DNA from: Polynucleobacter sp. UB-Piko-W3 | GTDB lineage: Bacteria > Pseudomonadota > Gammaproteobacteria > Burkholderiales > Burkholderiaceae | Reading direction: 5' to 3' | Assembly (NCBI RefSeq): GCF_018881635.1 | Contig: NZ_JACVPY010000002.1 | Coordinates: 455,330-519,329, forward strand | Length of the DNA: 64,000 bases | Shown here: positions 1 to 64,000 of the stretch, piece after piece | How the letters are laid out: each line of letters opens with the position of its first letter | Numbering within the stretch: position 1 is the first letter of the stretch | Made by a program: the position numbers and the translations under genes | The notes under the pieces: generated by a model | What the model was told of the DNA's origin: nothing | The model's database searches: none | What the model saw: only the letters and a program-made list of their open reading frames with translations

Positions 1-342
1 GTGCACAATGCAGCGCAAGCACTCTCCGAAGAGATTAGTCAGGGCATTGCCCAAATCGAACTGAAAACTCGTGTCGCACGTTCGGTCACGATCGCAAAGC
101 AACGTTATAAATTGGCGATGGATTTACACGTGATCGATAACGGACCCGGCATTCCAGAAGAAATGATTGAGCGCATCTTCTTTCCATTGGTATCGGGAAG
201 AGAAGGGGGTAGTGGCTTAGGTCTCACCCTAGCGCAGACTTTTGTACAACAACATCAGGGCTTTATTGCTTGCGACAGCCGCCCTGGACGAACTGATTTC
301 CATATTCAAATTCCATACCGTAGGCAGGAGAGAGCATCATGA
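1..342 (+). CDS. glnL: Nitrogen regulation sensor kinase NtrB (GlnL), C-terminal part
   Basis: This is the 3' end of a gene that begins before the window; only the ATPase half of a histidine kinase is present. Visible motifs are the N box (HNAAQAL at the very start), the G1 box (DNGPGIPEEMIERIFFP) and the G2 box (GGSGLGLTLAQTF) of a GHKL domain. The short spacing between boxes and the direct coupling to ntrC, by a 4-bp ATGA overlap, identify it as NtrB. In the known family it phosphorylates or dephosphorylates NtrC in the cytoplasm under PII control. The codon at position 1 is GTG but is almost certainly internal. The family assignment is firm; nothing can be said of the missing PAS domain or the phospho-accepting histidine. 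Confidence 0.88.
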   Translation: MHNAAQALSEEISQGIAQIELKTRVARSVTIAKQRYKLAMDLHVIDNGPGIPEEMIERIFFPLVSGREGGSGLGLTLAQTFVQQHQGFIACDSRPGRTDFHIQIPYRRQERAS

Positions 343-1790
343 AACCAATTTGGATCGTCGACGATGACCAATCAATACGCTGGGTTCTAGAGAAAGCCTT
401 GGCGCGAGAGAATATTCCGCATAAAAGCTTCTCTAATCCTAATGATGTCCTCAATGCGCTCGAGAAAGAAGCTCCTCAGGTGTTGATCTCAGATATTCGG
501 ATGCCTCGCGGGAATGGCTTGGACTTGCTACAGCATGTCAAATCAAGTCATCCCAATCTACCCGTCATTATCATGACTGCCTACTCTGATCTTGACTCTG
601 CAGTTTCCTCATTTCAGGGTGGTGCGTTTGAGTATCTCACCAAACCGTTTGATGTCGAGAAAGCCGTTGAGTTAATTCATCGGGCAATAGAGCAGGGCAT
701 TCGCAATGATTCAGGAGCAAAGGAGCTATCCACATTGAGACAAGATGCTTCTGAAATTATTGGCCAAGCGCCTGCGATGCAAGAAATCTTTCGTGCGATT
801 GGTCGCTTAGCTCAGTCTCATGCAACCGTGCTGATCACTGGTGAGTCTGGTACTGGTAAAGAGTTAGTAGCGCATGCATTGCATAAACACAGTCCCAGAG
901 CCAAGGGACCATTTGTATCACTGAGTACTTCAGCCGTCCCTAAAGATCTACTCGAATCAGAATTATTTGGTCATGAGCGTGGTGCCTTCCCAGGCGCACA
1001 GACCTTGCGTCGTGGTCGCTTTGAGCAGGCCGATGGTGGCACTTTATTCTTAGGTGAAATTGGCGACTTACCATTTGATTTGCAAACTCGACTCTTGCGT
1101 GTTTTAACTGATGGGCACTTCTACCGCATTGGTGGTCAAGATCCCATCAAAGCGAATGTTCGCATTATTGCCTCAACCCACCAAAACCTAGATAGCAGAG
1201 TTGCAGCAGGTTTTTTCCGGGAAGATTTATTACATCGCTTGAATGTCATGCGTTTGCGCATGCCTTCACTGCGTGAGCGTAGTGAAGATATTCCGATGCT
1301 GGCAAGACACTTTATGCTCAGTTGCGCTAAGTCATTAGGTGTTGAGCCTAAGAAGCTTTCTGATGAGGTATTAAAAGAGATGACAGCGATGCCATTTCCA
1401 GGCAACGTTCGTCAGTTAGAGAACTTATGTCATTGGCTGACAGTCATGACGCCCGCAAATATCATCGGCGTTAGTGATTTACCTTCAGACATCATGGCGC
1501 AAGCTGGTGAGCAGCCTGTCATATTGCATGGCGAATCTGCCCCCACAAACCCAGCTGCTGCAAAATCGGCTGCAGGTGATTGGGAAAGCGGGCTTGGGCG
1601 CTTAGCCACCAAAATGCTGCAGGATGGTGATAAAGAGGTTTACGATGCGCTATGCTCGCGGTTTGAGAAAGCAGTGTTGCAAGCCGCGCTGGAAGTAACG
1701 CGTGGTCGCAGGGTTGAGGCAGCACAACGCCTTGGCATCGGACGCAATACGATTACACGTAAATTGCAGGAACTGGGGATAGATGACTGA
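339..1790 (+). CDS. glnG: NtrC-type response regulator with altered AAA+ motifs
   Basis: The 483-aa protein has the three NtrC parts in order: receiver (about 1-120, DDD at 8-10, phospho-accepting D52, TKPFD lysine), AAA+ domain (about 145-380) with intact Walker A GESGTGKE and arginine-finger region, and a Fis-type helix-turn-helix at the C-terminus (EAAQRLGIGRNTITRKL). It should regulate nitrogen assimilation with NtrB. Two key residues are changed: the sigma-54 contact loop reads GAFPGA (residues 215-220, Thr to Pro) instead of GAFTGA, and Walker B reads TLFLGEIGD, with Gly239 where Asp is normally required. The frame is intact and length normal, so it is probably expressed. It may bind DNA without activating sigma-54 in the classical way. 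The start ATG overlaps the ntrB stop, and xth overlaps its end. Confidence 0.9.
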   Translation: MKPIWIVDDDQSIRWVLEKALARENIPHKSFSNPNDVLNALEKEAPQVLISDIRMPRGNGLDLLQHVKSSHPNLPVIIMTAYSDLDSAVSSFQGGAFEYLTKPFDVEKAVELIHRAIEQGIRNDSGAKELSTLRQDASEIIGQAPAMQEIFRAIGRLAQSHATVLITGESGTGKELVAHALHKHSPRAKGPFVSLSTSAVPKDLLESELFGHERGAFPGAQTLRRGRFEQADGGTLFLGEIGDLPFDLQTRLLRVLTDGHFYRIGGQDPIKANVRIIASTHQNLDSRVAAGFFREDLLHRLNVMRLRMPSLRERSEDIPMLARHFMLSCAKSLGVEPKKLSDEVLKEMTAMPFPGNVRQLENLCHWLTVMTPANIIGVSDLPSDIMAQAGEQPVILHGESAPTNPAAAKSAAGDWESGLGRLATKMLQDGDKEVYDALCSRFEKAVLQAALEVTRGRRVEAAQRLGIGRNTITRKLQELGIDD

Positions 1791-2631
1791 TTCAATTCGA
1801 ATTGCGGCGTGGAATGTCAATTCCTTAAAGGTTCGCCTTCCACACGTGCTTCGTTGGTTGCAAGATCAGGAAAAAAAGCAGCAGTCGATTGATGCCTTGT
1901 GCCTACAAGAACTCAAGCTCACTGATGACAAGTATCCCCATCAAGAGCTAGAGGCAGCGGGCTATCTTAGTATCGCCGCAGGGCAAAAGACTTATAACGG
2001 GGTTGCCATCATTGTGCGTAAAGCTGCTTTAGCAGCAATTGCCTCTGATACAAGCACAACCTTTCTCAAGCCCACTAGAAATATCCCCGGGAATGATGAT
2101 GAGCAGCAGCGCATCCTTGCCGCTACTATTCCGTTTGCAGGAACAAAACCTATTAGACTGGTCTCAGCTTACTTTCCAAATGGACAATCACCCGATAGCG
2201 ATAAGTTCATTTACAAACTAGATTGGTTAAACAAACTACACACTTGGTTAACAGATGAGCTAGAGCAAAACCAACGCTTAGCACTTCTCGGTGACTACAA
2301 CATTGCGCCAGAAGATCAGGATGTGCATGATCCAAAAGCGTGGGAAGGGCAGAACCTGGTTTCACCACTAGAAAGAAACGCTTTCCAAGACTTAATCAAT
2401 CTTGGTTTATCTGATTCCTTCAGAATGTTTGAGCAAGCGCCCAAAACTTATAGTTGGTGGGACTACCGCATGATGGGTTTCAGAAGAAATGCCGGCATGC
2501 GCATTGATCACATTCTATTAAGTGAAGCCCTTAAAGAAAAATGCAGCGCCAGCATAGTCGATAAGGAGCCTAGAACCTGGGAGCAGCCTTCTGATCATGC
2601 GCCTGTGATAGCTGTTATTCAGAAAAATTAG
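1783..2631 (+). CDS. xth: Exodeoxyribonuclease III (AP endonuclease, ExoIII/Xth family)
   Basis: The 282-aa protein carries the full set of ExoIII metal and catalytic motifs: WNVNSLK near the N-terminus (Asn), CLQELKL (metal-binding Glu), GVAIIVRK, LGDYNIAP (catalytic Asp and Asn), SWWDYR, RIDHIL and the terminal SDHAPV (Asp-His). The family removes damaged 3' ends and incises abasic sites in base-excision repair. The start ATG lies 8 bp inside the end of ntrC, so it is probably translated by coupling with the ntrBC transcript. Length is close to the usual 250-280 aa. Confidence in function is high; the link to nitrogen control is only positional. Confidence 0.95.
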   Translation: MTDSIRIAAWNVNSLKVRLPHVLRWLQDQEKKQQSIDALCLQELKLTDDKYPHQELEAAGYLSIAAGQKTYNGVAIIVRKAALAAIASDTSTTFLKPTRNIPGNDDEQQRILAATIPFAGTKPIRLVSAYFPNGQSPDSDKFIYKLDWLNKLHTWLTDELEQNQRLALLGDYNIAPEDQDVHDPKAWEGQNLVSPLERNAFQDLINLGLSDSFRMFEQAPKTYSWWDYRMMGFRRNAGMRIDHILLSEALKEKCSASIVDKEPRTWEQPSDHAPVIAVIQKN

Positions 2632-2725
2632 ACAAAAGATTGACTGTTACATCCTCCAAAGCATGAAATCGCTTTTTGTCTTAAGATTACGCTTTATTAA
2701 AAAATGATCTTTTTAGGGAATCAAT

Positions 2726-2887
2726 ATGTTTGCTAAAACAACAGTCAGCGTTCTTGCCCTTGGCATAGTCATCGTGGGCTTGCTGCAATTTTTTGACGAT
2801 GGCAGTTATCTCGTCTTCGTCCTTGGCATGGTAGTTTATTTCTTGGCGACTATTTCTGATTCTATTTGCAAAAGAATAGGCAAATAA
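2726..2887 (+). CDS. Small two-helix membrane protein, unknown function
   Basis: A 53-codon frame runs from an ATG preceded by a TAGGGA Shine-Dalgarno-like stretch to TAA. It encodes a hydrophobic peptide with two predicted membrane segments (about residues 6-22 and 28-44), an acidic turn (FFDDGSY) and a basic end (CKRIGK), which favours both ends facing the cytoplasm. The reading frame fills most of the gap between xth and the converging prlC. I recognise no family. Good start context and the clean two-helix pattern argue for a real gene, but a frame this short can arise by chance. Confidence 0.5.
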   Translation: MFAKTTVSVLALGIVIVGLLQFFDDGSYLVFVLGMVVYFLATISDSICKRIGK

Positions 2888-2916
2888 ACCCTTCCATCTT
2901 GGATGGGCTACGCTAT

Positions 2917-5040
2917 TTAAGCTAGCCCGCCATGCCGTAGTAAAGCATCTATACTCGGCTCTCTACCGCGGAAGGCTTTAAAGGATTCAGCAGCAGGGCG
3001 ACTACCGCCCACCTCCAGAATTTCTTCTCTATATCGAGTTCCAGTTTTAGCATCCAGCACACTGCCAGTCAGTTTTGCTGCTTCCTCAAATGCAGAGTAA
3101 GCATCTGCAGAAAGAACTTCAGCCCATTTATAGCTATAGTAACCAGCGGCATAGCCACCAGCAAAGATATGGCTAAAGGAATTAATCCAACGAGAGATTT
3201 CAGGCTGTGGAATGATGTTGTATTGATTCGCAATACTTCTTGAAACCTCAAGCACTGCATGACCATTAGCGCCTTTCGCATCAAAGCTCGAATGTAAGCG
3301 CCAATCTGTTAAGGACATCACAATTTGACGCAAAGTTGCTAAACCATTCTGGAAGTTTTTGGCAGCCAGAATTTTGTCAAAGAGCTCGCGCGGTAATGGC
3401 TTACCAGTTTGCGCATGAGCTGTCATTTTCTCGAGCACTTCCCATTCCCAGCAGAAGTTTTCCATAAATTGACTTGGCAATTCAACCGCATCCCATTCAA
3501 CACCATTGATACCTGAAACTCCTAAGGCGCTCACCTGGGTGAGGAGATGATGCAGGCCATGACCACTTTCATGAAAGAGGGTAATCACATCATCATGAGT
3601 AATCGTAGGCTGGCGCAATATCCCATCCACTGTTACTGGAGGAGCAAAGTTGCACACGAGATAGGCTACTGGTATCTGGATTTCTCCATTGGCTAGTTCT
3701 CTACGACCACGAGCGTCATCCATCCAGGCGCCACCACGTTTACCAGGGCGTGCATAGGGATCTAAATAGAAATAAGCCCGTATTTTTCCAGCCAGGTCTT
3801 TCACAGCAAAAGACTGCACATCCGCATGCCAAGTCGGTAAGTCAGCAGCTTCAATCTTGACACCAAAGAGTGTCTGAATCACTTTAAATAAGCCATCTAA
3901 TACTTTGGGTAATGGGAAATACTGCTTGAGTTCATTTTCGGAGAAGGAGTAGCGCGCTTGCTTTAAACGCTCAGCGGCAAACGGAATATCCCAAGGCTCA
4001 AGGCCATCTACAAATCCAAGCTCCGCCTTTGCGAACTCACACAGTTCTTCCCAATCCTTCTGGGCAAATAGTTTTGATTTAAGCGCAAAGTTCGTTAAGA
4101 AGAGATCAACTTCGTCAACGGTGTTAGCCATCTTAGGTGCCAAACTGAGTGCTGCGTAATTGGCGAATCCAAGCATGCGCGCTTCTTCATCTCGCAGGCG
4201 CAATTGTTCCAACATATTCTGAGTGTTGTCCCAATCAAGATTGCCCTTGGTGTATTGAGGCGCTAGTTCTGATGAGCGAGTGACGTAGCCCTGATACATC
4301 AGGCGACGTAGATCCCGATTCTCGGAATACTGCATGACTGGATAGTAGGACGGAAAATGCAAGGTAAAAGCCCAGCCTTGGAGATTCTTTTGCTGCGCGG
4401 TATCTGCAGCTGCAGCGATAGCATCTTCTGGTAAGCCAGCAAGATCTGCCTTATCACTTACTAGATGAACAAAGCCATCAGTCGCATCTAAGACATGATC
4501 TGAAAATGCCTTGCCTAGAACGGCTTGCTCATCCTGAATGGCAGAAAAGTGCGGTTTATCAGCATCACTCAGTTCAGCGCCGCCTAAACGAAAATCTCGT
4601 AGCGAGTTTTCAATCACCTTCTTTTGTGCACGATTGAGCTTTGCAAAGTCAGGACTATTTTTGAGTGCTTTAAATTTCTGATAGAGCGCTAAGTTTTGCC
4701 CAAGGCTAGAAAAGAATGCAGTGACCTCAGGCAGCATCTCTCCATAAGCGGCCCTTAATTCAGGTGTGTCGGCAACACTGTTAAGGTGGGAGATCACCCC
4801 CCAAGATCTTCCTAGTGCTTCGGTCGCATCTTCTAGAGGCTCAGCCAACGCATCCCAGCTCGACGGTGTTTTTGGATCCGTTGCTGTATCTACAGCAGCT
4901 TGTGCATGCTTCAGTAGAAACTGAATGGCAGGAGTAATGTGCTCGGGCTTTACTTCTGAGTAGGCAGCGATGCCACGACCAAAAGTCAGCAGAGGATTAT
5001 TTTGTAATTGCGCAGGTAGGGTAAGGAGGGCTGTATTCAT
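2917..5040 (-). CDS. prlC: Oligopeptidase A (M3 family zinc metallopeptidase)
   Basis: The 707-aa protein has the M3 thimet-oligopeptidase zinc site HESGHGLHH (HExxH) plus the downstream GVEWDAVELPSQFMENF segment with the third ligand Glu. Length fits OpdA/PrlC (about 680-700 aa). The family degrades peptides, including cleaved signal peptides, in the cytoplasm. It lies immediately downstream of folD (19-bp gap) on the same strand, an arrangement common in Burkholderiales, and is probably co-transcribed. The N-terminus (PLLTFGRGIAAYSEVKPEHI) matches the usual OpdA start region. Confidence 0.96.
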   Translation of the reverse strand: MNTALLTLPAQLQNNPLLTFGRGIAAYSEVKPEHITPAIQFLLKHAQAAVDTATDPKTPSSWDALAEPLEDATEALGRSWGVISHLNSVADTPELRAAYGEMLPEVTAFFSSLGQNLALYQKFKALKNSPDFAKLNRAQKKVIENSLRDFRLGGAELSDADKPHFSAIQDEQAVLGKAFSDHVLDATDGFVHLVSDKADLAGLPEDAIAAAADTAQQKNLQGWAFTLHFPSYYPVMQYSENRDLRRLMYQGYVTRSSELAPQYTKGNLDWDNTQNMLEQLRLRDEEARMLGFANYAALSLAPKMANTVDEVDLFLTNFALKSKLFAQKDWEELCEFAKAELGFVDGLEPWDIPFAAERLKQARYSFSENELKQYFPLPKVLDGLFKVIQTLFGVKIEAADLPTWHADVQSFAVKDLAGKIRAYFYLDPYARPGKRGGAWMDDARGRRELANGEIQIPVAYLVCNFAPPVTVDGILRQPTITHDDVITLFHESGHGLHHLLTQVSALGVSGINGVEWDAVELPSQFMENFCWEWEVLEKMTAHAQTGKPLPRELFDKILAAKNFQNGLATLRQIVMSLTDWRLHSSFDAKGANGHAVLEVSRSIANQYNIIPQPEISRWINSFSHIFAGGYAAGYYSYKWAEVLSADAYSAFEEAAKLTGSVLDAKTGTRYREEILEVGGSRPAAESFKAFRGREPSIDALLRHGGLA

Positions 5041-5059
5041 ACCCTCTAGCTTAATGGAT

Positions 5060-5914
5060 CTAGGGCTTGGCTGCTTTTTCTGCCGCTTCTAAAGTATTCA
5101 TGAGCAGCATAGTGATCGTCATCGGACCTACGCCACCTGGTACAGGGGTGATCCAGCCAGCGATATATTTAGCCGCATCAAAATCGACATCGCCACAGAG
5201 TTTGCCATCTGGCAGGCGATTGATACCCACGTCGATCACGACAGCACCTGTTTTCACCATATCGCCAGAAATCATCTTAGGTTTGCCAGTGGCCACCACC
5301 AGAATGTCAGCATCTTTAGTGTGGTGAGCTAAATCGCGGGTCTTACTATTGCAAATAGTCACCGTTGCACCAGCTTGCAACAGGAGCATGGCCATAGGCT
5401 TACCCACAATATTAGAAGCACCCACAATCACGGCACGAGCACCTCGAATAGGGTAATCAATACTCTCCAAGAGTTTCATGCAGCCATAGGGAGTGCAAGG
5501 TTTGAACTCTGGCTGACCAACCATTAAAGCACCAGCGTTGGCAACGTGAAAACCATCTACATCTTTTTGGGGGGCAATGGCCTCGAGTACGCGCTCAGCA
5601 GCAATGTGTTCTGGCAAAGGCAATTGCACCAAGATGCCATGAATGGATGGATCTGCATTGAGGGTTGCAATACGAGCGAGTAATTCTTCTTCGCCTAGTT
5701 CAGCAGAGTAGCGCTCCAATACCGAATGAAAGCCAACATCTTCACAGGCCTTCACTTTATTGCGGACATACACTTGGCTAGCAGGATTTTCACCCACCAC
5801 AATGACTGCTAAGCCAGGACGAACGCCCTTAGCAGTAACAATTGCACCCCGTGCTGCAATTTCAGTACGAATTTTTTTAGAGAGGGCAACGCCATCTAGT
5901 AATTGTGCAGGCAT
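5060..5914 (-). CDS. folD: Bifunctional methylenetetrahydrofolate dehydrogenase/cyclohydrolase FolD
   Basis: The 284-aa protein shows the FolD signatures: [21 protein letters not shown] (catalytic Lys and Tyr region), [23 protein letters not shown], the Rossmann motif [14 protein letters not shown], and the C-terminal [14 protein letters not shown]. It interconverts 5,10-methylene-, methenyl- and 10-formyl-tetrahydrofolate in the cytoplasm, feeding purine synthesis. It sits 6 bp after the stop of the response-regulator gene and 19 bp before prlC, so the four minus-strand genes from the kinase to prlC may form one operon. Start and length are typical. Confidence 0.97.
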
Positions 5915-5920
5915 AAGAAA

Positions 5921-6565
5921 TTAATTCGGTTGTGGATCTGAGAGCGCCAAGCGAAGAAGATCAGCTACGGTATTGACGTTGAGCTTTTCCATAATATTAG
6001 CGCGGTGGGCTTCAACTGTCTTAATCGAGATGCCAAGATCATCGGCAATTTGTTTATTGAGGCGACCAGCAACGATACGCTCTAATACTTGACGCTCACG
6101 ACCAGTTAGCTTACTCAGTAAGCTCTGAGTAACTTTGCGCTGACTTGCTTGTGAGTAATCTACCCTCGCTTTAGCAAACATGCGGTCGACCAAACTACAG
6201 AGATCATTTTCTTTAAATGGCTTCTCAATAAAGTCTACTGCGCCACGTTTCATCGTTGAGACTGCCATCGAGACATCACCGTGACCAGTAATAAAGGCCA
6301 CTGGCATTGGAAAGTTTTCAGTGGTTAAACGCTCTTGAAGTTCAAGGCCTGACATCCCTGGCATACGAACATCTAAGATTGCACAAGAGATCGTCGACTT
6401 ATCAGTGCTTTGCAAAGACTGCAAGAAACGCTCAGCGCTGGCATGACAGCGCACTACATAACCATTACTCTCTAAAAGCCATGTGAGTGAATCACGTACA
6501 GCCTCATCATCGTCAACGACATAAACGACTTCGGCTTGGTTTGGTTTGGCAGCAGCTAAGTTCAT
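5921..6565 (-). CDS. FixJ-like response regulator (REC + LuxR-type HTH)
   Basis: The 214-aa protein joins a receiver domain (DDDEAVRD, phospho-accepting D65 in CAILDVRMPG, lysine in FIEKPF) to a LuxR/FixJ DNA-binding domain (LTGRERQVLERIVAG then NKQIADDLGISIKTVEAHR). It is the partner of the adjacent PAS histidine kinase, 36 bp upstream. The same folD/regulator/kinase arrangement divergent from aceE is, to my knowledge, common in Burkholderiales, which suggests but does not prove control of the pyruvate dehydrogenase operon. The name FixJ should be read as family resemblance only: no oxygen-sensing evidence is present. Confidence 0.9.
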   Translation of the reverse strand: MNLAAAKPNQAEVVYVVDDDEAVRDSLTWLLESNGYVVRCHASAERFLQSLQSTDKSTISCAILDVRMPGMSGLELQERLTTENFPMPVAFITGHGDVSMAVSTMKRGAVDFIEKPFKENDLCSLVDRMFAKARVDYSQASQRKVTQSLLSKLTGRERQVLERIVAGRLNKQIADDLGISIKTVEAHRANIMEKLNVNTVADLLRLALSDPQPN

Positions 6566-6601
6566 AGGGGGTCTCGCAAGGTCAATCTAAAAATCGGATA
6601 T

Positions 6602-9118
6602 TTATCCATTTTCCATCGAATCAGGGGATTCTAGGGGTAGAAGCATTGTAAAGGTGCAGCCAGCTAGTTTAGTGCGTTCGGAGTCCATCACATTCGATGC
6701 CCAAAGTCGCCCATGATGAGATTCGATAATGGAGCGGCAAATATTGAGTCCCATGCCCATTCCATCCGCTTTAGTGCTAAAAAAGGGCTCAAACATGCGT
6801 TCTAAGACGGATTCTGCAATACCACCCCCAGAATCCGTGACCTGAATACGCATCATGGCTGGGAAGGTGCTGGTATCTAAATCGGCACTAATGTTGACGG
6901 GTGGGGCTGACCAACGGGAGGAGAGGGGATATGCCTCGCGCACGCTATCGAGGGCATTTTTTAGAAGATTAACTAAGATCTGCAGAATCAGCACGGGGTC
7001 TACATTAACCTCGGGCAAATCATCTGCCAGTTGAGAAGTAATACTTAAGCGATGGCGATGCGCTTCAATTTCTACAAGACCTACTGCGTCATCAATGATT
7101 GTTTTGATCGATGAAAATTTACGTTGAGGCTCACTGCGTTTCACAAATCCACGAATGCGTTGAATGATGGTGCCCGCACGGTGCGCTTGTTCAGATGCTT
7201 TTTCTAGAGCCGGCAAAATATCTTTATTGATTGCTGGATCAATATTGCCCTCTAGACGTTTTGCAACACCCATGCAGTAATTAGAGATAGCCGATGGAGG
7301 CTGATTTAATTCATGCGCAAGAGAGGACGCCATTTCACCCATCGTAGTAAGACGGCTTGTAAATTGCATGCGCGCTTCTTGTTGACGCGCCAAATCGTCA
7401 GCCTCTTTGCGGATAGTAATATCAGTGGCAATCAAGAGTTGAGCCAAGCGACCATCTACCCAAGGGATGAAACGGCGGCGGACCTCAAACCATTTATTGC
7501 TTCCATCATCGAGTTGAACTTCTTCTGATTCAGATTCTTGATATAGGAATGAACTTGGAATACCTGGCGGGGAGTCTTGTAGATCCTTGGCAAGTTCATG
7601 CAAAGTTTCAAGATTATTAGGATTACCAGCCAATTTGAAGTGGCCTTGAGCATCATCACCAAAGTTCTCTCGATAGAAGCGATTGGCAAATAGAAGTTTG
7701 TCATTCTCAAGATCCACCACGGATACTGCTGCATCAAGCCCCTCAAGTACAGTAACAAAACGCTCTTGGGATACGGCAAGCTCTTCGCGAATCTTTTTGG
7801 GTTCCGAGATATCAATCAAAGAGGTAATCCAACCCGTTTGCTTCCCTTTCTCATTAATCAAGGGAGCAATAAAGGTACGCGTTTGGATTTGCGATCCATC
7901 ACGGCGCAAAATAGCGCCTTCAATTCCTGTTTTTGATATGGCTTCAGATTCCAGGGCTTGATTCATCTTCTCAACTAGTTCCTCGCGCCTAGAGTCGGGC
8001 CAGAAAGGGAATGGCGGGGTTAAGCCAATCAGCTCATTTGCTGACCAGCCAGTCATCTCGCAAAATGCGCGGTTCACATAAGTAATACGCTTTTCCATGT
8101 CATGCGCTCGAATGCCAACAGGGGTAGAATTTTCCATGGCATTACGAAAGTTCGTTTCTGTACGAAGGCTCGCTTCCGCTTCTTGGCGGACTTGCATTTG
8201 TTTTAAGACTGACCACAAACTCCAAATCACGAAGGCACACAATCCCAGCACAACGCCAATTAACATTCGGAAGGTGAGATTGGTGGGCGGAGGATAGGTA
8301 TCAATCCGTAAAGTGAGGTTCGGACTGAGAACGCCAATGTCTAAACTCGTCTGGTTACTAAATGCGCGTTTTGGGGTATTTCTATCGGATGAAATCGACA
8401 ACACTCTTTCGTTGTCCGTGAGAAGCGTAAAGCGGTAATGGGCCTTGAGTTCTGATGGCACCAAATCGAGGACACCTTGAGTGGTATAGAGGGCGGCTAA
8501 ATACCCAATAATATCTCCGCCAACAATATTGGGAACTACCTGCCAAAAAACAGTTTTTCTTTCTTTTTCGAGTGGATCATTACTTGGAAGATTTAAGTTA
8601 ATAAACTGGCTAAACGATGCTCTGTTTGTACTTCTACTGAGTTCGATTGCATTGTTCAATCCCTCATTGGCCGATTGGTCGTTTTGTGTTCTGTTAATCC
8701 AATCTGATTTGTTATTACTTAAGGGGGCCGTCCATAGCCACTGATTTTTTGGATCAATCCAGATGATTTTGACAATTTCATGGTTGTTGTTGACCAAATC
8801 AACGGCTTGCTCGTAAGCAATTTTTCTCAGTCTTTCCTTATCCTCACTAGCCGCTAGCTCTCGATTAATGCTGACTAAGACATCAAAATTATTTACAAAG
8901 CGAAGCTGTATGCGTTGCTTAGCCAAAGAGAGCTCTCTAAATAGAGCCGATTCTTGCTGGTTCTTTTCTTGTAATTGCAGGGTACCCAAAATGACGCCCA
9001 TGACTGCCGTAAAAATAACAATGGCAATGAGGGGGGTATATACGAGCTTAAATCCTCGGATTTTTCGGAGCCATTTGAATGGGCTAAGGATTAATCTAGA
9101 AGAGACCGAAATTTTCAT
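6602..9118 (-). CDS. Membrane-bound PAS sensor histidine kinase
   Basis: The 838-aa protein starts with a transmembrane helix (about 24-46), a large periplasmic sensor region (about 50-275) with double-Cache/DctB-like spacing, a second helix (about 283-305), two PAS domains (about 320-440 and 445-560), and a HisKA/HATPase core. The H box reads GEMASSLAHELNQPPSAI, with the phosphorylated His near residue 600; the second Pro in NQPP is unusual, NQPL being typical. The ATPase boxes (NLLKNALDS, DSGGGI, FEPFFSTK, GMGMGLN) are intact. It faces aceE across a 205-bp divergent intergenic region and should phosphorylate the downstream FixJ-like regulator. No heme-binding PAS signature was recognised. 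The ligand is unknown; a carboxylate such as pyruvate is a guess from context. Confidence 0.9.
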   Translation of the reverse strand: MKISVSSRLILSPFKWLRKIRGFKLVYTPLIAIVIFTAVMGVILGTLQLQEKNQQESALFRELSLAKQRIQLRFVNNFDVLVSINRELAASEDKERLRKIAYEQAVDLVNNNHEIVKIIWIDPKNQWLWTAPLSNNKSDWINRTQNDQSANEGLNNAIELSRSTNRASFSQFINLNLPSNDPLEKERKTVFWQVVPNIVGGDIIGYLAALYTTQGVLDLVPSELKAHYRFTLLTDNERVLSISSDRNTPKRAFSNQTSLDIGVLSPNLTLRIDTYPPPTNLTFRMLIGVVLGLCAFVIWSLWSVLKQMQVRQEAEASLRTETNFRNAMENSTPVGIRAHDMEKRITYVNRAFCEMTGWSANELIGLTPPFPFWPDSRREELVEKMNQALESEAISKTGIEGAILRRDGSQIQTRTFIAPLINEKGKQTGWITSLIDISEPKKIREELAVSQERFVTVLEGLDAAVSVVDLENDKLLFANRFYRENFGDDAQGHFKLAGNPNNLETLHELAKDLQDSPPGIPSSFLYQESESEEVQLDDGSNKWFEVRRRFIPWVDGRLAQLLIATDITIRKEADDLARQQEARMQFTSRLTTMGEMASSLAHELNQPPSAISNYCMGVAKRLEGNIDPAINKDILPALEKASEQAHRAGTIIQRIRGFVKRSEPQRKFSSIKTIIDDAVGLVEIEAHRHRLSITSQLADDLPEVNVDPVLILQILVNLLKNALDSVREAYPLSSRWSAPPVNISADLDTSTFPAMMRIQVTDSGGGIAESVLERMFEPFFSTKADGMGMGLNICRSIIESHHGRLWASNVMDSERTKLAGCTFTMLLPLESPDSMENG

Positions 9119-9186
9119 GAATGAGGCTTATTTTGCCTGATTACGCTATTGAAAACGCTATTTCCTGTGTAAATTCAAGATCTTAT

Positions 9187-9197
9187 TTGCAGTGCAA
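9187..9197. promoter_or_regulatory. Candidate operator TTGCAGTGCAA upstream of aceE
   Basis: A perfect 5+1+5 inverted repeat lies in the AT-rich 205-bp region between the divergent sensor kinase and aceE genes, about 50 bp upstream of the best aceE promoter. A related TGCAAC/GTTGCA repeat is upstream of the phasin gene. TGC/GCA-type elements resemble operators described for the PHB regulator PhaR, but I cannot show binding; a chance palindrome of this size is possible. Confidence 0.3.
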
Positions 9198-9243
9198 TAA
9201 AATATCATATTATGAGAAATATTATCATTATGTGGAAAATTGC

Positions 9244-9272
9244 TTGTTTAGACCTACATTACTTTTTAGAAT
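9244..9272 (+). promoter_or_regulatory. Candidate sigma-70 promoter for aceE-aceF-lpdA
   Basis: TTGTTT (9244-9249) and TAGAAT (9267-9272) are separated by exactly 17 bp, giving good -35 and -10 matches. Transcription would begin near 9279, leaving an untranslated leader of about 45 nt with a GGAG ribosome site (near 9311) before the aceE ATG at 9324. The prediction is by eye from consensus matching only. Confidence 0.45.
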
Positions 9273-9323
9273 ATTGTCTATAAGGTGAACAATAAATTGC
9301 GAAGTACTCATTGGAGATAAGTT

Positions 9324-12020
9324 ATGGCCGCAGTTCCAGAACAAGTATTAGGTAAACAGAATTCTCAGGACGTCGATCCTGGTGAAACTCAGGAATGGTT
9401 ACAAGCCCTAGATGGCGTTATCCATAATGAAGGCCCTGAGCGCGCAGCTTATTTAATCGATCAACAAATTTCTCATGCCAGAGTGAACGGTGTAGTACAG
9501 CCATTTCATGCAGAGACTCCTTATATCAATACGATTCCAGTGGAGAATCAAGCTCGCTTACCGGGGGATCAGAATGTTGAGCACCGCATTCGTTCCTATA
9601 CCCGCTGGAATGCGATGGCGATGGTTCTGCGCGCCAATAAAGACACCAACGTTGGTGGACATATTTCTTCTTTCCAGTCTGCGGCAACGTTGTATGACGT
9701 AGGCTTCAATCATTTTTGGCATGCACCTTCACCAGAGCATGGCGGCGATCTGATTTTTGTTCAAGGTCACTCGGCTCCAGGTGTATATGCACGCGCATAT
9801 ATGCTGGGACGTTTATCTGGCGAGCAACTAGACAACTTCCGCCAAGAGGTTGGCGGCAAGGGTATTTCTAGCTATCCACATCCATGGTTAATGCCAGACT
9901 TCTGGCAGTTCCCAACGGTATCAATGGGCTTAGGCCCAATCATGGCGATTTATCAAGCGCGCTTTATGCGCTACATGCAGGACCGCGGCTTTATCAAGGC
10001 TGAAGGCCGTAAAGTTTGGGCCTTCTTGGGCGATGGTGAAACCGACGAGCCAGAATCCTTAGGCGCGATTGGTATGGCTGGCCGTGAAAAACTGGATAAC
10101 CTCATTTTTGTAGTGAACTGTAATTTGCAGCGTCTTGACGGACCAGTGCGCGGTAATGGCAGCATCATTCAAGAACTCGAGGGTGAGTTCCGTGGTGCTG
10201 GCTGGAATGTGATTAAGGTGGTGTGGGGCGGTCAGTGGGATGCTCTATTTGCCCGTGATAAAAAAGGTATCTTGATGCAGCGCCTTGGCGAGATCGTTGA
10301 TGGCCAGTATCAAACGATGAAGTCTAAGAATGGTAGCTATGTTCGCGAGACTGTATTTAATACCCCAGAATTAAAAGCATTGGTGAGCGACTGGAGTGAT
10401 GATGAGATTTGGCAATTAAATCGTGGCGGCCATGATCCCCATAAAGTCTATGCAGCCTTTCATGCAGCAGTCAATCACAAGAATCAGCCAACCGTAATCC
10501 TCGCTCACACCATTAAAGGTTATGGCATGGGTGGATCTGGTGAGGCGATGAATATTGCTCACCAAGCAAAGAAGATGAATGACGACGATGTACGTCGTTT
10601 CCGTGATCGTTTTGAGATTCCCGTAAAAGACGAGGACCTCGATGACATGCCTTTGGTGAAATTTGCCGATGGTAGCCCTGAGCTTGATTACATGAAGGCG
10701 CGTCGCCAAGAGTTGGGTGGTTATTTACCGCAGCGTCGTATGAAGGCAGAGAGTTTGCCAGTGCCTGCATTGGATGTGTTTGCTCCACTACTTGAAGCCA
10801 CTGCAGAAGGTCGTGAGATTTCGACAACGATGGCATTTGTACGTCTGCTCAATACCGTTGTGCGCGATAAAGTTTTAGGTAAACGGGTAGTTCCGATTGT
10901 TCCTGATGAATCCCGTACCTTTGGTATGGAAGGCATGTTCCGTCAACTCGGTATCTGGAACCAATTAGGGCAGCTCTACACACCTGAAGACCATGACCAA
11001 TTGATGTTCTACAAAGAGGACAAGACGGGTCAAATTCTGCAAGAGGGCATCAATGAAGCGGGCGGTATATGCGATTGGATTGCAGCCGCAACTTCTTACT
11101 CTACCCATGGCGTACCAATGTTGCCTTTCTACATCTTCTACTCGATGTTCGGTTTCCAGCGTATTGGTGACTTAGCATGGGCAGCGGGTGATATGCGCAG
11201 CCGCGGTTTCTTGTTGGGCGGTACAGCTGGTAGAACGACTCTGAACGGCGAAGGTTTACAGCATGAAGATGGCCATAGCCACCTGTGGAGTGGGGCAGTA
11301 CCAAACTGTATTAGTTACGACCCGACATTCGCGTTTGAATTGGCAGTAGTGATTCAAGATGGTATGCGTCGTATGTTAGAAGTTCAGGAGGATGTTTACT
11401 ACTACATCACCTTGATGAATGAGAACTACGCCCATCCAGGAATGCCAAAGGGTGCTGAGAAAGACATCATCAAAGGGATGTATAAGTTGAAGTCTGTGGG
11501 TGATGACAATGCGAAGTTACGCATTCAGCTTCTCGGTTCAGGAACTATTTTCCGTGAAGTAATTGAGGCAGCAGAAATACTTCACAAGGACTGGGGTGTT
11601 GCCTCTGACTTGTGGGGTTGCCCAAGCTTTACTGAGTTAGGCCGAGATTGGAATACTGTTCACCGTAGCAATCTCTTAAATCCAACAGCAGCGCCGCTAC
11701 TGTCTCACGTGGAGAAGTGCTTAAAAGATACTTCAGGCCCAATCGTTGCAGCTACCGACTATGTGCGTTTATTTGCTGAGCAGATTCGTCCAGCGATTCA
11801 GCATATTGGTCGTCGCTATGAAGTATTGGGTACGGATGGCTTTGGCCGCTCTGATACTCGTGAAAAATTGCGTGACTTCTTTGAGGTTGATCGTCGCTGG
11901 ATTGTGGTGACTGCTTTGAGATCTTTGGTAGATGCTGGCCAGATGGATCGCCAAAAACTTGCACAAGCTATTCAGAAGTATGGCATTGATACCACTAAAC
12001 CAAACCCAATGACGGTTTAA
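9324..12020 (+). CDS. aceE: Pyruvate dehydrogenase E1 component, homodimeric type (AceE)
   Basis: The 898-aa protein is the homodimeric E1 of the pyruvate dehydrogenase complex, which decarboxylates pyruvate with thiamine diphosphate and acetylates the lipoyl groups of AceF. The ThDP-binding motif begins at GDGETDEPES and ends at NCNLQRLDGPVRGNGSI; other typical segments are GHISSFQSAATLYDVGFNHF, FVQGHSAPGVYARA and LQHEDGHSH. The length matches E. coli AceE (887 aa). It is the first gene of aceE-aceF-lpdA, with 14 bp to aceF. A GGAG site precedes the ATG. It is divergent from the two-component pair, which may regulate it. Confidence 0.98.
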   Translation: MAAVPEQVLGKQNSQDVDPGETQEWLQALDGVIHNEGPERAAYLIDQQISHARVNGVVQPFHAETPYINTIPVENQARLPGDQNVEHRIRSYTRWNAMAMVLRANKDTNVGGHISSFQSAATLYDVGFNHFWHAPSPEHGGDLIFVQGHSAPGVYARAYMLGRLSGEQLDNFRQEVGGKGISSYPHPWLMPDFWQFPTVSMGLGPIMAIYQARFMRYMQDRGFIKAEGRKVWAFLGDGETDEPESLGAIGMAGREKLDNLIFVVNCNLQRLDGPVRGNGSIIQELEGEFRGAGWNVIKVVWGGQWDALFARDKKGILMQRLGEIVDGQYQTMKSKNGSYVRETVFNTPELKALVSDWSDDEIWQLNRGGHDPHKVYAAFHAAVNHKNQPTVILAHTIKGYGMGGSGEAMNIAHQAKKMNDDDVRRFRDRFEIPVKDEDLDDMPLVKFADGSPELDYMKARRQELGGYLPQRRMKAESLPVPALDVFAPLLEATAEGREISTTMAFVRLLNTVVRDKVLGKRVVPIVPDESRTFGMEGMFRQLGIWNQLGQLYTPEDHDQLMFYKEDKTGQILQEGINEAGGICDWIAAATSYSTHGVPMLPFYIFYSMFGFQRIGDLAWAAGDMRSRGFLLGGTAGRTTLNGEGLQHEDGHSHLWSGAVPNCISYDPTFAFELAVVIQDGMRRMLEVQEDVYYYITLMNENYAHPGMPKGAEKDIIKGMYKLKSVGDDNAKLRIQLLGSGTIFREVIEAAEILHKDWGVASDLWGCPSFTELGRDWNTVHRSNLLNPTAAPLLSHVEKCLKDTSGPIVAATDYVRLFAEQIRPAIQHIGRRYEVLGTDGFGRSDTREKLRDFFEVDRRWIVVTALRSLVDAGQMDRQKLAQAIQKYGIDTTKPNPMTV

Positions 12021-12034
12021 AACGAGAAGAATTC

Positions 12035-13657
12035 ATGAGTCAAACAATTGAAATCAAAGTCCCGGATATCGGCGACTATAAGGATGTGCCTGTCATTGAA
12101 GTCTTGGTGAAGCCAGGTGATCACGTTGAGAAAGAGCAATCGATCGTTGTGCTTGAGTCTGACAAAGCAACCATGGACGTTCCCTCATCGCACTCTGGTG
12201 TCGTAAAAGAAGTCAAAGTGAAGATTGGCGATAATCTTTCCCAAGGATCCGTTGTGATTACATTGGAAGAGAGCGGGGCTTCAGTTGCTGCGCCAGTGTC
12301 GCCCCCTATTCAAGCTATCCCAGTAGCATCAGCCTTGGTAAGCGCACCAGTAAGTTCAGGTGCTGCTGCTGTTGAAATCAAAGTGCCTGATATCGGCGAC
12401 TATAAAGATGTACCCGTCATTGAGGTGTTAGTTAAAGCTGGTGATCGCATTGAAAAAGAACAATCGATTGTTGTGCTTGAGTCTGACAAAGCAACCATGG
12501 ATGTTCCCTCATCGCATGCGGGTGTCGTAAAAGAAGTCAAAGTGAAGATTGGTGACAATCTTTCCCAAGGGTCGGTGGTCTTGATTTTGGAAGGTGGATC
12601 ATCTGCCTCTGTAGCTGCTCCGGTAGCAGCACCAGTAGCGCAAGCGCCAATCAGTAAGCCTGCAGCCGTTGAACCACCAGCTGTTCGTGCTCCAGCACCT
12701 CCTCCAATATCGAACCCAGCACCAGTAGTGGATGCATCTCTTAGCCATGCAAGTCCATCAGTGCGTAAATTTGCCCGTGAACTAGGTGTGACTATTCAGC
12801 AGGTCAAAGGATCTGGTCCCAAGGGTCGCATTACCCAAGAAGACGTACAAGCGTTTATTAAGGCAGCCATGAGTGGTGGTGCTGGTAGCCCCGCTGCAGC
12901 ATCGAGCGGCCAAAGCTTGGGTGGTTTGAATCTGATTCCTTGGCCAAAAGTCGATTTCACAAAGTTTGGTGAGATTGAGCGCCAACCATTAAATCGGATT
13001 AAGAAGTTGACCGCGGCGAATCTTGGTCGTAACTGGGTCATGATTCCGGCAGTGACGTATCACGAAGATGCAGATGTGACTGACTTAGAGGCATTTCGTG
13101 TCGAGACAAATAAAGATAATGAGAAAAGGGGCGCCAAGATTACGATGCTCGCTTTCTTGATGAAAGCTGCTGTAGCTGCTCTGAAGAAGTATCCAGAATT
13201 CAATAGCTCGCTTGATGGTGACGATCTAATATTGAAGAAGTACTTCAATATTGGTTTTGCTGCAGATACGCCAACAGGCTTAGTAGTGCCAGTCATCAAA
13301 GATGTGGATAAGAAAGGCATCTTCGAAATTGCCAAAGAAACTTCTGAGCTAGCGGCATTGGCACGCGAGGGTAAGCTCAAGCCAGATCAAATGCAGGGTG
13401 CAAGCTTCACAATCTCTTCTTTAGGTGGCATTGGTGGAACTTACTTCTCACCAATCGTGAATGCTCCAGAGGTCGCCATTCTGGGTGTAAGCAAAGCTGC
13501 TATGAAACCAGTATGGGATGGTAAGCAATTTGTGCCCCGTCTGATCTGTCCATTATCCCTTTCCGCAGATCACCGCGTCATTGATGGCGCATTGGCTACA
13601 CGGTTCAATCTATATATTGCACAACTTTTAGCCGACTTCCGTCGTGCTACGCTGTAA
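12035..13657 (+). CDS. aceF: Dihydrolipoyl acetyltransferase (PDH E2) with two lipoyl domains
   Basis: The 540-aa protein has two lipoyl domains (about 4-78 and 112-186), each with the lipoylated lysine in ESDKATMDVPSS, Ala/Pro-rich flexible linkers, a peripheral subunit-binding domain (about 245-280, SPSVRKFARELGV and GPKGRITQEDV) and the catalytic domain ending with the HRVIDGA active-site motif. It transfers acetyl groups from lipoamide to CoA and forms the core of the complex. The two lipoyl modules are almost identical in DNA as well as protein, indicating recent duplication or gene conversion. The gene lies between aceE and lpdA with 9-14 bp gaps. Confidence 0.98.
   Translation: MSQTIEIKVPDIGDYKDVPVIEVLVKPGDHVEKEQSIVVLESDKATMDVPSSHSGVVKEVKVKIGDNLSQGSVVITLEESGASVAAPVSPPIQAIPVASALVSAPVSSGAAAVEIKVPDIGDYKDVPVIEVLVKAGDRIEKEQSIVVLESDKATMDVPSSHAGVVKEVKVKIGDNLSQGSVVLILEGGSSASVAAPVAAPVAQAPISKPAAVEPPAVRAPAPPPISNPAPVVDASLSHASPSVRKFARELGVTIQQVKGSGPKGRITQEDVQAFIKAAMSGGAGSPAAASSGQSLGGLNLIPWPKVDFTKFGEIERQPLNRIKKLTAANLGRNWVMIPAVTYHEDADVTDLEAFRVETNKDNEKRGAKITMLAFLMKAAVAALKKYPEFNSSLDGDDLILKKYFNIGFAADTPTGLVVPVIKDVDKKGIFEIAKETSELAALAREGKLKPDQMQGASFTISSLGGIGGTYFSPIVNAPEVAILGVSKAAMKPVWDGKQFVPRLICPLSLSADHRVIDGALATRFNLYIAQLLADFRRATL
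12048..12256 (+). repeat. Direct repeat copy 1: first lipoyl domain of aceF
   Basis: This stretch recurs at an exact offset of 324 bp (108 codons) at 12372-12580. Long runs are identical, for instance the segment encoding VVLESDKATMDVPSSH and that encoding GVVKEVKVKIGDNLSQGS. Most differences are at third codon positions. It encodes the first lipoyl domain. Confidence 0.85.
12372..12580 (+). repeat. Direct repeat copy 2: second lipoyl domain of aceF
   Basis: Second copy of the aceF lipoyl module, in frame with the first. Recombination between the copies would delete or add one complete lipoyl domain plus linker without shifting the frame, so lipoyl number could vary between strains. Confidence 0.85.
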
Positions 13658-13666
13658 GGGGGATTG

Positions 13667-15448
13667 ATGGCTAAGCAAATAATCCTCGTGCCTGATATTG
13701 GTGACTATTCTGATGTACCAGTCATTGAAGTGCTGGTTAAGGTTGGTGATGTCGTTGAAAAAGAGCAGCCTTTATTGGTGCTCGAGTCTGATAAGGCAAC
13801 CATGGAGATTCCGGCAGATGCTGCTGGAACGATTACTAGTATTGCAGTCAAACTAGGCGACAAAATTAGTAAGGGTTCTGTGATTGCTGAAATTGAAGCA
13901 AGTAGCGCCGCGCCCGCAGTACCAGCCGCTGCAGTGCCTCCACCAGTTCCAGCAAAAGTCGCAACGCCAGTCATGCCAGCACCGGTCGCTGGTCAATACA
14001 GTGGCAAAGTAGATCACGAGTGCGAAGTGTTGGTTCTTGGCGCTGGCCCTGGGGGCTATAGTGCCGCATTCCGAAGTGCTGACTTGGGTATGAATACCGT
14101 TTTAATTGAGCGTTACTCGACCCTAGGTGGCGTATGCCTCAACGTCGGCTGTATTCCATCTAAAGCATTGCTTCACACCACTGCAGTGATGGATGAAGTT
14201 AAAACGATGTCCAAGCATGGCATTACGTTTGGTGAGCCAAAGATTGAGATTGATCAATTGCGTGGCTACAAAGATTCTGTGATTGCGAAGTTAACTGGTG
14301 GTTTAGCGGGCATGGCTAAAGCACGGAAGGTAAAAACTGTTCGTGGCTTAGGCCGTTTCTTAGATGCCCATCACGTCGAGGTAGAAGTGACTGGTGGTGC
14401 TGGTCAGGATCTCACAGGTCAAAAAGAAGTGGTGCGTTTTCAGAAGGCGATTATTGCGGCTGGTAGTCAGCCTGTGAAATTACCATTCTTGCCAGAGGAT
14501 CCTCGTATTGTAGATAGCACTGGCGCTTTATTACTGAAGAGCATCCCCAAAAGAATGCTTGTTATTGGTGGCGGTATTATTGGTCTAGAGATGGCTACGG
14601 TATACAGCACACTCGGCTCGCGTATTGATATCGCCGAGATGATGGATGGCCTGATGGCTGGCGCTGACCGTGATCTGGAAAAAGTCTGGGAGAAGTTCAA
14701 TGCCGGACGTTTTGAAAAAATTATGCTCAAGACTCGCGCTGCTAAAGCCGAAGTAAAGCCTGATGGTATCAAGGTGAGCTTTGAGGGCGAGAATGCACCC
14801 GCAGAACCTCAAACATATGACTTAGTCTTAGTTGCTGTTGGACGATCTCCAAATGGCAAGAAGATTGATGCTGGTAAAGCCGGTGTGCAAGTAGATGAGC
14901 GTGGCTTTATTTCGGTTGATAAACAAATGCGCACTAATGTGCCCAATATCTTTGCCATTGGCGACATTATTGGTCAGCCTATGTTGGCGCATAAAGCGGT
15001 ACATGAAGGTCACGTTGCAGCTGAAGTTGCAGCAGGACAGAAATCTTATTTTGATGCCAAGCAGATTCCATCGGTTGCGTACACTGATCCAGAGGTAGCT
15101 TGGGCTGGCTTAACGGAAGAGCAGTGCAAAGCCCAAGATATCGCTTATGAAAAAGGCTTATTCCCATGGGCTGCTAGCGGACGTGCGATTGCTAATGGTC
15201 GCGATGAAGGTTTCACAAAACTCATCTTTGATGCAACGACCCATCGCATTATCGGTGGCGGCATTGTAGGCACGCATGCTGGCGATTTGATTGGTGAAGT
15301 TTGCCTGGCAATTGAGATGGGCGCTGATGCTGTTGATATTGGTAAGACTATTCATCCGCATCCAACTCTGGGCGAGTCGGTCGGCCTGGCTGCAGAAGCG
15401 GCGCATGGCCATTGCACTGATTTACCGCCGGTCAAGAAGAAGTCTTAG
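13667..15448 (+). CDS. lpdA: Dihydrolipoyl dehydrogenase (PDH E3) with N-terminal lipoyl domain
   Basis: The protein of 593 aa is longer than standard E3 (about 475 aa) because it starts with a lipoyl domain (about 1-80, lysine in ESDKATMEIPAD) and an Ala/Pro linker. The E3 part has the FAD motif VLGAGPGGYSAAFR, the redox disulfide GGVCLNVGCIPSK, the NAD motif VIGGGIIGLE, and the dimer-interface HPHPT near the C-terminus. It reoxidises dihydrolipoamide of the PDH complex with NAD. The ATG at 13667 is preferred over an in-frame TTG at 13664 because AAGGGGG sits 5 bases upstream. Such lipoyl-E3 fusions are known in other betaproteobacteria. Confidence 0.97.
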   Translation: MAKQIILVPDIGDYSDVPVIEVLVKVGDVVEKEQPLLVLESDKATMEIPADAAGTITSIAVKLGDKISKGSVIAEIEASSAAPAVPAAAVPPPVPAKVATPVMPAPVAGQYSGKVDHECEVLVLGAGPGGYSAAFRSADLGMNTVLIERYSTLGGVCLNVGCIPSKALLHTTAVMDEVKTMSKHGITFGEPKIEIDQLRGYKDSVIAKLTGGLAGMAKARKVKTVRGLGRFLDAHHVEVEVTGGAGQDLTGQKEVVRFQKAIIAAGSQPVKLPFLPEDPRIVDSTGALLLKSIPKRMLVIGGGIIGLEMATVYSTLGSRIDIAEMMDGLMAGADRDLEKVWEKFNAGRFEKIMLKTRAAKAEVKPDGIKVSFEGENAPAEPQTYDLVLVAVGRSPNGKKIDAGKAGVQVDERGFISVDKQMRTNVPNIFAIGDIIGQPMLAHKAVHEGHVAAEVAAGQKSYFDAKQIPSVAYTDPEVAWAGLTEEQCKAQDIAYEKGLFPWAASGRAIANGRDEGFTKLIFDATTHRIIGGGIVGTHAGDLIGEVCLAIEMGADAVDIGKTIHPHPTLGESVGLAAEAAHGHCTDLPPVKKKS

Positions 15449-15475
15449 CAAAGAGCTGATCTTCTGAGTTGCTGC

Positions 15476-15501
15476 AAAAGCCCCGAGTAATCGGGGCTTT
15501 T
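15476..15501. terminator. Bidirectional intrinsic terminator after lpdA
   Basis: An 11-bp perfect stem (AAAAGCCCCGA / TCGGGGCTTTT) with a GTAA loop begins 27 bp after the lpdA stop. The flanking A and T runs allow it to work on both strands, ending the PDH operon and, from the other side, the converging gene at 15530-15904. Confidence 0.9.
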
Positions 15502-15529
15502 GCATTCCTACTTCAAGCAAATATCAATC

Positions 15530-15904
15530 TTAAGTAATGAGATGTCCATTTAATTCTCGGATGCGCTCATCTACGTAATAACCACCACATTCCGTGTAAC
15601 GGAGGTATTTGCATCCGCAATGCTTACATTCATAGACGTCAGACTTGTTGTAGGGGTGGAAGGATATGGAGATTGGGGCATCCTTGGACCATATATTGGT
15701 TCCCTTGGGATGATGCTCTTCCCAGCACTCTGGGGCGTCTTCAACCCTTAGGGTTCCTATGCACTCTAGGGCCTTCGTGATAAAGCCACCAGGGACGCTT
15801 TCCCAAGCTACACAAGATAAAGATTGGCAATCAACGCACTTGCTCTTCCCCTCAAAAGATCGGGCAAATCCTAGCAATGTCTCTCGATCAACTGAATTGG
15901 TCAT
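15530..15904 (-). CDS. Cysteine-rich (zinc-ribbon-like) hypothetical protein
   Basis: This 124-aa soluble protein has two cysteine clusters that could bind zinc: CVDC (residues 23-26) near the N-terminus, followed by SLSC, and YECKHCGCKY in the C-terminal part, followed by RYTECGGYYVDERI. The middle is rich in Trp and acidic residues. The C-terminal ECKHCG...LRYTE...GGYYVDERIR pattern is one I have seen in unnamed bacterial proteins, but no function is known to me. It is a single minus-strand gene between the PDH operon and the Bug/LigJ operon, pointing into the lpdA terminator. There is no signal peptide. Confidence 0.7.
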   Translation of the reverse strand: MTNSVDRETLLGFARSFEGKSKCVDCQSLSCVAWESVPGGFITKALECIGTLRVEDAPECWEEHHPKGTNIWSKDAPISISFHPYNKSDVYECKHCGCKYLRYTECGGYYVDERIRELNGHLIT

Positions 15905-16021
15905 TTAGTGGCTATTTGGATAATCCGATGTAATGTTGTCAGAGTAAGGTATATTTTTACAAAAGAATAGATGTTAGCGCATGTATGAATACAGAGCGCC
16001 ACAAAAATGGGGACTAAAAAA

Positions 16022-16990
16022 ATGAAAAAACAATTATTGCTGCTTGCACTTTCTTGCTCGGCGCTATGTTCTGGGACTGTTTTTGCACAAAGTGCTTACC
16101 CCTGTGCAGTGGTTAAGTTTGTTTCGCCATATCCCCCTGGAGGTACAACAGATATTTTGGCTAGAATGCTGGCGCCTGGTTTAGCCAAACAGCTCGGTAC
16201 AAATGTTGTGGTTGAGAATAAGGGTGGAGCAAGCAGCAATATTGGGACTGAATTTGTGGCTAACTCAGCTTCTGATGGTTGCACTCTATTACTCGGAAAT
16301 AATACTGGTATCGTGATTAATCAAAATTTGTATAAGTTAAGAATAAATCCATCTAAAGACTTGGCAGCGGTTGCAGAAGTAGCTTCTGTACCCTTGGTGC
16401 TTTATGTGAATGCATCAGTACCTGCAAATACTGTCGGTGAGCTGGTAGAGCTTATTAAAAATAATCCTGGTAAATACAGCTATGCATCTGGCGGTAGTGG
16501 GAGTCCACAGCATCTGATGGCAGAAATGCTGAAGCTTGAAAAGCAACTAGATATGACGCATATACCCTATAGAGGGCAGGGACCAGCCATGGCTGATGTT
16601 CTTGCTGGCCAAGTACCGATTGCATTTGAGACAACAACAGCTATTTCAGCGCAGATGACATCGGGCCGTATTCGTGCGCTAGCAACAACGGGTTTAGTGC
16701 GTCCTAAAAACTTTCCAAATATTCCTACTATGAAGGAGCTTGGGTATTCGAGCTTTGTTATAGAGAATTGGTATGGCATTTTTGTTGCAGCTAAAACTCC
16801 GTCCGTTCTGATTGCGCGATTAAATCGAGCATTTAATGCTGTCATGAAGGAGCCAGAAGTTGCAGTAAGTCTGAATAAGATGGGCTCAAGTGATGTAGCA
16901 GGGACGTCAGAGCAATTTACGCAATTTATCAATAAAGAAATTCCATATTGGGAGTCTTTGGTTAAGCGCACAGGCGCAACAGTGGATTAA
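16022..16990 (+). CDS. Bug-family (TctC) periplasmic substrate-binding protein 1
   Basis: A signal peptide (MKKQLLLLALSCSALCSG.. ending VFA) precedes a Bug/TctC domain with the usual SPYPPGGTTDILARML start, VVENKGGASSNIGTE and HIPYRGQGPA motifs. The family captures carboxylic acids in the periplasm, normally for tripartite tricarboxylate transporters. The ATG at 16022 is preferred over 16007 because GGGGA sits 8 bases before it. Two cysteines (YPC in the mature N-terminus and DGC about 50 residues later) are shared with the last gene of the operon (21343) and could form a disulfide. It is the first gene of the seven-gene operon. The ligand is unknown. Confidence 0.9.
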   Translation: MKKQLLLLALSCSALCSGTVFAQSAYPCAVVKFVSPYPPGGTTDILARMLAPGLAKQLGTNVVVENKGGASSNIGTEFVANSASDGCTLLLGNNTGIVINQNLYKLRINPSKDLAAVAEVASVPLVLYVNASVPANTVGELVELIKNNPGKYSYASGGSGSPQHLMAEMLKLEKQLDMTHIPYRGQGPAMADVLAGQVPIAFETTTAISAQMTSGRIRALATTGLVRPKNFPNIPTMKELGYSSFVIENWYGIFVAAKTPSVLIARLNRAFNAVMKEPEVAVSLNKMGSSDVAGTSEQFTQFINKEIPYWESLVKRTGATVD

Positions 16991-17010
16991 AAATAAAAGA
17001 GGATAGCAAC

Positions 17011-17676
17011 ATGAATAATGGTTATGAAATTAATCCAAGAAAAGAGGCTTTTAAGGAGGGGATCGTAGCTCTGACGGGATTGGCAACCTCGGTTGTCAGT
17101 GATGTATTGGGTCGGACTATTGGTGCAGTCAATATATTGCCGGTGAATAAGTCGCCAGTTTCCGTATGCGGTAATGCTGTCACAGTCAGCGTTAGGGCTG
17201 GCGATAACTTGATGATTCATAAAGCGCTACAAATCCTTCAGCCAGGGGATGTGCTGGTGGTTGATGGTGGAGGAGATATCTCTCGAGCATTATTTGGTGA
17301 AATCATGATGACTGTTGCTAAATCAAGAGGCGCAGTTGGTGTAGTTTTTGATGCAGCGATTCGGGATGTTGAGGCTTTTGAAAAGCATCGCTTTCCATGC
17401 TGGGCCCGTGGCGTCAATATGCGTGGCCCCCTTAAGGATGGTCCAGGCAGCATTAATGTATCCGTTTCCATAGGAGGTATGGTGATTCATCCAGGCGATG
17501 TGGTTTTGGGTGATTGCGATGGCATCATTGCTTTGTCTCCTGAGTTGGCATTAGAGGGCGCCAGATTGGGCAAAGAAAAAGAGATTACTGAGCGCAAAAC
17601 AATCCAATCCATTGTTGATGGTCAATATGATGATTCTTGGGTTGATGCAACTTTGAAACAGAAAGGCGTTATATGA
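17011..17676 (+). CDS. RraA/LigK-family protein, candidate 4-carboxy-4-hydroxy-2-oxoadipate aldolase
   Basis: The 221-aa protein has the RraA fold signatures: SVVSDVLGR near residue 30, GDNLMIHKAL, PGDVLVVDGGGD, and the catalytic loop GVVFDAAIRDVEAF with the Arg-Asp pair. LigK-type class II aldolases have a D-x20-R-D metal and substrate pattern; here the first acid is Glu (GEIMM..). GDNLMIH closely resembles the LigK segment. Together with the LigJ-like gene downstream it would split 4-carboxy-4-hydroxy-2-oxoadipate into pyruvate and oxaloacetate. An AGAGGA site precedes the ATG, and the stop overlaps the next start (ATGA). It could act on another oxo-acid, so the specific reaction is inferred. 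Confidence 0.78.
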   Translation: MNNGYEINPRKEAFKEGIVALTGLATSVVSDVLGRTIGAVNILPVNKSPVSVCGNAVTVSVRAGDNLMIHKALQILQPGDVLVVDGGGDISRALFGEIMMTVAKSRGAVGVVFDAAIRDVEAFEKHRFPCWARGVNMRGPLKDGPGSINVSVSIGGMVIHPGDVVLGDCDGIIALSPELALEGARLGKEKEITERKTIQSIVDGQYDDSWVDATLKQKGVI

Positions 17677-18623
17677 AGCTTAAGAGAATCTTGACGGTAC
17701 TTTTAAGCCTTTTTTCCCTCAATGCGATAGCGGCATTTCCAGATAAGTCGATTAAATTCTTAGTTCCTTGGCCGCCAGGCGGAGCAACTGATCAAGTTGC
17801 TCGTATCTTGGCAATACCCCTTACGAAAGAACTTGGCGTCACTGTTTTTGTTGAAAACAAGGGTGGGGCTGGTGGCAATATAGGTACGCAAGCTTTTGTC
17901 CAAGAGAAGCCAGATGGATATTCAATCTTAATGGCAACCAGTTCAACTAACGCTGCAGGCCCTCACTTATTTGCAAATCAGGGATTTGATGCTGCCAAAG
18001 ACTTCACCCCAGTAGTGTTGGTATGCACTATTCCAAATATTATGGTCGTGCCTGAGTCATCGCCGTGGAATAGCATGAAAGACTTGATTTCTGATGCTAA
18101 GCAAAACCCTGGAAAGTTTACCTATGGCTCTGCAGGTATTGGCGCATCTCAGCATTTGGCTGGCGCACAATTTAAAACTGTCACTGGTTTAGATGTTCGT
18201 CACGTTCCATACAAGGGAAGTGGTCCTGCTGCCTTAGATTTAATGGCTGGACATATCGATATGATGTTAGATACTGGCTCGCTGAACAATATCAAGGCGG
18301 GTAAATTAAAAGCCTTAGGTGTAGCTGCAGATAAGCGCATCCCTGAATTACCTAATGTCCCAACAATGAAAGAGGCTGGAGTGCCAATGGTTGCGAATGC
18401 TTGGTATGGTGTGATGTTGCCTGCTGGTGCACCAAAGGACATTACTGAGAAACTCAATGCCGCCTTCAATAAAGTCTTAAAGGATCCAGAGGTACGTAAA
18501 ACTCTTCAAGGTATTGGCGCCCAAATTGATGGCGGCTCAGTAGTCGACTTTACAAAGTTCTCACAGTCAGAGATTAAGCGCTATGAAGGCATTGTGAAAA
18601 TGTCAGGAGCCCCCAGAGAGTAA
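17673..18623 (+). CDS. Bug-family (TctC) periplasmic substrate-binding protein 2
   Basis: The 316-aa protein begins with a short signal peptide (MKLKRILTVLLSLFSLNAIA, cleaved about AIAA/F) and then the Bug domain: LVPWPPGGATDQVARI, ENKGGAGGNIGTQ, SAGIGASQHLAG and HVPYKGSGPAALDLMAG. It binds an unknown carboxylate in the periplasm. Its start overlaps the stop of the upstream RraA-family gene by 4 bp, indicating translational coupling, and the next Bug gene starts 5 bp after it. It lacks the cysteine pair of the first and last Bug proteins and so belongs to a different branch. No TctA or TctB membrane gene is present in the window. Confidence 0.9.
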   Translation: MKLKRILTVLLSLFSLNAIAAFPDKSIKFLVPWPPGGATDQVARILAIPLTKELGVTVFVENKGGAGGNIGTQAFVQEKPDGYSILMATSSTNAAGPHLFANQGFDAAKDFTPVVLVCTIPNIMVVPESSPWNSMKDLISDAKQNPGKFTYGSAGIGASQHLAGAQFKTVTGLDVRHVPYKGSGPAALDLMAGHIDMMLDTGSLNNIKAGKLKALGVAADKRIPELPNVPTMKEAGVPMVANAWYGVMLPAGAPKDITEKLNAAFNKVLKDPEVRKTLQGIGAQIDGGSVVDFTKFSQSEIKRYEGIVKMSGAPRE

Positions 18624-18628
18624 TTTTC

Positions 18629-19594
18629 ATGAAAAAAATTATATTTAGCTTCTGGCTTGTAGCCAATCTTCTTTTTGCTAGCAATCTGATGGCTCAAGAC
18701 TATCCAACTAAACCCATTAAGGTTCTAGTTGGATATGCCCCTGGTGGTGCAGTTGATTTAGTTGCTAGAGCTTTAGGACAAAGCCTCTCAGCCTCTCTTA
18801 GTCAGTCGATAGTGATTGAAAATAAGCCGGGAGCTGGGACAAATATTGCCGTTAAGCAGTTGATTGATAGTCCGCCTGATGGGTACACATTAATGGTTGC
18901 TGCAAATGCCTTGGCAGCAAATATGTCTTTATATAAGCCACAACCCTTTGATATCGATAAAGACATTACGCCAATTGCCATGATTGGCCGCGTACCTGTA
19001 GTGATCGCAACCTCTGCTGAAGGTAAGTATCAAAAACTATCTGATTTGATCAAAGCTGCAAAGGCGAATCCTGATTTGATTACCTATGGAACCCCTGGTA
19101 ACGGTGGCGCGCCACATATGGCCATGAAATTTTTCGAGCAATCCTCGGGGATTTCTTTAAAACAAATTCCCTACAAAGGTGGAGCTCCTGCGATTACAGA
19201 TCTTATCGGGGGGCAGTTGGATTTGGTTGCTGTAAATATGTTGGAAATTGCTCCGCATGTCAAAAGTGGCAAACTCAAGATTGTTGCCGTGATGAGCGCA
19301 AAGCGTTCCCCAATATTTCCAGAGGTGCCCACCGTTGCGGAATCCGGCTATCCAGGTTTTGAGGCTTCCGTGTGGTACAGCTTAATTGCACCCGCTAAGA
19401 CTCCAGCGTCTATTGTGAAGACGCTGCATACTCAAGTTGAGAAAGCCTTGCAGTCTAAAGAGATGACGGAGCGATTGGGCTCTGTTGGTGGAGAAGTAAG
19501 TCCTGGAACTATCGCTCAAGCAGCATCTTTTTTAAATTCGGAGCGTAGGCGTTACGAGAAGCTTGTGCGTGAAGCCAACATTCAACCAGACTAA
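18629..19594 (+). CDS. Bug-family (TctC) periplasmic substrate-binding protein 3
   Basis: The 321-aa protein has a signal peptide (MKKIIFSFWLVANLLFASNL.. cleaved after MAQ or nearby) and the Bug domain: VLVGYAPGGAVDLVARAL, VIENKPGAGTNIAVK, TYGTPGNGGAPHMAMKF, QIPYKGGAPAITDLIGGQ and YPGFEASVWYSLIAPAKTP. It is the third binding protein in a row and is clearly distinct from its neighbours, suggesting several different ligands. The ribosome site is weak, but the gene starts only 5 bp after the previous stop. Ligand unknown. Confidence 0.9.
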   Translation: MKKIIFSFWLVANLLFASNLMAQDYPTKPIKVLVGYAPGGAVDLVARALGQSLSASLSQSIVIENKPGAGTNIAVKQLIDSPPDGYTLMVAANALAANMSLYKPQPFDIDKDITPIAMIGRVPVVIATSAEGKYQKLSDLIKAAKANPDLITYGTPGNGGAPHMAMKFFEQSSGISLKQIPYKGGAPAITDLIGGQLDLVAVNMLEIAPHVKSGKLKIVAVMSAKRSPIFPEVPTVAESGYPGFEASVWYSLIAPAKTPASIVKTLHTQVEKALQSKEMTERLGSVGGEVSPGTIAQAASFLNSERRRYEKLVREANIQPD

Positions 19595-19630
19595 TTTTTG
19601 CTGACATCAGCACCATAAAGGAAAGAACAG

Positions 19631-20650
19631 ATGATTATTGATTGTCATGGCCACTATACAACAGCACCAAAAGCGTTGAAGGCTTGGCGTGATGCTCAGG
19701 TTGCTAATTTAAATACACCAGAGTTAGGCCCTAAGGTGTCTGATTTAAAAATTAGTGATGATGAAATTCGTGAGTCTATTGAAGAAAATCAACTGGCTAG
19801 AATGAAAGAGCGGGGCATTGATGTCACCATCTTTTCACCACAAGCCAGCTTTATGGCTCACCACATAGGTGATTTCAATACCTCAGCTACATGGGCGGCT
19901 ATATGTAACGAGCTCTGCTACCGAGTTACCCAACTTTTCCCAAAACACTTTGTAGGTGCTGCAATGCTACCCCAGTCGCCAGGGGTTGATATCAGTACCT
20001 GTTTGCCTGAGATGCGTAAATGCATGAATGAATATGGATTTGTAGGTATCAACCTGAATCCTGATCCTTCAGGGGGGCACTGGCGCGACCCGTCATTGAG
20101 TCATCCACAATGGCATCCCATTTACGAAGAAATGATCGCTTTAGATGTGCCAGCAATGATTCATGTGAGCACAAGTTGCAATGAATGCTTTCATACTGTT
20201 GGTGCCCATTATTTAAATGCAGACACTACTGCATTCATGCAATGCTTAACTTCAGATTTGTTTGCACAGTTTCCTGCTTTGCGTTTCTTAATTCCGCATG
20301 GGGGTGGAGCAGTCCCTTATCACTGGGGTCGATTTAGAGGACTTGCGAAGGATATGAACATCCCTGACATTAATCAGAAATTGCTAAACAATATTTATTT
20401 CGATACTTGTGTGTATCACCAGCCAGGGATCAATCTGCTCACCGAGGTGATTCCGACTAAGAATATTCTCTTTGCATCCGAAACGTTTGGGGCTGTGAAA
20501 GATATTGATCCTGATACTGGATTTTATTTTGATGATACGCGTCGCTATCTAAACGCGGTTGATAGCCTTAGTAATGAAGAGAAATCCATGATTTTTGAAG
20601 GCAATGCGCGTAAGGTATTTTCTAGAATTAATAATAGAATTCCAAAGTAA
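19631..20650 (+). CDS. ligJ: 4-oxalomesaconate hydratase (LigJ-like, amidohydrolase superfamily)
   Basis: The 339-aa protein matches LigJ of Sphingobium SYK-6 over its whole length as I recall it: MIIDCHGHYT start, IFSPQASFMAHHIGD, GINLNPDPSGGHW, IPHGGGAVPYHWGRFRGLA and FDTCVYHQPGINLL. The residues reported to bind zinc or act in catalysis in LigJ fall at identical positions: H6, H8, H178, E284, plus Y194 and H223. LigJ hydrates 4-oxalomesaconate to 4-carboxy-4-hydroxy-2-oxoadipate in protocatechuate 4,5-cleavage. It lies between Bug genes and a second RraA-family gene and has an AAAGGA ribosome site. No ring-cleavage dioxygenase, LigC or LigI is nearby, so the source of its substrate is open. 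Confidence 0.85.
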   Translation: MIIDCHGHYTTAPKALKAWRDAQVANLNTPELGPKVSDLKISDDEIRESIEENQLARMKERGIDVTIFSPQASFMAHHIGDFNTSATWAAICNELCYRVTQLFPKHFVGAAMLPQSPGVDISTCLPEMRKCMNEYGFVGINLNPDPSGGHWRDPSLSHPQWHPIYEEMIALDVPAMIHVSTSCNECFHTVGAHYLNADTTAFMQCLTSDLFAQFPALRFLIPHGGGAVPYHWGRFRGLAKDMNIPDINQKLLNNIYFDTCVYHQPGINLLTEVIPTKNILFASETFGAVKDIDPDTGFYFDDTRRYLNAVDSLSNEEKSMIFEGNARKVFSRINNRIPK

Positions 20651-20662
20651 GTGAGGGATATG

Positions 20663-21334
20663 ATGACGTCCGAAGAGTTTGATCATTTGTACAGGGGCCG
20701 ATTGGAGAAATTGGCCACTTCAAATTTGAGCGATGCTCTTGATAAGTTAGGTATTGCGGCCGCCGTGATCGGTATTGTTCCGCAGTGGGGTAAGACTAAA
20801 GTAATTGGTAGGGCAATTACGATCCGAATGATTGCTGCAGGCGCTGCCCAAAGCAAGGCTCATCTCGGTGTCGACGCTATCTTTTCTGCATCTCCTGGTG
20901 ATGTGATTGTGATTGATAACCGTGGTGATCTGAACAACAACTGTTGGGGTGAGATTCTCTCGATGGGAGCTTTGCAAAAAAAGATCTCAGGGGTAGTGGT
21001 CGATGGCGCCGTTCGTGATGTCGATACCTGCGAAGAATTCGGATTCCCAGTACATGCAAGAGGTACAGTCCCCATCACTGCTCGAGGACGCATAGTTCAA
21101 GAGGCCTGGAATATCCCCGTTAGGATTGGAAATATTCCCGTATTGCCCGGTGATGTGATTGTTGCTGACGTCAACGGAGTCGTAGCGATTCCTGCTGGCA
21201 AGATTAAAGAGGTATTAGATGCAGCGGAGAATATTGCTGCCAAAGAGCTAGCAATGGTTGAAGCATTAAGAGCAGGGCAGTCAATTCTTGATGTGGATAA
21301 GCAATTTAACTACGAACAAATGTTGAAAAGTTAG
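20663..21334 (+). CDS. RraA-family protein 2 (LigK-like aldolase fold)
   Basis: The protein of 223 aa shows the RraA pattern: NLSDALDKLG, AGAAQSKAHLGVDA, PGDVIVIDNRGD, GEILSMGA, VVVDGAVRDVDTCEEFGFPVHARG (Arg-Asp pair) and LPGDVIVADVNGVVAIP. It is only distantly similar to the RraA-family protein at 17011, so the two are not a recent duplication. It may be the second aldolase of an oxo-diacid pathway or act on a different hydroxy-acid. The start at ATG 20663 is chosen because GAGG lies 6 bases upstream; a GTG at 20651 directly after the ligJ stop is also possible. Not the ribonuclease regulator RraA itself, judging from the aldolase-type Arg-Asp. Confidence 0.8.
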   Translation: MTSEEFDHLYRGRLEKLATSNLSDALDKLGIAAAVIGIVPQWGKTKVIGRAITIRMIAAGAAQSKAHLGVDAIFSASPGDVIVIDNRGDLNNNCWGEILSMGALQKKISGVVVDGAVRDVDTCEEFGFPVHARGTVPITARGRIVQEAWNIPVRIGNIPVLPGDVIVADVNGVVAIPAGKIKEVLDAAENIAAKELAMVEALRAGQSILDVDKQFNYEQMLKS

Positions 21335-21342
21335 GCGCCGAT

Positions 21343-22323
21343 ATGAATTCAATGTATGTCCCGAGAATGATTTTAAAAACTCTTTGCTTGATCTGTTTTG
21401 GATTGAGTGCTCAATTGGTATACGCCCAGTACCCATGCCCTGTCATCAAAATCATTTCGCCTTATCCACCTGGTGGGGCGAGTGATGTTCTCGCAAGAAT
21501 GTTAGTTCCTGCACTATCAAAACAATTAAATGCCAGTGTGATTGTTGAAAATAAGACGGGTGCCAGCGGCAATATTGGTACTGACTTTGTGAGTAGTGCT
21601 GCCGGCGATGGTTGTACTTTATTGCTCGGCAATAGCACAGGCGTTGTCATTAATCGGAATCTATACAAACTTCGCAATGACCCCATTACTAGCTTGAGGC
21701 CAGTGGCTGAGATAGCTGCAGTACCGATGGTGCTCTATGTTAATTCATCGGTTCCTGCAAACTCTGTCGCAGAGTTAATCGCTTTGATTAAGAAGGAGCC
21801 AGGCAAATATAGTTTTGCTTCCCCAGGTAGCGGCAGTACTCATCATCTTTTAGGCGAATTACTCAAGCTTGAGCAAAAGCTGGATATGACTCACATTCCA
21901 TACAGAGGCTCTGGACCAGCAATTGTCGATGTACTGGCTGGTCAAGTGCCGATGGCATTTGAGTCTACTAGTGCAATGGTTCCTCACTTAAATAGCGGTA
22001 AGGTGAGGGCGCTTGCAACTACTGGAGCGGTGCGAGCAAAAAATTTGCCAGATGTTCCTACTATGAAGGAGCTTGGATACCCTAAGTTCGTTGTAGAAAA
22101 TTGGTATGGCATCTTTGTTCCAGCCAAAACGCCAACAGCACTGGTTAATCAGTTAAATAAAGAAATTAATAAAATATTGGCCTCGAGTGAGGTTGCCGAG
22201 AGCTTATCGAAGATGGGTTCTTTAAATAGCGAACAAACTCCCGAGCAATTTGCAGCGTTTGTCAAAAAGGAGATCCCTTACTGGGAGCTACTGGTTAAGC
22301 AGTCTGGCGCAACTGCAGAATAG
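21343..22323 (+). CDS. Bug-family (TctC) periplasmic substrate-binding protein 4, paralogue of protein 1
   Basis: The 326-aa protein has a signal peptide ending LVYAQ and a Bug domain nearly parallel to the first protein of the operon: both begin the mature part with QYPC/AYPC, share SPYPPGG, DGCTLLLGN, NLYKLR, KLDMTHIPYRG and VPTMKELGY, and keep the same two cysteines. The pair therefore arose by duplication and brackets the operon. It converges on the phasin gene with only 8 bp between stops. The start may be one of several in-frame ATGs (21343, 21352, 21367); the first is kept as it lies 8 bp after the previous stop. Ligand unknown. Confidence 0.9.
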   Translation: MNSMYVPRMILKTLCLICFGLSAQLVYAQYPCPVIKIISPYPPGGASDVLARMLVPALSKQLNASVIVENKTGASGNIGTDFVSSAAGDGCTLLLGNSTGVVINRNLYKLRNDPITSLRPVAEIAAVPMVLYVNSSVPANSVAELIALIKKEPGKYSFASPGSGSTHHLLGELLKLEQKLDMTHIPYRGSGPAIVDVLAGQVPMAFESTSAMVPHLNSGKVRALATTGAVRAKNLPDVPTMKELGYPKFVVENWYGIFVPAKTPTALVNQLNKEINKILASSEVAESLSKMGSLNSEQTPEQFAAFVKKEIPYWELLVKQSGATAE

Positions 22324-22331
22324 TTCTTTAA

Positions 22332-22865
22332 TTATTTCTTTTTAGCTGTCTTCATCGCCTTATCAGTAGCACTATTGAGATTAGTCTGAGCAACATTCAC
22401 TGCATGCTTCACAGCCTTTTGACTGTTTTCATATACGTTGTTAGCAGAAGCAATGGCTTGCTTCATTGCGTCAATGGCAGCATCAGAACCAGCAGGGGCA
22501 TTCTGAGTCCACTCTTCCACTAAAGCATTGATCTTTTGCTGGCCTAGCTGAAACTCTTTTTCAGCAGATTTAGTAAAGTTGTTTTGAGTTTCATGAGCCA
22601 AGTCATATAAGTGACGACTGTAAGCCATGATCTTTTCAGCCATTGGTTGAACAGCTTCTGCTTGGTGGGCGAGGAGCTGTTGGATATCTTTCACTTCCAA
22701 AGCTTTCTTAGCGCTCGTCATGCTGTCACTCAAACTTTGCTTTGCAATATGCATATTGAGTTCAACTAATTTTTCAATGCTTTGGAGTGCTTGATTTGTG
22801 AGACTGCTCAAGGTTTCTAAATTCGCCTTTTGCGCCGCAGCCAATTGTTCTGGTGTTAAGTTCAT
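22332..22865 (-). CDS. phaP: Phasin family protein (PHB granule-associated)
   Basis: The 177-aa, helix-rich, mostly hydrophilic protein begins NLTPEQLAAAQKANLETL and ends with a lysine-rich tail (KAMKTAKKK), as in betaproteobacterial phasins that coat polyhydroxybutyrate granules. SLTNQALQSIEKLVELN and EVKDIQQLLAHQAEAVQPMAEK are typical phasin segments. Phasins control granule size and shield cytoplasmic proteins. No phaC is in the window, though 3-hydroxybutyryl-CoA dehydrogenase is at 34 kb. An inverted repeat lies about 80 bp upstream. Confidence 0.9.
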   Translation of the reverse strand: MNLTPEQLAAAQKANLETLSSLTNQALQSIEKLVELNMHIAKQSLSDSMTSAKKALEVKDIQQLLAHQAEAVQPMAEKIMAYSRHLYDLAHETQNNFTKSAEKEFQLGQQKINALVEEWTQNAPAGSDAAIDAMKQAIASANNVYENSQKAVKHAVNVAQTNLNSATDKAMKTAKKK

Positions 22866-22941
22866 TTCAATCCCCTCAGATGGCTTTTCGCCTCATTTGT
22901 ACTTACAACCAATGTCTCACTCTATACCCCTGCTAGTAATT

Positions 22942-22960
22942 TGCAACATATTGCGTTGCA
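22942..22960. promoter_or_regulatory. Candidate operator TGCAAC-N7-GTTGCA upstream of the phasin gene
   Basis: A 6-bp inverted repeat with a 7-bp spacer lies about 80-95 bp upstream of the phasin start, in the 202-bp divergent region shared with the EamA permease gene. Its TTGCA/TGCAA halves recall the element upstream of aceE. A PhaR-type repressor site is the natural suspicion for a phasin gene, but it is not demonstrated. Confidence 0.3.
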
Positions 22961-23067
22961 TCATAAATACTCATTCCGAGTATAGATTTGAGCTTCAGGA
23001 GCAGCTTTAAAAAAAGCCTAAAATCATAGATTAAATAAAAAATTCTAATATTTTCAGTAAGTTAACC

Positions 23068-23955
23068 ATGAAGCCCAGCTTAGATAGTGTCATTGCACCG
23101 ATATTCGTGCTGATTTGGAGTACGGGCTTTGTCATTGCTCGTCTAGCAATGCCTTATGTCGAGCCAGCAACCTTCTTATTTTGGCGCTTTGCAGGGGTTC
23201 TGGCAGCCATGGCGGCACTCAGTCTGATCTGGCGTATTACCTGGCCAAGTTGGCCACAAATGACGCATATTGCTGTTGCTGGCACCTTGCTCCAGTTTGG
23301 GTATTTATTCGGAGTATGGTTTGCTGTCCACTTAGGAATGACAGCAGGCTTAGTGGCCATCATCGTCGGATTGCAACCCATTTTGACTGCGTGGTTCGCT
23401 GCCTGGGTCTCTGAACAAGTCTCACCACGGCAGTGGATTGGCTTAGGCTTTGGCTTTGCAGGCGTTGCCCTAGTGGTGATGGCAAAAATTAGCTTTGCCC
23501 ATATTCCACTGGCTAGTTATGTCTTGGCAATGATCGCATTACTTTCGATTACTTTTGGTACGCTGTATCAGAAAAAATATTGTCCCGTATTTGACTTAAG
23601 AGCAGGATCATCGATTCAGTTTGGGGTCTCTGCCATTCTTTGCTTTATTTATATGTACTTCTTTGAATCAGGTGTGATGGTCTGGAATGCATCAGTTATT
23701 GGCGCCTTGTTATGGTCAATTTTCCCGCTATCGATCGGCTCAATTAGTTTGCTATTTATGATGATTCGCAAGGGCGCTGCAACTAAGGTAACCAGCTTTC
23801 TTTACCTCACACCCCCGACAACAGCACTAATGGCTTGGTTCCTCTTTGGCGAGCCATTTACGCTCATGATGGCGCTAGGATTGGGTTTGACGATGACAGG
23901 GGTTGTACTGGTAAATACCCGCCAAGCCAATAGGATAGCGACCATTGCTGAGTAG
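23068..23955 (+). CDS. EamA-family (DMT superfamily) permease
   Basis: The 295-aa protein has about ten hydrophobic segments in two EamA repeats: the first has the typical IWSTGFVIARLAMPYVEPATFLFWRF start, and the second ends TPPTTALMAWFLFGEPFT followed by a last helix. Such transporters export or import small metabolites across the inner membrane; specificity cannot be read from sequence. It is a monocistronic gene divergent from the phasin gene. Ribosome site is weak. Family membership is sure; substrate unknown. Confidence 0.92.
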   Translation: MKPSLDSVIAPIFVLIWSTGFVIARLAMPYVEPATFLFWRFAGVLAAMAALSLIWRITWPSWPQMTHIAVAGTLLQFGYLFGVWFAVHLGMTAGLVAIIVGLQPILTAWFAAWVSEQVSPRQWIGLGFGFAGVALVVMAKISFAHIPLASYVLAMIALLSITFGTLYQKKYCPVFDLRAGSSIQFGVSAILCFIYMYFFESGVMVWNASVIGALLWSIFPLSIGSISLLFMMIRKGAATKVTSFLYLTPPTTALMAWFLFGEPFTLMMALGLGLTMTGVVLVNTRQANRIATIAE

Positions 23956-24054
23956 GGTGCTATCAAATGTCCAAGATGGGGCTAATAAATCCATCCTGAG
24001 CTGTGAAATTAATTATCATTCCGTATGTTGAAAGTTTTGGAAGGTATTTTTGGG

Positions 24055-25065
24055 ATGTATTTGAATCGACTCTCGATCTTGATCTTGGCTGTAGTTTTTG
24101 CGTGCGGCGCTTCTCTGAATGCCCCGGCCATTGCTGCCAGTCAAGACAAAGAAAAAAAGCCCAAGACCAATAAAGTAGTCGTTAAAAATACTAAATCCAC
24201 TAAACAGCAAAAAGCAGTTCGTGTTACTGTCACGCGCTCATCTGAGCCCGCTCCCTCCCACCCTTCATTTGCAACAGCGCTGGGTTTGCGAGGCCAGCAT
24301 GATGAGCTTAGCCTCAAGTCGAGTGTTGCTATGGTTGTTAATCAAGATACTCAAGAAGTGTATTTTGAAAAAAATTCTTCTGTCAGCCTACCAATCGCCT
24401 CTATTACTAAGTTAATGACTGCCATGGTTGTTTTAGATTCCAAGCTACCTTTGGATGAGACCATTGTGATTAATGCGGATGATGTTCGTAGCTATGCTAA
24501 ATCTCGTCTCGCGGGCGGCACAGTCATGACGCGTGAAGAGGCTTTATTGCTTGCTTTGATGTCCTCTGAGAACCGTGCAGCATATACCTTGGCCAGAAAC
24601 TATCCTGGGGGTGTTTCAGGTTTTGTAGATGCTATGAACCGTAAGGCCAGAGAATTAGGAATGGAGCATTCTCGTTTTGCTGATCCTACGGGCCTAATGA
24701 GTGAGAACGTAGCCTCTGCCGAAGATCTAGCCCGTATGCTAAGCGCTGCCTACCAGTACAAAATGATTCGTGATTTTTCAATTTGGCCAGATTTAACGAT
24801 GGTGATCGGAAATCGGCCACAGAAGTTTTTAAATACCAATCGTTTAGTACGCTCTGGTGATATGAATATCGGCTTACAAAAAACGGGTTTCATTAACGCA
24901 GCAGGGAAGTGCTTAGTGATGCAGGCCAGGGTGAACAACACACCATTGCTATTAGTATTTTTAGATTCTGTTGGTACCCAATCTCGTTTTGCTGATGCGG
25001 TACGCGTGCGTGACTGGTATGAGCGTATGCCCTTAGGCACGCAACCAGTTCGTCGCTTGATGTAA
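24055..25065 (+). CDS. pbpG: D-alanyl-D-alanine endopeptidase, PBP7/S11 family
   Basis: The protein has the three serine-acyl-enzyme motifs of S11 peptidases: SITKLM (SxxK), SSENRA (SxN) and KTGFINAAG (KTG). It cleaves peptidoglycan cross-links in the periplasm. A signal peptide (MYLNRLSILILAVVFACG.. AIAA) is followed by a lysine-rich linker (about residues 30-65) before the catalytic domain. The ATG at 24055 is preferred because GGAAGG lies 10 bases upstream and it gives a standard signal peptide; an upstream in-frame ATG at 24025 lacks a ribosome site. The C-terminal PBP5-like domain is absent, as in PBP7. It converges on the IclR-family gene, with 10 bp between them. Confidence 0.93.
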   Translation: MYLNRLSILILAVVFACGASLNAPAIAASQDKEKKPKTNKVVVKNTKSTKQQKAVRVTVTRSSEPAPSHPSFATALGLRGQHDELSLKSSVAMVVNQDTQEVYFEKNSSVSLPIASITKLMTAMVVLDSKLPLDETIVINADDVRSYAKSRLAGGTVMTREEALLLALMSSENRAAYTLARNYPGGVSGFVDAMNRKARELGMEHSRFADPTGLMSENVASAEDLARMLSAAYQYKMIRDFSIWPDLTMVIGNRPQKFLNTNRLVRSGDMNIGLQKTGFINAAGKCLVMQARVNNTPLLLVFLDSVGTQSRFADAVRVRDWYERMPLGTQPVRRLM

Positions 25066-25075
25066 TGGGTTTTGG

Positions 25076-25900
25076 CTAGGCTAGTGAGCCTGGCTCGGTC
25101 GTTTTAGGTTTGTAACCCAGCCCTTTAGAAATTTGTAGGGCAGTATCCTGCAAGGCTTTGAGCCAGTCTGCTTGCATGCGATCTGTAGGTGAGCTGAGTG
25201 ATAGACCTGCAACCAATTTTCCAGTGTCATCCAAAATAGCAGCAGCGAAACAGCTTACGCCGAGTTCTAACTCTTCATCATCGCGGGCATTGCCTTCTTT
25301 TCGGACTTGATTGAGGGCGGCCTCTAATTTTGTTGCATCAGTAATGCTATTGCGAGTGTGTCCTGATAAGCCAGTACGAGTGACATAGGCGCGAACTTGA
25401 TTGGCATCATCGCTTGATAAAAATAATTTACCAACGGAGGTGAGGTGTAGTGGAGCCCTGCCACCGATAGCACGAACCACTTGCATGCCAGAGCGTTCGC
25501 TATAAGCGCGATCGATATAAACGATTTCATCACCTTGGCGTACCGATAGATTGATGGTCTCGCCAGTGAGTTTATGTAAAGTGCGCATGGGAGCTTGAGC
25601 TGCCTCGCGAACCGAGAGTCTTGCCTTCACTAAGTTACCAAGCTCTAAGAGTTTTAGGCCAAGTCGATAAGTGCCGCCATCGCCCCGTTCAACTAAACGG
25701 CAGGCAACCATATCATTCAGAATGCGGTGGGCAGTAGAGGGGTGAAGACCAGTTTGCTCGGCCAAATTTTTGAGGCTGCTCGATTCTTCTTGCTCAGCTA
25801 AGGCATCGAGCAGATTCATCATCCGCTCGACTACCTGGATGGCTGTTTTAGCAACTTCCCCAGTGCCTCTGGCATTTTTGACAGCTTTAGTCGTGCTCAT
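25076..25900 (-). CDS. IclR-family transcriptional regulator
   Basis: The 274-aa protein has an N-terminal winged HTH (about 25-85: RMMNLLDALAEQEESSSLKN then TGLHPSTAHRILNDMV) and an IclR effector domain (GAF-like) with GRAPLHLTSVGKLFLS, GLSGHTRNSI and DDEELELGVSCFAAAI. IclR regulators usually control catabolism of aromatics, glyoxylate or related acids. It is a single gene between pbpG and pyrD; its target is not obvious here. The LigJ/Bug operon 3 kb away is a possible target, by family habit only. Confidence 0.93.
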   Translation of the reverse strand: MSTTKAVKNARGTGEVAKTAIQVVERMMNLLDALAEQEESSSLKNLAEQTGLHPSTAHRILNDMVACRLVERGDGGTYRLGLKLLELGNLVKARLSVREAAQAPMRTLHKLTGETINLSVRQGDEIVYIDRAYSERSGMQVVRAIGGRAPLHLTSVGKLFLSSDDANQVRAYVTRTGLSGHTRNSITDATKLEAALNQVRKEGNARDDEELELGVSCFAAAILDDTGKLVAGLSLSSPTDRMQADWLKALQDTALQISKGLGYKPKTTEPGSLA

Positions 25901-25993
25901 GGGCTCTATTGTAGCGATTTCAGCTGAAATTGCATATTGTGAAACGCTATTTTAAAGATATCTGGGCTACAAAGCCCTGTTTTAGCGCTAGCT

Positions 25994-27028
25994 CTAAGAA
26001 TCTCTGAGGGCTTTCGCGCACTCGCTGACGAGATCAGGGCCCCTGTAGATGAGGCCGCTATAAATCTGTACCAGGCTGGCGCCGGCCATGATTTTTTCTT
26101 TTGCATCAGCCCCGGACAAAATACCGCCAACACCGATGATGGGTAGCGTATTTCCTAATCTTACCTTGAGTGTTTTGATCACCTCAGTAGAAGCCGCGCG
26201 CACTGGGGCACCCGACAATCCACCTGCTTCTTCACAATGCTGCATACCTTGTACGGCATCTCGTGCAATCGTTGTATTGGTAGCAATGATGGCATCGATA
26301 CCAAACTCCATGGATAGATCGGCAATCAAATTAATATCGCCAGACTCTAAGTCAGGTGCAATTTTTAAGAAGAGTGGTTTACGCACACTATAGCGATCAC
26401 TCAAACGTTTCCTGGCTTCATCTAAACGGCTCAATAATGAGCGCAACATTGCTTCGCCCTGGAGAGCCCGTAGGTTCTGAGTATTGGGGGAAGAGATGTT
26501 CACAGTAATGTAGGAGGCAATTTCATAAACAGCCTCCATTGCCAGAATGTAATCACTAGCGGCATCTCCAATTGGTGTACTGGCATTCTTGCCAATATTC
26601 ATTCCTAAGATGCCACCTTCTTGCCAAAAACGTGAGCGGCGCACTCTATACACGCAAGCATCAACACCGTCATTATTAAATCCCATACGATTGATGATGG
26701 CCTGCGCTTCTGCAAGTCTAAACATGCGTGGCTTTGGATTTCCCGGTTGTGGACGGGGTGTGACTGTGCCGATTTCTAAAAAACCAAATCCGAGAGCGGC
26801 CAACGCATCAATATGTTTGCCGTCTTTGTCTAAGCCAGCAGCTAAGCCCACTGGGTTTGCAAAGGTGATGCCACAAAGCGTTCGAGGGTCAGCCACAGGT
26901 TTGCCAATGAGGTGTTCAAGCAAGCCCCAGCGCTGTGCACGATCTAAATTGCTGAGAGTGAGATTATGGGCTTGTTCGGGATCTAAACAAAAGAGCCAGG
27001 GACGTAAAAGAGAATAACGGTCGATCAT
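25994..27028 (-). CDS. pyrD: Dihydroorotate dehydrogenase (quinone), class 2
   Basis: The 344-aa protein has class-2 PyrD features: an N-terminal amphipathic membrane-associated helix ([20 protein letters not shown]), [53 protein letters not shown], the catalytic-serine loop [11 protein letters not shown], and FMN phosphate-binding IIGVGGI. It oxidises dihydroorotate to orotate at the inner membrane, passing electrons to quinone. It follows bpt by 9 bp on the same strand, making a bpt-pyrD transcription unit likely. Confidence 0.97.
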
Positions 27029-27037
27029 GGGTAGATA

Positions 27038-27793
27038 TTATGGCTCAGCTAACCCAGGCAGCGCCTGCCAATGATCATCAATTAAACCTTCCATCGGCTG
27101 ATAGTTGGCCTTATAAGACATTTTTTCACTCTCTTGAATGTAGTAGCCGAGGTAGAGGTAAGGAAGCCCGAGTATTTTGGCCTGCTCGATTTGCCATAAG
27201 ATGCTGTAACTACCAAAGCTAGATCCATGCACCGAGGTATCGAAGAAGGTATATACCGAAGAAATCCCCTGATCTAAGATATCAATCATGCTGACCATGC
27301 GCAGGCGTCCTGGATGCGTATCATGTGGGCCATCCCTAAACTCCACAATGCGCGAGTTGACGCGGCTCTGCAATAGGAACTGCATGTATTGCTCTTGATC
27401 ATCGCTATCCATTTCTCCGCCAGCATGCCTCTCATTTTGATAGCGCTGGTATAGCTGATAGTGCTCCTCTTGATAGCCTAAGTTCAGAACAGATACTTCT
27501 AAGCCAATATGTTTTTTCCAGGCACGACGTTGACTGCGAGAGGATATAAATTCATTCACTAGAATGCGAGTGGCAATGCAGGCTCTGCATTCATCGCAAT
27601 AAGGGCGATAGGTATACAGGCCACTGCGACGAAAGCCGGCATTTAACAGCTCACTATAAGTATCCGCATGAATTAAATGAGATGGTGTTGCTACTTGTGA
27701 GCGGGCTGTGCGATTAGGCAAATAAGAGCAAGGGTAGGGTGCCGTTGCATAAAACTGTAATGCGGTGAGCGGAAGTTCTTTGAGCCTAGTCAT
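27038..27793 (-). CDS. bpt: Aspartate/glutamate leucyltransferase Bpt (N-end rule)
   Basis: The 251-aa protein belongs to the arginyl-tRNA-protein transferase family (ATE): the N-terminal [15 protein letters not shown] segment and the Cys motif [14 protein letters not shown] are diagnostic, and the C-terminal half has the [19 protein letters not shown] segment. Bacterial members of this group (Bpt) add leucine to N-terminal Asp or Glu, marking proteins for ClpS/ClpAP. Its start overlaps the aat stop by 4 bp. The adjacency of both N-degron transferases is a strong functional clue. Confidence 0.95.
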
Positions 27794-28530
27794 AGCCAGT
27801 GGGTCAACATTGTTTTGTCAAAAGTCCAAGATAGTTCAATCTTAGTTTGATTCAAAGATATTTGCAGTTGTTCCAGAAATTCACGTCGGGAGATGGGGGC
27901 TGCACCCAGGGAATGAAGGTGTGAGGTCTCTTGTTGACAATCAATCATGCAAATTCCATTTTGAAGACACCAAGCGCTTAAGGCGGCTAAGGCAATCTTG
28001 GAAGAGCCAGGTTTGCGGCTAAACATGGATTCCCCAAAAACCATAGAACCAAACGATACGCAATATAGACCGCCAATGATCTGACCACCTTCAGTCACTG
28101 CGATGCTATGGGCATGACCTGCATCATGAAGTGCAGTGTAGGCCTCCATGATTTCATGGGTGATCCAAGTGCCATCTTGATCCTTACGGGCGCTAGTGGC
28201 GCAAGCACGAATCACTGCTCCAAAATCTTCATCTACTACGATTTGTGAATGAAGGTCTTGGCAGAAAAGGCGAATGTTTTTTTTCAGAGAGTCGCTGCAT
28301 TTAAATTCTGTAGGCTTGAGCACCATGCGGGGATCTGGCGACCACCATAAGACGGGTTGATTATCGGAGTACCAAGGAAAGATCCCGAGTTGATAAGCTT
28401 GAGATAACTGCCCAGGATAAATGCGTTCGCTCACTGCAATCAGCCCTGGAACGCTAGGATCGGGATCAGATTCAAGCAGTGGGTTTGGAAAGGAGTCCTG
28501 TGGACCTAGCCAAGCAATCTGACTCATCAC
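27790..28530 (-). CDS. aat: Leucyl/phenylalanyl-tRNA-protein transferase
   Basis: The 246-aa protein has the Aat signatures [62 protein letters not shown] and [12 protein letters not shown], and the [20 protein letters not shown] segment. It attaches Leu or Phe from aminoacyl-tRNA to proteins with N-terminal Lys or Arg, for degradation by ClpAP. It lies 17 bp after the Nudix gene and overlaps bpt by 4 bp, forming a compact N-degron module. Length equals that of the known family. Confidence 0.97.
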
Positions 28531-28547
28531 TTAATCCACTTCAAGCA

Positions 28548-29108
28548 CTAAATTCTCTCGGATGGCAGCACATCACGACTGCGCACCTGAAATTCTTTGC
28601 CTGTTTCTAAAAGGCCTGCAGCGCGGTCAGCAAAGAACCATTCCAGTGTTTGCTTGACCGTTGGGAAAGCCAACTCTGTCCAAGGAATTTCATGCTCATG
28701 AAAGAGAGCAACCTCAAGACTTTCTTCGCCAGCGCAAAATTGTGGAGAGTTCATTTTCGCTAGGTAGAACAGATGCACCTGTTCTGCATGAGGAACATTT
28801 AACAAGGAGTAGAGTGGACCCATTTCAACCTGAGCACCAGCCTCTTCAAGAGTTTCTCTAGCGGCGCCGTGACTAGTGCTTTCACCAAGCTCCATAAAGC
28901 CTGCAGGTAGCGTCCAGTAGCCATGACGTGGCTCAATAGCGCGACGGCAAAGTAAAACTTGTTTTTCATAAACAGGAATGCTACCCACAACATTACGAGG
29001 ATTTTGATAATGAATGCTCCCGCATGCTTCGCAAACATGACGTTCACGAGAATCATCAGCCGGAATCTTAATTGTCAGCTTGGAGGCACAGTAAGAGCAA
29101 TACTTCAT
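28548..29108 (-). CDS. Nudix hydrolase with N-terminal zinc ribbon
   Basis: The 186-aa protein starts with a four-cysteine ribbon (CSYC then CEACGSIHYQNPR) and continues with a Nudix domain whose box GFMELGESTSHGAARETLEE fits GX5EX7REUXEE. The ribbon-plus-Nudix order resembles NADH pyrophosphatase NudC and its shorter relatives, but the protein lacks the NudC N-terminal domain and the SQPWPFPxS motif was not seen, so the substrate (a nucleoside diphosphate linked to X) is open. It sits between pabBC (9 bp) and aat (17 bp) on the same strand. Confidence 0.9.
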   Translation of the reverse strand: MKYCSYCASKLTIKIPADDSRERHVCEACGSIHYQNPRNVVGSIPVYEKQVLLCRRAIEPRHGYWTLPAGFMELGESTSHGAARETLEEAGAQVEMGPLYSLLNVPHAEQVHLFYLAKMNSPQFCAGEESLEVALFHEHEIPWTELAFPTVKQTLEWFFADRAAGLLETGKEFQVRSRDVLPSERI

Positions 29109-29117
29109 GACAACTTT

Positions 29118-30944
29118 CTAGAATTGGGCTTTGATAAGACCGCGTAGGGCATTCGTAAGAATAATCTCATCTGCCATTGAAACATCATTAATAGTCAGGT
29201 TAGCTTCACGGGCATTCAGTTTTGGGTCAGCAAGCAGGGTTGCACGCATTACCCCAGGCAGTAGGCCTGCAAAAACCGGCGGAGTTAACCATTCCGAGCG
29301 ACCTTGAGGTTTAACAAAAATGCTAGTTCTCCCGCCTTCAGTAACAAAGCCTTGTTCATTGGCGAACAGAGCATCAAAGCCGCCTAATCGAACAGCTGTT
29401 TGCCAAGCCAGATCGTAAAGACTGCGATTGCTTACCTTATGGCGCAATAAAGCGTCGCCAGAAAACATTTCTGTATTGCAGGACAGAATATCCTTAGCCC
29501 AGAAAATTTTGACTGGCTCATTGAGAGAGTCGAGCACTCCTGTGGAAACCGAAAGATCACCGTTTGTTGCAAGATCAAGCCTCAGCCTGAAAGTAATTCC
29601 AGTATCTAGTGATGAGCAACTGTTTTCAACTACTGCTTTTGCAGTAGGTCGATTAAAGGCAATTCCTAATGCTAAAGCGGAGGATTGCATACGATCTAGA
29701 TGCATTTCTAATTTCTGAGGAAGCTTGTCAACTACAGAAATCGTTTCAAACAGTCCAGTCGAGGAGGATAGATTGATCAGGAAGTTCGACTTAATACGAC
29801 ATTCTTCCCATTCTTGTTTTGGATCAGAATCATTGGTGATGCCAGCCCCAATACCTAAGGTAAAGGTGGAGGCGTGCGATGAAATTTCTTCTGCAATCTC
29901 AACGGTCCGAATGGGAACACTAAAGGCAAAGTCACCGCCAGGATCAATCCAGCCTAAGGCGCCGCAGTAATAGCCACGATCTTCAGGCTCTAGCTCCTGA
30001 ATAATTTGCATGCTACGTTTTTTGGGGGCGCCTGTGACAGATCCACAGGGGAAGACGGCATTCAAAATATCCAAGAGAGAAGTATCGGGCTTAGCTTGAC
30101 CTTGCACAGTTGAAGTCATCTGCAACACATCACCATGCCTAGCCACGTCAAATAAATTGGGCACAGTGACCGTGCCTGGTAAAGAGATGCGGCTAAGATC
30201 ATTGCGTAATAGATCCACAATCATCACATTTTCAGCTTGGTTCTTAGGATCATCAGATAGAGCACTGGCTACTTCAGATAAAGCACTTGCAGTGCCTTTC
30301 ATGGGCATGGCTTTGAGGGTATCGCCTTCACGAGATATAAAGAGCTCGGGAGATTGGGATAGCAGGTAATTGCCATCGTGTGAGATGTAAGCCCCAAATC
30401 TACCCGGTTGACGATCACGCAGACGACTATACAAAGCGAGAGGAGAGCCGTAAGTTTTGCCAGTAATGCGATAGGTATGATTGATTTGATAGGTATCACC
30501 ACTACGAATGTATTCCAAAATACTAGCGATATCAGAAGCAAACTGCTTCTCATTTAATGACTCATGCACATCGAGAACACCAGCAGACCTCTGCTCAGTC
30601 TCGAGTAGGGCTAGCTGATCAGCAATCAAGCCATCAACTTGCTCCTTAGACAGTTTGTCAAAAGCTTTGAATGACCAAGCTTCAATCAGTGGATGGGAGC
30701 TTAAAGTGCTTCCCACTCTTTGTGGGAGACGATGAATTTGTCTACCCAGCTCATAAGCAAATGCAGCAACTACAAACTCCCCTCTAGCAAGAGATGCCTC
30801 AATTTGGGCTAAACAAGTCTGAGTGTTCGATAAATCCAGTGCGTTATCGCCACTAGAAAGAATCCGCCAATAATGGAGCGGTCTTTCATAATGGCGACTA
30901 GATGGTTTGGCCGCTGTACTTTGCGCATCATCGAGCAAAATCAT
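29118..30944 (-). CDS. pabBC: Fused aminodeoxychorismate synthase component I / aminodeoxychorismate lyase (PabB-PabC)
   Basis: The 608-aa protein fuses two folate-pathway enzymes. Residues 1 to about 390 are PabB (chorismate-binding): EYIRSGDTYQINHTYR, LSQSPELFISREGDTLKAMPMKGTA, MIVDLLRNDLSRI and PCGSVTGAPKKRSMQII. The remainder is a class IV aminotransferase fold (PabC): STGLFETISV, HLDRMQSSALALGI, TEGGRTSIFV, PGVMRATLL. Together they make 4-aminobenzoate from aminodeoxychorismate. The PabB N-terminal region is shorter than in TrpE. Such fusions are known in Burkholderiales. A glutamine amidotransferase (PabA) is not in the window. Confidence 0.93.
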   Translation of the reverse strand: MILLDDAQSTAAKPSSRHYERPLHYWRILSSGDNALDLSNTQTCLAQIEASLARGEFVVAAFAYELGRQIHRLPQRVGSTLSSHPLIEAWSFKAFDKLSKEQVDGLIADQLALLETEQRSAGVLDVHESLNEKQFASDIASILEYIRSGDTYQINHTYRITGKTYGSPLALYSRLRDRQPGRFGAYISHDGNYLLSQSPELFISREGDTLKAMPMKGTASALSEVASALSDDPKNQAENVMIVDLLRNDLSRISLPGTVTVPNLFDVARHGDVLQMTSTVQGQAKPDTSLLDILNAVFPCGSVTGAPKKRSMQIIQELEPEDRGYYCGALGWIDPGGDFAFSVPIRTVEIAEEISSHASTFTLGIGAGITNDSDPKQEWEECRIKSNFLINLSSSTGLFETISVVDKLPQKLEMHLDRMQSSALALGIAFNRPTAKAVVENSCSSLDTGITFRLRLDLATNGDLSVSTGVLDSLNEPVKIFWAKDILSCNTEMFSGDALLRHKVSNRSLYDLAWQTAVRLGGFDALFANEQGFVTEGGRTSIFVKPQGRSEWLTPPVFAGLLPGVMRATLLADPKLNAREANLTINDVSMADEIILTNALRGLIKAQF

Positions 30945-30967
30945 TGCGGCTACCTTATTTCTTCTAT

Positions 30968-31543
30968 TTATTTCAGCAGAGTAGCTGATTCAATCGTCAC
31001 TGTCTTAGAGGGAACGTCGGCCATTCTACCCATGCGCGGTGCTGGAGCAACTATGGTTGGTATCTTGCGGATGGCATCAATAGTTTGTGTACCAGAAATC
31101 ACTTTGCCAAATACGGTATAGCCATTACCCATAGCATTGGGGAAGTCTAGTGCGGCATTATCATTAACGTTAATGAAGAATTGGGAAGTGGCAGAATCTG
31201 GATCAGATGTGCGTGCCATCGCAATGGTGTAACGATTGTTCCTTAAGCCATTTTGTGCTTCTGACACAACTGGGGCATTAGTCGATTTTTGATTCAGGTC
31301 GGAAGTGAAGCCACCACCTTGAATCATGAAGCCATCAATCACACGATGAAAGATAGTACCGTTGTAAAAACCACTCTTCACATAGTTCAAAAAGTTGGCA
31401 GTAGTCTTTGGGGCCTTCACATCATCTAACTCGACAACAAAGTTACCCAGAGTAGTTTTGAATTCAACCTGGGGGCCTGCAATCACTGCTTGGCTAGTAA
31501 TGCAAGCAGTAACGAGGATTAGGCTGGTGAAAAGCTTACGCAT
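30968..31543 (-). CDS. ppiA: Periplasmic peptidyl-prolyl cis-trans isomerase, cyclophilin type
   Basis: The 191-aa protein has a signal peptide (MRKLFTSLILVTACITSQAV, cut near VIA) and a cyclophilin domain: FHRVIDGFMIQGGGF, SATSQFFINVNDNAALDF and YTVFGKVISGTQTIDAI. The catalytic Arg (FHRV) and Phe/Gln residues are present. The signal peptide places it in the periplasm, so it is closer to PpiA than PpiB in role. It lies 23 bp upstream of pabBC and may be co-transcribed with it. Confidence 0.94.
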   Translation of the reverse strand: MRKLFTSLILVTACITSQAVIAGPQVEFKTTLGNFVVELDDVKAPKTTANFLNYVKSGFYNGTIFHRVIDGFMIQGGGFTSDLNQKSTNAPVVSEAQNGLRNNRYTIAMARTSDPDSATSQFFINVNDNAALDFPNAMGNGYTVFGKVISGTQTIDAIRKIPTIVAPAPRMGRMADVPSKTVTIESATLLK

Positions 31544-31591
31544 AAAGACTCCTTGAATGAAATGAATAGAACAATTGTATTGTGCAAAGTG

Positions 31592-32215
31592 TTACGTAAG
31601 ACCGTTGGGAACATTCCCAGCGTAGGCATAGGGGGCTTCTTCAAACATCCCTGGCCGGGTAAGATAATCGAGCGCCCAATCAATGGTATCAAGACCCCAA
31701 AAGCAATGCTGATTGAGGATTAGGCTAGGCACCCCAAAGGCACCATCCGCTTTAGCCTGATTGGTGTTCGCAACTAAGGCAGCTTTAATCTCTGGGCTTT
31801 CAGGTCTTGGCGTTTCGCTAGGCAATCCTAAATAAATGCAAAACTCTGACCAAGAAAGATTGGGATCTTTGCCTTCAATCCAAACATAATCAAAGGCACG
31901 TTCTACCATTTCCCATCCGGCATTCTTTTCCAGGAGCAGACGCTGTGCTGCTACTGTGAGAAATGGATGGTGCTCAGGAAAACGAAAGGGGACACCTAAT
32001 TTTTCTGCTTGCCATACGCAAAATTGATAGGTATGTGGTCTCTTAGCAGCCACTTCTCCCGGACCTACATTATCAGTAGCCCTTAAAAGGCCACCCAGAA
32101 GCACAGGCACCGGCTTGATATCAAGCTGTTTCAGACGCTGCCTTTGTTTTACATACAGATAGGCGAAGGGCGAAATAATGTCGTAATACAAAGTGGCTGA
32201 AGTTTTTTCACTCAT
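31592..32215 (-). CDS. 2-hydroxychromene-2-carboxylate isomerase family protein (DsbA/kappa-GST fold)
   Basis: The protein of 207 aa begins SEKTSATLYYDIISPFAYLY: the Ser-Pro in the first strand is the glutathione-activating serine of HCCA isomerases and kappa GSTs. GVPFRFPEHHP, AFDYVWIEGKDPN and DGAFGVPSLIL are further family motifs. The family isomerises ring-cleavage products of naphthalene-type degradation with glutathione, but many members serve unknown glutathione-dependent reactions. The ATG at 32215 is chosen because an upstream extension would run into rarA coding sequence and the family starts here. It follows rarA by 10 bp. Confidence 0.88.
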   Translation of the reverse strand: MSEKTSATLYYDIISPFAYLYVKQRQRLKQLDIKPVPVLLGGLLRATDNVGPGEVAAKRPHTYQFCVWQAEKLGVPFRFPEHHPFLTVAAQRLLLEKNAGWEMVERAFDYVWIEGKDPNLSWSEFCIYLGLPSETPRPESPEIKAALVANTNQAKADGAFGVPSLILNQHCFWGLDTIDWALDYLTRPGMFEEAPYAYAGNVPNGLT

Positions 32216-32225
32216 CTGCTTATTC

Positions 32226-33539
32226 CTATTTCTGTTTGTACTCAGCATCAAGTTTGCGTAAGAAAGCCATCTTTTCCTTAATTTGACTCTCCAGGCCGCG
32301 CTCAACAGGTTCGTACCAGTGGGGCTCTGACATGCCTTCGGGCAAATAAGACTCACCAGCAGCATAGCCGTGTGGCTCATCATGGGCGTAGCGATACTCT
32401 TTGCCATGTCCAAGCTCTTTCATGAGCTTGGTGGGCGCATTACGGAGATGGTTTGGTACGGATTGAGATTGGTCCTCTGCAACATAAGCGCGCGCAGCAT
32501 TAAACGCGTTGTAGCTAGCATTACTTTTTGAAGCCACCGCGAGATACACCACTGCTTGACCCAGAGCAAGTTCACCCTCAGGCGAGCCCAATCTTTCAAA
32601 TGTTTGGGCAGCATCATTTGCCAATTGCATGGCTCTAGGGTCTGCCAAGCCAATATCTTCCCAAGCCATGCGAATAATGCGGCGCGCTAGGTAACGAGGA
32701 TCTGCGCCGCCATCGAGCATGCGACAAAACCAATACAGCGCTGCATCAGGGTTAGAGCCTCGAACTGATTTATGTAGCGCAGAAATCTGGTCATAAAACT
32801 GATCACCACCCTTATCAAAACGACGTGCTTGAGTAGTGAGAGCATTTTCAATAAAAGCTTGGTTAATGACCTTAATAGGAGAGTCGGGTGTTAGAACGGC
32901 ATTGCGGATTTGCTCAAGCAGATTTAATAGACGACGAGCATCGCCATCGGCATTCGAGATCAAAGCATCGATTGCGCTATCGTCAAATTTCACATCCGGC
33001 ATTGCATGTTGATGCCCGCGAATAAATAGCTGCTTGAGCTCATCTGCAGTTAAGGACTTTAGAACGTAGACCTGGGCACGAGATAGCAGTGCTGAGTTCA
33101 CCTCAAATGAGGGATTCTCAGTGGTGGCGCCAATAAAAGTAAATAAGCCCGATTCCACATGCGGTAGCAGAGCATCTTGCTGGCTCTTATTAAAACGATG
33201 GATCTCATCGACAAATAAAATCGTTTGCTTGCCATACTGAGCCATGTTTTGCTCAGCTTGTTCAATGGCTTCGCGTATTTCTTTAACTCCAGCCAATACT
33301 GCAGAGATGGCAATGAATTCTCGATCAAATGCTTTTGCTGAGAGTCGGGCTAAAGTCGTTTTGCCAACACCGGGAGGCCCCCACAAAATCATGGAGTGTG
33401 GTTTGCCTGAGGCAAATGCCAGATTGAGTGACTTACCTAGCGCTAATAAATGGGTTTGTCCAATAACCTCTTCAATTGTTTTCGGGCGCAATGCTTCTGC
33501 TAAGGGTGGCGGTGGAGTGCTATCGAAAAGACCGCTCAT
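32226..33539 (-). CDS. rarA: Replication-associated recombination protein A (RarA/MgsA)
   Basis: The protein of 437 aa is an AAA+ ATPase of the clamp-loader type: [16 protein letters not shown] start, Walker [12 protein letters not shown], Walker [20 protein letters not shown] and [12 protein letters not shown] sensor, then the MgsA tetramerisation region ([34 protein letters not shown]) and the C-terminal YRYAHDEP. It acts at stalled replication forks. ATG 33539 is preferred over an in-frame TTG at 33569 that would overlap the upstream gene. It begins 4 bp after the stop of the DUF3429 gene. Confidence 0.96.
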
Positions 33540-33543
33540 TAAA

Positions 33544-34023
33544 TCATGCTTGGATAAAGAGAATGACAATGGCCGCCCATACCAAGCAAGCGGCAGCGAT
33601 ATAAGTTAAGCGATTACGAATCGTCATGAAAGCGCTACGTGCGACTTCATCAGAAAAATAATATTGATAAGTACTTTGATCAATATTGCGCTGAATGATT
33701 AAGGTAGATGCCATGATTAACAAGCCCACTGGAATATAGATATGCAGCGCAAGCCAAGCAACTAGGGCGGGAATAACACCCCAGATCCAAGCATTACGAT
33801 CAATCCAGCGATCACCGCTAGGTGCTTTACCCAAAGTATGTAAATTAGCGCCCCAATGTAAGGCTCCCATAAATGCAGTAATGACTGCGCCATAGCCGGC
33901 CAGAGATTCTGCGCTTAAATAATTTAATGGGGTTGGTGCTAATTGCACCATCAATGCAAGCCCAATAAAAGGAATCAGACCAGCGTAGGCTAGTTTTTGT
34001 ATGAGAGGTGGAATTGGGTTCAC
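33544..34023 (-). CDS. DUF3429 family membrane protein
   Basis: The 159-aa protein has about five hydrophobic helices: LAYAGLIPFIGLALMVQL, an AGYGAVITAFMGALHWG segment typical of DUF3429, WIWGVIPALVAWLALHIY, VGLLIMASTLIIQ and a final YIAAACLVWAAIVILF. Function is unknown. It lies immediately upstream of rarA on the same strand; the pairing is positional and does not by itself suggest a role in recombination. Confidence 0.88.
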   Translation of the reverse strand: MNPIPPLIQKLAYAGLIPFIGLALMVQLAPTPLNYLSAESLAGYGAVITAFMGALHWGANLHTLGKAPSGDRWIDRNAWIWGVIPALVAWLALHIYIPVGLLIMASTLIIQRNIDQSTYQYYFSDEVARSAFMTIRNRLTYIAAACLVWAAIVILFIQA

Positions 34024-34056
34024 GAGTGCTTCAGTATTAGAGGGTTAATCGATGGG

Positions 34057-34914
34057 TCATGATTTATGGTAGGTATATACACCGCGACCTGTTTTACGAC
34101 CAAGGTAACCAGCCGCTACCATTTCACGAAGGAGTGGGCAAGGGCGGTATTTGGAGTCGCTAAAGTTCTCAAAATACACTTCCATGACTGCTAAGCAAGT
34201 ATCTAGACCGATCAGGTCAGCTAAAGCTAAAGGACCAATCGGTTGATTGCAGCCCAACTTCATTCCGGCATCGATATCTTCGGGGCTAGCAAGCCCTTCT
34301 GATAATACAAAAAATGCCTCATTAATCATTGGCAACAAAATGCGGTTCACCACAAACCCTGGTGAATTTTTAACAGTGATAGGCTCTTTGCCAACGCGTT
34401 TGGCCATATCAATAATTGCAGCATGGGTTACATCACTGGTTTGTAGACCACGAATGACTTCAACCAAAGCCATGAGGGGCGGTGGATTAAAGAAGTGCAT
34501 TCCAATAAACCGAGCTGGGTTTGAGTCTAGAGCAGCTAACTTAGTGATAGATAGGGAGGAAGTATTGGTCGCAATGATGGTGTCTTTGCTCACGATCTCA
34601 TCGACTTGCTTCAGAATTTTTTCTTTGACAGCCTGGTTTTCGGTAGCAGCTTCAATCACAAAACCCAAGCCTTTTAAATCAGCATAAGAGGTGCTGCCTT
34701 TAATGCGCCTTAGCGCTGCTGCTTTTCCGTCGGCAGTCAGTGTCTCTTTTTTAATGAGGCGATCTAAGCTTTTGCTAATTTGATCTAAGCCGCGCTGTAC
34801 AGCTGCTTCATTGATATCCACCATGACGACATCTAGACCGGCAACCGCGCAAACCTGCGCAATACCATTACCCATCGTACCTGCACCGATCACACCGACT
34901 GATTCAATCTTCAT
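34057..34914 (-). CDS. hbd: 3-hydroxybutyryl-CoA dehydrogenase
   Basis: The protein of 285 aa has an N-terminal Rossmann motif (VGVIGAGTMGNGIAQVCAVAG), the catalytic His region FIGMHFFNPPPLMALVEVIRG, the dehydrogenase motif GKEPITVKNSPGFVVNRIL, and a C-terminal domain (GCNQPIGPLALADLIGLD). It interconverts acetoacetyl-CoA and (S)-3-hydroxybutyryl-CoA. Its length fits single-domain Hbd rather than the FadB fusion. ATG 34914 is chosen because AGAGGA lies 7 bases upstream, inside the end of the GST gene that stops one base earlier; the two are probably coupled in translation. Confidence 0.93.
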   Translation of the reverse strand: MKIESVGVIGAGTMGNGIAQVCAVAGLDVVMVDINEAAVQRGLDQISKSLDRLIKKETLTADGKAAALRRIKGSTSYADLKGLGFVIEAATENQAVKEKILKQVDEIVSKDTIIATNTSSLSITKLAALDSNPARFIGMHFFNPPPLMALVEVIRGLQTSDVTHAAIIDMAKRVGKEPITVKNSPGFVVNRILLPMINEAFFVLSEGLASPEDIDAGMKLGCNQPIGPLALADLIGLDTCLAVMEVYFENFSDSKYRPCPLLREMVAAGYLGRKTGRGVYTYHKS

Positions 34915-34915
34915 T

Positions 34916-35641
34916 TCATTTCCTCTTTTGATACTGTGTTGAGCCAAATAATTGCTCTCGAGCCTTGTTGTCAGTCAAAGGCTTGCGTAATGCGGTTAGC
35001 ACTTCACAACCCCGTTTGACGGCTGGGCGCTCACCGATCATTTCGAACCAAGCCTTGAAATGGGGGTAGTCATTAATCTCCATACCTTGATTCTTCCAAT
35101 TGCGGGTCCAAGGGAAAATGGCGATATCTGCTATGGAGTAGCTTTTACCGGCAATATAGGGATTATCTTTGAGTTGCTGATCGAGAACACCATATAAACG
35201 TTTGGCTTCATTGGTATAGCGATTAATTGCATAGTCAATAATCTCCGGCGCATAGAGCCGGAAATGATGGTTTTGCCCAAGCATCGGTCCTAAGCCACCC
35301 ATTTGGAACATTAGCCATTGCAAAACCTCATACTTGGCACGAGTCGTCTTAGGAAGAAATTTGCCAGTCTTACTTGCGAGATACAGCAAGATAGCGCCGG
35401 ACTCAAAAATACTGATAGGTTTTCCATCTGGCCCATTTGGGTCTACTAAAGCAGGGATTTTATTGTTCGGGCTAATCTTTAAGAAGTCTTTGGCAAATTG
35501 ATCACCAGTACCAATGTTAATTGGAATAGCAGTCCAATCTTTACCCAAGCGATAGCCACATTCCTCGAGCATGATGTGCACTTTGTGGCCATTTGGCGTT
35601 GGCCAACTGTAGACATCGATCATATTGTTTGATTTCTTCAT
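34916..35641 (-). CDS. Glutathione S-transferase family protein, YfcG/YghU-like
   Basis: The 241-aa protein has a thioredoxin-like N-terminal domain with the TPNGHKVHIMLEECG active-site segment of YfcG/Ure2p-like (nu-class) GSTs, the cis-Pro and SIFESGAILLYLA motifs, and a helical C-terminal domain with YSIADIAIFPWTR. This subgroup binds two glutathione molecules and reduces disulfides. It lies 16 bp after the aminotransferase gene and is coupled to hbd. Physiological substrate is not known. A downstream start (ATG at 35623, IDVYSWPTPNG) is also possible. Confidence 0.92.
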   Translation of the reverse strand: MKKSNNMIDVYSWPTPNGHKVHIMLEECGYRLGKDWTAIPINIGTGDQFAKDFLKISPNNKIPALVDPNGPDGKPISIFESGAILLYLASKTGKFLPKTTRAKYEVLQWLMFQMGGLGPMLGQNHHFRLYAPEIIDYAINRYTNEAKRLYGVLDQQLKDNPYIAGKSYSIADIAIFPWTRNWKNQGMEINDYPHFKAWFEMIGERPAVKRGCEVLTALRKPLTDNKAREQLFGSTQYQKRK

Positions 35642-35657
35642 TGCTATGGTTCTCTCT

Positions 35658-36857
35658 CTATAAAGATAGTAGGCGTTGCAGGGCTGTCGCTAGAGTTTGC
35701 TCTTGCTTGGCAAAACAGAAGCGGATCACGCCAGATTCGGTAGGGCGATCATAAAAAGCAGAAACGGGAATAGCTGCTACACCCACCTCAGTTGTGAGCC
35801 ACTTACAAAAATCAGCTTCATTTAATTTAGCTTGCGGAATATTGAGCGCAGAGTAATCAGCGCACTGAAAGTAAGTGCCTGGTGTTGGTAGTAATTTAAA
35901 AGAAGTCTTCAACAGACCAGCTCGGAAAAAATCACGCTTAGCTTGATAAAAGGCAGGCAAGTTTAGGTAATGCGATGCATCTGCTAAGTAAGAGGCAAGC
36001 CCATACTGCATTGGTGTATTGACAGTAAAGACATTAAATTGGTGAACTTTACGAAACTCTTTTGTCAAAGTTGGTGGCGCGGCTACGTAGCCAACCTTCC
36101 AGCCAGTGACGTGATAAGTTTTACCAAAGCTAGAGATGAGAAAACTTCTTGCAGCGAGTTCTGGGTGCGAAGCCACGCTATGATGCGCTGCGCCCTCATA
36201 GACCATATGTTCATATACCTCATCACTCAAAATCAGTGTGGAGGTATTTTTCACTAATTGAGCTAATCGATCTAAGTCTGCTTTCTGCCACACCATTCCA
36301 GTAGGATTGTGTGGAGAGTTAATCATAAGTAGACGTGTTTTGGAATTGATAGCATTGGCTAAAGCGTCCCAAGGAATTTCATAGGAAGCGACTTGACCAT
36401 GTTCATCACGCCTTACCTCTAACGAGACGGCAATGGTTTTGCCGCCGGCTAATTCGATGGAAGGTCGATAGCTATCGTAAGCAGGTTCAATAATGACCAC
36501 TTCATCGCCAGGACTAACGCAGGCCAGAATGGTCGTCAAAATTCCTTGGGTGCCGCCTGCGGTGATCGTGATTTCTGATTCAAAGTCATAGTGGTGACCA
36601 TATAGATTTTTAATCTTCTGACTAATACCATTACGTAGCTCTGCAATTCCAATCATGGGAGGGTATTGATTGCGATCTGTGAGCATGGCGTTGTTCACGC
36701 TGGTGATTAATTTACGATCGCAGGGAAAATCTGGAAAGCCCTGGCCTAGATTGATCGCCTGATGTTCTGCTGCGAGTGCTGACATGACGGTAAATACCGT
36801 TGTTCCCACATTGGGAAGGCGACTCGGAAAGGAGGGGCTGATGTCTGGCGTGGTCAT
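35658..36857 (-). CDS. PLP-dependent class I/II aminotransferase, methionine aminotransferase (YbdL)-like
   Basis: The 399-aa protein has the fold type I motifs: INLGQGFPDFPCD, TAGGTQGILTTILACVSPGDEV, NSPHNPTGMVW, LSDEVYEHMVYEG, and the PLP lysine in SFGKTYHVTGWKVGY. The GQGFPDF start and overall length match methionine aminotransferase YbdL and kynurenine aminotransferase-like enzymes. It transfers amino groups between methionine or aromatic amino acids and oxo-acids. Divergent from yaaA. The exact substrate is inferred from resemblance. Confidence 0.9.
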   Translation of the reverse strand: MTTPDISPSFPSRLPNVGTTVFTVMSALAAEHQAINLGQGFPDFPCDRKLITSVNNAMLTDRNQYPPMIGIAELRNGISQKIKNLYGHHYDFESEITITAGGTQGILTTILACVSPGDEVVIIEPAYDSYRPSIELAGGKTIAVSLEVRRDEHGQVASYEIPWDALANAINSKTRLLMINSPHNPTGMVWQKADLDRLAQLVKNTSTLILSDEVYEHMVYEGAAHHSVASHPELAARSFLISSFGKTYHVTGWKVGYVAAPPTLTKEFRKVHQFNVFTVNTPMQYGLASYLADASHYLNLPAFYQAKRDFFRAGLLKTSFKLLPTPGTYFQCADYSALNIPQAKLNEADFCKWLTTEVGVAAIPVSAFYDRPTESGVIRFCFAKQEQTLATALQRLLSL

Positions 36858-36916
36858 TTAAGGCAGAGAAATCTAGTAGTCGCTAGAATGGTAAAAATTC
36901 ATATACAAATTGTGCC

Positions 36917-37693
36917 ATGCTGATCGTACTTTCTCCCGCTAAATCCTTGGATTACAAGACCCCAGTCAAGGTCAAAACCTCGACCTTGCCTGAATTTGTC
37001 TCGGAATCAGCCAAATTGATTGCTGATCTGAAAAAGCTATCCCCTCAGGATGTAGCTCAGTTGATGGGTTTATCTGATCAATTGGCCGCTTTGAATGTGG
37101 GTCGCTACCGCGATTGGACCAAGAAATTTACCGCAGAGAACAGCAAGCCAGCCATCTATGCTTTTGATGGAGATGTCTATGATGGCTTTGACGTCAAAAC
37201 CCTGAATGCCAAGGCTGTCGACTTTGCCCAGGACCATATCCGGATTTTGTCTGGTCTTTATGGTGCCTTGAGGCCCTTAGATTTGATGCAAGCCTATCGC
37301 CTAGAAATGGGTACCGCATTGCAGAATGCGAGAGGCAAAGACCTCTATTCTTTTTGGGGTAGTCGGGTTAGCGATTCGCTTAAGCAGATATTAGAAAAGC
37401 AAAAAAAGCCTGTGCTGCTCAACTTAGCCTCTGAAGAGTATTTCAAGGTCTTGCAGCCTAAAGACTTGGGTTGTCCCATTATTTCTCCGGTATTTCAGGA
37501 TGGCAAAGACGGAAAATACAAAATCATTTCGTTTTATGCCAAACGGGCACGCGGTTTAATGGCGCGTTATGTAGTTGAGAATCGCATTACTGATCCCGCA
37601 GACTTAAAAGGTTTCAATTTGGATGGTTACAAGTATTTTGCGGCAGAATCTAAGCCTGATAAGCCAGTGTTTAGAAGGGCAGAGAAAAAATAA
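36917..37693 (+). CDS. yaaA: Peroxide stress protein YaaA (DUF328/UPF0246)
   Basis: The 258-aa protein matches YaaA throughout: start [78 protein letters not shown] and [14 protein letters not shown]. In E. coli YaaA is induced by OxyR and lowers intracellular free iron during hydrogen peroxide stress. It overlaps the next gene by one base (TAATG), so the two are translationally coupled. Confidence 0.95.
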
Positions 37694-38904
37694 TGGCCGT
37701 ACATCGTACCAAGTCCTCGCAACGTAGCTCTCCTGAGGTTGAGAAGCTTGTAGCTGATGCCATTTCTTTGGCCGCCTCTGGCAGCCAAATAGAGGATCGC
37801 TTTTGGGAAGAGCGCCTGAATGTTCGTTTAATGCGTTTACTGAAAAGTCAAAATCAAAATGTGATTGATGCGGCCTTGGATCAAACCTTTCGTATTAACA
37901 CGGTAGCCTTTGAAGTGCTCGCAGATTCTGCTGAAACCTTGGCAGAATCTCTTAAGATGGAGCACGAAGGACAAGAGTGGGACGTTCTCTTGTTAGCAAT
38001 GCCCATCGTTGCGCATACCCGTTATCAAATTCCGTCTGGGCCATTGCAAGTAAGTATGGTGGAGGCTACCGCGCAAGCTTTGCATTCCGCTATCGCGGCG
38101 CCCGATACCCGTCTTGCCATTGTTCCTTGGCTCTATAGCATTGATCAGATGCCGCATTCGCACTGCCAAACGCGCATCTTGACTGAATCTTTGGCGAATG
38201 CGGCGATCTGCAATCAGGATGTGAAGTTAGAGTTGCGCGATATGTCTGAGACGATTGCCGTTTTGGCGGATCCACGTTTTATCATTGCCGCCATTAGCGC
38301 CCCAACTGGTACACCCATTTTCCGTTGGCAAGCCGAACCTCCGGCGCGTCAAGAGCGAGGAGTGAGCTTGATTGGCTGGCAAAACGCGATGCATGAGCCG
38401 ATGGCCTCCTTGTTGCCAGGCTGCGAGTTCGAGCTTCTATTGCCAGAGTCTTATTTCACAAATTGCCGTTTGGCTGATAAGCATGTGCGCCCCTTAAGTA
38501 TTCGGGCAGCAGTCAACTACCTTGAGAGCAGTCTAGGTATTTTGCCTGCTGGCTTATCCTGTGTAGTCGGTGCATTTGGTGAAGAACAGGCCGATGAGTA
38601 CCGTATTTCCTTTAGCGCAAAAGGCTCTTCAGAGATCATGTATGGCGTGATCTGGCCTTTATATGATCGCGAGAGTGTTGCAAGCGATGCTTTAAATGAT
38701 TTGTCAGATGACGAAAGCCCGATTAAGAAAATATGCGATGCATTGCATGATGCTGGCGTTGAAGATGTCTTTCGCCATGCAATGCTCTTTGATCCAGAGC
38801 TCTGTGATGATTGTGGAGCACCTCTGTTTCCGGATCGCTCAGGTGAAGCTGTGCATGCTGAGATGCCTGACGATGCACCATCACAGCAACCTTTATTTCA
38901 TTAG
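37693..38904 (+). CDS. DUF2863 family protein
   Basis: The 403-aa protein has the DUF2863 pattern found in Burkholderiales: PEVEKLVADAISLAASGSQIEDRFWE at the start, LLLAMPIVAHTRYQIPSGPL, and a long C-terminal domain with MYGVIWPLYDRE. Near the C-terminus CDDCGAPLFPDR gives a cysteine pair that could be half a zinc site. No signal peptide or membrane segment is seen, so it is cytoplasmic. Function unknown. Translational coupling to yaaA hints at a link to oxidative or iron stress, and a strong terminator follows. Confidence 0.85.
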   Translation: MAVHRTKSSQRSSPEVEKLVADAISLAASGSQIEDRFWEERLNVRLMRLLKSQNQNVIDAALDQTFRINTVAFEVLADSAETLAESLKMEHEGQEWDVLLLAMPIVAHTRYQIPSGPLQVSMVEATAQALHSAIAAPDTRLAIVPWLYSIDQMPHSHCQTRILTESLANAAICNQDVKLELRDMSETIAVLADPRFIIAAISAPTGTPIFRWQAEPPARQERGVSLIGWQNAMHEPMASLLPGCEFELLLPESYFTNCRLADKHVRPLSIRAAVNYLESSLGILPAGLSCVVGAFGEEQADEYRISFSAKGSSEIMYGVIWPLYDRESVASDALNDLSDDESPIKKICDALHDAGVEDVFRHAMLFDPELCDDCGAPLFPDRSGEAVHAEMPDDAPSQQPLFH

Positions 38905-38915
38905 AAACAACAAGC

Positions 38916-38950
38916 AATAAAAAAGCCGAGGATCTCTCGGCTTTTTTATT
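38916..38950. terminator. Bidirectional intrinsic terminator between DUF2863 gene and the small exported protein
   Basis: A 15-bp perfect stem (AATAAAAAAGCCGAG / CTCGGCTTTTTTATT) with a GATCT loop starts 12 bp after the DUF2863 stop. Its A/T-rich outer arms supply a U tract on either strand, so it can end both this transcript and the converging gene at 38968-39342. Confidence 0.92.
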
Positions 38951-38967
38951 TGATGCAATGTGAGAAA

Positions 38968-39342
38968 TTAATTTTGCACAAAGGGCTCTGCACCAGCAAA
39001 CAAGTGAGGTAACTTGCCTGCCTTCATTTCTGCGGTTTGGCAGAAATCAGCTAGTCTTACGCCAGCTCTAATATTAAACAGCATTGCTTTGTTGCCCAAC
39101 ACTACAAGGTCATGCCCACTGTTCGTGTTTTTATAACGCAAGCTGCCTGGCAATGAAGTTTGACGCTCTAATTCATATGTCTTGGAATCCCAAGTTAAGC
39201 GAATCTTCTCAATCGTGCCAGAAGTTTTGAACTGTTTACTTTCGCTGCAGGACCATGTGAATACTTCTTCACTAGCGCTAACATTCGCAGCGGAAAAAAT
39301 TCCGGCAAGTACAACGCTGATGGTGAGAAGATTCTTTTTCAT
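38968..39342 (-). CDS. Small exported protein, possibly MliC-like
   Basis: The 124-aa protein has a clear signal peptide (MKKNLLTISVVLAGIFSAAN, cut after VSA) and a short beta-rich mature part with two cysteines (TWSCSES and ADFCQTA) that may form a disulfide. The pattern WSC...IRLTWDSKTYELER...SGHDLVVLGNKAMLFN recalls MliC-type C-type lysozyme inhibitors (small beta barrel, conserved glycine and Ala-Leu ending), but the match is loose and the lipobox of MliC is absent. It lies 13 bp after mdh on the same strand and may share its transcript. Function uncertain. Confidence 0.7.
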   Translation of the reverse strand: MKKNLLTISVVLAGIFSAANVSASEEVFTWSCSESKQFKTSGTIEKIRLTWDSKTYELERQTSLPGSLRYKNTNSGHDLVVLGNKAMLFNIRAGVRLADFCQTAEMKAGKLPHLFAGAEPFVQN

Positions 39343-39355
39343 GTGTTAATTTTCC

Positions 39356-40345
39356 TTAGGAAAGTAAATGCTTCACACCGGCCTGTTCTTCAAGCAATTC
39401 ATTGAGGGTATGAGTCATACGCTCGCGGGAGAATTCATCAATCTCTAAACCTTCGATCATTTTGTATTCACCGTTTTCGCAAACTACCGGGAAACCATAA
39501 ATCACTTCAGCTGGTATACCGTATTCGCCCTTAGAAGGAATTCCCATGGTAACCCATTTGCCATTGGTGCCAAGCACCCAATCATGCATGTGATCGATAG
39601 CGGCATTTGCTGCAGAGGCTGCAGATGAGAGCCCGCGCGCGTCAATGATGGCTGCGCCACGCTTACCAACAGTTGGAATGAAGGTGTCTTTGTTCCATAC
39701 AGGATCATTGATGGAGTCTTTTACAGACTTGCCATCGATGGTTGCAAAGCGATAGTCTGGATACATCGTTGGACTATGGTTGCCCCAAACTACCAGTTTC
39801 TCAATATTCGCAACAGGCTTCGCTAACTTATTAGCCAACTGTGAGAGCGCGCGATTGTGATCAAGGCGCAACATCGCTGTGAAGTTTTTCGCAGGAATAT
39901 CAGGGGCAGATTTCATGGCAATGTAGGCATTGGTGTTTGCTGGGTTGCCAACAACCAAAACCTTGACCGTTTTCTTAGCCACTGCGTTCAAGGCTTTGCC
40001 TTGAGCTGTAAATATTTGCGCATTAGCGGAGAGCAAATCTTTGCGCTCCATACCAGGGCCGCGTGGGCGTGCGCCGACTAAAAGGGCGATATCAATATCT
40101 TTAAATGCAGTCATTGGGTCGGAATGAGCAGACATGCCTGCCAATAGCGGGAATGCACAGTCTTCCAATTCCATCATGACGCCGGCGAGGGCTTTTTGAG
40201 CTTTTTCGTCAGGGATTTCCAGTAATTGAAGGATTACAGGCTGATCTTTGCCTAAAAGGTCGCCATTGGCGATGCGAAATAAAAGGGAATATCCGATTTG
40301 ACCGGCTGCACCGGTTATAGCGACGCGCATTGGGGCTTTTGCCAT
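39356..40345 (-). CDS. mdh: Malate dehydrogenase (NAD)
   Basis: The 329-aa protein has the NAD motif [38 protein letters not shown] (substrate-binding arginines), [19 protein letters not shown] and the catalytic-His loop [13 protein letters not shown]. It is the 330-aa type (as in Aquaspirillum and Thermus), common in Burkholderiales, rather than the shorter E. coli type. It oxidises malate to oxaloacetate in the TCA cycle. It is divergent from a GntR regulator followed by sdhCDAB, with a palindromic operator in the shared region. Confidence 0.97.
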
Positions 40346-40417
40346 TACTAAGAACTCCAGGGGAAGGTTAATTAATCAAAACTTTTCTATTATCCATTCA
40401 AGTGTATGGATTTTCGT

Positions 40418-40446
40418 TTTACACTATCAGTGACGTCTTATATAAG
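40418..40446 (+). promoter_or_regulatory. Candidate sigma-70 promoter of the gntR gene
   Basis: TTTACA (40418-40423) and TATAAG (40441-40446) are separated by exactly 17 bp; each matches consensus at five of six positions. The -10 box lies inside a perfect palindrome, so a repressor bound there would block the polymerase. Predicted by eye. Confidence 0.55.
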
Positions 40447-40448
40447 AC
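40435..40448. promoter_or_regulatory. Perfect 14-bp palindrome GTCTTATATAAGAC, likely GntR-family operator
   Basis: This perfect inverted repeat lies 46 bp upstream of the gntR start in the mdh/gntR divergent region and covers the predicted -10 box. GntR/HutC regulators often bind such short palindromes near their own genes, so autoregulation and control of mdh, and perhaps of sdh, is the simplest reading. I noticed no second copy in the window. Confidence 0.65.
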
Positions 40449-40494
40449 TAGAATTACCTTAAATTTTATCCAATTGATATGAACTGGAGTCAGT

Positions 40495-41232
40495 TTGTCA
40501 GAAGTAAATTTGCCTGTTGCCTCATTTAGCCCGCTCTACGAGCAGATTAAGGCGATGATTTTGGCTAGCCTGCAAGCGGCCGAATGGCTTCCAGGGGCTG
40601 TGATTCCTAGTGAAATGGAGTTGGCTGCGCGCTATGCAGTAAGCCAGGGCACCGTTCGCAAGGCCATTGATGAGTTGGCAGCCCAAAATCTATTGGTTAG
40701 ACGCCAAGGGAAGGGCACCTTTGTTGCCACCCACCAAGAGGACGATTGGCAATACCGTTTTTTACGTTTAGCACCAGATTCTGGTGAGAAATTTCTTCTG
40801 ACTAGTCATTTTTTGTCCTGCCAGAAGACTAAAGCAAACTCTCATATTGCCAATTTGCTTAAATTAAAGGCAGGTGACACCGTGATTCAAATTGATCGGG
40901 TTCAGAGCTTTGCGGGCAAACCCGTTGTTTTTGAAGAGATTTGGCTTCCTGCAACGCGCTTTAAGGGTCTCGATCTGGATGCGCTCAATGCCTGGAATGG
41001 TCCGGTATACGCGCTTTACGAGAGCCAATTCGCTACGCATATGGTGCGAGCGGAGGAAAAGATTAAAGCGATATCAGCCGATGGGGCCTTAGCGAGCCAT
41101 CTCCATTTGGCAGCTGGTTCGCCTCTGCTTTCTATAGAGCGGGTAGCCTTTACCTACGGGAATAAACCAGTAGAAATTCGGCACGCCAGGTACGACACTT
41201 CGGAGCAGCATTATGAGAATAAATTGAACTAA
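40495..41232 (+). CDS. GntR-family (HutC subfamily) transcriptional regulator
   Basis: The 245-aa protein has a GntR winged HTH (about 10-80: PLYEQIKAMILAS, IPSEMELAARYAVSQGTVRKAIDEL, VRRQGKGTFVA) and a UTRA effector domain (about 95-240: KAGDTVIQIDRVQ, PVVFEEIWLPATRF, SPLLSIERVAFTYGNKPVE). It most likely senses a small organic acid and controls the TCA genes on both sides. It starts with TTG preceded by TGGAG 5 bases away; no in-frame ATG is near. The position between mdh and sdhCDAB is conserved in related bacteria as far as I recall. The ligand is unknown. Confidence 0.9.
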   Translation: MSEVNLPVASFSPLYEQIKAMILASLQAAEWLPGAVIPSEMELAARYAVSQGTVRKAIDELAAQNLLVRRQGKGTFVATHQEDDWQYRFLRLAPDSGEKFLLTSHFLSCQKTKANSHIANLLKLKAGDTVIQIDRVQSFAGKPVVFEEIWLPATRFKGLDLDALNAWNGPVYALYESQFATHMVRAEEKIKAISADGALASHLHLAAGSPLLSIERVAFTYGNKPVEIRHARYDTSEQHYENKLN

Positions 41233-41363
41233 ACGGACCCGTTAAAACCCCCATTTATCGCTTTTAAACACTAAAAATCCTCACCACCGCTAAGGTTTCC
41301 AATAGAATATGTTGCGACACAACAAAAATACATTACACCTTTACATAAGCATAGAGATTGCCC

Positions 41364-41783
41364 ATGGTTGATGCACAGCAAGATGTAAAAAAAATGAGAC
41401 CGGTTTATCGAAACATTGGTCTTGCCCAGTTGGTGAAATACCGTCTTCCTTGGGCGGGTAAAGTTTCCATCCTTCACCGTATTAGCGGGGCAGCCCTGTT
41501 CCTCTTATTACCATTTATTCTGTACTTATTCGATCAGAGTCTCGCTTCTGAATTAAGTTACCAAAAATTCCAAGACTTTACTGGCAACATCCTAGTAAAA
41601 ATCATTTGCCTTGGCTTGATCTGGGCGTTCTTGCACCACTTCTGTGCTGGAATCCGCTATCTCTTACTTGATTTAGAGATCGGTGTTGAAAAGTCTGAAG
41701 CTAATCGCTCAGCGATCATCGTTCTTTTCCTTGGCTTGGCTTTGACAGCGTTAGTCGGCCTTAAATTATTTGGTTTTTACTAA
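41364..41783 (+). CDS. sdhC: Succinate dehydrogenase cytochrome b556 subunit (SdhC)
   Basis: The protein of 139 aa has three membrane segments and the SdhC signature RPVYRNIGLAQLVKYRLPWAGKVSILHRISGAALFLLL: the His-Arg-Ile-Ser-Gly motif marks quinone and heme contacts. HHFCAGIRYLLLD carries the second typical His. It anchors the SdhAB flavoprotein in the inner membrane and passes electrons to quinone. ATG 41364 is preferred over a TTG six bases earlier because AGAG lies 7 bases upstream. First gene of sdhCDAB-sdhE. Confidence 0.95.
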   Translation: MVDAQQDVKKMRPVYRNIGLAQLVKYRLPWAGKVSILHRISGAALFLLLPFILYLFDQSLASELSYQKFQDFTGNILVKIICLGLIWAFLHHFCAGIRYLLLDLEIGVEKSEANRSAIIVLFLGLALTALVGLKLFGFY

Positions 41784-41807
41784 GCGTTTCTATATTTAGG
41801 ATATTTC

Positions 41808-42173
41808 ATGCCCATTTATCAAATTGGACCAAAGCGATTAGTTGTAGGCGCTCATTACGGTCTTAAGGAGTGGATCATCCAGCGCGTCACAGCGATTGTG
41901 ATGGTGGTGTTTACGATTGTTTTGTTAGTTGACTATTGCATTACTGGTAGCGCAACTTATGAAGGTTGGTCTGCCTTGTTTGCTAATCAGTTCATGAAGC
42001 TTCTAAGCCTTTTAGCCTTGTTCAGCTTGTTCTATCACGCCTGGATTGGTGTACGTGATATCTGGATGGATTACATCAAGCCCGTCAGCATTCGTTTAAC
42101 GCTGCAAGTATTGACCGTACTTTATCTAGTGGCTTGTGCAGCCTATGCGGTACAAATTTTGTGGAAAGTGTAA
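41808..42173 (+). CDS. sdhD: Succinate dehydrogenase hydrophobic membrane anchor (SdhD)
   Basis: The 121-aa protein has three transmembrane helices and the SdhD motif SLFYHAWIGVRDIWMDYIKP, with the heme-ligating His and the quinone-site Asp-Tyr. The N-terminal LVVGAHYGLKEWIIQRVTAI segment is also typical. It forms the membrane domain of complex II with SdhC. It lies 24 bp after sdhC and 4 bp before sdhA. Confidence 0.95.
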   Translation: MPIYQIGPKRLVVGAHYGLKEWIIQRVTAIVMVVFTIVLLVDYCITGSATYEGWSALFANQFMKLLSLLALFSLFYHAWIGVRDIWMDYIKPVSIRLTLQVLTVLYLVACAAYAVQILWKV

Positions 42174-42177
42174 TTCG

Positions 42178-43956
42178 ATGACTGCGATTCAAAAATCATT
42201 GCCCCGTCGCCGTTTTGATGCGGTTATTGTTGGTGCGGGTGGCTCAGGTATGCGTGCTTCGTTGCAGCTAGCAGAAGCTGGCCTCAATGTTGCTGTGCTA
42301 AGCAAAGTATTTCCAACGCGTTCACATACTGTTGCAGCGCAGGGTGGTATTGGTGCCTCACTGGGCAATATGAGTGAAGATAATTGGCACTATCATTTTT
42401 ATGACACCATCAAAGGCTCTGACTGGTTGGGTGATCAAGATGTGATCGAGTTCATGTGTCGTGAAGCTCCCAAAGCAGTCTATGAGCTTGAGCATTTCGG
42501 TATGCCATTTGATCGTAACCCAGACGGCACGATTTATCAGCGCCCATTTGGTGGCCATACTGCAAACTATGGTGAGAAGCCAGTGCAACGTGCTTGTGCA
42601 GCTGCTGACCGCACTGGTCATGCAATGCTTCATACTTTGTATCAACGTAACGTACGCGCTAAAACAAACTTCTTTGTTGAATGGCTGGCGCTTGATTTGA
42701 TTCGTGATGACGTGGGCGATGTTGTTGGTGTTACTGCTCTGGAAATGGAAACAGGTCAGGTTTATATCCTCGAGGCCAAGGTTGTCTTGATGGCAACTGG
42801 TGGTGCTGGACGTATTTGGGATGCATCAACCAACGCATTTATTAATACTGGTGACGGCATGGGCCTTGCAGCTCGTGCAGGGATTCCGTTGGAAGACATG
42901 GAGTTCTGGCAATTTCACCCAACTGGCGTAGCAGGTGCAGGCGTGTTGTTGACAGAGGGTTGCCGCGGTGAAGGCGCTATTTTGCGCAATAAAGATGGCG
43001 AGCGTTTTATGGAACGTTACGCACCAACCTATAAAGATCTGGCACCAAGGGATTTCATTTCCCGTTGTATGGATCAAGAGATTAAAGAAGGGCGCGGATG
43101 CGGCCCTAACGGTGATTATGTGGTGCTTGACTTGACGCACATTGGTGCTGAGACCATCATGAAGCGCCTTCCTTCTGTATATGAAATCGGGATTAACTTT
43201 GCGAACGTTGACGTGACCAAGGAGCCTATTCCGGTTGTGCCAACCATTCACTATCAAATGGGTGGTATCCCAACCAATATCCATGGTCAAGTCGTTGTGC
43301 CTGCGAATGGCAAACATAACGAAGTCATTAATGGCCTATATGCCATTGGCGAGTGCTCATGTGTTTCTGTGCATGGTGCAAACCGCTTAGGTACAAATTC
43401 ATTGCTTGATCTTTTAGTATTCGGTCGTGCAGCTGGTAATCACATTGTTGGATTAAATCTGAAGAATCGTGAGTTCAAATCATTACCTGCCAATGCTGGT
43501 GAGCAAACGATGGCTCGTATTGCTGTCTTAGATAACTCTACTTCTGGTGAGTATGCCCAAGACGTTGCAAACGACATTCGCAAAACCATGCAGAAATATG
43601 CCGGTGTATTCCGTAATCAAGAGTTAATGGATGAAGGTGTTCGTCAAATGGCTAAGCTGACCGAGCGTGCTAAGCATCTCTGGGTCAAAGATAAGTCAGC
43701 AATTTTCAATACTGCTCGGATTGAGGCTTTGGAAGTCGCTAACTTGGTTGAGACTGCTAATGCAACCATGCTTTCTGCTGCAGCTCGCAAAGAAAGTCGC
43801 GGTGCACACTCGCATGATGATCATCCTCATCGTGATGATGATCACTGGATGAAACATACCCTTTGGTATAGCGAGGGCAATCGTTTGGACTACAAACCAG
43901 TCCAGTTAAAGCCATTGACCGTTGATTCAGTTCCTCCAAAAGAACGTACTTTTTAA
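42178..43956 (+). CDS. sdhA: Succinate dehydrogenase flavoprotein subunit (SdhA)
   Basis: The protein of 592 aa has the FAD motif DAVIVGAGGSGMRASLQLAEAG, the covalent-FAD histidine in FPTRSHTVAAQGGI, HTANYGEKPVQRACAAADRTGHAMLHTL, the active-site HPTGVAGAGVLLTEGCRGEGA, and NRLGTNSLLDLLVFG. It oxidises succinate to fumarate. Near the C-terminus a His/Asp-rich stretch (HSHDDHPHRDDDHW) sits where other SdhA proteins have a shorter acidic loop; related SdhA often carry such a His-rich segment. ATG 42178 is chosen from the family start and the position of the sdhD stop. Confidence 0.97.
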   Translation: MTAIQKSLPRRRFDAVIVGAGGSGMRASLQLAEAGLNVAVLSKVFPTRSHTVAAQGGIGASLGNMSEDNWHYHFYDTIKGSDWLGDQDVIEFMCREAPKAVYELEHFGMPFDRNPDGTIYQRPFGGHTANYGEKPVQRACAAADRTGHAMLHTLYQRNVRAKTNFFVEWLALDLIRDDVGDVVGVTALEMETGQVYILEAKVVLMATGGAGRIWDASTNAFINTGDGMGLAARAGIPLEDMEFWQFHPTGVAGAGVLLTEGCRGEGAILRNKDGERFMERYAPTYKDLAPRDFISRCMDQEIKEGRGCGPNGDYVVLDLTHIGAETIMKRLPSVYEIGINFANVDVTKEPIPVVPTIHYQMGGIPTNIHGQVVVPANGKHNEVINGLYAIGECSCVSVHGANRLGTNSLLDLLVFGRAAGNHIVGLNLKNREFKSLPANAGEQTMARIAVLDNSTSGEYAQDVANDIRKTMQKYAGVFRNQELMDEGVRQMAKLTERAKHLWVKDKSAIFNTARIEALEVANLVETANATMLSAAARKESRGAHSHDDHPHRDDDHWMKHTLWYSEGNRLDYKPVQLKPLTVDSVPPKERTF

Positions 43957-43972
43957 GTAAAAGAGATAGAAG

Positions 43973-44677
43973 ATGAGTGATATCCGTATATTTGAAATTT
44001 ATCGCTACGATCCAGATGTCGATGCAGCTCCTCGCATGGAACGCTATGAGCTAGAGCTTACTGGCGAGCGTATGTTGCTAGATGCTTTGATCTCCTTAAA
44101 GAAGCAAGACGAAACAATTTCATATCGTCGTTCATGCCGCGAAGGTGTGTGTGGTTCAGACGCAATGAATATCAACGGTAAAAATGGCTTGGCTTGTTTG
44201 ACTAATATGTTGACTCTGCCTAAGGTCATCACATTGCGTCCATTGCCTGGCTTGCCAGTCGTGCGGGACTTGATTGTTGATATGACTTTGTTCTTCAAAC
44301 AATACTTGTCTATCAAGCCTTACTTAGTCAATGACAATCCACCTCCAGAAAAAGAGCGTCTCCAGAGTCCTGAAGAGCGTGAAGAGTTAAATGGTTTGTA
44401 TGAGTGCATCTTATGCGCCTCATGCTCAACCGCATGTCCATCCTTCTGGTGGAATCCGGATAAATTTGTTGGTCCAGCAGGTTTGTTGCAGGCGTATCGC
44501 TTTATCGCTGATAGCCGTGACGAAGAAACCTCACAGCGTTTAGATAACTTAGAAGATCCGTACCGCCTGTTCCGTTGCCATACCATCATGAATTGTGTAG
44601 ATGTATGTCCTAAGCACCTCAACCCAACAAAGGCAATCGGCAAGATCAAGGAGTTGATGGTTCGTAGGGCAGTATGA
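43973..44677 (+). CDS. sdhB: Succinate dehydrogenase iron-sulfur subunit (SdhB)
   Basis: The 234-aa protein has the [2Fe-2S] cluster site SCREGVCGSDAMNINGKNGLAC and the two C-terminal cluster motifs CILCASCSTACPSFWW and CHTIMNCVDVCPKHLNPTKAI. It passes electrons from FAD in SdhA to the membrane quinone site. Starts 17 bp after sdhA with an AGAGATAGAAG region upstream, and overlaps sdhE by 4 bp. Confidence 0.97.
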   Translation: MSDIRIFEIYRYDPDVDAAPRMERYELELTGERMLLDALISLKKQDETISYRRSCREGVCGSDAMNINGKNGLACLTNMLTLPKVITLRPLPGLPVVRDLIVDMTLFFKQYLSIKPYLVNDNPPPEKERLQSPEEREELNGLYECILCASCSTACPSFWWNPDKFVGPAGLLQAYRFIADSRDEETSQRLDNLEDPYRLFRCHTIMNCVDVCPKHLNPTKAIGKIKELMVRRAV

Positions 44678-44943
44678 CCCTGAGTAATGCAGAGTTGTAT
44701 CGCCTCAAGAGTGATGCTCGAAGAGGCTTACTCGAGAATGATTTAATTCTGCAACGTTTTTTTGATCGCTATGGCACTCATTTAAGCGCAGAAGATGGAA
44801 AGGTTTTGAGTCAGTTGCTGGCCTTAGATGACAATGACCTCATGGATTTGTTGATTGGTCGCAAAGATTCTGTAGCGGTACTGGAGAAAGAGATGCAGTC
44901 TGACTCTTTCAAAATGGTTTTACAAAAGCTGAGAGAGAAATAA
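44674..44943 (+). CDS. sdhE: Succinate dehydrogenase assembly factor SdhE
   Basis: The 89-aa protein is the SdhE/Sdh5 family: LKSDARRGLLENDLILQRFFDRYG carries the conserved Arg-Gly pair needed for flavinylation, and LLALDDNDLMDLLIGR is the second helix. It assists covalent attachment of FAD to SdhA. It overlaps sdhB by 4 bp (ATGA), so translation is coupled and stoichiometry tied to the enzyme. Length is typical. Confidence 0.95.
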   Translation: MTLSNAELYRLKSDARRGLLENDLILQRFFDRYGTHLSAEDGKVLSQLLALDDNDLMDLLIGRKDSVAVLEKEMQSDSFKMVLQKLREK

Positions 44944-44999
44944 TTCAGCATTTGAGTAAATAGTGCACTAATAATATTTTGAATGACTAAGGATTAGAA

Positions 45000-46313
45000 A
45001 TGATTGAATCGGACATCAAAGCAAAGCTCTCGTTTTCGGATGGCACTCCAGATATTGATCTACCAATTTACAAAGGGACAGTGGGCCCTGATGTAATCGA
45101 TATTCGTAAGCTCTATGGTCAGACCGGTAAGTTCACTTACGATTCAGGTTTTCTCTCCACTGCTTCTTGTAATAGCAAAATCACTTACATCGATGGCGAT
45201 AAGGGTGAATTACTCTATCGCGGCTATCCAATTGAAGAGCTAGCAAATAAATGCGACTTCTTAGAAGTTTGCCATCTCTTAATTAATGGCGATTTACCAA
45301 ACGCTCAAGAGAAAAAAGATTTTGAAAATATGGTGATACACCACACCATGGTTCATGAGCAAATGCAATTCTTCTTGCGTGGATTCCGTCGCGATGCGCA
45401 TCCAATGTCCGTTTTGACCGGTTTAGTTGGTGCTATGGCGGCCTTCTATCATGACAAGATTGATTACAGCGACCCGTATGCTCGCGAAGTAGCGCAAATT
45501 CGTCTGGTTGCGAAGATGCCAACTTTAGTAGCCATGGCTTATAAGTATTCTATCGGGCAGCCATTTATCTACCCAGATAACTCTTTGTCTTACACCGCTA
45601 ACTTTATGCGCATGATGTTTGCAACGCCATGCGAAGAGTACAAAGTGAATCCAGTATTGGTACGCGCCTTGGATCGTATTTTCATTTTGCATGCAGACCA
45701 TGAGCAAAATGCCTCTACATCAACTGTGCGTTTGTGTGGCTCTTCGGGTACAAATCCATTCGCCGCTATCTCTGCTGGTATCGCTTGCCTTTGGGGTCCA
45801 GCTCACGGCGGAGCAAACGAAGCTTGTTTGCAAATGTTAAATGACATTCAGGCAAACGGTGGTGTTGATAAGATTCATGAATTCATTGCTCAAGTAAAGG
45901 ACAAAAATTCAAGTGTTCGTCTAATGGGCTTTGGTCACCGTGTATACAAAAACTTTGATCCACGTGCCAAGCTGATGCGTGATACTTGCTACGAAGTATT
46001 GAATGAATTAGGCCTACAAGATGATCCTTTATTCAAATTGGCAATGACACTTGAAAAAATTGCCTTGGAAGATGAATATTTTGTTAGTCGCAAACTGTAT
46101 CCAAACGTAGACTTCTACTCAGGCATTGTTCAGCGTGCACTTGGTATCCCTACGGATATGTTTACCTGTATTTTTGCTTTAGCAAGAACAGTTGGCTGGA
46201 TTGCTCAGTGGGAAGAGATGATTACTGATCCAGAGTACAAGATTGGCCGCCCACGTCAATTGTATGTCGGCGCAACTACTCGTAAAGTTCCGGACCTCTC
46301 GGTTCGCAAGTAA
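45000..46313 (+). CDS. gltA: Citrate synthase, type II (GltA)
   Basis: The 437-aa protein has [27 protein letters not shown] at the N-terminus as in Gram-negative hexameric citrate synthases, the active-site region [33 protein letters not shown] and [17 protein letters not shown], and a typical C-terminal end. It condenses acetyl-CoA and oxaloacetate, linking PDH output to the TCA genes above. It is 56 bp downstream of sdhE; a weak promoter may lie there, but read-through from sdh is likely. Confidence 0.97.
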
Positions 46314-46331
46314 AAGAATTTAAGGCCGCTC

Positions 46332-47741
46332 ATGTCTCGTACGCTTTATGACAAATTGTGGGATGACCACGTTGTTTACTCTGAAGAAGATGGCACTGCA
46401 ACGATCTATATTGATCGTCAGCTCTTGCATGAGGTAACTAGTCCTCAAGCATTTGAAGGATTGAATTTGGCTGGACGTCCAGTCTGGCGCATTTCTGCCA
46501 ATTTAGCGGTCTCAGATCACAACGTACCGACAACAGATCGCTCTGAAGGAATCGCCGATCCCATTTCGAAGTTACAAGTAGATACCTTGGATCAAAACTG
46601 TGATGCCTTTGGTATTACTCAGTACAAAATGAATGATGCTCGCCAAGGGATTGTTCATGTCATTGGGCCAGAGCAGGGAGCAACATTACCTGGCATGACT
46701 GTGGTCTGCGGCGATTCCCATACTAGTACGCACGGAGCATTTGGTGCATTAGCCTTTGGTATTGGTACCTCTGAAGTCGAGCATGTATTAGCAACGCAAA
46801 CTTTGCTCATGAAAAAGAGTAAGAATATGCTGGTAAAAGTAGACGGCCGTTTACAGCCTGGTTCTACTGCTAAAGACATCGTGCTTGCTGTCATCGGGAA
46901 GATTGGCACGGCAGGTGGCACGGGTTCTACTATTGAGTTTGCTGGTGAAGCCATTCGTAATCTCTCGATGGAAGGTCGCATGACCCTTTGCAATATGGCA
47001 ATTGAAGCTGGTGCAAGATCTGGCCTCGTTGCTGTAGATGAAACCACGATTGAATATATTCAAGGTCGTCCATACGCTCCTAAAGGCCAAGCGCTATTGC
47101 AGGCTATGCAATATTGGCGAACCTTGCACTCTGATTCGGATGCAAAGTTTGACGTAGTAGTCGAGCTGCGCGCTGAAGAAATTGCTCCTCAAGTCACTTG
47201 GGGAACTTCGCCAGAAATGGTGCTTGCTATCAGTGAATCTGTTCCTGACCCAGAAAAAGAGCGTGATCCTAATAAGCGTTCCGCAATGGAGCGCGCGTTA
47301 GAGTATATGAACTTGATTCCCAATACACCACTGAGCAGCATCTCAGTGGATAAGGTGTTTATTGGCTCTTGCACTAATAGCCGTATCGAAGATATGCGCG
47401 CTGCAGCTAAGGTGGTTGATCGCCTTGGTAAGAAAGTAGCTGCTAATGTGAAGTTAGCGCTGGTTGTTCCTGGTTCAGGATTAGTCAAAGCCCAAGCAGA
47501 GCGCGAAGGTTTGGATCGCATCTTTAAGGCCGCTGGTTTTGAGTGGCGTGAACCTGGTTGCTCAATGTGCCTAGCAATGAACGCTGATCGTCTTGAGCCA
47601 GGCGAGCGCTGCGCCTCTACCTCCAATCGTAACTTTGAAGGCCGTCAGGGTAATGGTGGCAGAACCCATTTGGTAAGCCCTGCAATGGCTGCTGCTGCTG
47701 CGATTGAAGGGCATTTTGTTGACGTTCGTAAGATTTCATAA
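46332..47741 (+). CDS. leuC: 3-isopropylmalate dehydratase large subunit (LeuC)
   Basis: The 469-aa protein has the aconitase-type motifs [39 protein letters not shown], the first cluster Cys in [18 protein letters not shown] and the Cys pair [13 protein letters not shown], plus [10 protein letters not shown]. With LeuD it isomerises 2-isopropylmalate to 3-isopropylmalate in leucine synthesis. Starts 18 bp after gltA and is followed 12 bp later by an entericidin-like gene. The leuC-x-leuD-leuB order is typical of Burkholderiales; leuA is not present here. Confidence 0.97.
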
Positions 47742-47753
47742 AGGTAATCAGAA

Positions 47754-47969
47754 ATGAAATTCTCCCCAGTATCTTTAATCGCGAGATTGGCTATTGTTGC
47801 CATTGCCGGTTTAGCAATTGCTGCTTGCAGTAATACTATCGAAGGCATGGGCAAGGATTTGCAGACTATGGGCAAATCAATGGAAGGCTCAAGTGGTACG
47901 CAAAATAGTACTCAGAATAATCAGTCTCAAACTAAGGGTAAAGACGTTATCGTTACTCCTGTGAAGTAA
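47754..47969 (+). CDS. Entericidin-family small lipoprotein inside the leu operon
   Basis: The 71-aa protein has a signal peptide with lipobox (LAIAAC, Cys24), followed by SNTIEGMGKDLQTMGKSMEGSSG, which matches the entericidin A/B pattern CxNTxxGxGxDIxxxG, and a Gln/Asn/Thr-rich tail that ends KGKDVIVTPVK. It would be a small outer-membrane lipoprotein. It has its own AAGGTAATC ribosome site and sits in the 250-bp space between leuC and leuD. Entericidins are described as a toxin/antidote pair of small lipoproteins in E. coli; here only one is present, so the role may be structural or stress-related. Confidence 0.88.
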   Translation: MKFSPVSLIARLAIVAIAGLAIAACSNTIEGMGKDLQTMGKSMEGSSGTQNSTQNNQSQTKGKDVIVTPVK

Positions 47970-47993
47970 TCATCAAGAGTCAAAGTTAGAATC

Positions 47994-48641
47994 ATGGATA
48001 AATTTACGGTATACAAAGGTTTAGTTGCTCCACTCAATCGTGAGAATGTGGATACCGACGCCATCATTCCGAAACAGTTTCTGAAATCTATTAAGAAGAC
48101 TGGTTTTGGTCAAAATTTGTTTGATGAGTGGCGTTACTTAGACCATGGTGAGCCAGGGCAAGATTGCAGCAACCGCCCTATTAATCCTGATTTCATTCTC
48201 AACCAAGCTCGATATAAAGGCGCAGGCATTTTGCTGGCTCGTAAGAACTTTGGTTGTGGCAGTTCACGTGAACATGCGCCTTGGGCACTTGATCAATTCG
48301 GCTTTAGGGCAGTGATTGCGCCTAGCTTCGCCGACATTTTTTACAATAACTGCTTCAAAAATGGCCTTCTACCTATTATTTTGACCGAATTACAGGTGGA
48401 TCACTTATTCAACGAAACCTTGGCATTTAGTGGCTACCAGTTGACTATTGACCTAGAGGCTCAGCAGGTCATGACCCCTGATGGCACCGCATATAGCTTT
48501 GAAGTAGCCCCATTTAGAAAGTATTGCCTTATCAATGGTCTAGACGATATTGGCTTAACTCTGCGCCATGCAGATAAAATCAAGGCTTATGAAGCCGAGC
48601 GCATTCTCAAAATGCCGTGGCTTGCGACACAATTGCCGTAA
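47994..48641 (+). CDS. leuD: 3-isopropylmalate dehydratase small subunit (LeuD)
   Basis: The 215-aa protein has [40 protein letters not shown] and [25 protein letters not shown], the substrate-loop and swivel-domain motifs of LeuD. It completes isopropylmalate isomerase with LeuC. It starts 24 bp after the entericidin-like gene and 21 bp before leuB. Confidence 0.97.
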
Positions 48642-48662
48642 TTTTAGATTTAAAGGCCTTTC

Positions 48663-49733
48663 ATGAAAATTGCAGTTCTACCGGGCGATGGTATCGGCCC
48701 GGAAATCGTTGCTCAAGCCGTTCGAGTGCTCAAAGCACTCGGCCCAAACTTTGATTTGGAAGAAGCTCCTGTAGGTGGTGCTGCCTATGATGTGGCAGGC
48801 CATCCATTGCCGCCAGCAACTCTTGAGTTGGCTAAAAAAGCAGATGCTATTTTGTTTGGCGCGGTGGGTGATTGGAAATATGACACGCTTGCACGCGAAC
48901 TGCGTCCAGAGCAGGCTATCCTAGGTTTACGCAAACACTTAGAGTTATTTGCTAACTTCAGACCAGCGATTTGTTATCCAGAGCTGACATCTGCATCTAG
49001 TCTAAAGCCGGAAATTATTGGCGGGCTCGATATTTTGATCGTCCGTGAACTGAACGGCGATATTTATTTTGGTCAGCCCCGTGGTATTCGTACTTCAGAG
49101 TTACCATTATTTAAAGGCGCACGCGAAGGTTTTGACACCATGCACTACAGCGAGCCTGAAGTCGAGCGTATTGCTCACGTTGCCTTTGAAGCAGCACGTA
49201 AGCGCGGTAAAAAAGTCTGCAGCGTTGATAAGGCAAATGTTTTAGAAACATCACAGCTTTGGCGTGAAGTGATGATTCGGATATCCAAAGAGTATCCAGA
49301 CGTTGAGCTATCCCACATGTATGTGGATAACGCAGCAATGCAGCTGGTCAAAGCCCCTAAGGCATTTGATGTAGTGGTAACGGGCAACCTGTTCGGTGAT
49401 ATTTTGTCTGATGAGGCTGCAATGCTGACTGGCTCCATTGGGATGTTGCCGTCTGCATCCTTGGATAAGAACAATAAAGGGCTATATGAACCAAGCCATG
49501 GTTCTGCACCCGATATCGCCGGTAAAGGCATTGCTAATCCATTGGCGACCATTCTGTCAGCGGCAATGATGCTGCGTTATTCCTTGGGAATGCCTGCACA
49601 AGCTGATCGAATTGAAAAAGCCGTACAAAATGTATTAGCGCAAGGCTTTCGTACTGCCGATATTTATACCGAGGGCACCAAAAAGGTCTCTACTATACAA
49701 ATGGGTGATGCAGTAGTTGCAGCACTTTCATAA
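48663..49733 (+). CDS. leuB: 3-isopropylmalate dehydrogenase (LeuB)
   Basis: The 356-aa protein has [53 protein letters not shown], the catalytic Lys in [11 protein letters not shown], and the NAD site [20 protein letters not shown]. It oxidises and decarboxylates 3-isopropylmalate. The next gene, asd, follows after 32 bp on the same strand. Confidence 0.97.
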
Positions 49734-49765
49734 AACGAAATTGAAAATTGATTAAATAGTTCATC

Positions 49766-50923
49766 ATGGCAAATACAAAAACACCATTGGTTGGTTTAGT
49801 TGGCTGGCGTGGCATGGTCGGCAGCGTTCTCATGGATAGAATGTTGGTCGAAAAAGATTTTGACTTGATTGAGCCAGTTTTTTTTAGCACCAGCCAAGTA
49901 CGCGGCGAAGTGCCATTAATGAATGGCAAAAAAGTCACCAAAAGCGAAAGCACTTTACAAGATGCGAATGACGTCAAGGCCTTATCACGCTGCGACATCA
50001 TTCTCACTTGCCAGGGTGGCGACTATACCAATGATGTCTTCCCAAAGTTGCGTGCTGCAGGTTGGAATGGCCATTGGATTGATGCAGCCAGCGCTCTGCG
50101 CATGAAAGATGATGCTGTATTGGTCTTGGATCCTGTAAACCGCCCTGTGATTGATAAGGCATTAGCTGCTGGCGGCAAGAACTGGATTGGCGCTAATTGC
50201 ACTGTAAGTTTGATGATGATGGCAATGGGTGGTTTGGTGAAAGCAGACATGGTGGAGTGGATTAGCGCTATGACTTACCAAGCAGCATCTGGTGCTGGAG
50301 CACAAAATATGCGCGAATTGCTTTTGCAAATGGGCGCTTTGCGTGACAGTGTTGCTACTGAATTAGCCAATCCTTCATCTTCGATTTTGGATATCGATCG
50401 CAAGGTTACTGAGACACTGCGTTCGCCAGGCTTTCCGAAGGAAAATTTCCGTAATACCGCCTTGGCTGGTAGCGTGATTCCATGGATTGATGTTCCTGTT
50501 GAGAATGGTCAAACAAAAGAAGAGTGGAAAGGCGGCTCTGAGTTCAATAAGATTCTTGGTCGTCCGGCCTTTCGCACTCCAGGCAGCATTCCTATTGATG
50601 GTATTTGTGTGCGTGTTGGCGCCATGCGTTGCCACTCACAAGGCCTAACAGTGAAGTTGAAGAAAGATATTCCACTGAAGGAAATTGAAGCTCTTTTGGC
50701 GAACGATAACCAGTGGGTCAAAGTAGTTCCAAATGATCGTGAAATCACTGAACGTGAATTATCACCAGCGGCAGTGAGTGGCACTATGACCGTACCAATC
50801 GGCCGTCTGCACAAATTGGCGATGGGCCCAGAGTATCTTGGTGCATTTACTGTCGGCGACCAGCTCTTATGGGGTGCAGCTGAACCATTGCGCCGTATGC
50901 TCAGAATCTTGCTAGAAAAATAA
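49766..50923 (+). CDS. asd: Aspartate-semialdehyde dehydrogenase
   Basis: The 385-aa protein has [36 protein letters not shown], the catalytic Cys in [18 protein letters not shown], and the substrate-binding region [16 protein letters not shown]. It makes aspartate semialdehyde for lysine, methionine, threonine and cell-wall diaminopimelate. The stop overlaps the start of the fimV-like gene by one base (TAATG). The leuB-asd-fimV-truA order is a Burkholderiales trait. Confidence 0.96.
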
Positions 50924-52281
50924 TGTTGAGAAATTACCAACTTCGCTTTGTAAAGGCACTTTGCTTGGTTTGGCTTGGTTGGTCTTGTTCGTCTTGGGCA
51001 ATCTCTTTAGGCTCTCCTGTCTTGCAGTCGAAGTCTGGTGAGCCTCTTCGAGTAGAAATTCCAATTCGGGTTGGGGCTGATGAGCAGGCTGTTTTAGATA
51101 GTATAAAAGTAAGTACTTTACCTAAAGCTTCGTATGAGCGCCTTGGCATCTCTCAGATGATTTTGGATCTCAATCCACAGTTATCTATTTATCGCAATTC
51201 CCAGGACCGCTTGGTCATCTTGGTGGAGACGGTCAATGCTATCCCGATGACTGACGATCCCTTCGTAGATGTATTGGTAAATCTGAATTGGTCTAGCGGT
51301 AGCATTACCAAAACATATACTTTGCTGATAGGTGATGCTCAAAAGGTTCTAGTAAGGCCTGGTCAAACTCTTTCTGAGATTGCTGTAATGATGGCGCCGC
51401 AATTAGATGGCGCTACTTTAGATCAAACTATGATGGCTTTATATAAAGCTAATCCAGATGCTTTTGCTAGTGGCAGCATTAATCGTTTAGCTGCCGGAGC
51501 TGAATTAAATAAGCCAAGTCAAGCATTGCTTCGCTCAATTAGCCCAGCTGAGGCTAATCAATTTGTTGCTGAGGCCAATGCACTATGGCATTCAGAGCAG
51601 GGTGGAAATGGGTCGCAAGCTCAAGCTCAATCTGCTAATACGCAGACTGAGGAAGTTGCTTCAAAAGATCGCTTAAAAATTGGCTCAAGTGTGGACGGCA
51701 ATGATCAAGAGCGTCGCTATACAGAAGAGTTGGTTGCTCAAGAAAGACAACTAGAGGAGGCGAAGGCTCGAGTTACTGAGATGGAAAAGAATGTTGCAGA
51801 ATTGCAGCGTCTCCTAGATAAGCCGAAGGAGAAAAAAGTCGTTGAGAATATTTATGGATTAGATGGATTTGGACCAGCCATTTTTGGGGCTACTTTCATT
51901 GCATTAACGGGTGTTCTGTTATGGGTCTTTGCTCGTAATGCTCGCCGTTCAGAACTTACTAGTTTCAATACACCAGACGAGCTCGCTAGTGCTCCCCTTG
52001 AAATGCATGCGCGCGCCAAAACGCTTTTTGCTGGGATCGATTTAGATCTTTCTAAGGCTGCAATAGAAAAGCCTCAAGCAACATCTCCGCCCATTTCTGA
52101 TTCATTAGCAGATACCCTGCGCGTCAAGCTCAATCTAGCGCGTGCTTACATTACGATCGAAGATTTTTCTGCCGCCAAGAAGTCTTTGGAAGAAGTGCTG
52201 CAGGTTAGTAATTCAGCAGACTCCATGATTACGATTGAGGCTAAAAGCCTGCTCGCGGAGCTCTCGCATCGCAATGCCTGA
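50923..52281 (+). CDS. FimV/HubP-family protein
   Basis: The 452-aa protein starts with a signal sequence (ends SSWA), then the FimV N-terminal domain (LGSPVLQSKSGEPLRVEIPI), a peptidoglycan-binding LysM-like region (VLVRPGQTLSEIAVMMAP), a coiled coil (about 260-300, QERQLEEAKARVTEMEKNVAEL), one transmembrane helix (about 316-335) and a C-terminal cytoplasmic FimV TPR-like tail (VKLNLARAYITIEDFSAAKKSLEEVL). FimV/HubP organises cell poles and supports type IV pili in gammaproteobacteria. This version is short (452 versus about 900 aa). Coupled to asd by TAATG overlap, 18 bp before truA. Confidence 0.88.
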   Translation: MLRNYQLRFVKALCLVWLGWSCSSWAISLGSPVLQSKSGEPLRVEIPIRVGADEQAVLDSIKVSTLPKASYERLGISQMILDLNPQLSIYRNSQDRLVILVETVNAIPMTDDPFVDVLVNLNWSSGSITKTYTLLIGDAQKVLVRPGQTLSEIAVMMAPQLDGATLDQTMMALYKANPDAFASGSINRLAAGAELNKPSQALLRSISPAEANQFVAEANALWHSEQGGNGSQAQAQSANTQTEEVASKDRLKIGSSVDGNDQERRYTEELVAQERQLEEAKARVTEMEKNVAELQRLLDKPKEKKVVENIYGLDGFGPAIFGATFIALTGVLLWVFARNARRSELTSFNTPDELASAPLEMHARAKTLFAGIDLDLSKAAIEKPQATSPPISDSLADTLRVKLNLARAYITIEDFSAAKKSLEEVLQVSNSADSMITIEAKSLLAELSHRNA

Positions 52282-52299
52282 GGTCATGAGGGTATTTCA

Positions 52300-53127
52300 A
52301 TGCGAATAGCCCTTGGTCTTCAGTATGATGGCAGCCCATATTCTGGCTGGCAAACACAAGTCGATCAACATTCAGTGCAAGATGAGCTGGAGAGAGCAAT
52401 TACAGCTTTTGTTGGGGAGTCCTGTAAAGACTTTCCGATTAAAACTATCACTGCGGGCAGGACGGATGCTGGTGTTCACGCATTAGGGCAGGTGATTCAC
52501 TTTGATACCCATGTAGAGCGTGAAGATTTTTCATGGGTCAGAGGAGTCAATTCATTTCTACCGCCATCGATTGTAGTTAATTGGGCTAAGCTTGTTCCTG
52601 ATACTTTCAGCGCTCGATTCTCCGCATTTGAGCGCACTTATATTTATGCCTTACATATTGGACCATGCCGCATACCAATGGTGCATTCTCGTGCGGGCTA
52701 TTTAATGCTGCCGCCTCATCAGCAGCTTGATATTTCTGCAATGAAGAATTCAGTAGAGTGCTTGATTGGCGAACATGACTTCAGTTCTTTTAGATCATCA
52801 GAGTGTCAGAGTAAGACCCCAGTAAAAACAATCTATGCCATAGACATTGTTTCTGATGAACCATGGTTGTATTTTCGGATTCGCGGCAATGCTTTTTTGC
52901 ATCATATGGTGCGCAATTTAGTGGGATGTTTTCTGCAGATTGGCCAAGGACGACAAGAACCAGAGTGGATGACCCAGGTCTTGGCTGCCAAAGACAGAAA
53001 GATGGCAGCCCCCACATTTATGTCTGATGGCCTCTATTTGGCCAAAGTTTCATATCCGGAGGAGTTTGGCATCCCGGCACCTTGGTTGAAAAACTCCTTG
53101 TTGCCTGCCCAGTTAACCAACTCCTAA
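52300..53127 (+). CDS. truA: tRNA pseudouridine(38-40) synthase TruA
   Basis: The 275-aa protein has the TruA motifs [17 protein letters not shown], catalytic-Asp motif [36 protein letters not shown]-like [24 protein letters not shown] and HHMVRNLVG. It converts uridines 38-40 in the anticodon arm of tRNAs to pseudouridine. It is in the same run as asd, fimV and trpF, matching the order truA-(dedA)-accD-folC of E. coli with trp genes inserted. Confidence 0.96.
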
Positions 53128-53144
53128 GGCCTTATCATTACTTT

Positions 53145-53822
53145 ATGGGCTTACTTACTTACTCTCCGAGTCTTACCAGGGTCAAAATCTGCGGTTTGAA
53201 GACCTCTGCCGATATTGACGCGGCTATTGCTGCCGGGGTTGATGCGGTCGGCTTTGTCTTTTACCCCCCAAGTGTGCGCGCTGTAAGCCCCAATGTAGCT
53301 GCCCAACTGATTTCCAGGCTTCCAGTTGGTGTTGATGCGGTTGGATTGGTCGTAAATGCTACGGATGAGCAATTTGCCGCAATTAAGACCATCGCCCCAA
53401 TCACTTTATGGCAGTTTCATGGGGATGAGTCCCCAGAGCGCTGTAGTCAGCTTGCAGATGGACGGCCATGGATAAAAGCAGCCCGAATAGGACAAGACTT
53501 CGCATTTAGCGAATTTTCCCTACAATATAGGCAAGCAAACGCTTTTCTGCTGGATGCCCTAGTCGAGGGTTATGGTGGCGGAGGCGTTCCTTTTGATTGG
53601 CAAGGAATTCCACAGACATGGGTAAGCGAAAACGCGCCTCGGGTCGTTTTGAGTGGTGGATTGAACACGCACAACGTGGGCGAGGCGATTGCGCGCCTGC
53701 ATCCTTGCGCGGTTGACGTCTCTAGTGGCGTCGAAAGCAGCAGGGGTGTAAAAGATCCTGCGCTCATGGCTGAATTTGTAAAAGCAGTGCGCGCAGCAGA
53801 TGAGAAATCATCATCCCAATAA
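53145..53822 (+). CDS. trpF: Phosphoribosylanthranilate isomerase (TrpF)
   Basis: The protein of 225 aa has the TrpF motifs RVKICGLKTSADIDAAIAAG (catalytic Cys), DAVGFVFYPPSVRAV, LWQFHGDESPERC and RVVLSGGLNTHNVGEAI, and an acid pair near the end (DVSSGVES). It isomerises phosphoribosylanthranilate in tryptophan synthesis. The start at ATG 53145 is chosen because the upstream in-frame part overlaps truA; the ribosome site TAAGG is weak. trpB follows after 30 bp. trpE, trpD and trpC are not in the window. Confidence 0.95.
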   Translation: MGLLTYSPSLTRVKICGLKTSADIDAAIAAGVDAVGFVFYPPSVRAVSPNVAAQLISRLPVGVDAVGLVVNATDEQFAAIKTIAPITLWQFHGDESPERCSQLADGRPWIKAARIGQDFAFSEFSLQYRQANAFLLDALVEGYGGGGVPFDWQGIPQTWVSENAPRVVLSGGLNTHNVGEAIARLHPCAVDVSSGVESSRGVKDPALMAEFVKAVRAADEKSSSQ

Positions 53823-53852
53823 TTTGCTGTAGATAAACCAAAAGAGGTAGCT

Positions 53853-55046
53853 ATGTACGACAAGCCAGATGCACGAGGACACTTTGGTCCTTACGGCGGC
53901 GTGTTTGTTTCTGAGACGTTGATGTTTGCATTAGATGAGCTCAAAGAGGCCTACGCTAAATATCAAAACGATCCAGAGTTTATTGAAGAGTTTCATTACG
54001 AGCTTAAACACTTTGTGGGTAGGCCGTCACCGGTTTATCACGCTAAGCGTTGGAGTGAAATGCTGGGCGGAGCGCAAATCTACCTGAAGCGCGAAGACTT
54101 AAACCATACAGGTGCACACAAGATCAACAATGTGATTGGCCAAGCGATGCTGGCTAAACGCATGGGTAAGCCACGCATTATTGCCGAGACAGGCGCAGGG
54201 CAGCACGGTGTTGCTACTGCCACTATTTGCGCACGCTTTGGTCTGGACTGCACGGTATATCAAGGTTCCGTTGACGTAGCTCGTCAGGCACAAAACGTCT
54301 ACCGCATGAAATTACTTGGAGCCAAAGTAGTTCCTGTGGAATCAGGAACTAAAACATTAAAAGATGCACTGAATGAAGCGATGCGTGATTGGGTCACCAA
54401 TGTAGAAAATACTTTCTACATCATTGGTACCGTAGCTGGACCGCATCCCTATCCTATGATGGTAAGAGACTTTCAGAGTGTGATTGGGGAAGAGTGCAAA
54501 GTACAAATGCCAGAGATGACTGGTCGTCAACCTGACTATGTATTAGCTTGTGTTGGCGGTGGCTCAAATGCCATGGGTATTTTTTATCCTTACATTGATT
54601 TTCCAGAAGTGAAGTTAGTTGGCGTAGAAGCTGCAGGACATGGACTTGGTAGTGGTTTACATTCGGCTGCACTGTGTGTTGGTAAGCCCGGTGTATTGCA
54701 TGGCAATCGCACTTACTTATTGCAAGATGAGAACGGCCAGATTTCTGAAACGCATTCTGTCTCAGCTGGAATGGACTATCCCGGTGTTGGTCCCGAGCAT
54801 GCTTGGTTAAAAGATTCTGGTCGCGCTGACTATGTTGCCATTACTGATGAAGAGGCACTCAAAGCCTTCCATGACTGCTGCCAAATTGAAGGCATTATTC
54901 CTGCGCTAGAGTCAGCTCATGCGATTGCATATGCTTGTAAGCTGGCCAAGACTTTGCCGAAAGATAAAACTATCTTGATCAACCTCTCTGGCCGTGGCGA
55001 TAAAGATATGCATACCGTTGCGCAAGCAACCGGCTCCGAAGGTTAA
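53853..55046 (+). CDS. trpB: Tryptophan synthase beta chain
   Basis: The 397-aa protein has [17 protein letters not shown], the PLP lysine in [31 protein letters not shown], the [12 protein letters not shown] phosphate-binding loop and [13 protein letters not shown]. It joins indole and serine to make tryptophan, in complex with TrpA. It lies 30 bp after trpF and 9 bp before trpA. Confidence 0.98.
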
Positions 55047-55055
55047 GTAACTCTT

Positions 55056-55853
55056 ATGTCAAAAATTACGGCAGTCTTTAAAGAGTTAAAAGCAAGCGGA
55101 AAAAAAGGATTGATTCCTTTTATTACTGCAGGTGATCCTGATCCCGGTATGACGGTAGAGCTGATGCATGCATTGGTGCGTGGTGGCTCTAGTGTGATTG
55201 AACTAGGCGTGCCTTTTTCAGATCCAATGGCCGACGGTCCGGTAATTCAAAGATCTTCTGAGCGTGCATTGACTCAAGGTGTTACATTGCGCGTTTGCTT
55301 GGAAATGGTGAAGGAATTTCGGAAACAAGATCCAAACACTCCGGTGGTCTTAATGGGATATGCTAATCCAGTTGAGCAAATGGGCGCAGAGCGTTTTGCA
55401 ACAGAGGCAAAAGCTGCTGGAGTTGATGGCGTGTTGGTAGTAGATTACCCGCCTGAAGAGTGTGTTGATTTTGCAGCGCGTATGCGTGTTGCAGGTATTG
55501 ACCCCATTTTCTTATTAGCACCAACTTCATCGCATGACCGTATTAAAGCTGCAGCCAAAATTGCTTCTGGTTATATCTATTATGTATCCATGCGTGGTGT
55601 CACGGGAGGTGCAAACCTCAATACTCAAGATGTGGCTACTATCATCCCCAAAATTCGTCAAGAGACTGATATTCCGATTGCTGTGGGTTTCGGAATTAGC
55701 GATGCCGCTAGCGCTAAGGCAGTATCTCAGAGTGCCGATGCTGTGGTGATTGGCAGCCGTATTATTCGGCTTTTGGAGGACGCACCCCCTGGGCAGGCAG
55801 TACAATCACTTGAAACCTTCATTCGCGAAATTCGTGACGCATTGGATAGTTAA
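55056..55853 (+). CDS. trpA: Tryptophan synthase alpha chain
   Basis: The 265-aa protein has [38 protein letters not shown] (catalytic Glu and Asp), VLLMGYANP-like [26 protein letters not shown] and GVTGGANLN, then [13 protein letters not shown]. It releases indole from indole-3-glycerol phosphate. accD starts 6 bp after its stop. Confidence 0.98.
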
Positions 55854-55859
55854 AAACCC

Positions 55860-56747
55860 ATGAGCTGGATAGATAAATTACTCCCACCCCAAATTCAGCA
55901 TACTGATCCTGCAAATCGCAAATCAGTACCAGAAGGATTGTGGGTTAAGTGCCCCAGTTGTGAAACGGTTCTTTACAGTACCGATATCGAAGCCAATCTT
56001 TCTGTTTGTCCAAAATGTAGCCATCACATGCGCATTGGTGCACGCCAGCGTTTGGATAGCTTGCTCGATCCAAAAGGCCGTTATGAAATCGGTGCCGATA
56101 TCTATCCAACCGATCCTCTGAAATTTAAAGATTCTAAAAAATATCCAGATCGCATTAAAGAAGCCAATGACGCCTCTGGCGAAACAGAGGCCTTGATCGT
56201 CATGGGTGGAAAGCTTGAAACGATTCCAGTTGTTGCTGCCTGTTTTGAATTTCAGTATATGGGTGGCTCGATGGGCTCTGTAGTAGGTGAGCGATTTGCC
56301 CGCGGCGTGCAAGAGGCTATTGACAAAAAATGCGCCTTCATTTGCATCACTGCAACTGGTGGTGCAAGGATGCAGGAAAGTTTGTTGTCATTATTTCAGA
56401 TGGCTAAGACCAACTCGATGTTGACCTTGCTGTCTAAAAAAGGTTTGCCATACATTAGCGTTCTGACTGACCCCACTATGGGCGGTATTTCCGCAAGCTT
56501 CGCCTTTATGGGTGATGTGGTGATGGCTGAACCAAAAGCCTTGATTGGTTTTGCTGGCCCTCGCGTCATTGAGCAAACCGTTCGTGAAAAATTGCCCGAA
56601 GGTTTTCAGCGCTCTGAGTTCTTAATGCAAAAGGGCGGTATTGACATGATTGTTGACCGCCGCCAAATGCGTGGCGAGATTGCGCGCCTATTAGCGCTCT
56701 TGCAAAAACTTCCAGAGCCTGCGATTGCGGGTAGCGCAGCCGTTTAA
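55860..56747 (+). CDS. accD: Acetyl-CoA carboxylase carboxyltransferase subunit beta
   Basis: The 295-aa protein has the four-Cys zinc ribbon CPSC..CPKC (residues 32-54), [29 protein letters not shown] [21 protein letters not shown], and [21 protein letters not shown]. With AccA it transfers the carboxyl group from biotin to acetyl-CoA to make malonyl-CoA. trpA-accD-folC is a conserved order. It ends just before the folC start. Confidence 0.97.
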
Positions 56748-56751
56748 GCGC

Positions 56752-58077
56752 TTGAGCACAGCACACCAAACTCCAATTCTTTTTTCTAGCCTAGAGGCTT
56801 GGCTAAGTCACCTCGAAACTGCTCATCCCGTTGGCATCGACATGGGGTTGGAGCGCATCAATCGTGTAAAAGCAGCATTAGATCTACATTTTGACTGTCC
56901 AGTGATCACCGTTGCCGGCACTAATGGTAAAGGTTCTACTTGTGCCTATCTTGAAAGTATTTTGCTAGCCTCTGGCTACCGCGTGGGCTGCCATACTTCA
57001 CCACACTTGCTGAAGTTTAATGAGCGTGCTCGGGTTAATGGGCAAGAGGTGAGCGACAGTCTCCTGTTAGAGCACTTTGCCGTTGTTGAAAATGTGCGCA
57101 TGAGTTTGATAGATGCGCCAACGCTAACGTATTTTGAGTTCACCACCTTAGCCATCATGCACCTTTTCTCTCAATCCAATTTGGATGCAGTGGTATTAGA
57201 GGTGGGCATGGGCGGCCGCTTGGATGCAGTCAATATTGTGGATGCAGATTGCGCTATCGTGACGAGTATTGATATTGATCACGCAGATTTCTTGGGCGGC
57301 ACCAGAGAGGCAATTGGTTTTGAGAAGGCGGGTATTTTCCGTCCAGGACATATCGCAGTCTGTGGCGATCCAGTGCCGCCGCAATCTTTAATTGATCATG
57401 CTGAAAAGTTAGATTGTGATCTTTGGTTGCAAGGACGTGACTACAACTTCCAAGGTGATAAACAGCAATGGGGTTGGGCAGGTCGCCAGAAGCGCTTTAG
57501 TGGTCTTGGCTACCCAGCATTGCGAGGCGCTAACCAGATTCTGAATGCCTCTGCCGTGATTGCAGCCTTGATGGCTCTGCATCAGCGCTTACCAGTCAGT
57601 GCCCAGGATATTCGAAACGGCTTTGCGATGGTTGAGTTGCCCGGCCGCTTTCAGGTTCTGCCGGGTCAGCCTACAGTGGTTTTGGATGTCGCTCACAACC
57701 CCCATGCTGCCGCTACTTTGGCACAAGGATTAGATAAGATGGGCTACCACCCCTATACCTTCGCCATTTTTGGGGCCATGGCAGACAAGGATATCGATGG
57801 GGTGATAAAGCCCTTGCTAGATATCGTGGATTTCTGGTTTTGTACTGATTTACCGACCCCGAGAGCCGCAACCGCCAAGGGGCTATCACACAGGCTTGAG
57901 GCCATGGGCGTAAAAGCTCAAAATGGCGCTGATGGCGGTATTGAGTGCTTCCCAGATCCTGCTGCAGCGTATCAAAAAGCGCTCTTAAAGGCGGGTGAGG
58001 GTGATAGAATTGTGACCTTCGGATCCTTCTATACCGTTGCAGGCGTAATGACTTACCGAAACAACCAGGCCCATTGA
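56752..58077 (+). CDS. folC: Bifunctional folylpolyglutamate / dihydrofolate synthase (FolC)
   Basis: The Mur-ligase family protein has VITVAGTNGKGSTCAYLES (ATP loop), GYRVGCHTSPHLLKFNERARVNG, AVVLEVGMGGRLDAVNIVD, SIDIDHADFLGGTREAIGFEKAGIFR, GANQILNASAVIAAL and VVLDVAHNPHAA. It adds glutamate to dihydropteroate and folates. The start is uncertain: a TTG at 56752, five bases after the accD stop, gives STAHQTPILFSSLEAWLSHL, the usual N-terminus; a TTG at 56725 and the ATG at 56842 are alternatives. The ribosome site is poor, so coupling to accD is likely. Confidence 0.93.
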   Translation: MSTAHQTPILFSSLEAWLSHLETAHPVGIDMGLERINRVKAALDLHFDCPVITVAGTNGKGSTCAYLESILLASGYRVGCHTSPHLLKFNERARVNGQEVSDSLLLEHFAVVENVRMSLIDAPTLTYFEFTTLAIMHLFSQSNLDAVVLEVGMGGRLDAVNIVDADCAIVTSIDIDHADFLGGTREAIGFEKAGIFRPGHIAVCGDPVPPQSLIDHAEKLDCDLWLQGRDYNFQGDKQQWGWAGRQKRFSGLGYPALRGANQILNASAVIAALMALHQRLPVSAQDIRNGFAMVELPGRFQVLPGQPTVVLDVAHNPHAAATLAQGLDKMGYHPYTFAIFGAMADKDIDGVIKPLLDIVDFWFCTDLPTPRAATAKGLSHRLEAMGVKAQNGADGGIECFPDPAAAYQKALLKAGEGDRIVTFGSFYTVAGVMTYRNNQAH

Positions 58078-58080
58078 TCC

Positions 58081-58866
58081 ATGATTCGTTTACCGAGCTT
58101 CTTTAGGCGAAAAATACAGGCTGATGACCTTGATAGAGGTTCAGTCGGAATGCGCTCCGCTAAAAGAGCGGCTCCACGCAGTTTTCAGCGTGCTGCTGAA
58201 GCAGAAGAGCTTGCCCTTACAGAGGATCCAGAGCAACAAAGAGCGCGCCATCGTCTGATTGGCGCTGCTGTATTGGTTTTGATCGCTGTGGTTGGGCTGC
58301 CGCGCATTCTAGATAGCAACCCTAAGTTAGCGCCCAACGATATCGCTATCAATATCGTGACCAGCTTACCAATTCCCGGAACTAATTCAAGACCCGAAGA
58401 GAAAGCTAAAGCAGAAGTAGTTGCGGAGCCTGTAAAAGAAGCTCCTAAACTTGCGCTTGCTCCAGAATCAAAAGTGGAAGCTAAACCAGAACCAAAGACA
58501 GAGGCCAAAGTAGAAACTAAGCCAACACCTGCGCCGAGTAAAACTACTGGATTAGGTTTGGCTGCTGGAGAAGAGATTGTTGCTGTGCCTAATAGTGGTG
58601 GCAGCAATAGCGTAACTAACGCCTCAGGAAAGTATGTCATTCAGATCGGTGCGTTTGCTTCAGAAGAGCGTGCTCAGGGTTGGATTGCAAAACTCAAAGA
58701 GCAAAAGATTCCGAACTACGTTTTAAATAAAAATTCTAGCGACGGTACCAAGCTCTTTGTTCTTCGTGCGGGTCCGTATACCGATAAAGATACTGCAGAA
58801 GCAGCAGAAAAGAAAATTAAGGCGATGGGTCTATCACCAAGACTCGTCGAAGCTGGTAAACAGTAA
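58081..58866 (+). CDS. SPOR-domain inner-membrane protein (DedD/FtsN-like)
   Basis: The 261-aa protein has a basic cytoplasmic N-terminus, one transmembrane helix (about 58-80, LIGAAVLVLIAVVGLPRIL), a long Lys/Glu/Pro/Ala-rich periplasmic linker (about 100-170) and a C-terminal SPOR domain (about 183-258, YVIQIGAFASEERAQGWIAKL and VLRAGPYTDKDTAEAAEKKI). SPOR domains bind denuded septal peptidoglycan, so it acts at the division site. The folC-dedD-cvpA-purF order is that of E. coli. The stop overlaps cvpA by one base. Confidence 0.92.
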   Translation: MIRLPSFFRRKIQADDLDRGSVGMRSAKRAAPRSFQRAAEAEELALTEDPEQQRARHRLIGAAVLVLIAVVGLPRILDSNPKLAPNDIAINIVTSLPIPGTNSRPEEKAKAEVVAEPVKEAPKLALAPESKVEAKPEPKTEAKVETKPTPAPSKTTGLGLAAGEEIVAVPNSGGSNSVTNASGKYVIQIGAFASEERAQGWIAKLKEQKIPNYVLNKNSSDGTKLFVLRAGPYTDKDTAEAAEKKIKAMGLSPRLVEAGKQ

Positions 58867-59432
58867 TGGAATACTTATCCACCTTAAAGTTAACGTCGGT
58901 GGATTATTTCACCCTAGTGCTGCTCTTAGTATCTGCCTTAGTAGGCATCTCTCGTGGCTTATTTAAAGAGGTGCTTGCTCTAGCATCTTGGTTTTCAGCT
59001 GCATGGGTTGCTTACCACTATACGAATTATCTATCTACCGAATGGCTTTCTACTTTCCATATGGATGAGTTGCTCAGCCTTGGCGTGAGCTTTCTCATTC
59101 TCTTCATCTTGACATTAATTATTTGCGGCTTGTTAGGTGGACTAGTGCAAAAAATAATTATGTCAGCGGGCTTAAGCCTGACAGATCGATTCTTGGGATT
59201 AGGATTTGGTTTGGCGCGTGGCGGTTTAGTTGTAGTCATTTTGGCAACATTGGCTGCTTTGACACCGATTCCGCAAAGTCTGGCCTGGAAAAATGCCGTT
59301 ACCAGACCAGCTATAGATATGGCAACCGGTTTAATTAAAGGTTGGCTGCCAGCCGACTGGGCTAAACAATTGGGTGAGGCAATGCCTAAAGTAATACCTA
59401 CCATTACTCCTACATTAACAATAGGAAGCTAG
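58866..59432 (+). CDS. cvpA: CvpA family inner-membrane protein
   Basis: The 188-aa protein has four predicted transmembrane helices and the CvpA pattern: DYFTLVLLLVSALVGISRGLFKEVLALASWFSAAWVAYH, LSLGVSFLILFILTLIICGLLGGLVQKII, LSLTDRFLGLGFGLARGGLVVVIL. CvpA is linked to colicin V production and bile or membrane stress in enterobacteria. It is coupled to the SPOR gene (TAATG) and lies 4 bp before purF, as in E. coli. Confidence 0.93.
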   Translation: MEYLSTLKLTSVDYFTLVLLLVSALVGISRGLFKEVLALASWFSAAWVAYHYTNYLSTEWLSTFHMDELLSLGVSFLILFILTLIICGLLGGLVQKIIMSAGLSLTDRFLGLGFGLARGGLVVVILATLAALTPIPQSLAWKNAVTRPAIDMATGLIKGWLPADWAKQLGEAMPKVIPTITPTLTIGS

Positions 59433-59436
59433 AGAT

Positions 59437-60975
59437 ATGTGCGGCGTCGTCGGAACTATTTCCCACTCACCAGTAAATCAACTGCTCTACGATGCTTTGT
59501 TGCTCTTGCAGCATCGCGGACAAGACGCGGCTGGTATCGCAACCATGAACGGTAACTCGTTCACTATGCATAAAGCCAATGGCCTAGTACGCGACGTATT
59601 TAGAACTCGCAATATGCGTAGCTTGGTTGGTAATGCCGGTATTGGTCAAGTTCGTTACCCAACAGCCGGCTCAGCAAGTAGCGAAGAAGAGGCGCAGCCT
59701 TTTTATGTCAGCGCTCCCTACGGTATTGTGCTGGCCCATAACGGTAATCTTACTAACGCACCAAGTTTGCGCGTTGAGATGGCTTACCGTGATCGCCGCC
59801 ATATTAATACTAGCTCTGATACTGAAGTCCTATTAAACGTCTTAGCCGATGAACTGCAAAAAGAAACCAATAGCGTTGCCTTAGATGAGGCTGCTATGTT
59901 TAATGCGGTAACTGGAGTGACTAATCGCGTAAAAGGTTCTTATGCAGTGGTATCCCTCATTGCCGGTTATGGCTTATTAGCATTTCGTGATCCATTTGGA
60001 ATTCGTCCTTTATGCCTCGGTCGAATTGATACACCACAGGGCCCTGAATGGATGGTGACATCAGAATCAGTGGCGCTTGAAGGTTTAGGTTTTACCTTTG
60101 TGCGTGATGTAAACCCAGGTGAGGCAATTTATATCGACCTGGATGGTAACTTCTATTCACGTCAGTGTGTGCCCAATGCAGTTCTAACGCCTTGTATTTT
60201 TGAGTACGTCTACATGGCGCGTCCAGATTCGACTATTGATGGGGTGATTGTGTATAACGTGCGGATGCGCATGGGTGATTATCTGGCTGAGAAGATTCGT
60301 AAGGTGACGAATGTCGATGAGATCGATGTGGTTATGCCGATTCCGGATTCAAGCCGTCCAGCGGCGATGCAAGTAGCTAAGAAATTAGGCGTGGATTACC
60401 GTGAAGGCTTCTTTAAGAATCGTTATATTGGCCGCACCTTCATCATGCCAGGTCAAGCAGTGCGTAAGAAGTCAGTACGCCAGAAGCTCAATGCAATGCG
60501 TATCGAGTTCAAAGATAAGACAGTGCTAATTGTTGATGACTCCATCGTACGCGGTACCACTTCATTTGAAATTGTTCAAATGGCGCGTGAATCTGGTGCC
60601 AAGAAAGTGATCTTTGCATCAGCAGCTCCGCCTGTGCGCTTCCCAAATGTGTACGGGATTGATATGCCAACTCGTAGCGAGTTAGTTGCTTATGGTCGTA
60701 CGGATGAAGAAATCAACAAGATGATTGGCGCTGATCAATTGATCTATCAAAGTGTTGAAGATATGAAGCAGGCGGTTCGCGATATTAATCCCAATATTAA
60801 GAACTTTGAGGCCTCCTGCTTTGATGGCAATTACATCACTGGGGATATCACCGATTCTTATCTGGATGCCCTAGAAGCTGCCAGAAATACCTCTGCAGCA
60901 AAAGCGGATCGTCAGCGTGATTCAAGCGACTTTGCCACCTCTCAGCTTCATCTGCATTTGGCTATCGAAGACTAA
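59437..60975 (+). CDS. purF: Amidophosphoribosyltransferase (PurF)
   Basis: The 512-aa protein starts MCGVVGTI, with the N-terminal catalytic Cys after Met removal, followed by LLLLQHRGQDAAGI, RYPTAGSASSEEAQPF-like segment, NGNLTNA, RDPFGIRPL, and the PRPP loop VLIVDDSIVRGTTS. It makes phosphoribosylamine, the first step of purine synthesis. It is 4 bp after cvpA. An imperfect hairpin lies between its stop and metZ. Confidence 0.97.
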   Translation: MCGVVGTISHSPVNQLLYDALLLLQHRGQDAAGIATMNGNSFTMHKANGLVRDVFRTRNMRSLVGNAGIGQVRYPTAGSASSEEEAQPFYVSAPYGIVLAHNGNLTNAPSLRVEMAYRDRRHINTSSDTEVLLNVLADELQKETNSVALDEAAMFNAVTGVTNRVKGSYAVVSLIAGYGLLAFRDPFGIRPLCLGRIDTPQGPEWMVTSESVALEGLGFTFVRDVNPGEAIYIDLDGNFYSRQCVPNAVLTPCIFEYVYMARPDSTIDGVIVYNVRMRMGDYLAEKIRKVTNVDEIDVVMPIPDSSRPAAMQVAKKLGVDYREGFFKNRYIGRTFIMPGQAVRKKSVRQKLNAMRIEFKDKTVLIVDDSIVRGTTSFEIVQMARESGAKKVIFASAAPPVRFPNVYGIDMPTRSELVAYGRTDEEINKMIGADQLIYQSVEDMKQAVRDINPNIKNFEASCFDGNYITGDITDSYLDALEAARNTSAAKADRQRDSSDFATSQLHLHLAIED

Positions 60976-61035
60976 AAAGCCACAGGAATTTGCTTTACAC
61001 AAGGCAAATGGGCAATTCGGTGTCAAAATAGCAGT

Positions 61036-62244
61036 ATGAAAAGCAAAACCACACGTAAAAAACCAGATTTTTCTAAGCTGGCACTTGAAACCCTAGCGGT
61101 CCGTGCTGGCACTCGTCGTACTGCTGAATATCAAGAGCATTCAGAGGCGATGTTTCTGACTTCAAGCTTTTGCTTTGATAGCGCTGAATTAGCTGCCGAT
61201 GGATTTGCTCATGCAGACCAGGGATTTATTTACTCTCGTTTCACCAATCCCACTGTTAGCATGTTCCAGGATCGCTTGGCTGCTTTAGAAGGTGGTGAAG
61301 CTTGTATTGCAACTGCATCTGGTATGTCTGCCATTTTGACAATGGCAATGGCGCATCTACAGGCCGGTGATCACGTCGTATGCTCGCGCTCTGTATTTGG
61401 AGCAACGGTACAGTTATTCACTAATATCCTGGGCCGCTTTGGGATTACAACGACTTATGTTGATTTGGCTGATACCAAGTCATGGCAGGCCGCTGTCCAG
61501 CCAAATACCAAACTCTTTTATTTGGAAACCCCATCGAATCCATTGACTGAGATTGCCGATATTAAAGCCATCTCCAAGATTGCCAAGAAGGCTAAGGCCT
61601 TGTTTGCAGTGGATAACTGTTTTTGTACCCCAGCTCTGCAAAAGCCATTAGCTTTGGGCGCAGATGTAGTGATCCATTCGGCAACGAAATATTTAGATGG
61701 CCAAGGTAGAGTAGTTGGCGGTGCGATTGTAGGTAGTAAAGACTTTGTGATGGGCAAAGTGTTCCCGTATGTGCGAACAGCTGGCCCAACCATGTCTGCA
61801 TTTAATGCCTGGGTATTCTTAAAAGGATTAGAAACTCTCGAGTTACGTATGAAACAACAGAGTCAGAATGCGCTCGAATTAGCTCAGTGGCTAGAGAAGC
61901 AGTCTGGTGTTGAGCGCGTTTACCATCCTGGTCTCACATCGCATCCTCAGCATGCCTTAGCAAAGCGTCAGCAAAAAGCAGGCGGGGCAATTGTCTCTTT
62001 CACACTCAAAGGTGGAAAGAAGGCCGCATTTAAGTTGATTAATCAGACTAAGCTGTGTTCGATTACCGCAAACTTGGGTGATACCCGGACAACGATTACC
62101 AATCCTGCGACTACTACCCATTGCCGAGTATCTCCTGAGGCCAGAAAAGCAGCTGGCATCACCGATGGCTTAGTGCGTATTGCGGTTGGCCTTGAGAATA
62201 TCAACGATTTAAAGAGTGATCTTGTTGGCGGACTCAAAAGATAA
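61036..62244 (+). CDS. metZ: O-succinylhomoserine sulfhydrylase (MetZ)
   Basis: The 402-aa protein is a Cys/Met-metabolism PLP enzyme: FIYSRFTNPTVSMFQDRLAALEGGEACIATASGMSAI, FLETPSNPLTEIADI, VDNCFCTPALQKPLALGADVVIHSATKYLDGQGRVVGG (PLP Lys) and LGDTRTTITNPATTTHCRVSPE. The purF-metZ order in Burkholderiales and Pseudomonas, and the CFCTPALQKP segment, indicate MetZ, which joins sulfide to O-succinylhomoserine to give homocysteine. Cystathionine gamma-synthase activity is the main alternative. Confidence 0.93.
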   Translation: MKSKTTRKKPDFSKLALETLAVRAGTRRTAEYQEHSEAMFLTSSFCFDSAELAADGFAHADQGFIYSRFTNPTVSMFQDRLAALEGGEACIATASGMSAILTMAMAHLQAGDHVVCSRSVFGATVQLFTNILGRFGITTTYVDLADTKSWQAAVQPNTKLFYLETPSNPLTEIADIKAISKIAKKAKALFAVDNCFCTPALQKPLALGADVVIHSATKYLDGQGRVVGGAIVGSKDFVMGKVFPYVRTAGPTMSAFNAWVFLKGLETLELRMKQQSQNALELAQWLEKQSGVERVYHPGLTSHPQHALAKRQQKAGGAIVSFTLKGGKKAAFKLINQTKLCSITANLGDTRTTITNPATTTHCRVSPEARKAAGITDGLVRIAVGLENINDLKSDLVGGLKR

Positions 62245-62266
62245 TCAAGTGCATCAAGATAAGCCC

Positions 62267-62884
62267 ATGGGTTTTTCTGATGCCACTCAATTCTGGAATC
62301 AACGCTTTGATAAAGAAGAGTTCATCTTTGGCAAAGAGCCAAATGAATATCTTGCCCTACAAACCAGAAATTACTTAAAACCAAACGACAAAGTTCTTTG
62401 TATCGCTGATGGTGAGGGGCGTAACGGCGTTTGGCTAGCCAAGCAGGGCATGCAGGTGGTCGGATTTGATACATCTGATATTGCTTTAAAAAAAGCTCTG
62501 CAGTTTGCTAAAGACAATCAAGTAGAAGTCAAATACTCATTTTCAGATACTGATAGCTTTACATGGCACGAAAATGCATATGATGCTGTCATCGCAATCT
62601 TTATTCAGTTTGCCGATCCAAAAATGCGTGAGCGTATATTTCAGCAAACCTATATGGCGCTGAAGCCTGGTGGAATTTTTATATTACAAGGCTATACACC
62701 AAAGCAGCTGGAGTACAAAACAGGCGGTCCATCATTAATAGAGCATCTCTATACAGAAGAAATGATTCGAGACCTTGCGAAGGAATTTCAAATACTAGAT
62801 TTGTGCTGCTATGAAAAAGAGCTCAATGAAGGCGCAAGACATGCGGGCATGTCTGCTCTACTGGGTCTTGTCGCTAAGAAGTAA
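62267..62884 (+). CDS. Class I SAM-dependent methyltransferase
   Basis: The protein of 205 aa has a Rossmann SAM-binding motif (VLCIADGEGRNGVWLAKQGMQVVGFD, motif I), AYDAVIAIFIQFAD, LKPGGIFILQGYTP and a C-terminal LLGLVAKK. The start GFSDATQFWNQRFDKEEFIFGKEPNEYL is shared with TehB-like and thiopurine-type methyltransferases that detoxify small thiols or oxyanions. Substrate unknown. ATG 62267 is preferred over an in-frame GTG at 62216 which overlaps metZ. Its last 11 bp overlap the end of the convergent ABC gene. Confidence 0.85.
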   Translation: MGFSDATQFWNQRFDKEEFIFGKEPNEYLALQTRNYLKPNDKVLCIADGEGRNGVWLAKQGMQVVGFDTSDIALKKALQFAKDNQVEVKYSFSDTDSFTWHENAYDAVIAIFIQFADPKMRERIFQQTYMALKPGGIFILQGYTPKQLEYKTGGPSLIEHLYTEEMIRDLAKEFQILDLCCYEKELNEGARHAGMSALLGLVAKK

Positions 62885-63980
62885 ATCGACGCGGATCATT
62901 GATGGGGCGAAGTGGCATGATGTGAATCTTGCTACCATCAATTTCAACATGAGTATTTTTGCCTACCTCTAATTCTAGTCGTTTCACTTCCGCTGCCGAA
63001 GCTTCCCAGGTAAGCGTATGGGCGGCATTATTGAGTAGCAGTTGAATGACTGCAATTTGTCCTAGGGCACTGATCTGCTCTACATGGGCCTCAATTGATG
63101 AAGGGCTGGGTTTGTTATGAAGGCTGAGGCCATCTGCGGGAATCACCCAGGCAACGGGAGTATTTGCGGGGATCTTACCCTTATCAAGCACTTCAAATAC
63201 TCGATCGCAACGATCCCATGACAGCTTACCTGCAGTAAACACACCTTCAAACTTATTATTGATCCCTACCAGCTCTGCAACGCGAGAGTTTCTAGGTCTT
63301 TCGAAAAGCACCTGGGGTGGAGCGGTTTGCAAGCCAACACCTTGATCAATGACGGTAATGCGGTCTGCTAATAAATCTGCTTCGCGCAAATCATGAGTTA
63401 CTAATAAAATCGGAATGTTTAAATCTTTGCGAAGTTCAGCGAGAGTTTTGTATAGGCCTTGACGCGTAGGGGCATCTATCGCAGAGAATGGTTCGTCTAA
63501 TAATAGGACCTTAGGCGATCTTGCCAAAGCTCTTGCTAGTGCAACACGTTGCTGTTGGCCGCCAGATAGTTGATGGGGCATACGATTGGCTAATTCACCG
63601 ATACCCATACGATTGAGCCATTGGCCCGCTTGTACTTGACGTTCTTTAAGCTCAGCTACCGAGTTATAGAGTGCAATACACACATTTTCCAGTGCAGATA
63701 GGTGAGGGAAGAGTGCATATTGCTGAAACAAAAATCCGCAAGAGCGCTGTGCCGGACTGAGTGAGGTGCTAATACCATTGATTTCATTAGCTTCAAACCA
63801 AAGCTCACCATTGCATTCAATACTTCCAGTATGGGCATGGTTTAGTCCAGCGATCGTCCGCAATGCAGTTGTCTTACCACTGCCTGATGGGCCTACTAAA
63901 GCATGGAGTTTGCCAGAAATACACTCTAGATTAAGTTGCAATGGATTGGGGGTTGTCTGAGAAAGCTTAATCCTGAGCAT
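62874..63980 (-). CDS. modC: ABC transporter ATP-binding protein, ModC-like (molybdate type)
   Basis: The 368-aa protein has Walker A GPSGSGKTTALRTIAG, Q-loop FLFQQYALFPHLSALENV, signature LSGGQQQRVALARALARSP, Walker B VLLLDEPFSAID and the H-loop LLVTHDLREADLLADRI. The C-terminal part (about 225-365) contains a TOBE-type domain with PSSIEAHVEQISALGQIAVIQLLL, as in ModC and sulfate/iron importers. ModC is favoured by the PLQLNLEC start and MOP-like C-terminus, but CysA/FbpC-like ions remain possible. Partner genes would lie beyond the right edge. Its 3' end overlaps the methyltransferase gene by 11 bp. Confidence 0.82.
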   Translation of the reverse strand: MLRIKLSQTTPNPLQLNLECISGKLHALVGPSGSGKTTALRTIAGLNHAHTGSIECNGELWFEANEINGISTSLSPAQRSCGFLFQQYALFPHLSALENVCIALYNSVAELKERQVQAGQWLNRMGIGELANRMPHQLSGGQQQRVALARALARSPKVLLLDEPFSAIDAPTRQGLYKTLAELRKDLNIPILLVTHDLREADLLADRITVIDQGVGLQTAPPQVLFERPRNSRVAELVGINNKFEGVFTAGKLSWDRCDRVFEVLDKGKIPANTPVAWVIPADGLSLHNKPSPSSIEAHVEQISALGQIAVIQLLLNNAAHTLTWEASAAEVKRLELEVGKNTHVEIDGSKIHIMPLRPINDPRRFTS

Positions 63981-64000
63981 TAGCTTCCCCTTTTTTGAGT

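What the first reader, a model, noticed from the sequence alone, without database searches (positions are those of the whole stretch)
16022..22323. Seven-gene operon: four Bug binding proteins, two RraA/LigK-like proteins and a LigJ-like hydratase
All seven genes run on one strand with gaps between -4 and 36 bp. The hydratase keeps the LigJ metal and catalytic residues at identical positions (H6, H8, H178, Y194, H223, E284), and the two RraA-fold proteins keep the Arg-Asp aldolase pair. That would turn 4-oxalomesaconate into pyruvate plus oxaloacetate. Yet no ring-cleavage dioxygenase, LigC or LigI accompanies them, and four periplasmic receptors are present without any TctA/TctB membrane subunits. 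I infer that the bacterium imports ready-made carboxylated ring-cleavage products, for example photo-oxidised humic or lignin material, rather than the aromatics themselves.
Basis: partly seen in the sequence, partly recalled or inferred. Interest (0 to 1): 0.7.

Follow-up and report, generated by a model that had tools for sequence, protein, structure and literature searches.

The report
Uptake-and-split operon for oxo-tricarboxylic acids
A bacterium, likely a Polynucleobacter, carries a conserved gene cassette that resembles the last two steps of lignin-ring breakdown but holds none of the ring-opening steps, and the cassette is predicted to import a ready-made small organic acid and split it into fuel for central metabolism.

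Summary
The seven genes are there, on one strand, with gaps of -4 to 36 bp. The genome (2.05 Mb, by inference Polynucleobacter) has no LigA, LigC relative, canonical LigI or LigK. It has 45 TctC receptors but two TctA, so receptors without neighbouring TctAB are normal there. Of 121 genus genomes, 13 carry this LigJ clade and none of these has LigA. The core is RraA1-Bug2-LigJ; other genes vary. The cassette usually sits between lpdA/c6 and a phasin gene; seven relatives have that site empty.

Two corrections. Neither RraA protein is a LigK: both have Glu where LigK has Asp102, and RraA1 is of the PRK06201 subfamily. This LigJ keeps all six catalytic residues but has changed R71 to Q, M285 to T and R290 to K, fixed in 89 of 89 other LigJ aligned. 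All 16 genus genomes with LigJ but no LigA have an RraA1-type protein; the 7 with LigA have LigK.

I read it as an uptake, hydrate and cleave cassette for a KCH-like acid. The exact acid, and every activity, is untested. New variant of a known kind.

The parts
15530..15904 (-). c6: 124-aa Cys-rich protein, divergent from the operon; possible partner, not counted in the operon
   Evidence: no Pfam match at 0.01; upstream of 11 of 11 cassettes with RraA1, in L124 with a LysR gene between; present in 39 of 121 genus genomes, including 13 of 13 with this LigJ clade
16022..16990 (+). Bug1, TctC-type periplasmic receptor (ORF open from ATG 16007)
   Evidence: PF03401 231 bits; in 7 of 11 cassettes
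17011..17676 (+). RraA1, PRK06201-type RraA-fold protein, predicted pyruvate aldolase of the cassette (core gene)
   Evidence: NF004850 244 bits, cut-off 231; keeps R40, N71, H75, R123, D124, G144, K147, E199 of 3NOJ but has E at 102, P at 145 and K at 195; in 11 of 11 cassettes, which were defined by it
17673..18623 (+). Bug2, TctC-type receptor (core gene)
   Evidence: PF03401 233 bits; in 11 of 11 cassettes; also found alone beside c6 in 4 other loci
18629..19594 (+). Bug3, TctC-type receptor
   Evidence: PF03401 231 bits; in 9 of 11 cassettes and beside LigJ in L125 and L132
19631..20650 (+). LigJ-clade hydratase (core gene)
   Evidence: 577 bits to 2gwg, 463 to 6dxq; six catalytic residues kept; R71Q, M285T, R290K; own clade, support 1.0
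20651..21334 (+). RraA2, second and more divergent RraA-fold protein, accessory
   Evidence: PF03737 126 bits; keeps H75, R123, D124, G144, E199 but lacks R40, N71, D102, T145, K147, R195 of 3NOJ; in 9 of 11 cassettes; model fold nearest 3k4i, with 3noj at rank 7
21343..22323 (+). Bug4, TctC-type receptor
   Evidence: PF03401 213 bits; in 9 of 11 cassettes
15905..22331 (.). span occupied by the cassette between c6 and the phasin gene (22332-22865 -); in seven relatives c6 and phasin lie 20-152 bp apart
   Evidence: L207-L213

Best explanation
This is a conserved cassette, likely of the genus Polynucleobacter, that is predicted to capture a ready-made unsaturated oxo-acid related to 2-keto-4-carboxy-3-hexenedioate (KCH) with Bug receptors, to add water to it with a LigJ-clade hydratase, and to split the product with RraA1. 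The receptors would hand the acid to one of the two TctAB channels encoded elsewhere in the genome (inferred). LigJ would add water across the C=C bond (inferred from the kept metal and catalytic residues). RraA1, an RraA-fold protein of the PRK06201 subfamily that stands where LigK stands in the full pathway, would act as a class II aldolase and cleave the hydroxy-oxo acid to pyruvate plus an oxo-acid such as oxaloacetate (inferred). RraA2 and the extra receptors are accessories (shown: they are absent from some cassettes). Also shown: the cassette is a conserved unit under purifying selection, in a genome without LigA, a LigC relative or LigK. I think the acid is close to KCH but probably not KCH itself, because two arginines that are otherwise nearly fixed have changed.
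For: Core RraA1-Bug2-LigJ in 11 of 121 genus genomes. LigJ clade in 13 of 121, LigA in 7 of 121, overlap 0. RraA1-type protein (at least 57% identity, a threshold I set after seeing the table) in 16 of 16 genomes with LigJ but no LigA, against 9 of the other 105 (relatedness not corrected). LigK beside LigJ in the 7 LigA genomes and in none of the other LigJ loci. Catalytic residues of LigJ complete. RraA1 keeps R123, D124, E199, N71, H75, K147. In relative G030 an RraA1-type gene lies in an operon with TcuA (tricarballylate dehydrogenase, 583 bits, cut-off 369), a PrpF-family protein, MmgE/PrpD and Bugs, which fits a polycarboxylate. In L007 a LigJ of the ordinary clade follows RraA1-Bug2-Bug3-SBP3, which fits a substrate near that of ordinary LigJ. 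R71Q, M285T, R290K in the clade. dN/dS 0.016-0.072.
Against: No activity, ligand or expression data. Both RraA proteins lack Asp102, the first part of the D-X20-R-D motif (recalled), so aldolase activity is not assured. No PrpF-family isomerase in the genome; but 4 of 7 LigA genomes also lack one, so this cuts both ways. In the clade R71 is kept in 7 of 85 and R290 in 3 of 85 listed members, and one of 35 listed outsiders has K at 290, so these changes may be recent and neutral. R71, M285 and R290 were picked by me from 20 differing positions; whether they touch the substrate was not tested. L007 keeps all three in the same operon context, which fits the rival that the substrate is KCH itself. 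RraA1-type genes also occur without LigJ (6 of 25 genomes with one). The co-occurrence is not corrected for shared ancestry.
Confidence: 0.5

Rival explanations
1. One reading: the cassette imports oxalomesaconate, KCH or 4-carboxy-4-hydroxy-2-oxoadipate itself and runs the unchanged lower half of the protocatechuate/gallate 4,5-cleavage pathway to pyruvate plus oxaloacetate.
For: LigJ score and catalytic residues; L007 has an ordinary-clade LigJ, with R71, M285 and R290, in the same operon context; no LigA in the genome.
Against: No LigU/GalD-family isomerase, though 4 of 7 LigA genomes lack it too; R71Q, M285T, R290K; aldolases are not LigK.
Confidence: 0.3
2. The genes are a loose neighbourhood: RraA1 is a general oxaloacetate decarboxylase, LigJ acts on an unrelated small acid, and the orphan Bugs are sensors rather than uptake receptors.
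For: Bug1, Bug3, Bug4, RraA2 and the SBP_bac_3 gene come and go between cassettes; RraA1-type genes occur in several other operons; a signalling role for overrepresented Bugs has been suggested (PMC5812351, abstract passage).
Against: RraA1-Bug2-LigJ stay together in 11 of 11 cassettes at more than one chromosomal place; 16 of 16 LigA-less LigJ genomes hold an RraA1-type gene.
Confidence: 0.1
3. Metabolite repair: LigJ plus RraA1 return the pyruvate-oxaloacetate aldol adduct and its dehydrated form to pyruvate and oxaloacetate inside the cell; the receptors are incidental.
For: 4-carboxy-4-hydroxy-2-oxoadipate is formally the pyruvate-oxaloacetate aldol adduct (chemistry, recalled); the operon follows the pyruvate dehydrogenase genes.
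Against: Patchy presence, 13 of 121 genomes, is unlike a housekeeping repair; Bug2 is in 11 of 11 cassettes; the place beside lpdA is empty in seven relatives.
Confidence: 0.05
4. A decaying relic of a former full protocatechuate 4,5-cleavage operon.
For: The hydratase belongs to the family of that pathway.
Against: dN/dS 0.016-0.072; the LigJ clade is separate with a long stem (0.31, support 1.0) and its RraA proteins fall outside the LigK clade.
Confidence: 0.03

Closest known systems
LigJ / PmdE (KCH hydratase, '4-oxalomesaconate hydratase') of Sphingobium SYK-6 (6dxq, 6dwv, 6dxs; organism recalled) and 2gwg
   Same: Same family and length; six metal/catalytic positions identical; 463 and 577 bits.
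   Different: Own clade; R71Q, M285T, R290K; no LigK, LigC relative, LigA or PrpF-family isomerase in the genome.
LigK / PmdF / GalC, HMG/CHA aldolase (3NOJ)
   Same: RraA fold; Arg123-Asp124 and Glu199 kept.
   Different: About 30% identity; Glu at position 102, Pro or Arg at 145; below the LigK cut-offs; separate clades.
Protocatechuate/gallate 4,5-cleavage operons (pmd in Comamonadaceae; LigA genes in 7 of 121 genomes of this genus)
   Same: Hydratase followed by an RraA-fold protein; a Bug gene upstream of LigJ in some.
   Different: The four operons looked at (L136-L138, L140; L137 is on a contig of the same length as L002) have LigK, LigI, LigA, LigB and LigC, and L140 GalD; this cassette has none of these.
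Orphan Bug/TctC receptors (Bordetella, Cupriavidus)
   Same: Many receptors, two TctA sets; same pattern as reviewed in PMC5812351 (passages seen).
   Different: Here four sit in one operon with two enzyme types; the nearest solved relatives of Bug1-Bug3 (Bug27, 2dvz, terephthalate-binding protein) do not settle the ligand.

Membership tests
LigJ KCH hydratase | Metal and catalytic residues H6, H8, H178, Y194, H223, E284 (roles recalled) | tested here: met
   all six in the window; Y194 in 101 of 102 aligned, the others in 102 of 102
LigJ KCH hydratase | R71, M285 and R290, near-fixed in other LigJ (my choice of positions, not a published criterion) | tested here: not met
   Q, T, K in the window; R, M, R in 89 of 89 others, and in 35, 35 and 34 of 35 listed outsiders
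LigJ KCH hydratase | Hydratase activity on KCH | not testable with these tools
   needs enzyme assay
LigK/PcmE CHA aldolase | NCBIfam TIGR02798 at or above 304.5 bits | tested here: not met
   127 (RraA1) and 88.3 (RraA2) bits; control L058 LigK 406.7
LigK/PcmE CHA aldolase | Asp102-X20-Arg123-Asp124 (motif recalled) | tested here: not met
   Glu-X20-Arg-Asp in both; LigK Asp in 29 of 29
LigK/PcmE CHA aldolase | Aldolase activity on CHA | not testable with these tools
   needs enzyme assay
PRK06201 RraA-like subfamily (RraA1) | NF004850 at or above 231 bits | tested here: met
   244 bits; RraA2 127.5, not a member
RraA regulator of RNase E | NF006875 at or above 136 bits | tested here: not met
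   83.8 and 65.2 bits
Protocatechuate/gallate 4,5-cleavage pathway | LigA/LigB ring-cleavage dioxygenase in the genome | tested here: not met
   no PF07746 match (which rings in 7 of 121 genus genomes); one PF02900 match, 259 aa, judged YgiD-like from recall
Protocatechuate/gallate 4,5-cleavage pathway | LigC dehydrogenase | tested here: not met
   no match to L058 LigC; no positive-control genome in that call
Protocatechuate/gallate 4,5-cleavage pathway | LigI PDC hydrolase | tested here: inconclusive
   two LigI-like proteins (L082, L083) keep the core but lack R130 and Y156 (roles recalled)
Protocatechuate/gallate 4,5-cleavage pathway | LigU/GalD isomerase (PrpF family) | tested here: not met
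   no PF04303 match in own genome; rings in 15 of 121 genus genomes, but in only 3 of the 7 LigA genomes, so it does not define the pathway in this genus
Tripartite tricarboxylate transporter (TTT) | TctC receptor domain | tested here: met
   PF03401, 213-233 bits in all four
Tripartite tricarboxylate transporter (TTT) | TctA and TctB beside the receptor | tested here: not met
   none in the operon; two TctA elsewhere

The most novel reading that the evidence does not exclude
A self-standing route for an as yet unknown environmental oxo-polycarboxylate: a LigJ subfamily re-specified at its carboxylate-binding arginines works with an uncharacterised Glu-type RraA aldolase (PRK06201) that replaces LigK, so that the lower half of an aromatic pathway has become a scavenging pathway of its own, carried as a cassette that in most carriers sits at one chromosomal place.
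Probability: 0.35. Interest if true: 0.6.

Novelty: new variant of a known kind. Interest (0 to 1): 0.45.

Why it matters
Polynucleobacter are common freshwater bacteria whose abundance follows humic matter, and one lineage was proposed to live on small photoproducts of humic matter without cleaving rings (PMC3308952, passages seen; those passages name no particular enzymes for it). This cassette is a concrete, testable candidate: three core genes, named strains that carry it, close relatives with an empty site, and a defined class of acid. It would also give a function to PRK06201 ('hypothetical protein' in NCBIfam), whose genes often lie near Bug receptors in this genus, and would warn that the annotation '4-oxalomesaconate hydratase' does not by itself show aromatic degradation.

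Tried and rejected
Looking for a hidden full pathway in the genome found none of the parts searched: LigA none, LigB family only a protein judged YgiD-like, LigC relative none, PrpF none, LigI-like proteins without R130 and Y156.

c6 as an operon-specific partner: rejected as specific, because 26 of its 39 genomes lack this LigJ clade, though it lies upstream of 11 of 11 cassettes. The IclR gene at 25076-25900 as regulator: not favoured, since it keeps its place three genes from phasin in seven relatives without the cassette; the sister locus L001 instead has a divergent LysR. Promoter and terminator scans gave fewer hits than shuffles. GC content is only slightly lower in the operon (0.445; 0.482 upstream, 0.460 downstream), so no clear sign of recent foreign origin. 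The single-sequence fold of RraA1 was poor (pLDDT 41) and was not used; the RraA2 fold (pLDDT 70) only confirms the RraA fold. Searches of solved structures with Bug1-Bug3 did not settle a ligand; Bug4 was not searched there.

Literature: Polynucleobacter with oxalomesaconate gave 1 listing, a soil metagenome paper not opened; with 4-carboxy-4-hydroxy-2-oxoadipate 0; with protocatechuate and lignin 1. Passages seen of PMC12314914, PMC5065237, PMC7597016, PMC3308952, PMC5812351, PMC10269884, PMC12746152; search listing only for all others. Against the reading that the genus does not cleave rings: PMC10269884 (passages seen) infers ring-cleavage genes in Amazonian Polynucleobacter and reports that a pathway for humic compounds was found in another P. 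asymbioticus strain; our own 7 LigA genomes agree. Recalled, not read: Mazurkewich 2014 (motif), Hobbs 2012 (LigI residues), Hogancamp 2018 (LigJ residue roles).

Limits and dropped rows: the genus sample is 121 genomes drawn from a larger group; 5 of the 13 clade genomes are 73-88% complete. One search kept the best 80 of at least 589 loci. The Fisher values are uncorrected for relatedness and use an identity threshold (57%) set after seeing the table; left out of the RraA1-type count were G101 (two pieces, 55%), G106 (a 54-residue piece, 65%), G087 (40%) and G117 (39%). G052 also holds a second, contig-end LigJ piece of 79% (G052:C150), not counted; the gene caller did not show it in L139. 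In one search pairs with saturated dS gave no ratio and were left out, and two Bug1 rows (L124, L131) are paralogues. In one search two distant RraA1-like proteins (38-40%) have Ala or Val, not Glu, at position 102. In one search only about every twelfth listed database homologue was kept. The contig of L125 ends about 0.5 kb after LigJ, so its cassette cannot be judged. My gene caller picks long antisense frames in high-GC loci, so that call was not used for gene order.


Full report
WHAT IS THERE. Window 16007-22323 holds seven + strand genes: Bug1, RraA1, Bug2, Bug3, LigJ, RraA2, Bug4, with gaps of 20, -4, 5, 36, 0 and 8 bp. Pfam calls four TctC, two RraA-like and one Amidohydro_2.

WHERE IT IS. 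The genome (G000) has 2,048,732 bases in 9 contigs, 99.94% complete. Its genus is Polynucleobacter by inference: close RraA1 relatives carry that name on contigs whose lengths equal those of genus genomes fetched here (962199 = MWH-Berg-3C6, 1921418 = AP-Kolm-20A-A1, 2231578 = MWH-Aus1W21).

WHOLE-GENOME CHECK. TctC: 45. TctA: 2, each with a TctB-sized ORF upstream, one also with a TctC. RraA family: 2, both in the operon. Amidohydro_2: 5 over the cut-off. LigA: none. LigB family: one 259-aa protein that I judge YgiD-like from recall. LigC relative: none (that call had no positive-control genome). PrpF family (LigU, GalD): none. Two LigI-like proteins, each beside a Bug gene (L082, L083), keep the histidines and Asp248 of LigI but not R130 and Y156 (roles of these residues recalled); the best NCBIfam match of L082 is 4-sulfomuconolactone hydrolase, below cut-off. 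Intradiol and other extradiol dioxygenase families were not searched. Receptors without their own membrane subunits are common in beta-proteobacteria: B. pertussis has 76-79 Bug and two TctAB sets (PMC5812351, passages seen).

CONSERVATION. Of 121 genus genomes, 13 have a LigJ of 86% identity or more, 10 have one of 73-76%, and 7 have LigA. All 7 LigA genomes are among the 10; none is among the 13. Eight of the 13 are at least 98% complete, five 73-88%. Regions around LigJ show 11 cassettes with RraA1, window included. In these 11, Bug2 and LigJ are in 11; Bug3, RraA2 and Bug4 in 9 each; Bug1 in 7; an SBP_bac_3-type gene in 6. The other 2 of the 13 (L125, L132) have Bug3-LigJ (the L125 contig ends there), and both genomes hold an RraA1-type gene of 65-66% elsewhere. 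In 8 of 11 the cassette lies between lpdA-c6 and a phasin gene; in 3 (L124, L131, L133) it lies elsewhere, with c6 still upstream, in L124 with a LysR gene between. In 7 of 12 c6 regions that I fetched, lpdA-c6-phasin are directly joined, with 20-152 bp between c6 and phasin (L207-L213), which is the empty site. In 4 of the other 5, c6 is divergent from a lone Bug2 of 89-90%; in L215 my gene caller did not label c6. dN/dS of the seven genes against relatives is 0.016-0.072 where dS could be estimated.

THE HYDRATASE. In an alignment of 102 distinct LigJ (108 collected), the 13 clade members form one group with support 1.0 and stem 0.31. All six catalytic positions are kept (Y194 in 101 of 102). 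At 20 of 217 positions that are at least 95% constant in the other 89, the clade's commonest residue differs. Seven of these are 89 of 89 in the others (71, 76, 170, 243, 285, 290, 291), and the window differs at six of them. I single out three by their place: R71 is Q in 12 of 13; M285, next to catalytic E284, is T in 13 of 13; R290 is K in 13 of 13. Among 85 clade members listed from the protein database, T285 is in 85, K290 in 82 and Q71 in 78; the exceptions at 71 are among the more distant members, 82-89% identical, so the changes probably came in steps. Among 35 listed outsiders, R71 and M285 are in 35 and R290 in 34. R71 is also Arg in LigY (5vn5), whereas position 290 is not. That these arginines hold substrate carboxylates is my inference from their presumed place at the ends of barrel strands 2 and 8; it was not tested.

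THE ALDOLASES. LigK (L058) passes TIGR02798 at 406.7 bits; RraA1 reaches 127 and RraA2 88.3 against a cut-off of 304.5, while RraA1 passes PRK06201 (244, cut-off 231). By 3NOJ numbering RraA1 keeps R40, N71, H75, G101, R123, D124, G144, K147 and E199, but has E102, M104, P145 and K195. RraA2 keeps H75, G101, L104, R123, D124, G144 and E199, but has E102 and lacks R40, N71, T145, K147 and R195. Glu at 102 holds in 120 of 120 listed relatives of each (the best 120 of 5,044 and of 2,173), and Asp in 29 of 29 LigK; two distant RraA1-like proteins of the genus (38-40%) have Ala or Val there. PMC5065237 (passages seen) gives Arg123 as essential for stabilising the pyruvate enolate and Asp124 and Glu199 as metal binding; the D-X20-R-D motif is recalled. 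The three groups are separate clades (support 0.955-0.991) at about 30% identity.

TWO WIRINGS OF LIGJ. LigK stands beside LigJ in 7 genomes (L106-L110, L113, L115), which are the LigA genomes. The 16 genomes with LigJ but without LigA all have an RraA1-type protein of 64% or more, and in that search no other RraA-family match above 60 bits except RraA2. Of the other 105 genomes, 9 have an RraA1-type protein of at least 57%: 3 LigA genomes (58-61%), G022 (66%) and 5 at 57-58%; pieces in G101 and G106 and the 39-40% matches in G087 and G117 were not counted. Fisher p is 6e-14, not corrected for shared ancestry, with a threshold set after seeing the table. In L007 an ordinary-clade LigJ follows RraA1-Bug2-Bug3-SBP3, and in G030 (L135) one follows SBP3-Bug3; both keep R71, M285 and R290. 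This looks like exchange of one LigJ for another in the same place and argues that the substrate is close to that of ordinary LigJ.

WHAT ACID. Published work gives LigJ and GalB the substrate KCH, made from oxalomesaconate by LigU or GalD, and LigK or GalC the substrate CHA (PMC12314914, passages seen). The isomerase family is absent here and in 11 of 13 clade genomes; G083 has one, and G052 only a 143-position piece. It is also absent in 4 of 7 LigA genomes, and present in all 3 of the remaining LigJ genomes (G003, G025, G030), so its absence does not exclude oxalomesaconate. In relative G030 an RraA1-type gene lies in an operon with TcuA, a PrpF-family protein and MmgE/PrpD, which points to tricarboxylates. 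I therefore read the cassette as uptake, hydration and cleavage of a KCH-like oxo-polycarboxylate, with the exact acid open.

NOVELTY. PMC3308952 (passages seen) already proposed that a Polynucleobacter lineage lives on small photoproducts of humic matter and found no ring-cleavage oxygenases in one strain. PMC10269884 (passages seen) says that humic-degradation genes are strain specific in the genus. PMC7597016 (passages seen) linked TTT genes statistically to lignin-oxidation genes in Amazon water. My ten searches of the open-access library listed no title or abstract start describing a LigJ-RraA-Bug cassette without ring cleavage; I opened seven papers, by passages, and the library lacks most subscription journals. 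I rate it a new variant of a known kind.

Noticed in passing
window 15530-15904 (-): c6, a 124-aa Cys-rich protein without a Pfam match, divergent from the cassette; in 39 of 121 genus genomes, and in four loci divergent from a lone Bug2 of 89-90% identity.
   Followed up: partly
L207-L213: Empty site: lpdA-c6-phasin directly joined in seven relatives where the window has the seven-gene cassette.
   Followed up: yes
L160 (G030:C3:129000-147000): A large operon with an RraA1-type gene, a tricarballylate dehydrogenase (TcuA), a PrpF-family protein, MmgE/PrpD, CoA-transferase, MaoC, ECH and Bug receptors.
   Followed up: partly
L132:10361-11839 and L135:11589-12929: An NMT1_3 (TAXI-like) protein, Pfam-tested in L132 only, upstream of Bug3-LigJ (L132) or SBP3-Bug3-LigJ (L135), outside the usual cassette.
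   Followed up: no
L001:3497-4399 (-): A divergent LysR regulator beside RraA1 in the sister locus; the window has none there, so the cassette's regulator is unknown.
   Followed up: no
L001:6122-6961: An SBP_bac_3 solute-binding gene next to Bug3; its relatives are in 6 of 11 cassettes, not in the window's.
   Followed up: no
L082, L083 (G000:C2 near 6500 and 328000): Two LigI-like lactone hydrolases each beside a Bug gene, L083 also beside a PEP-mutase-like gene (by eye); both lack R130 and Y156 of LigI, so other lactones are likely substrates.
   Followed up: partly
G000 genome: 45 TctC receptors but only 2 TctA in a 2.05 Mb genome; not compared with the rest of the genus.
   Followed up: no
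L136 (G032): A LigA genome of only about 1.8 Mb with two LigA/LigB pairs close together.
   Followed up: no
G052:C150:4626-5546: A second, contig-end LigJ piece, 79% identical, in a genome that also has the cassette; the genome is 78% complete with 6% contamination.
   Followed up: no
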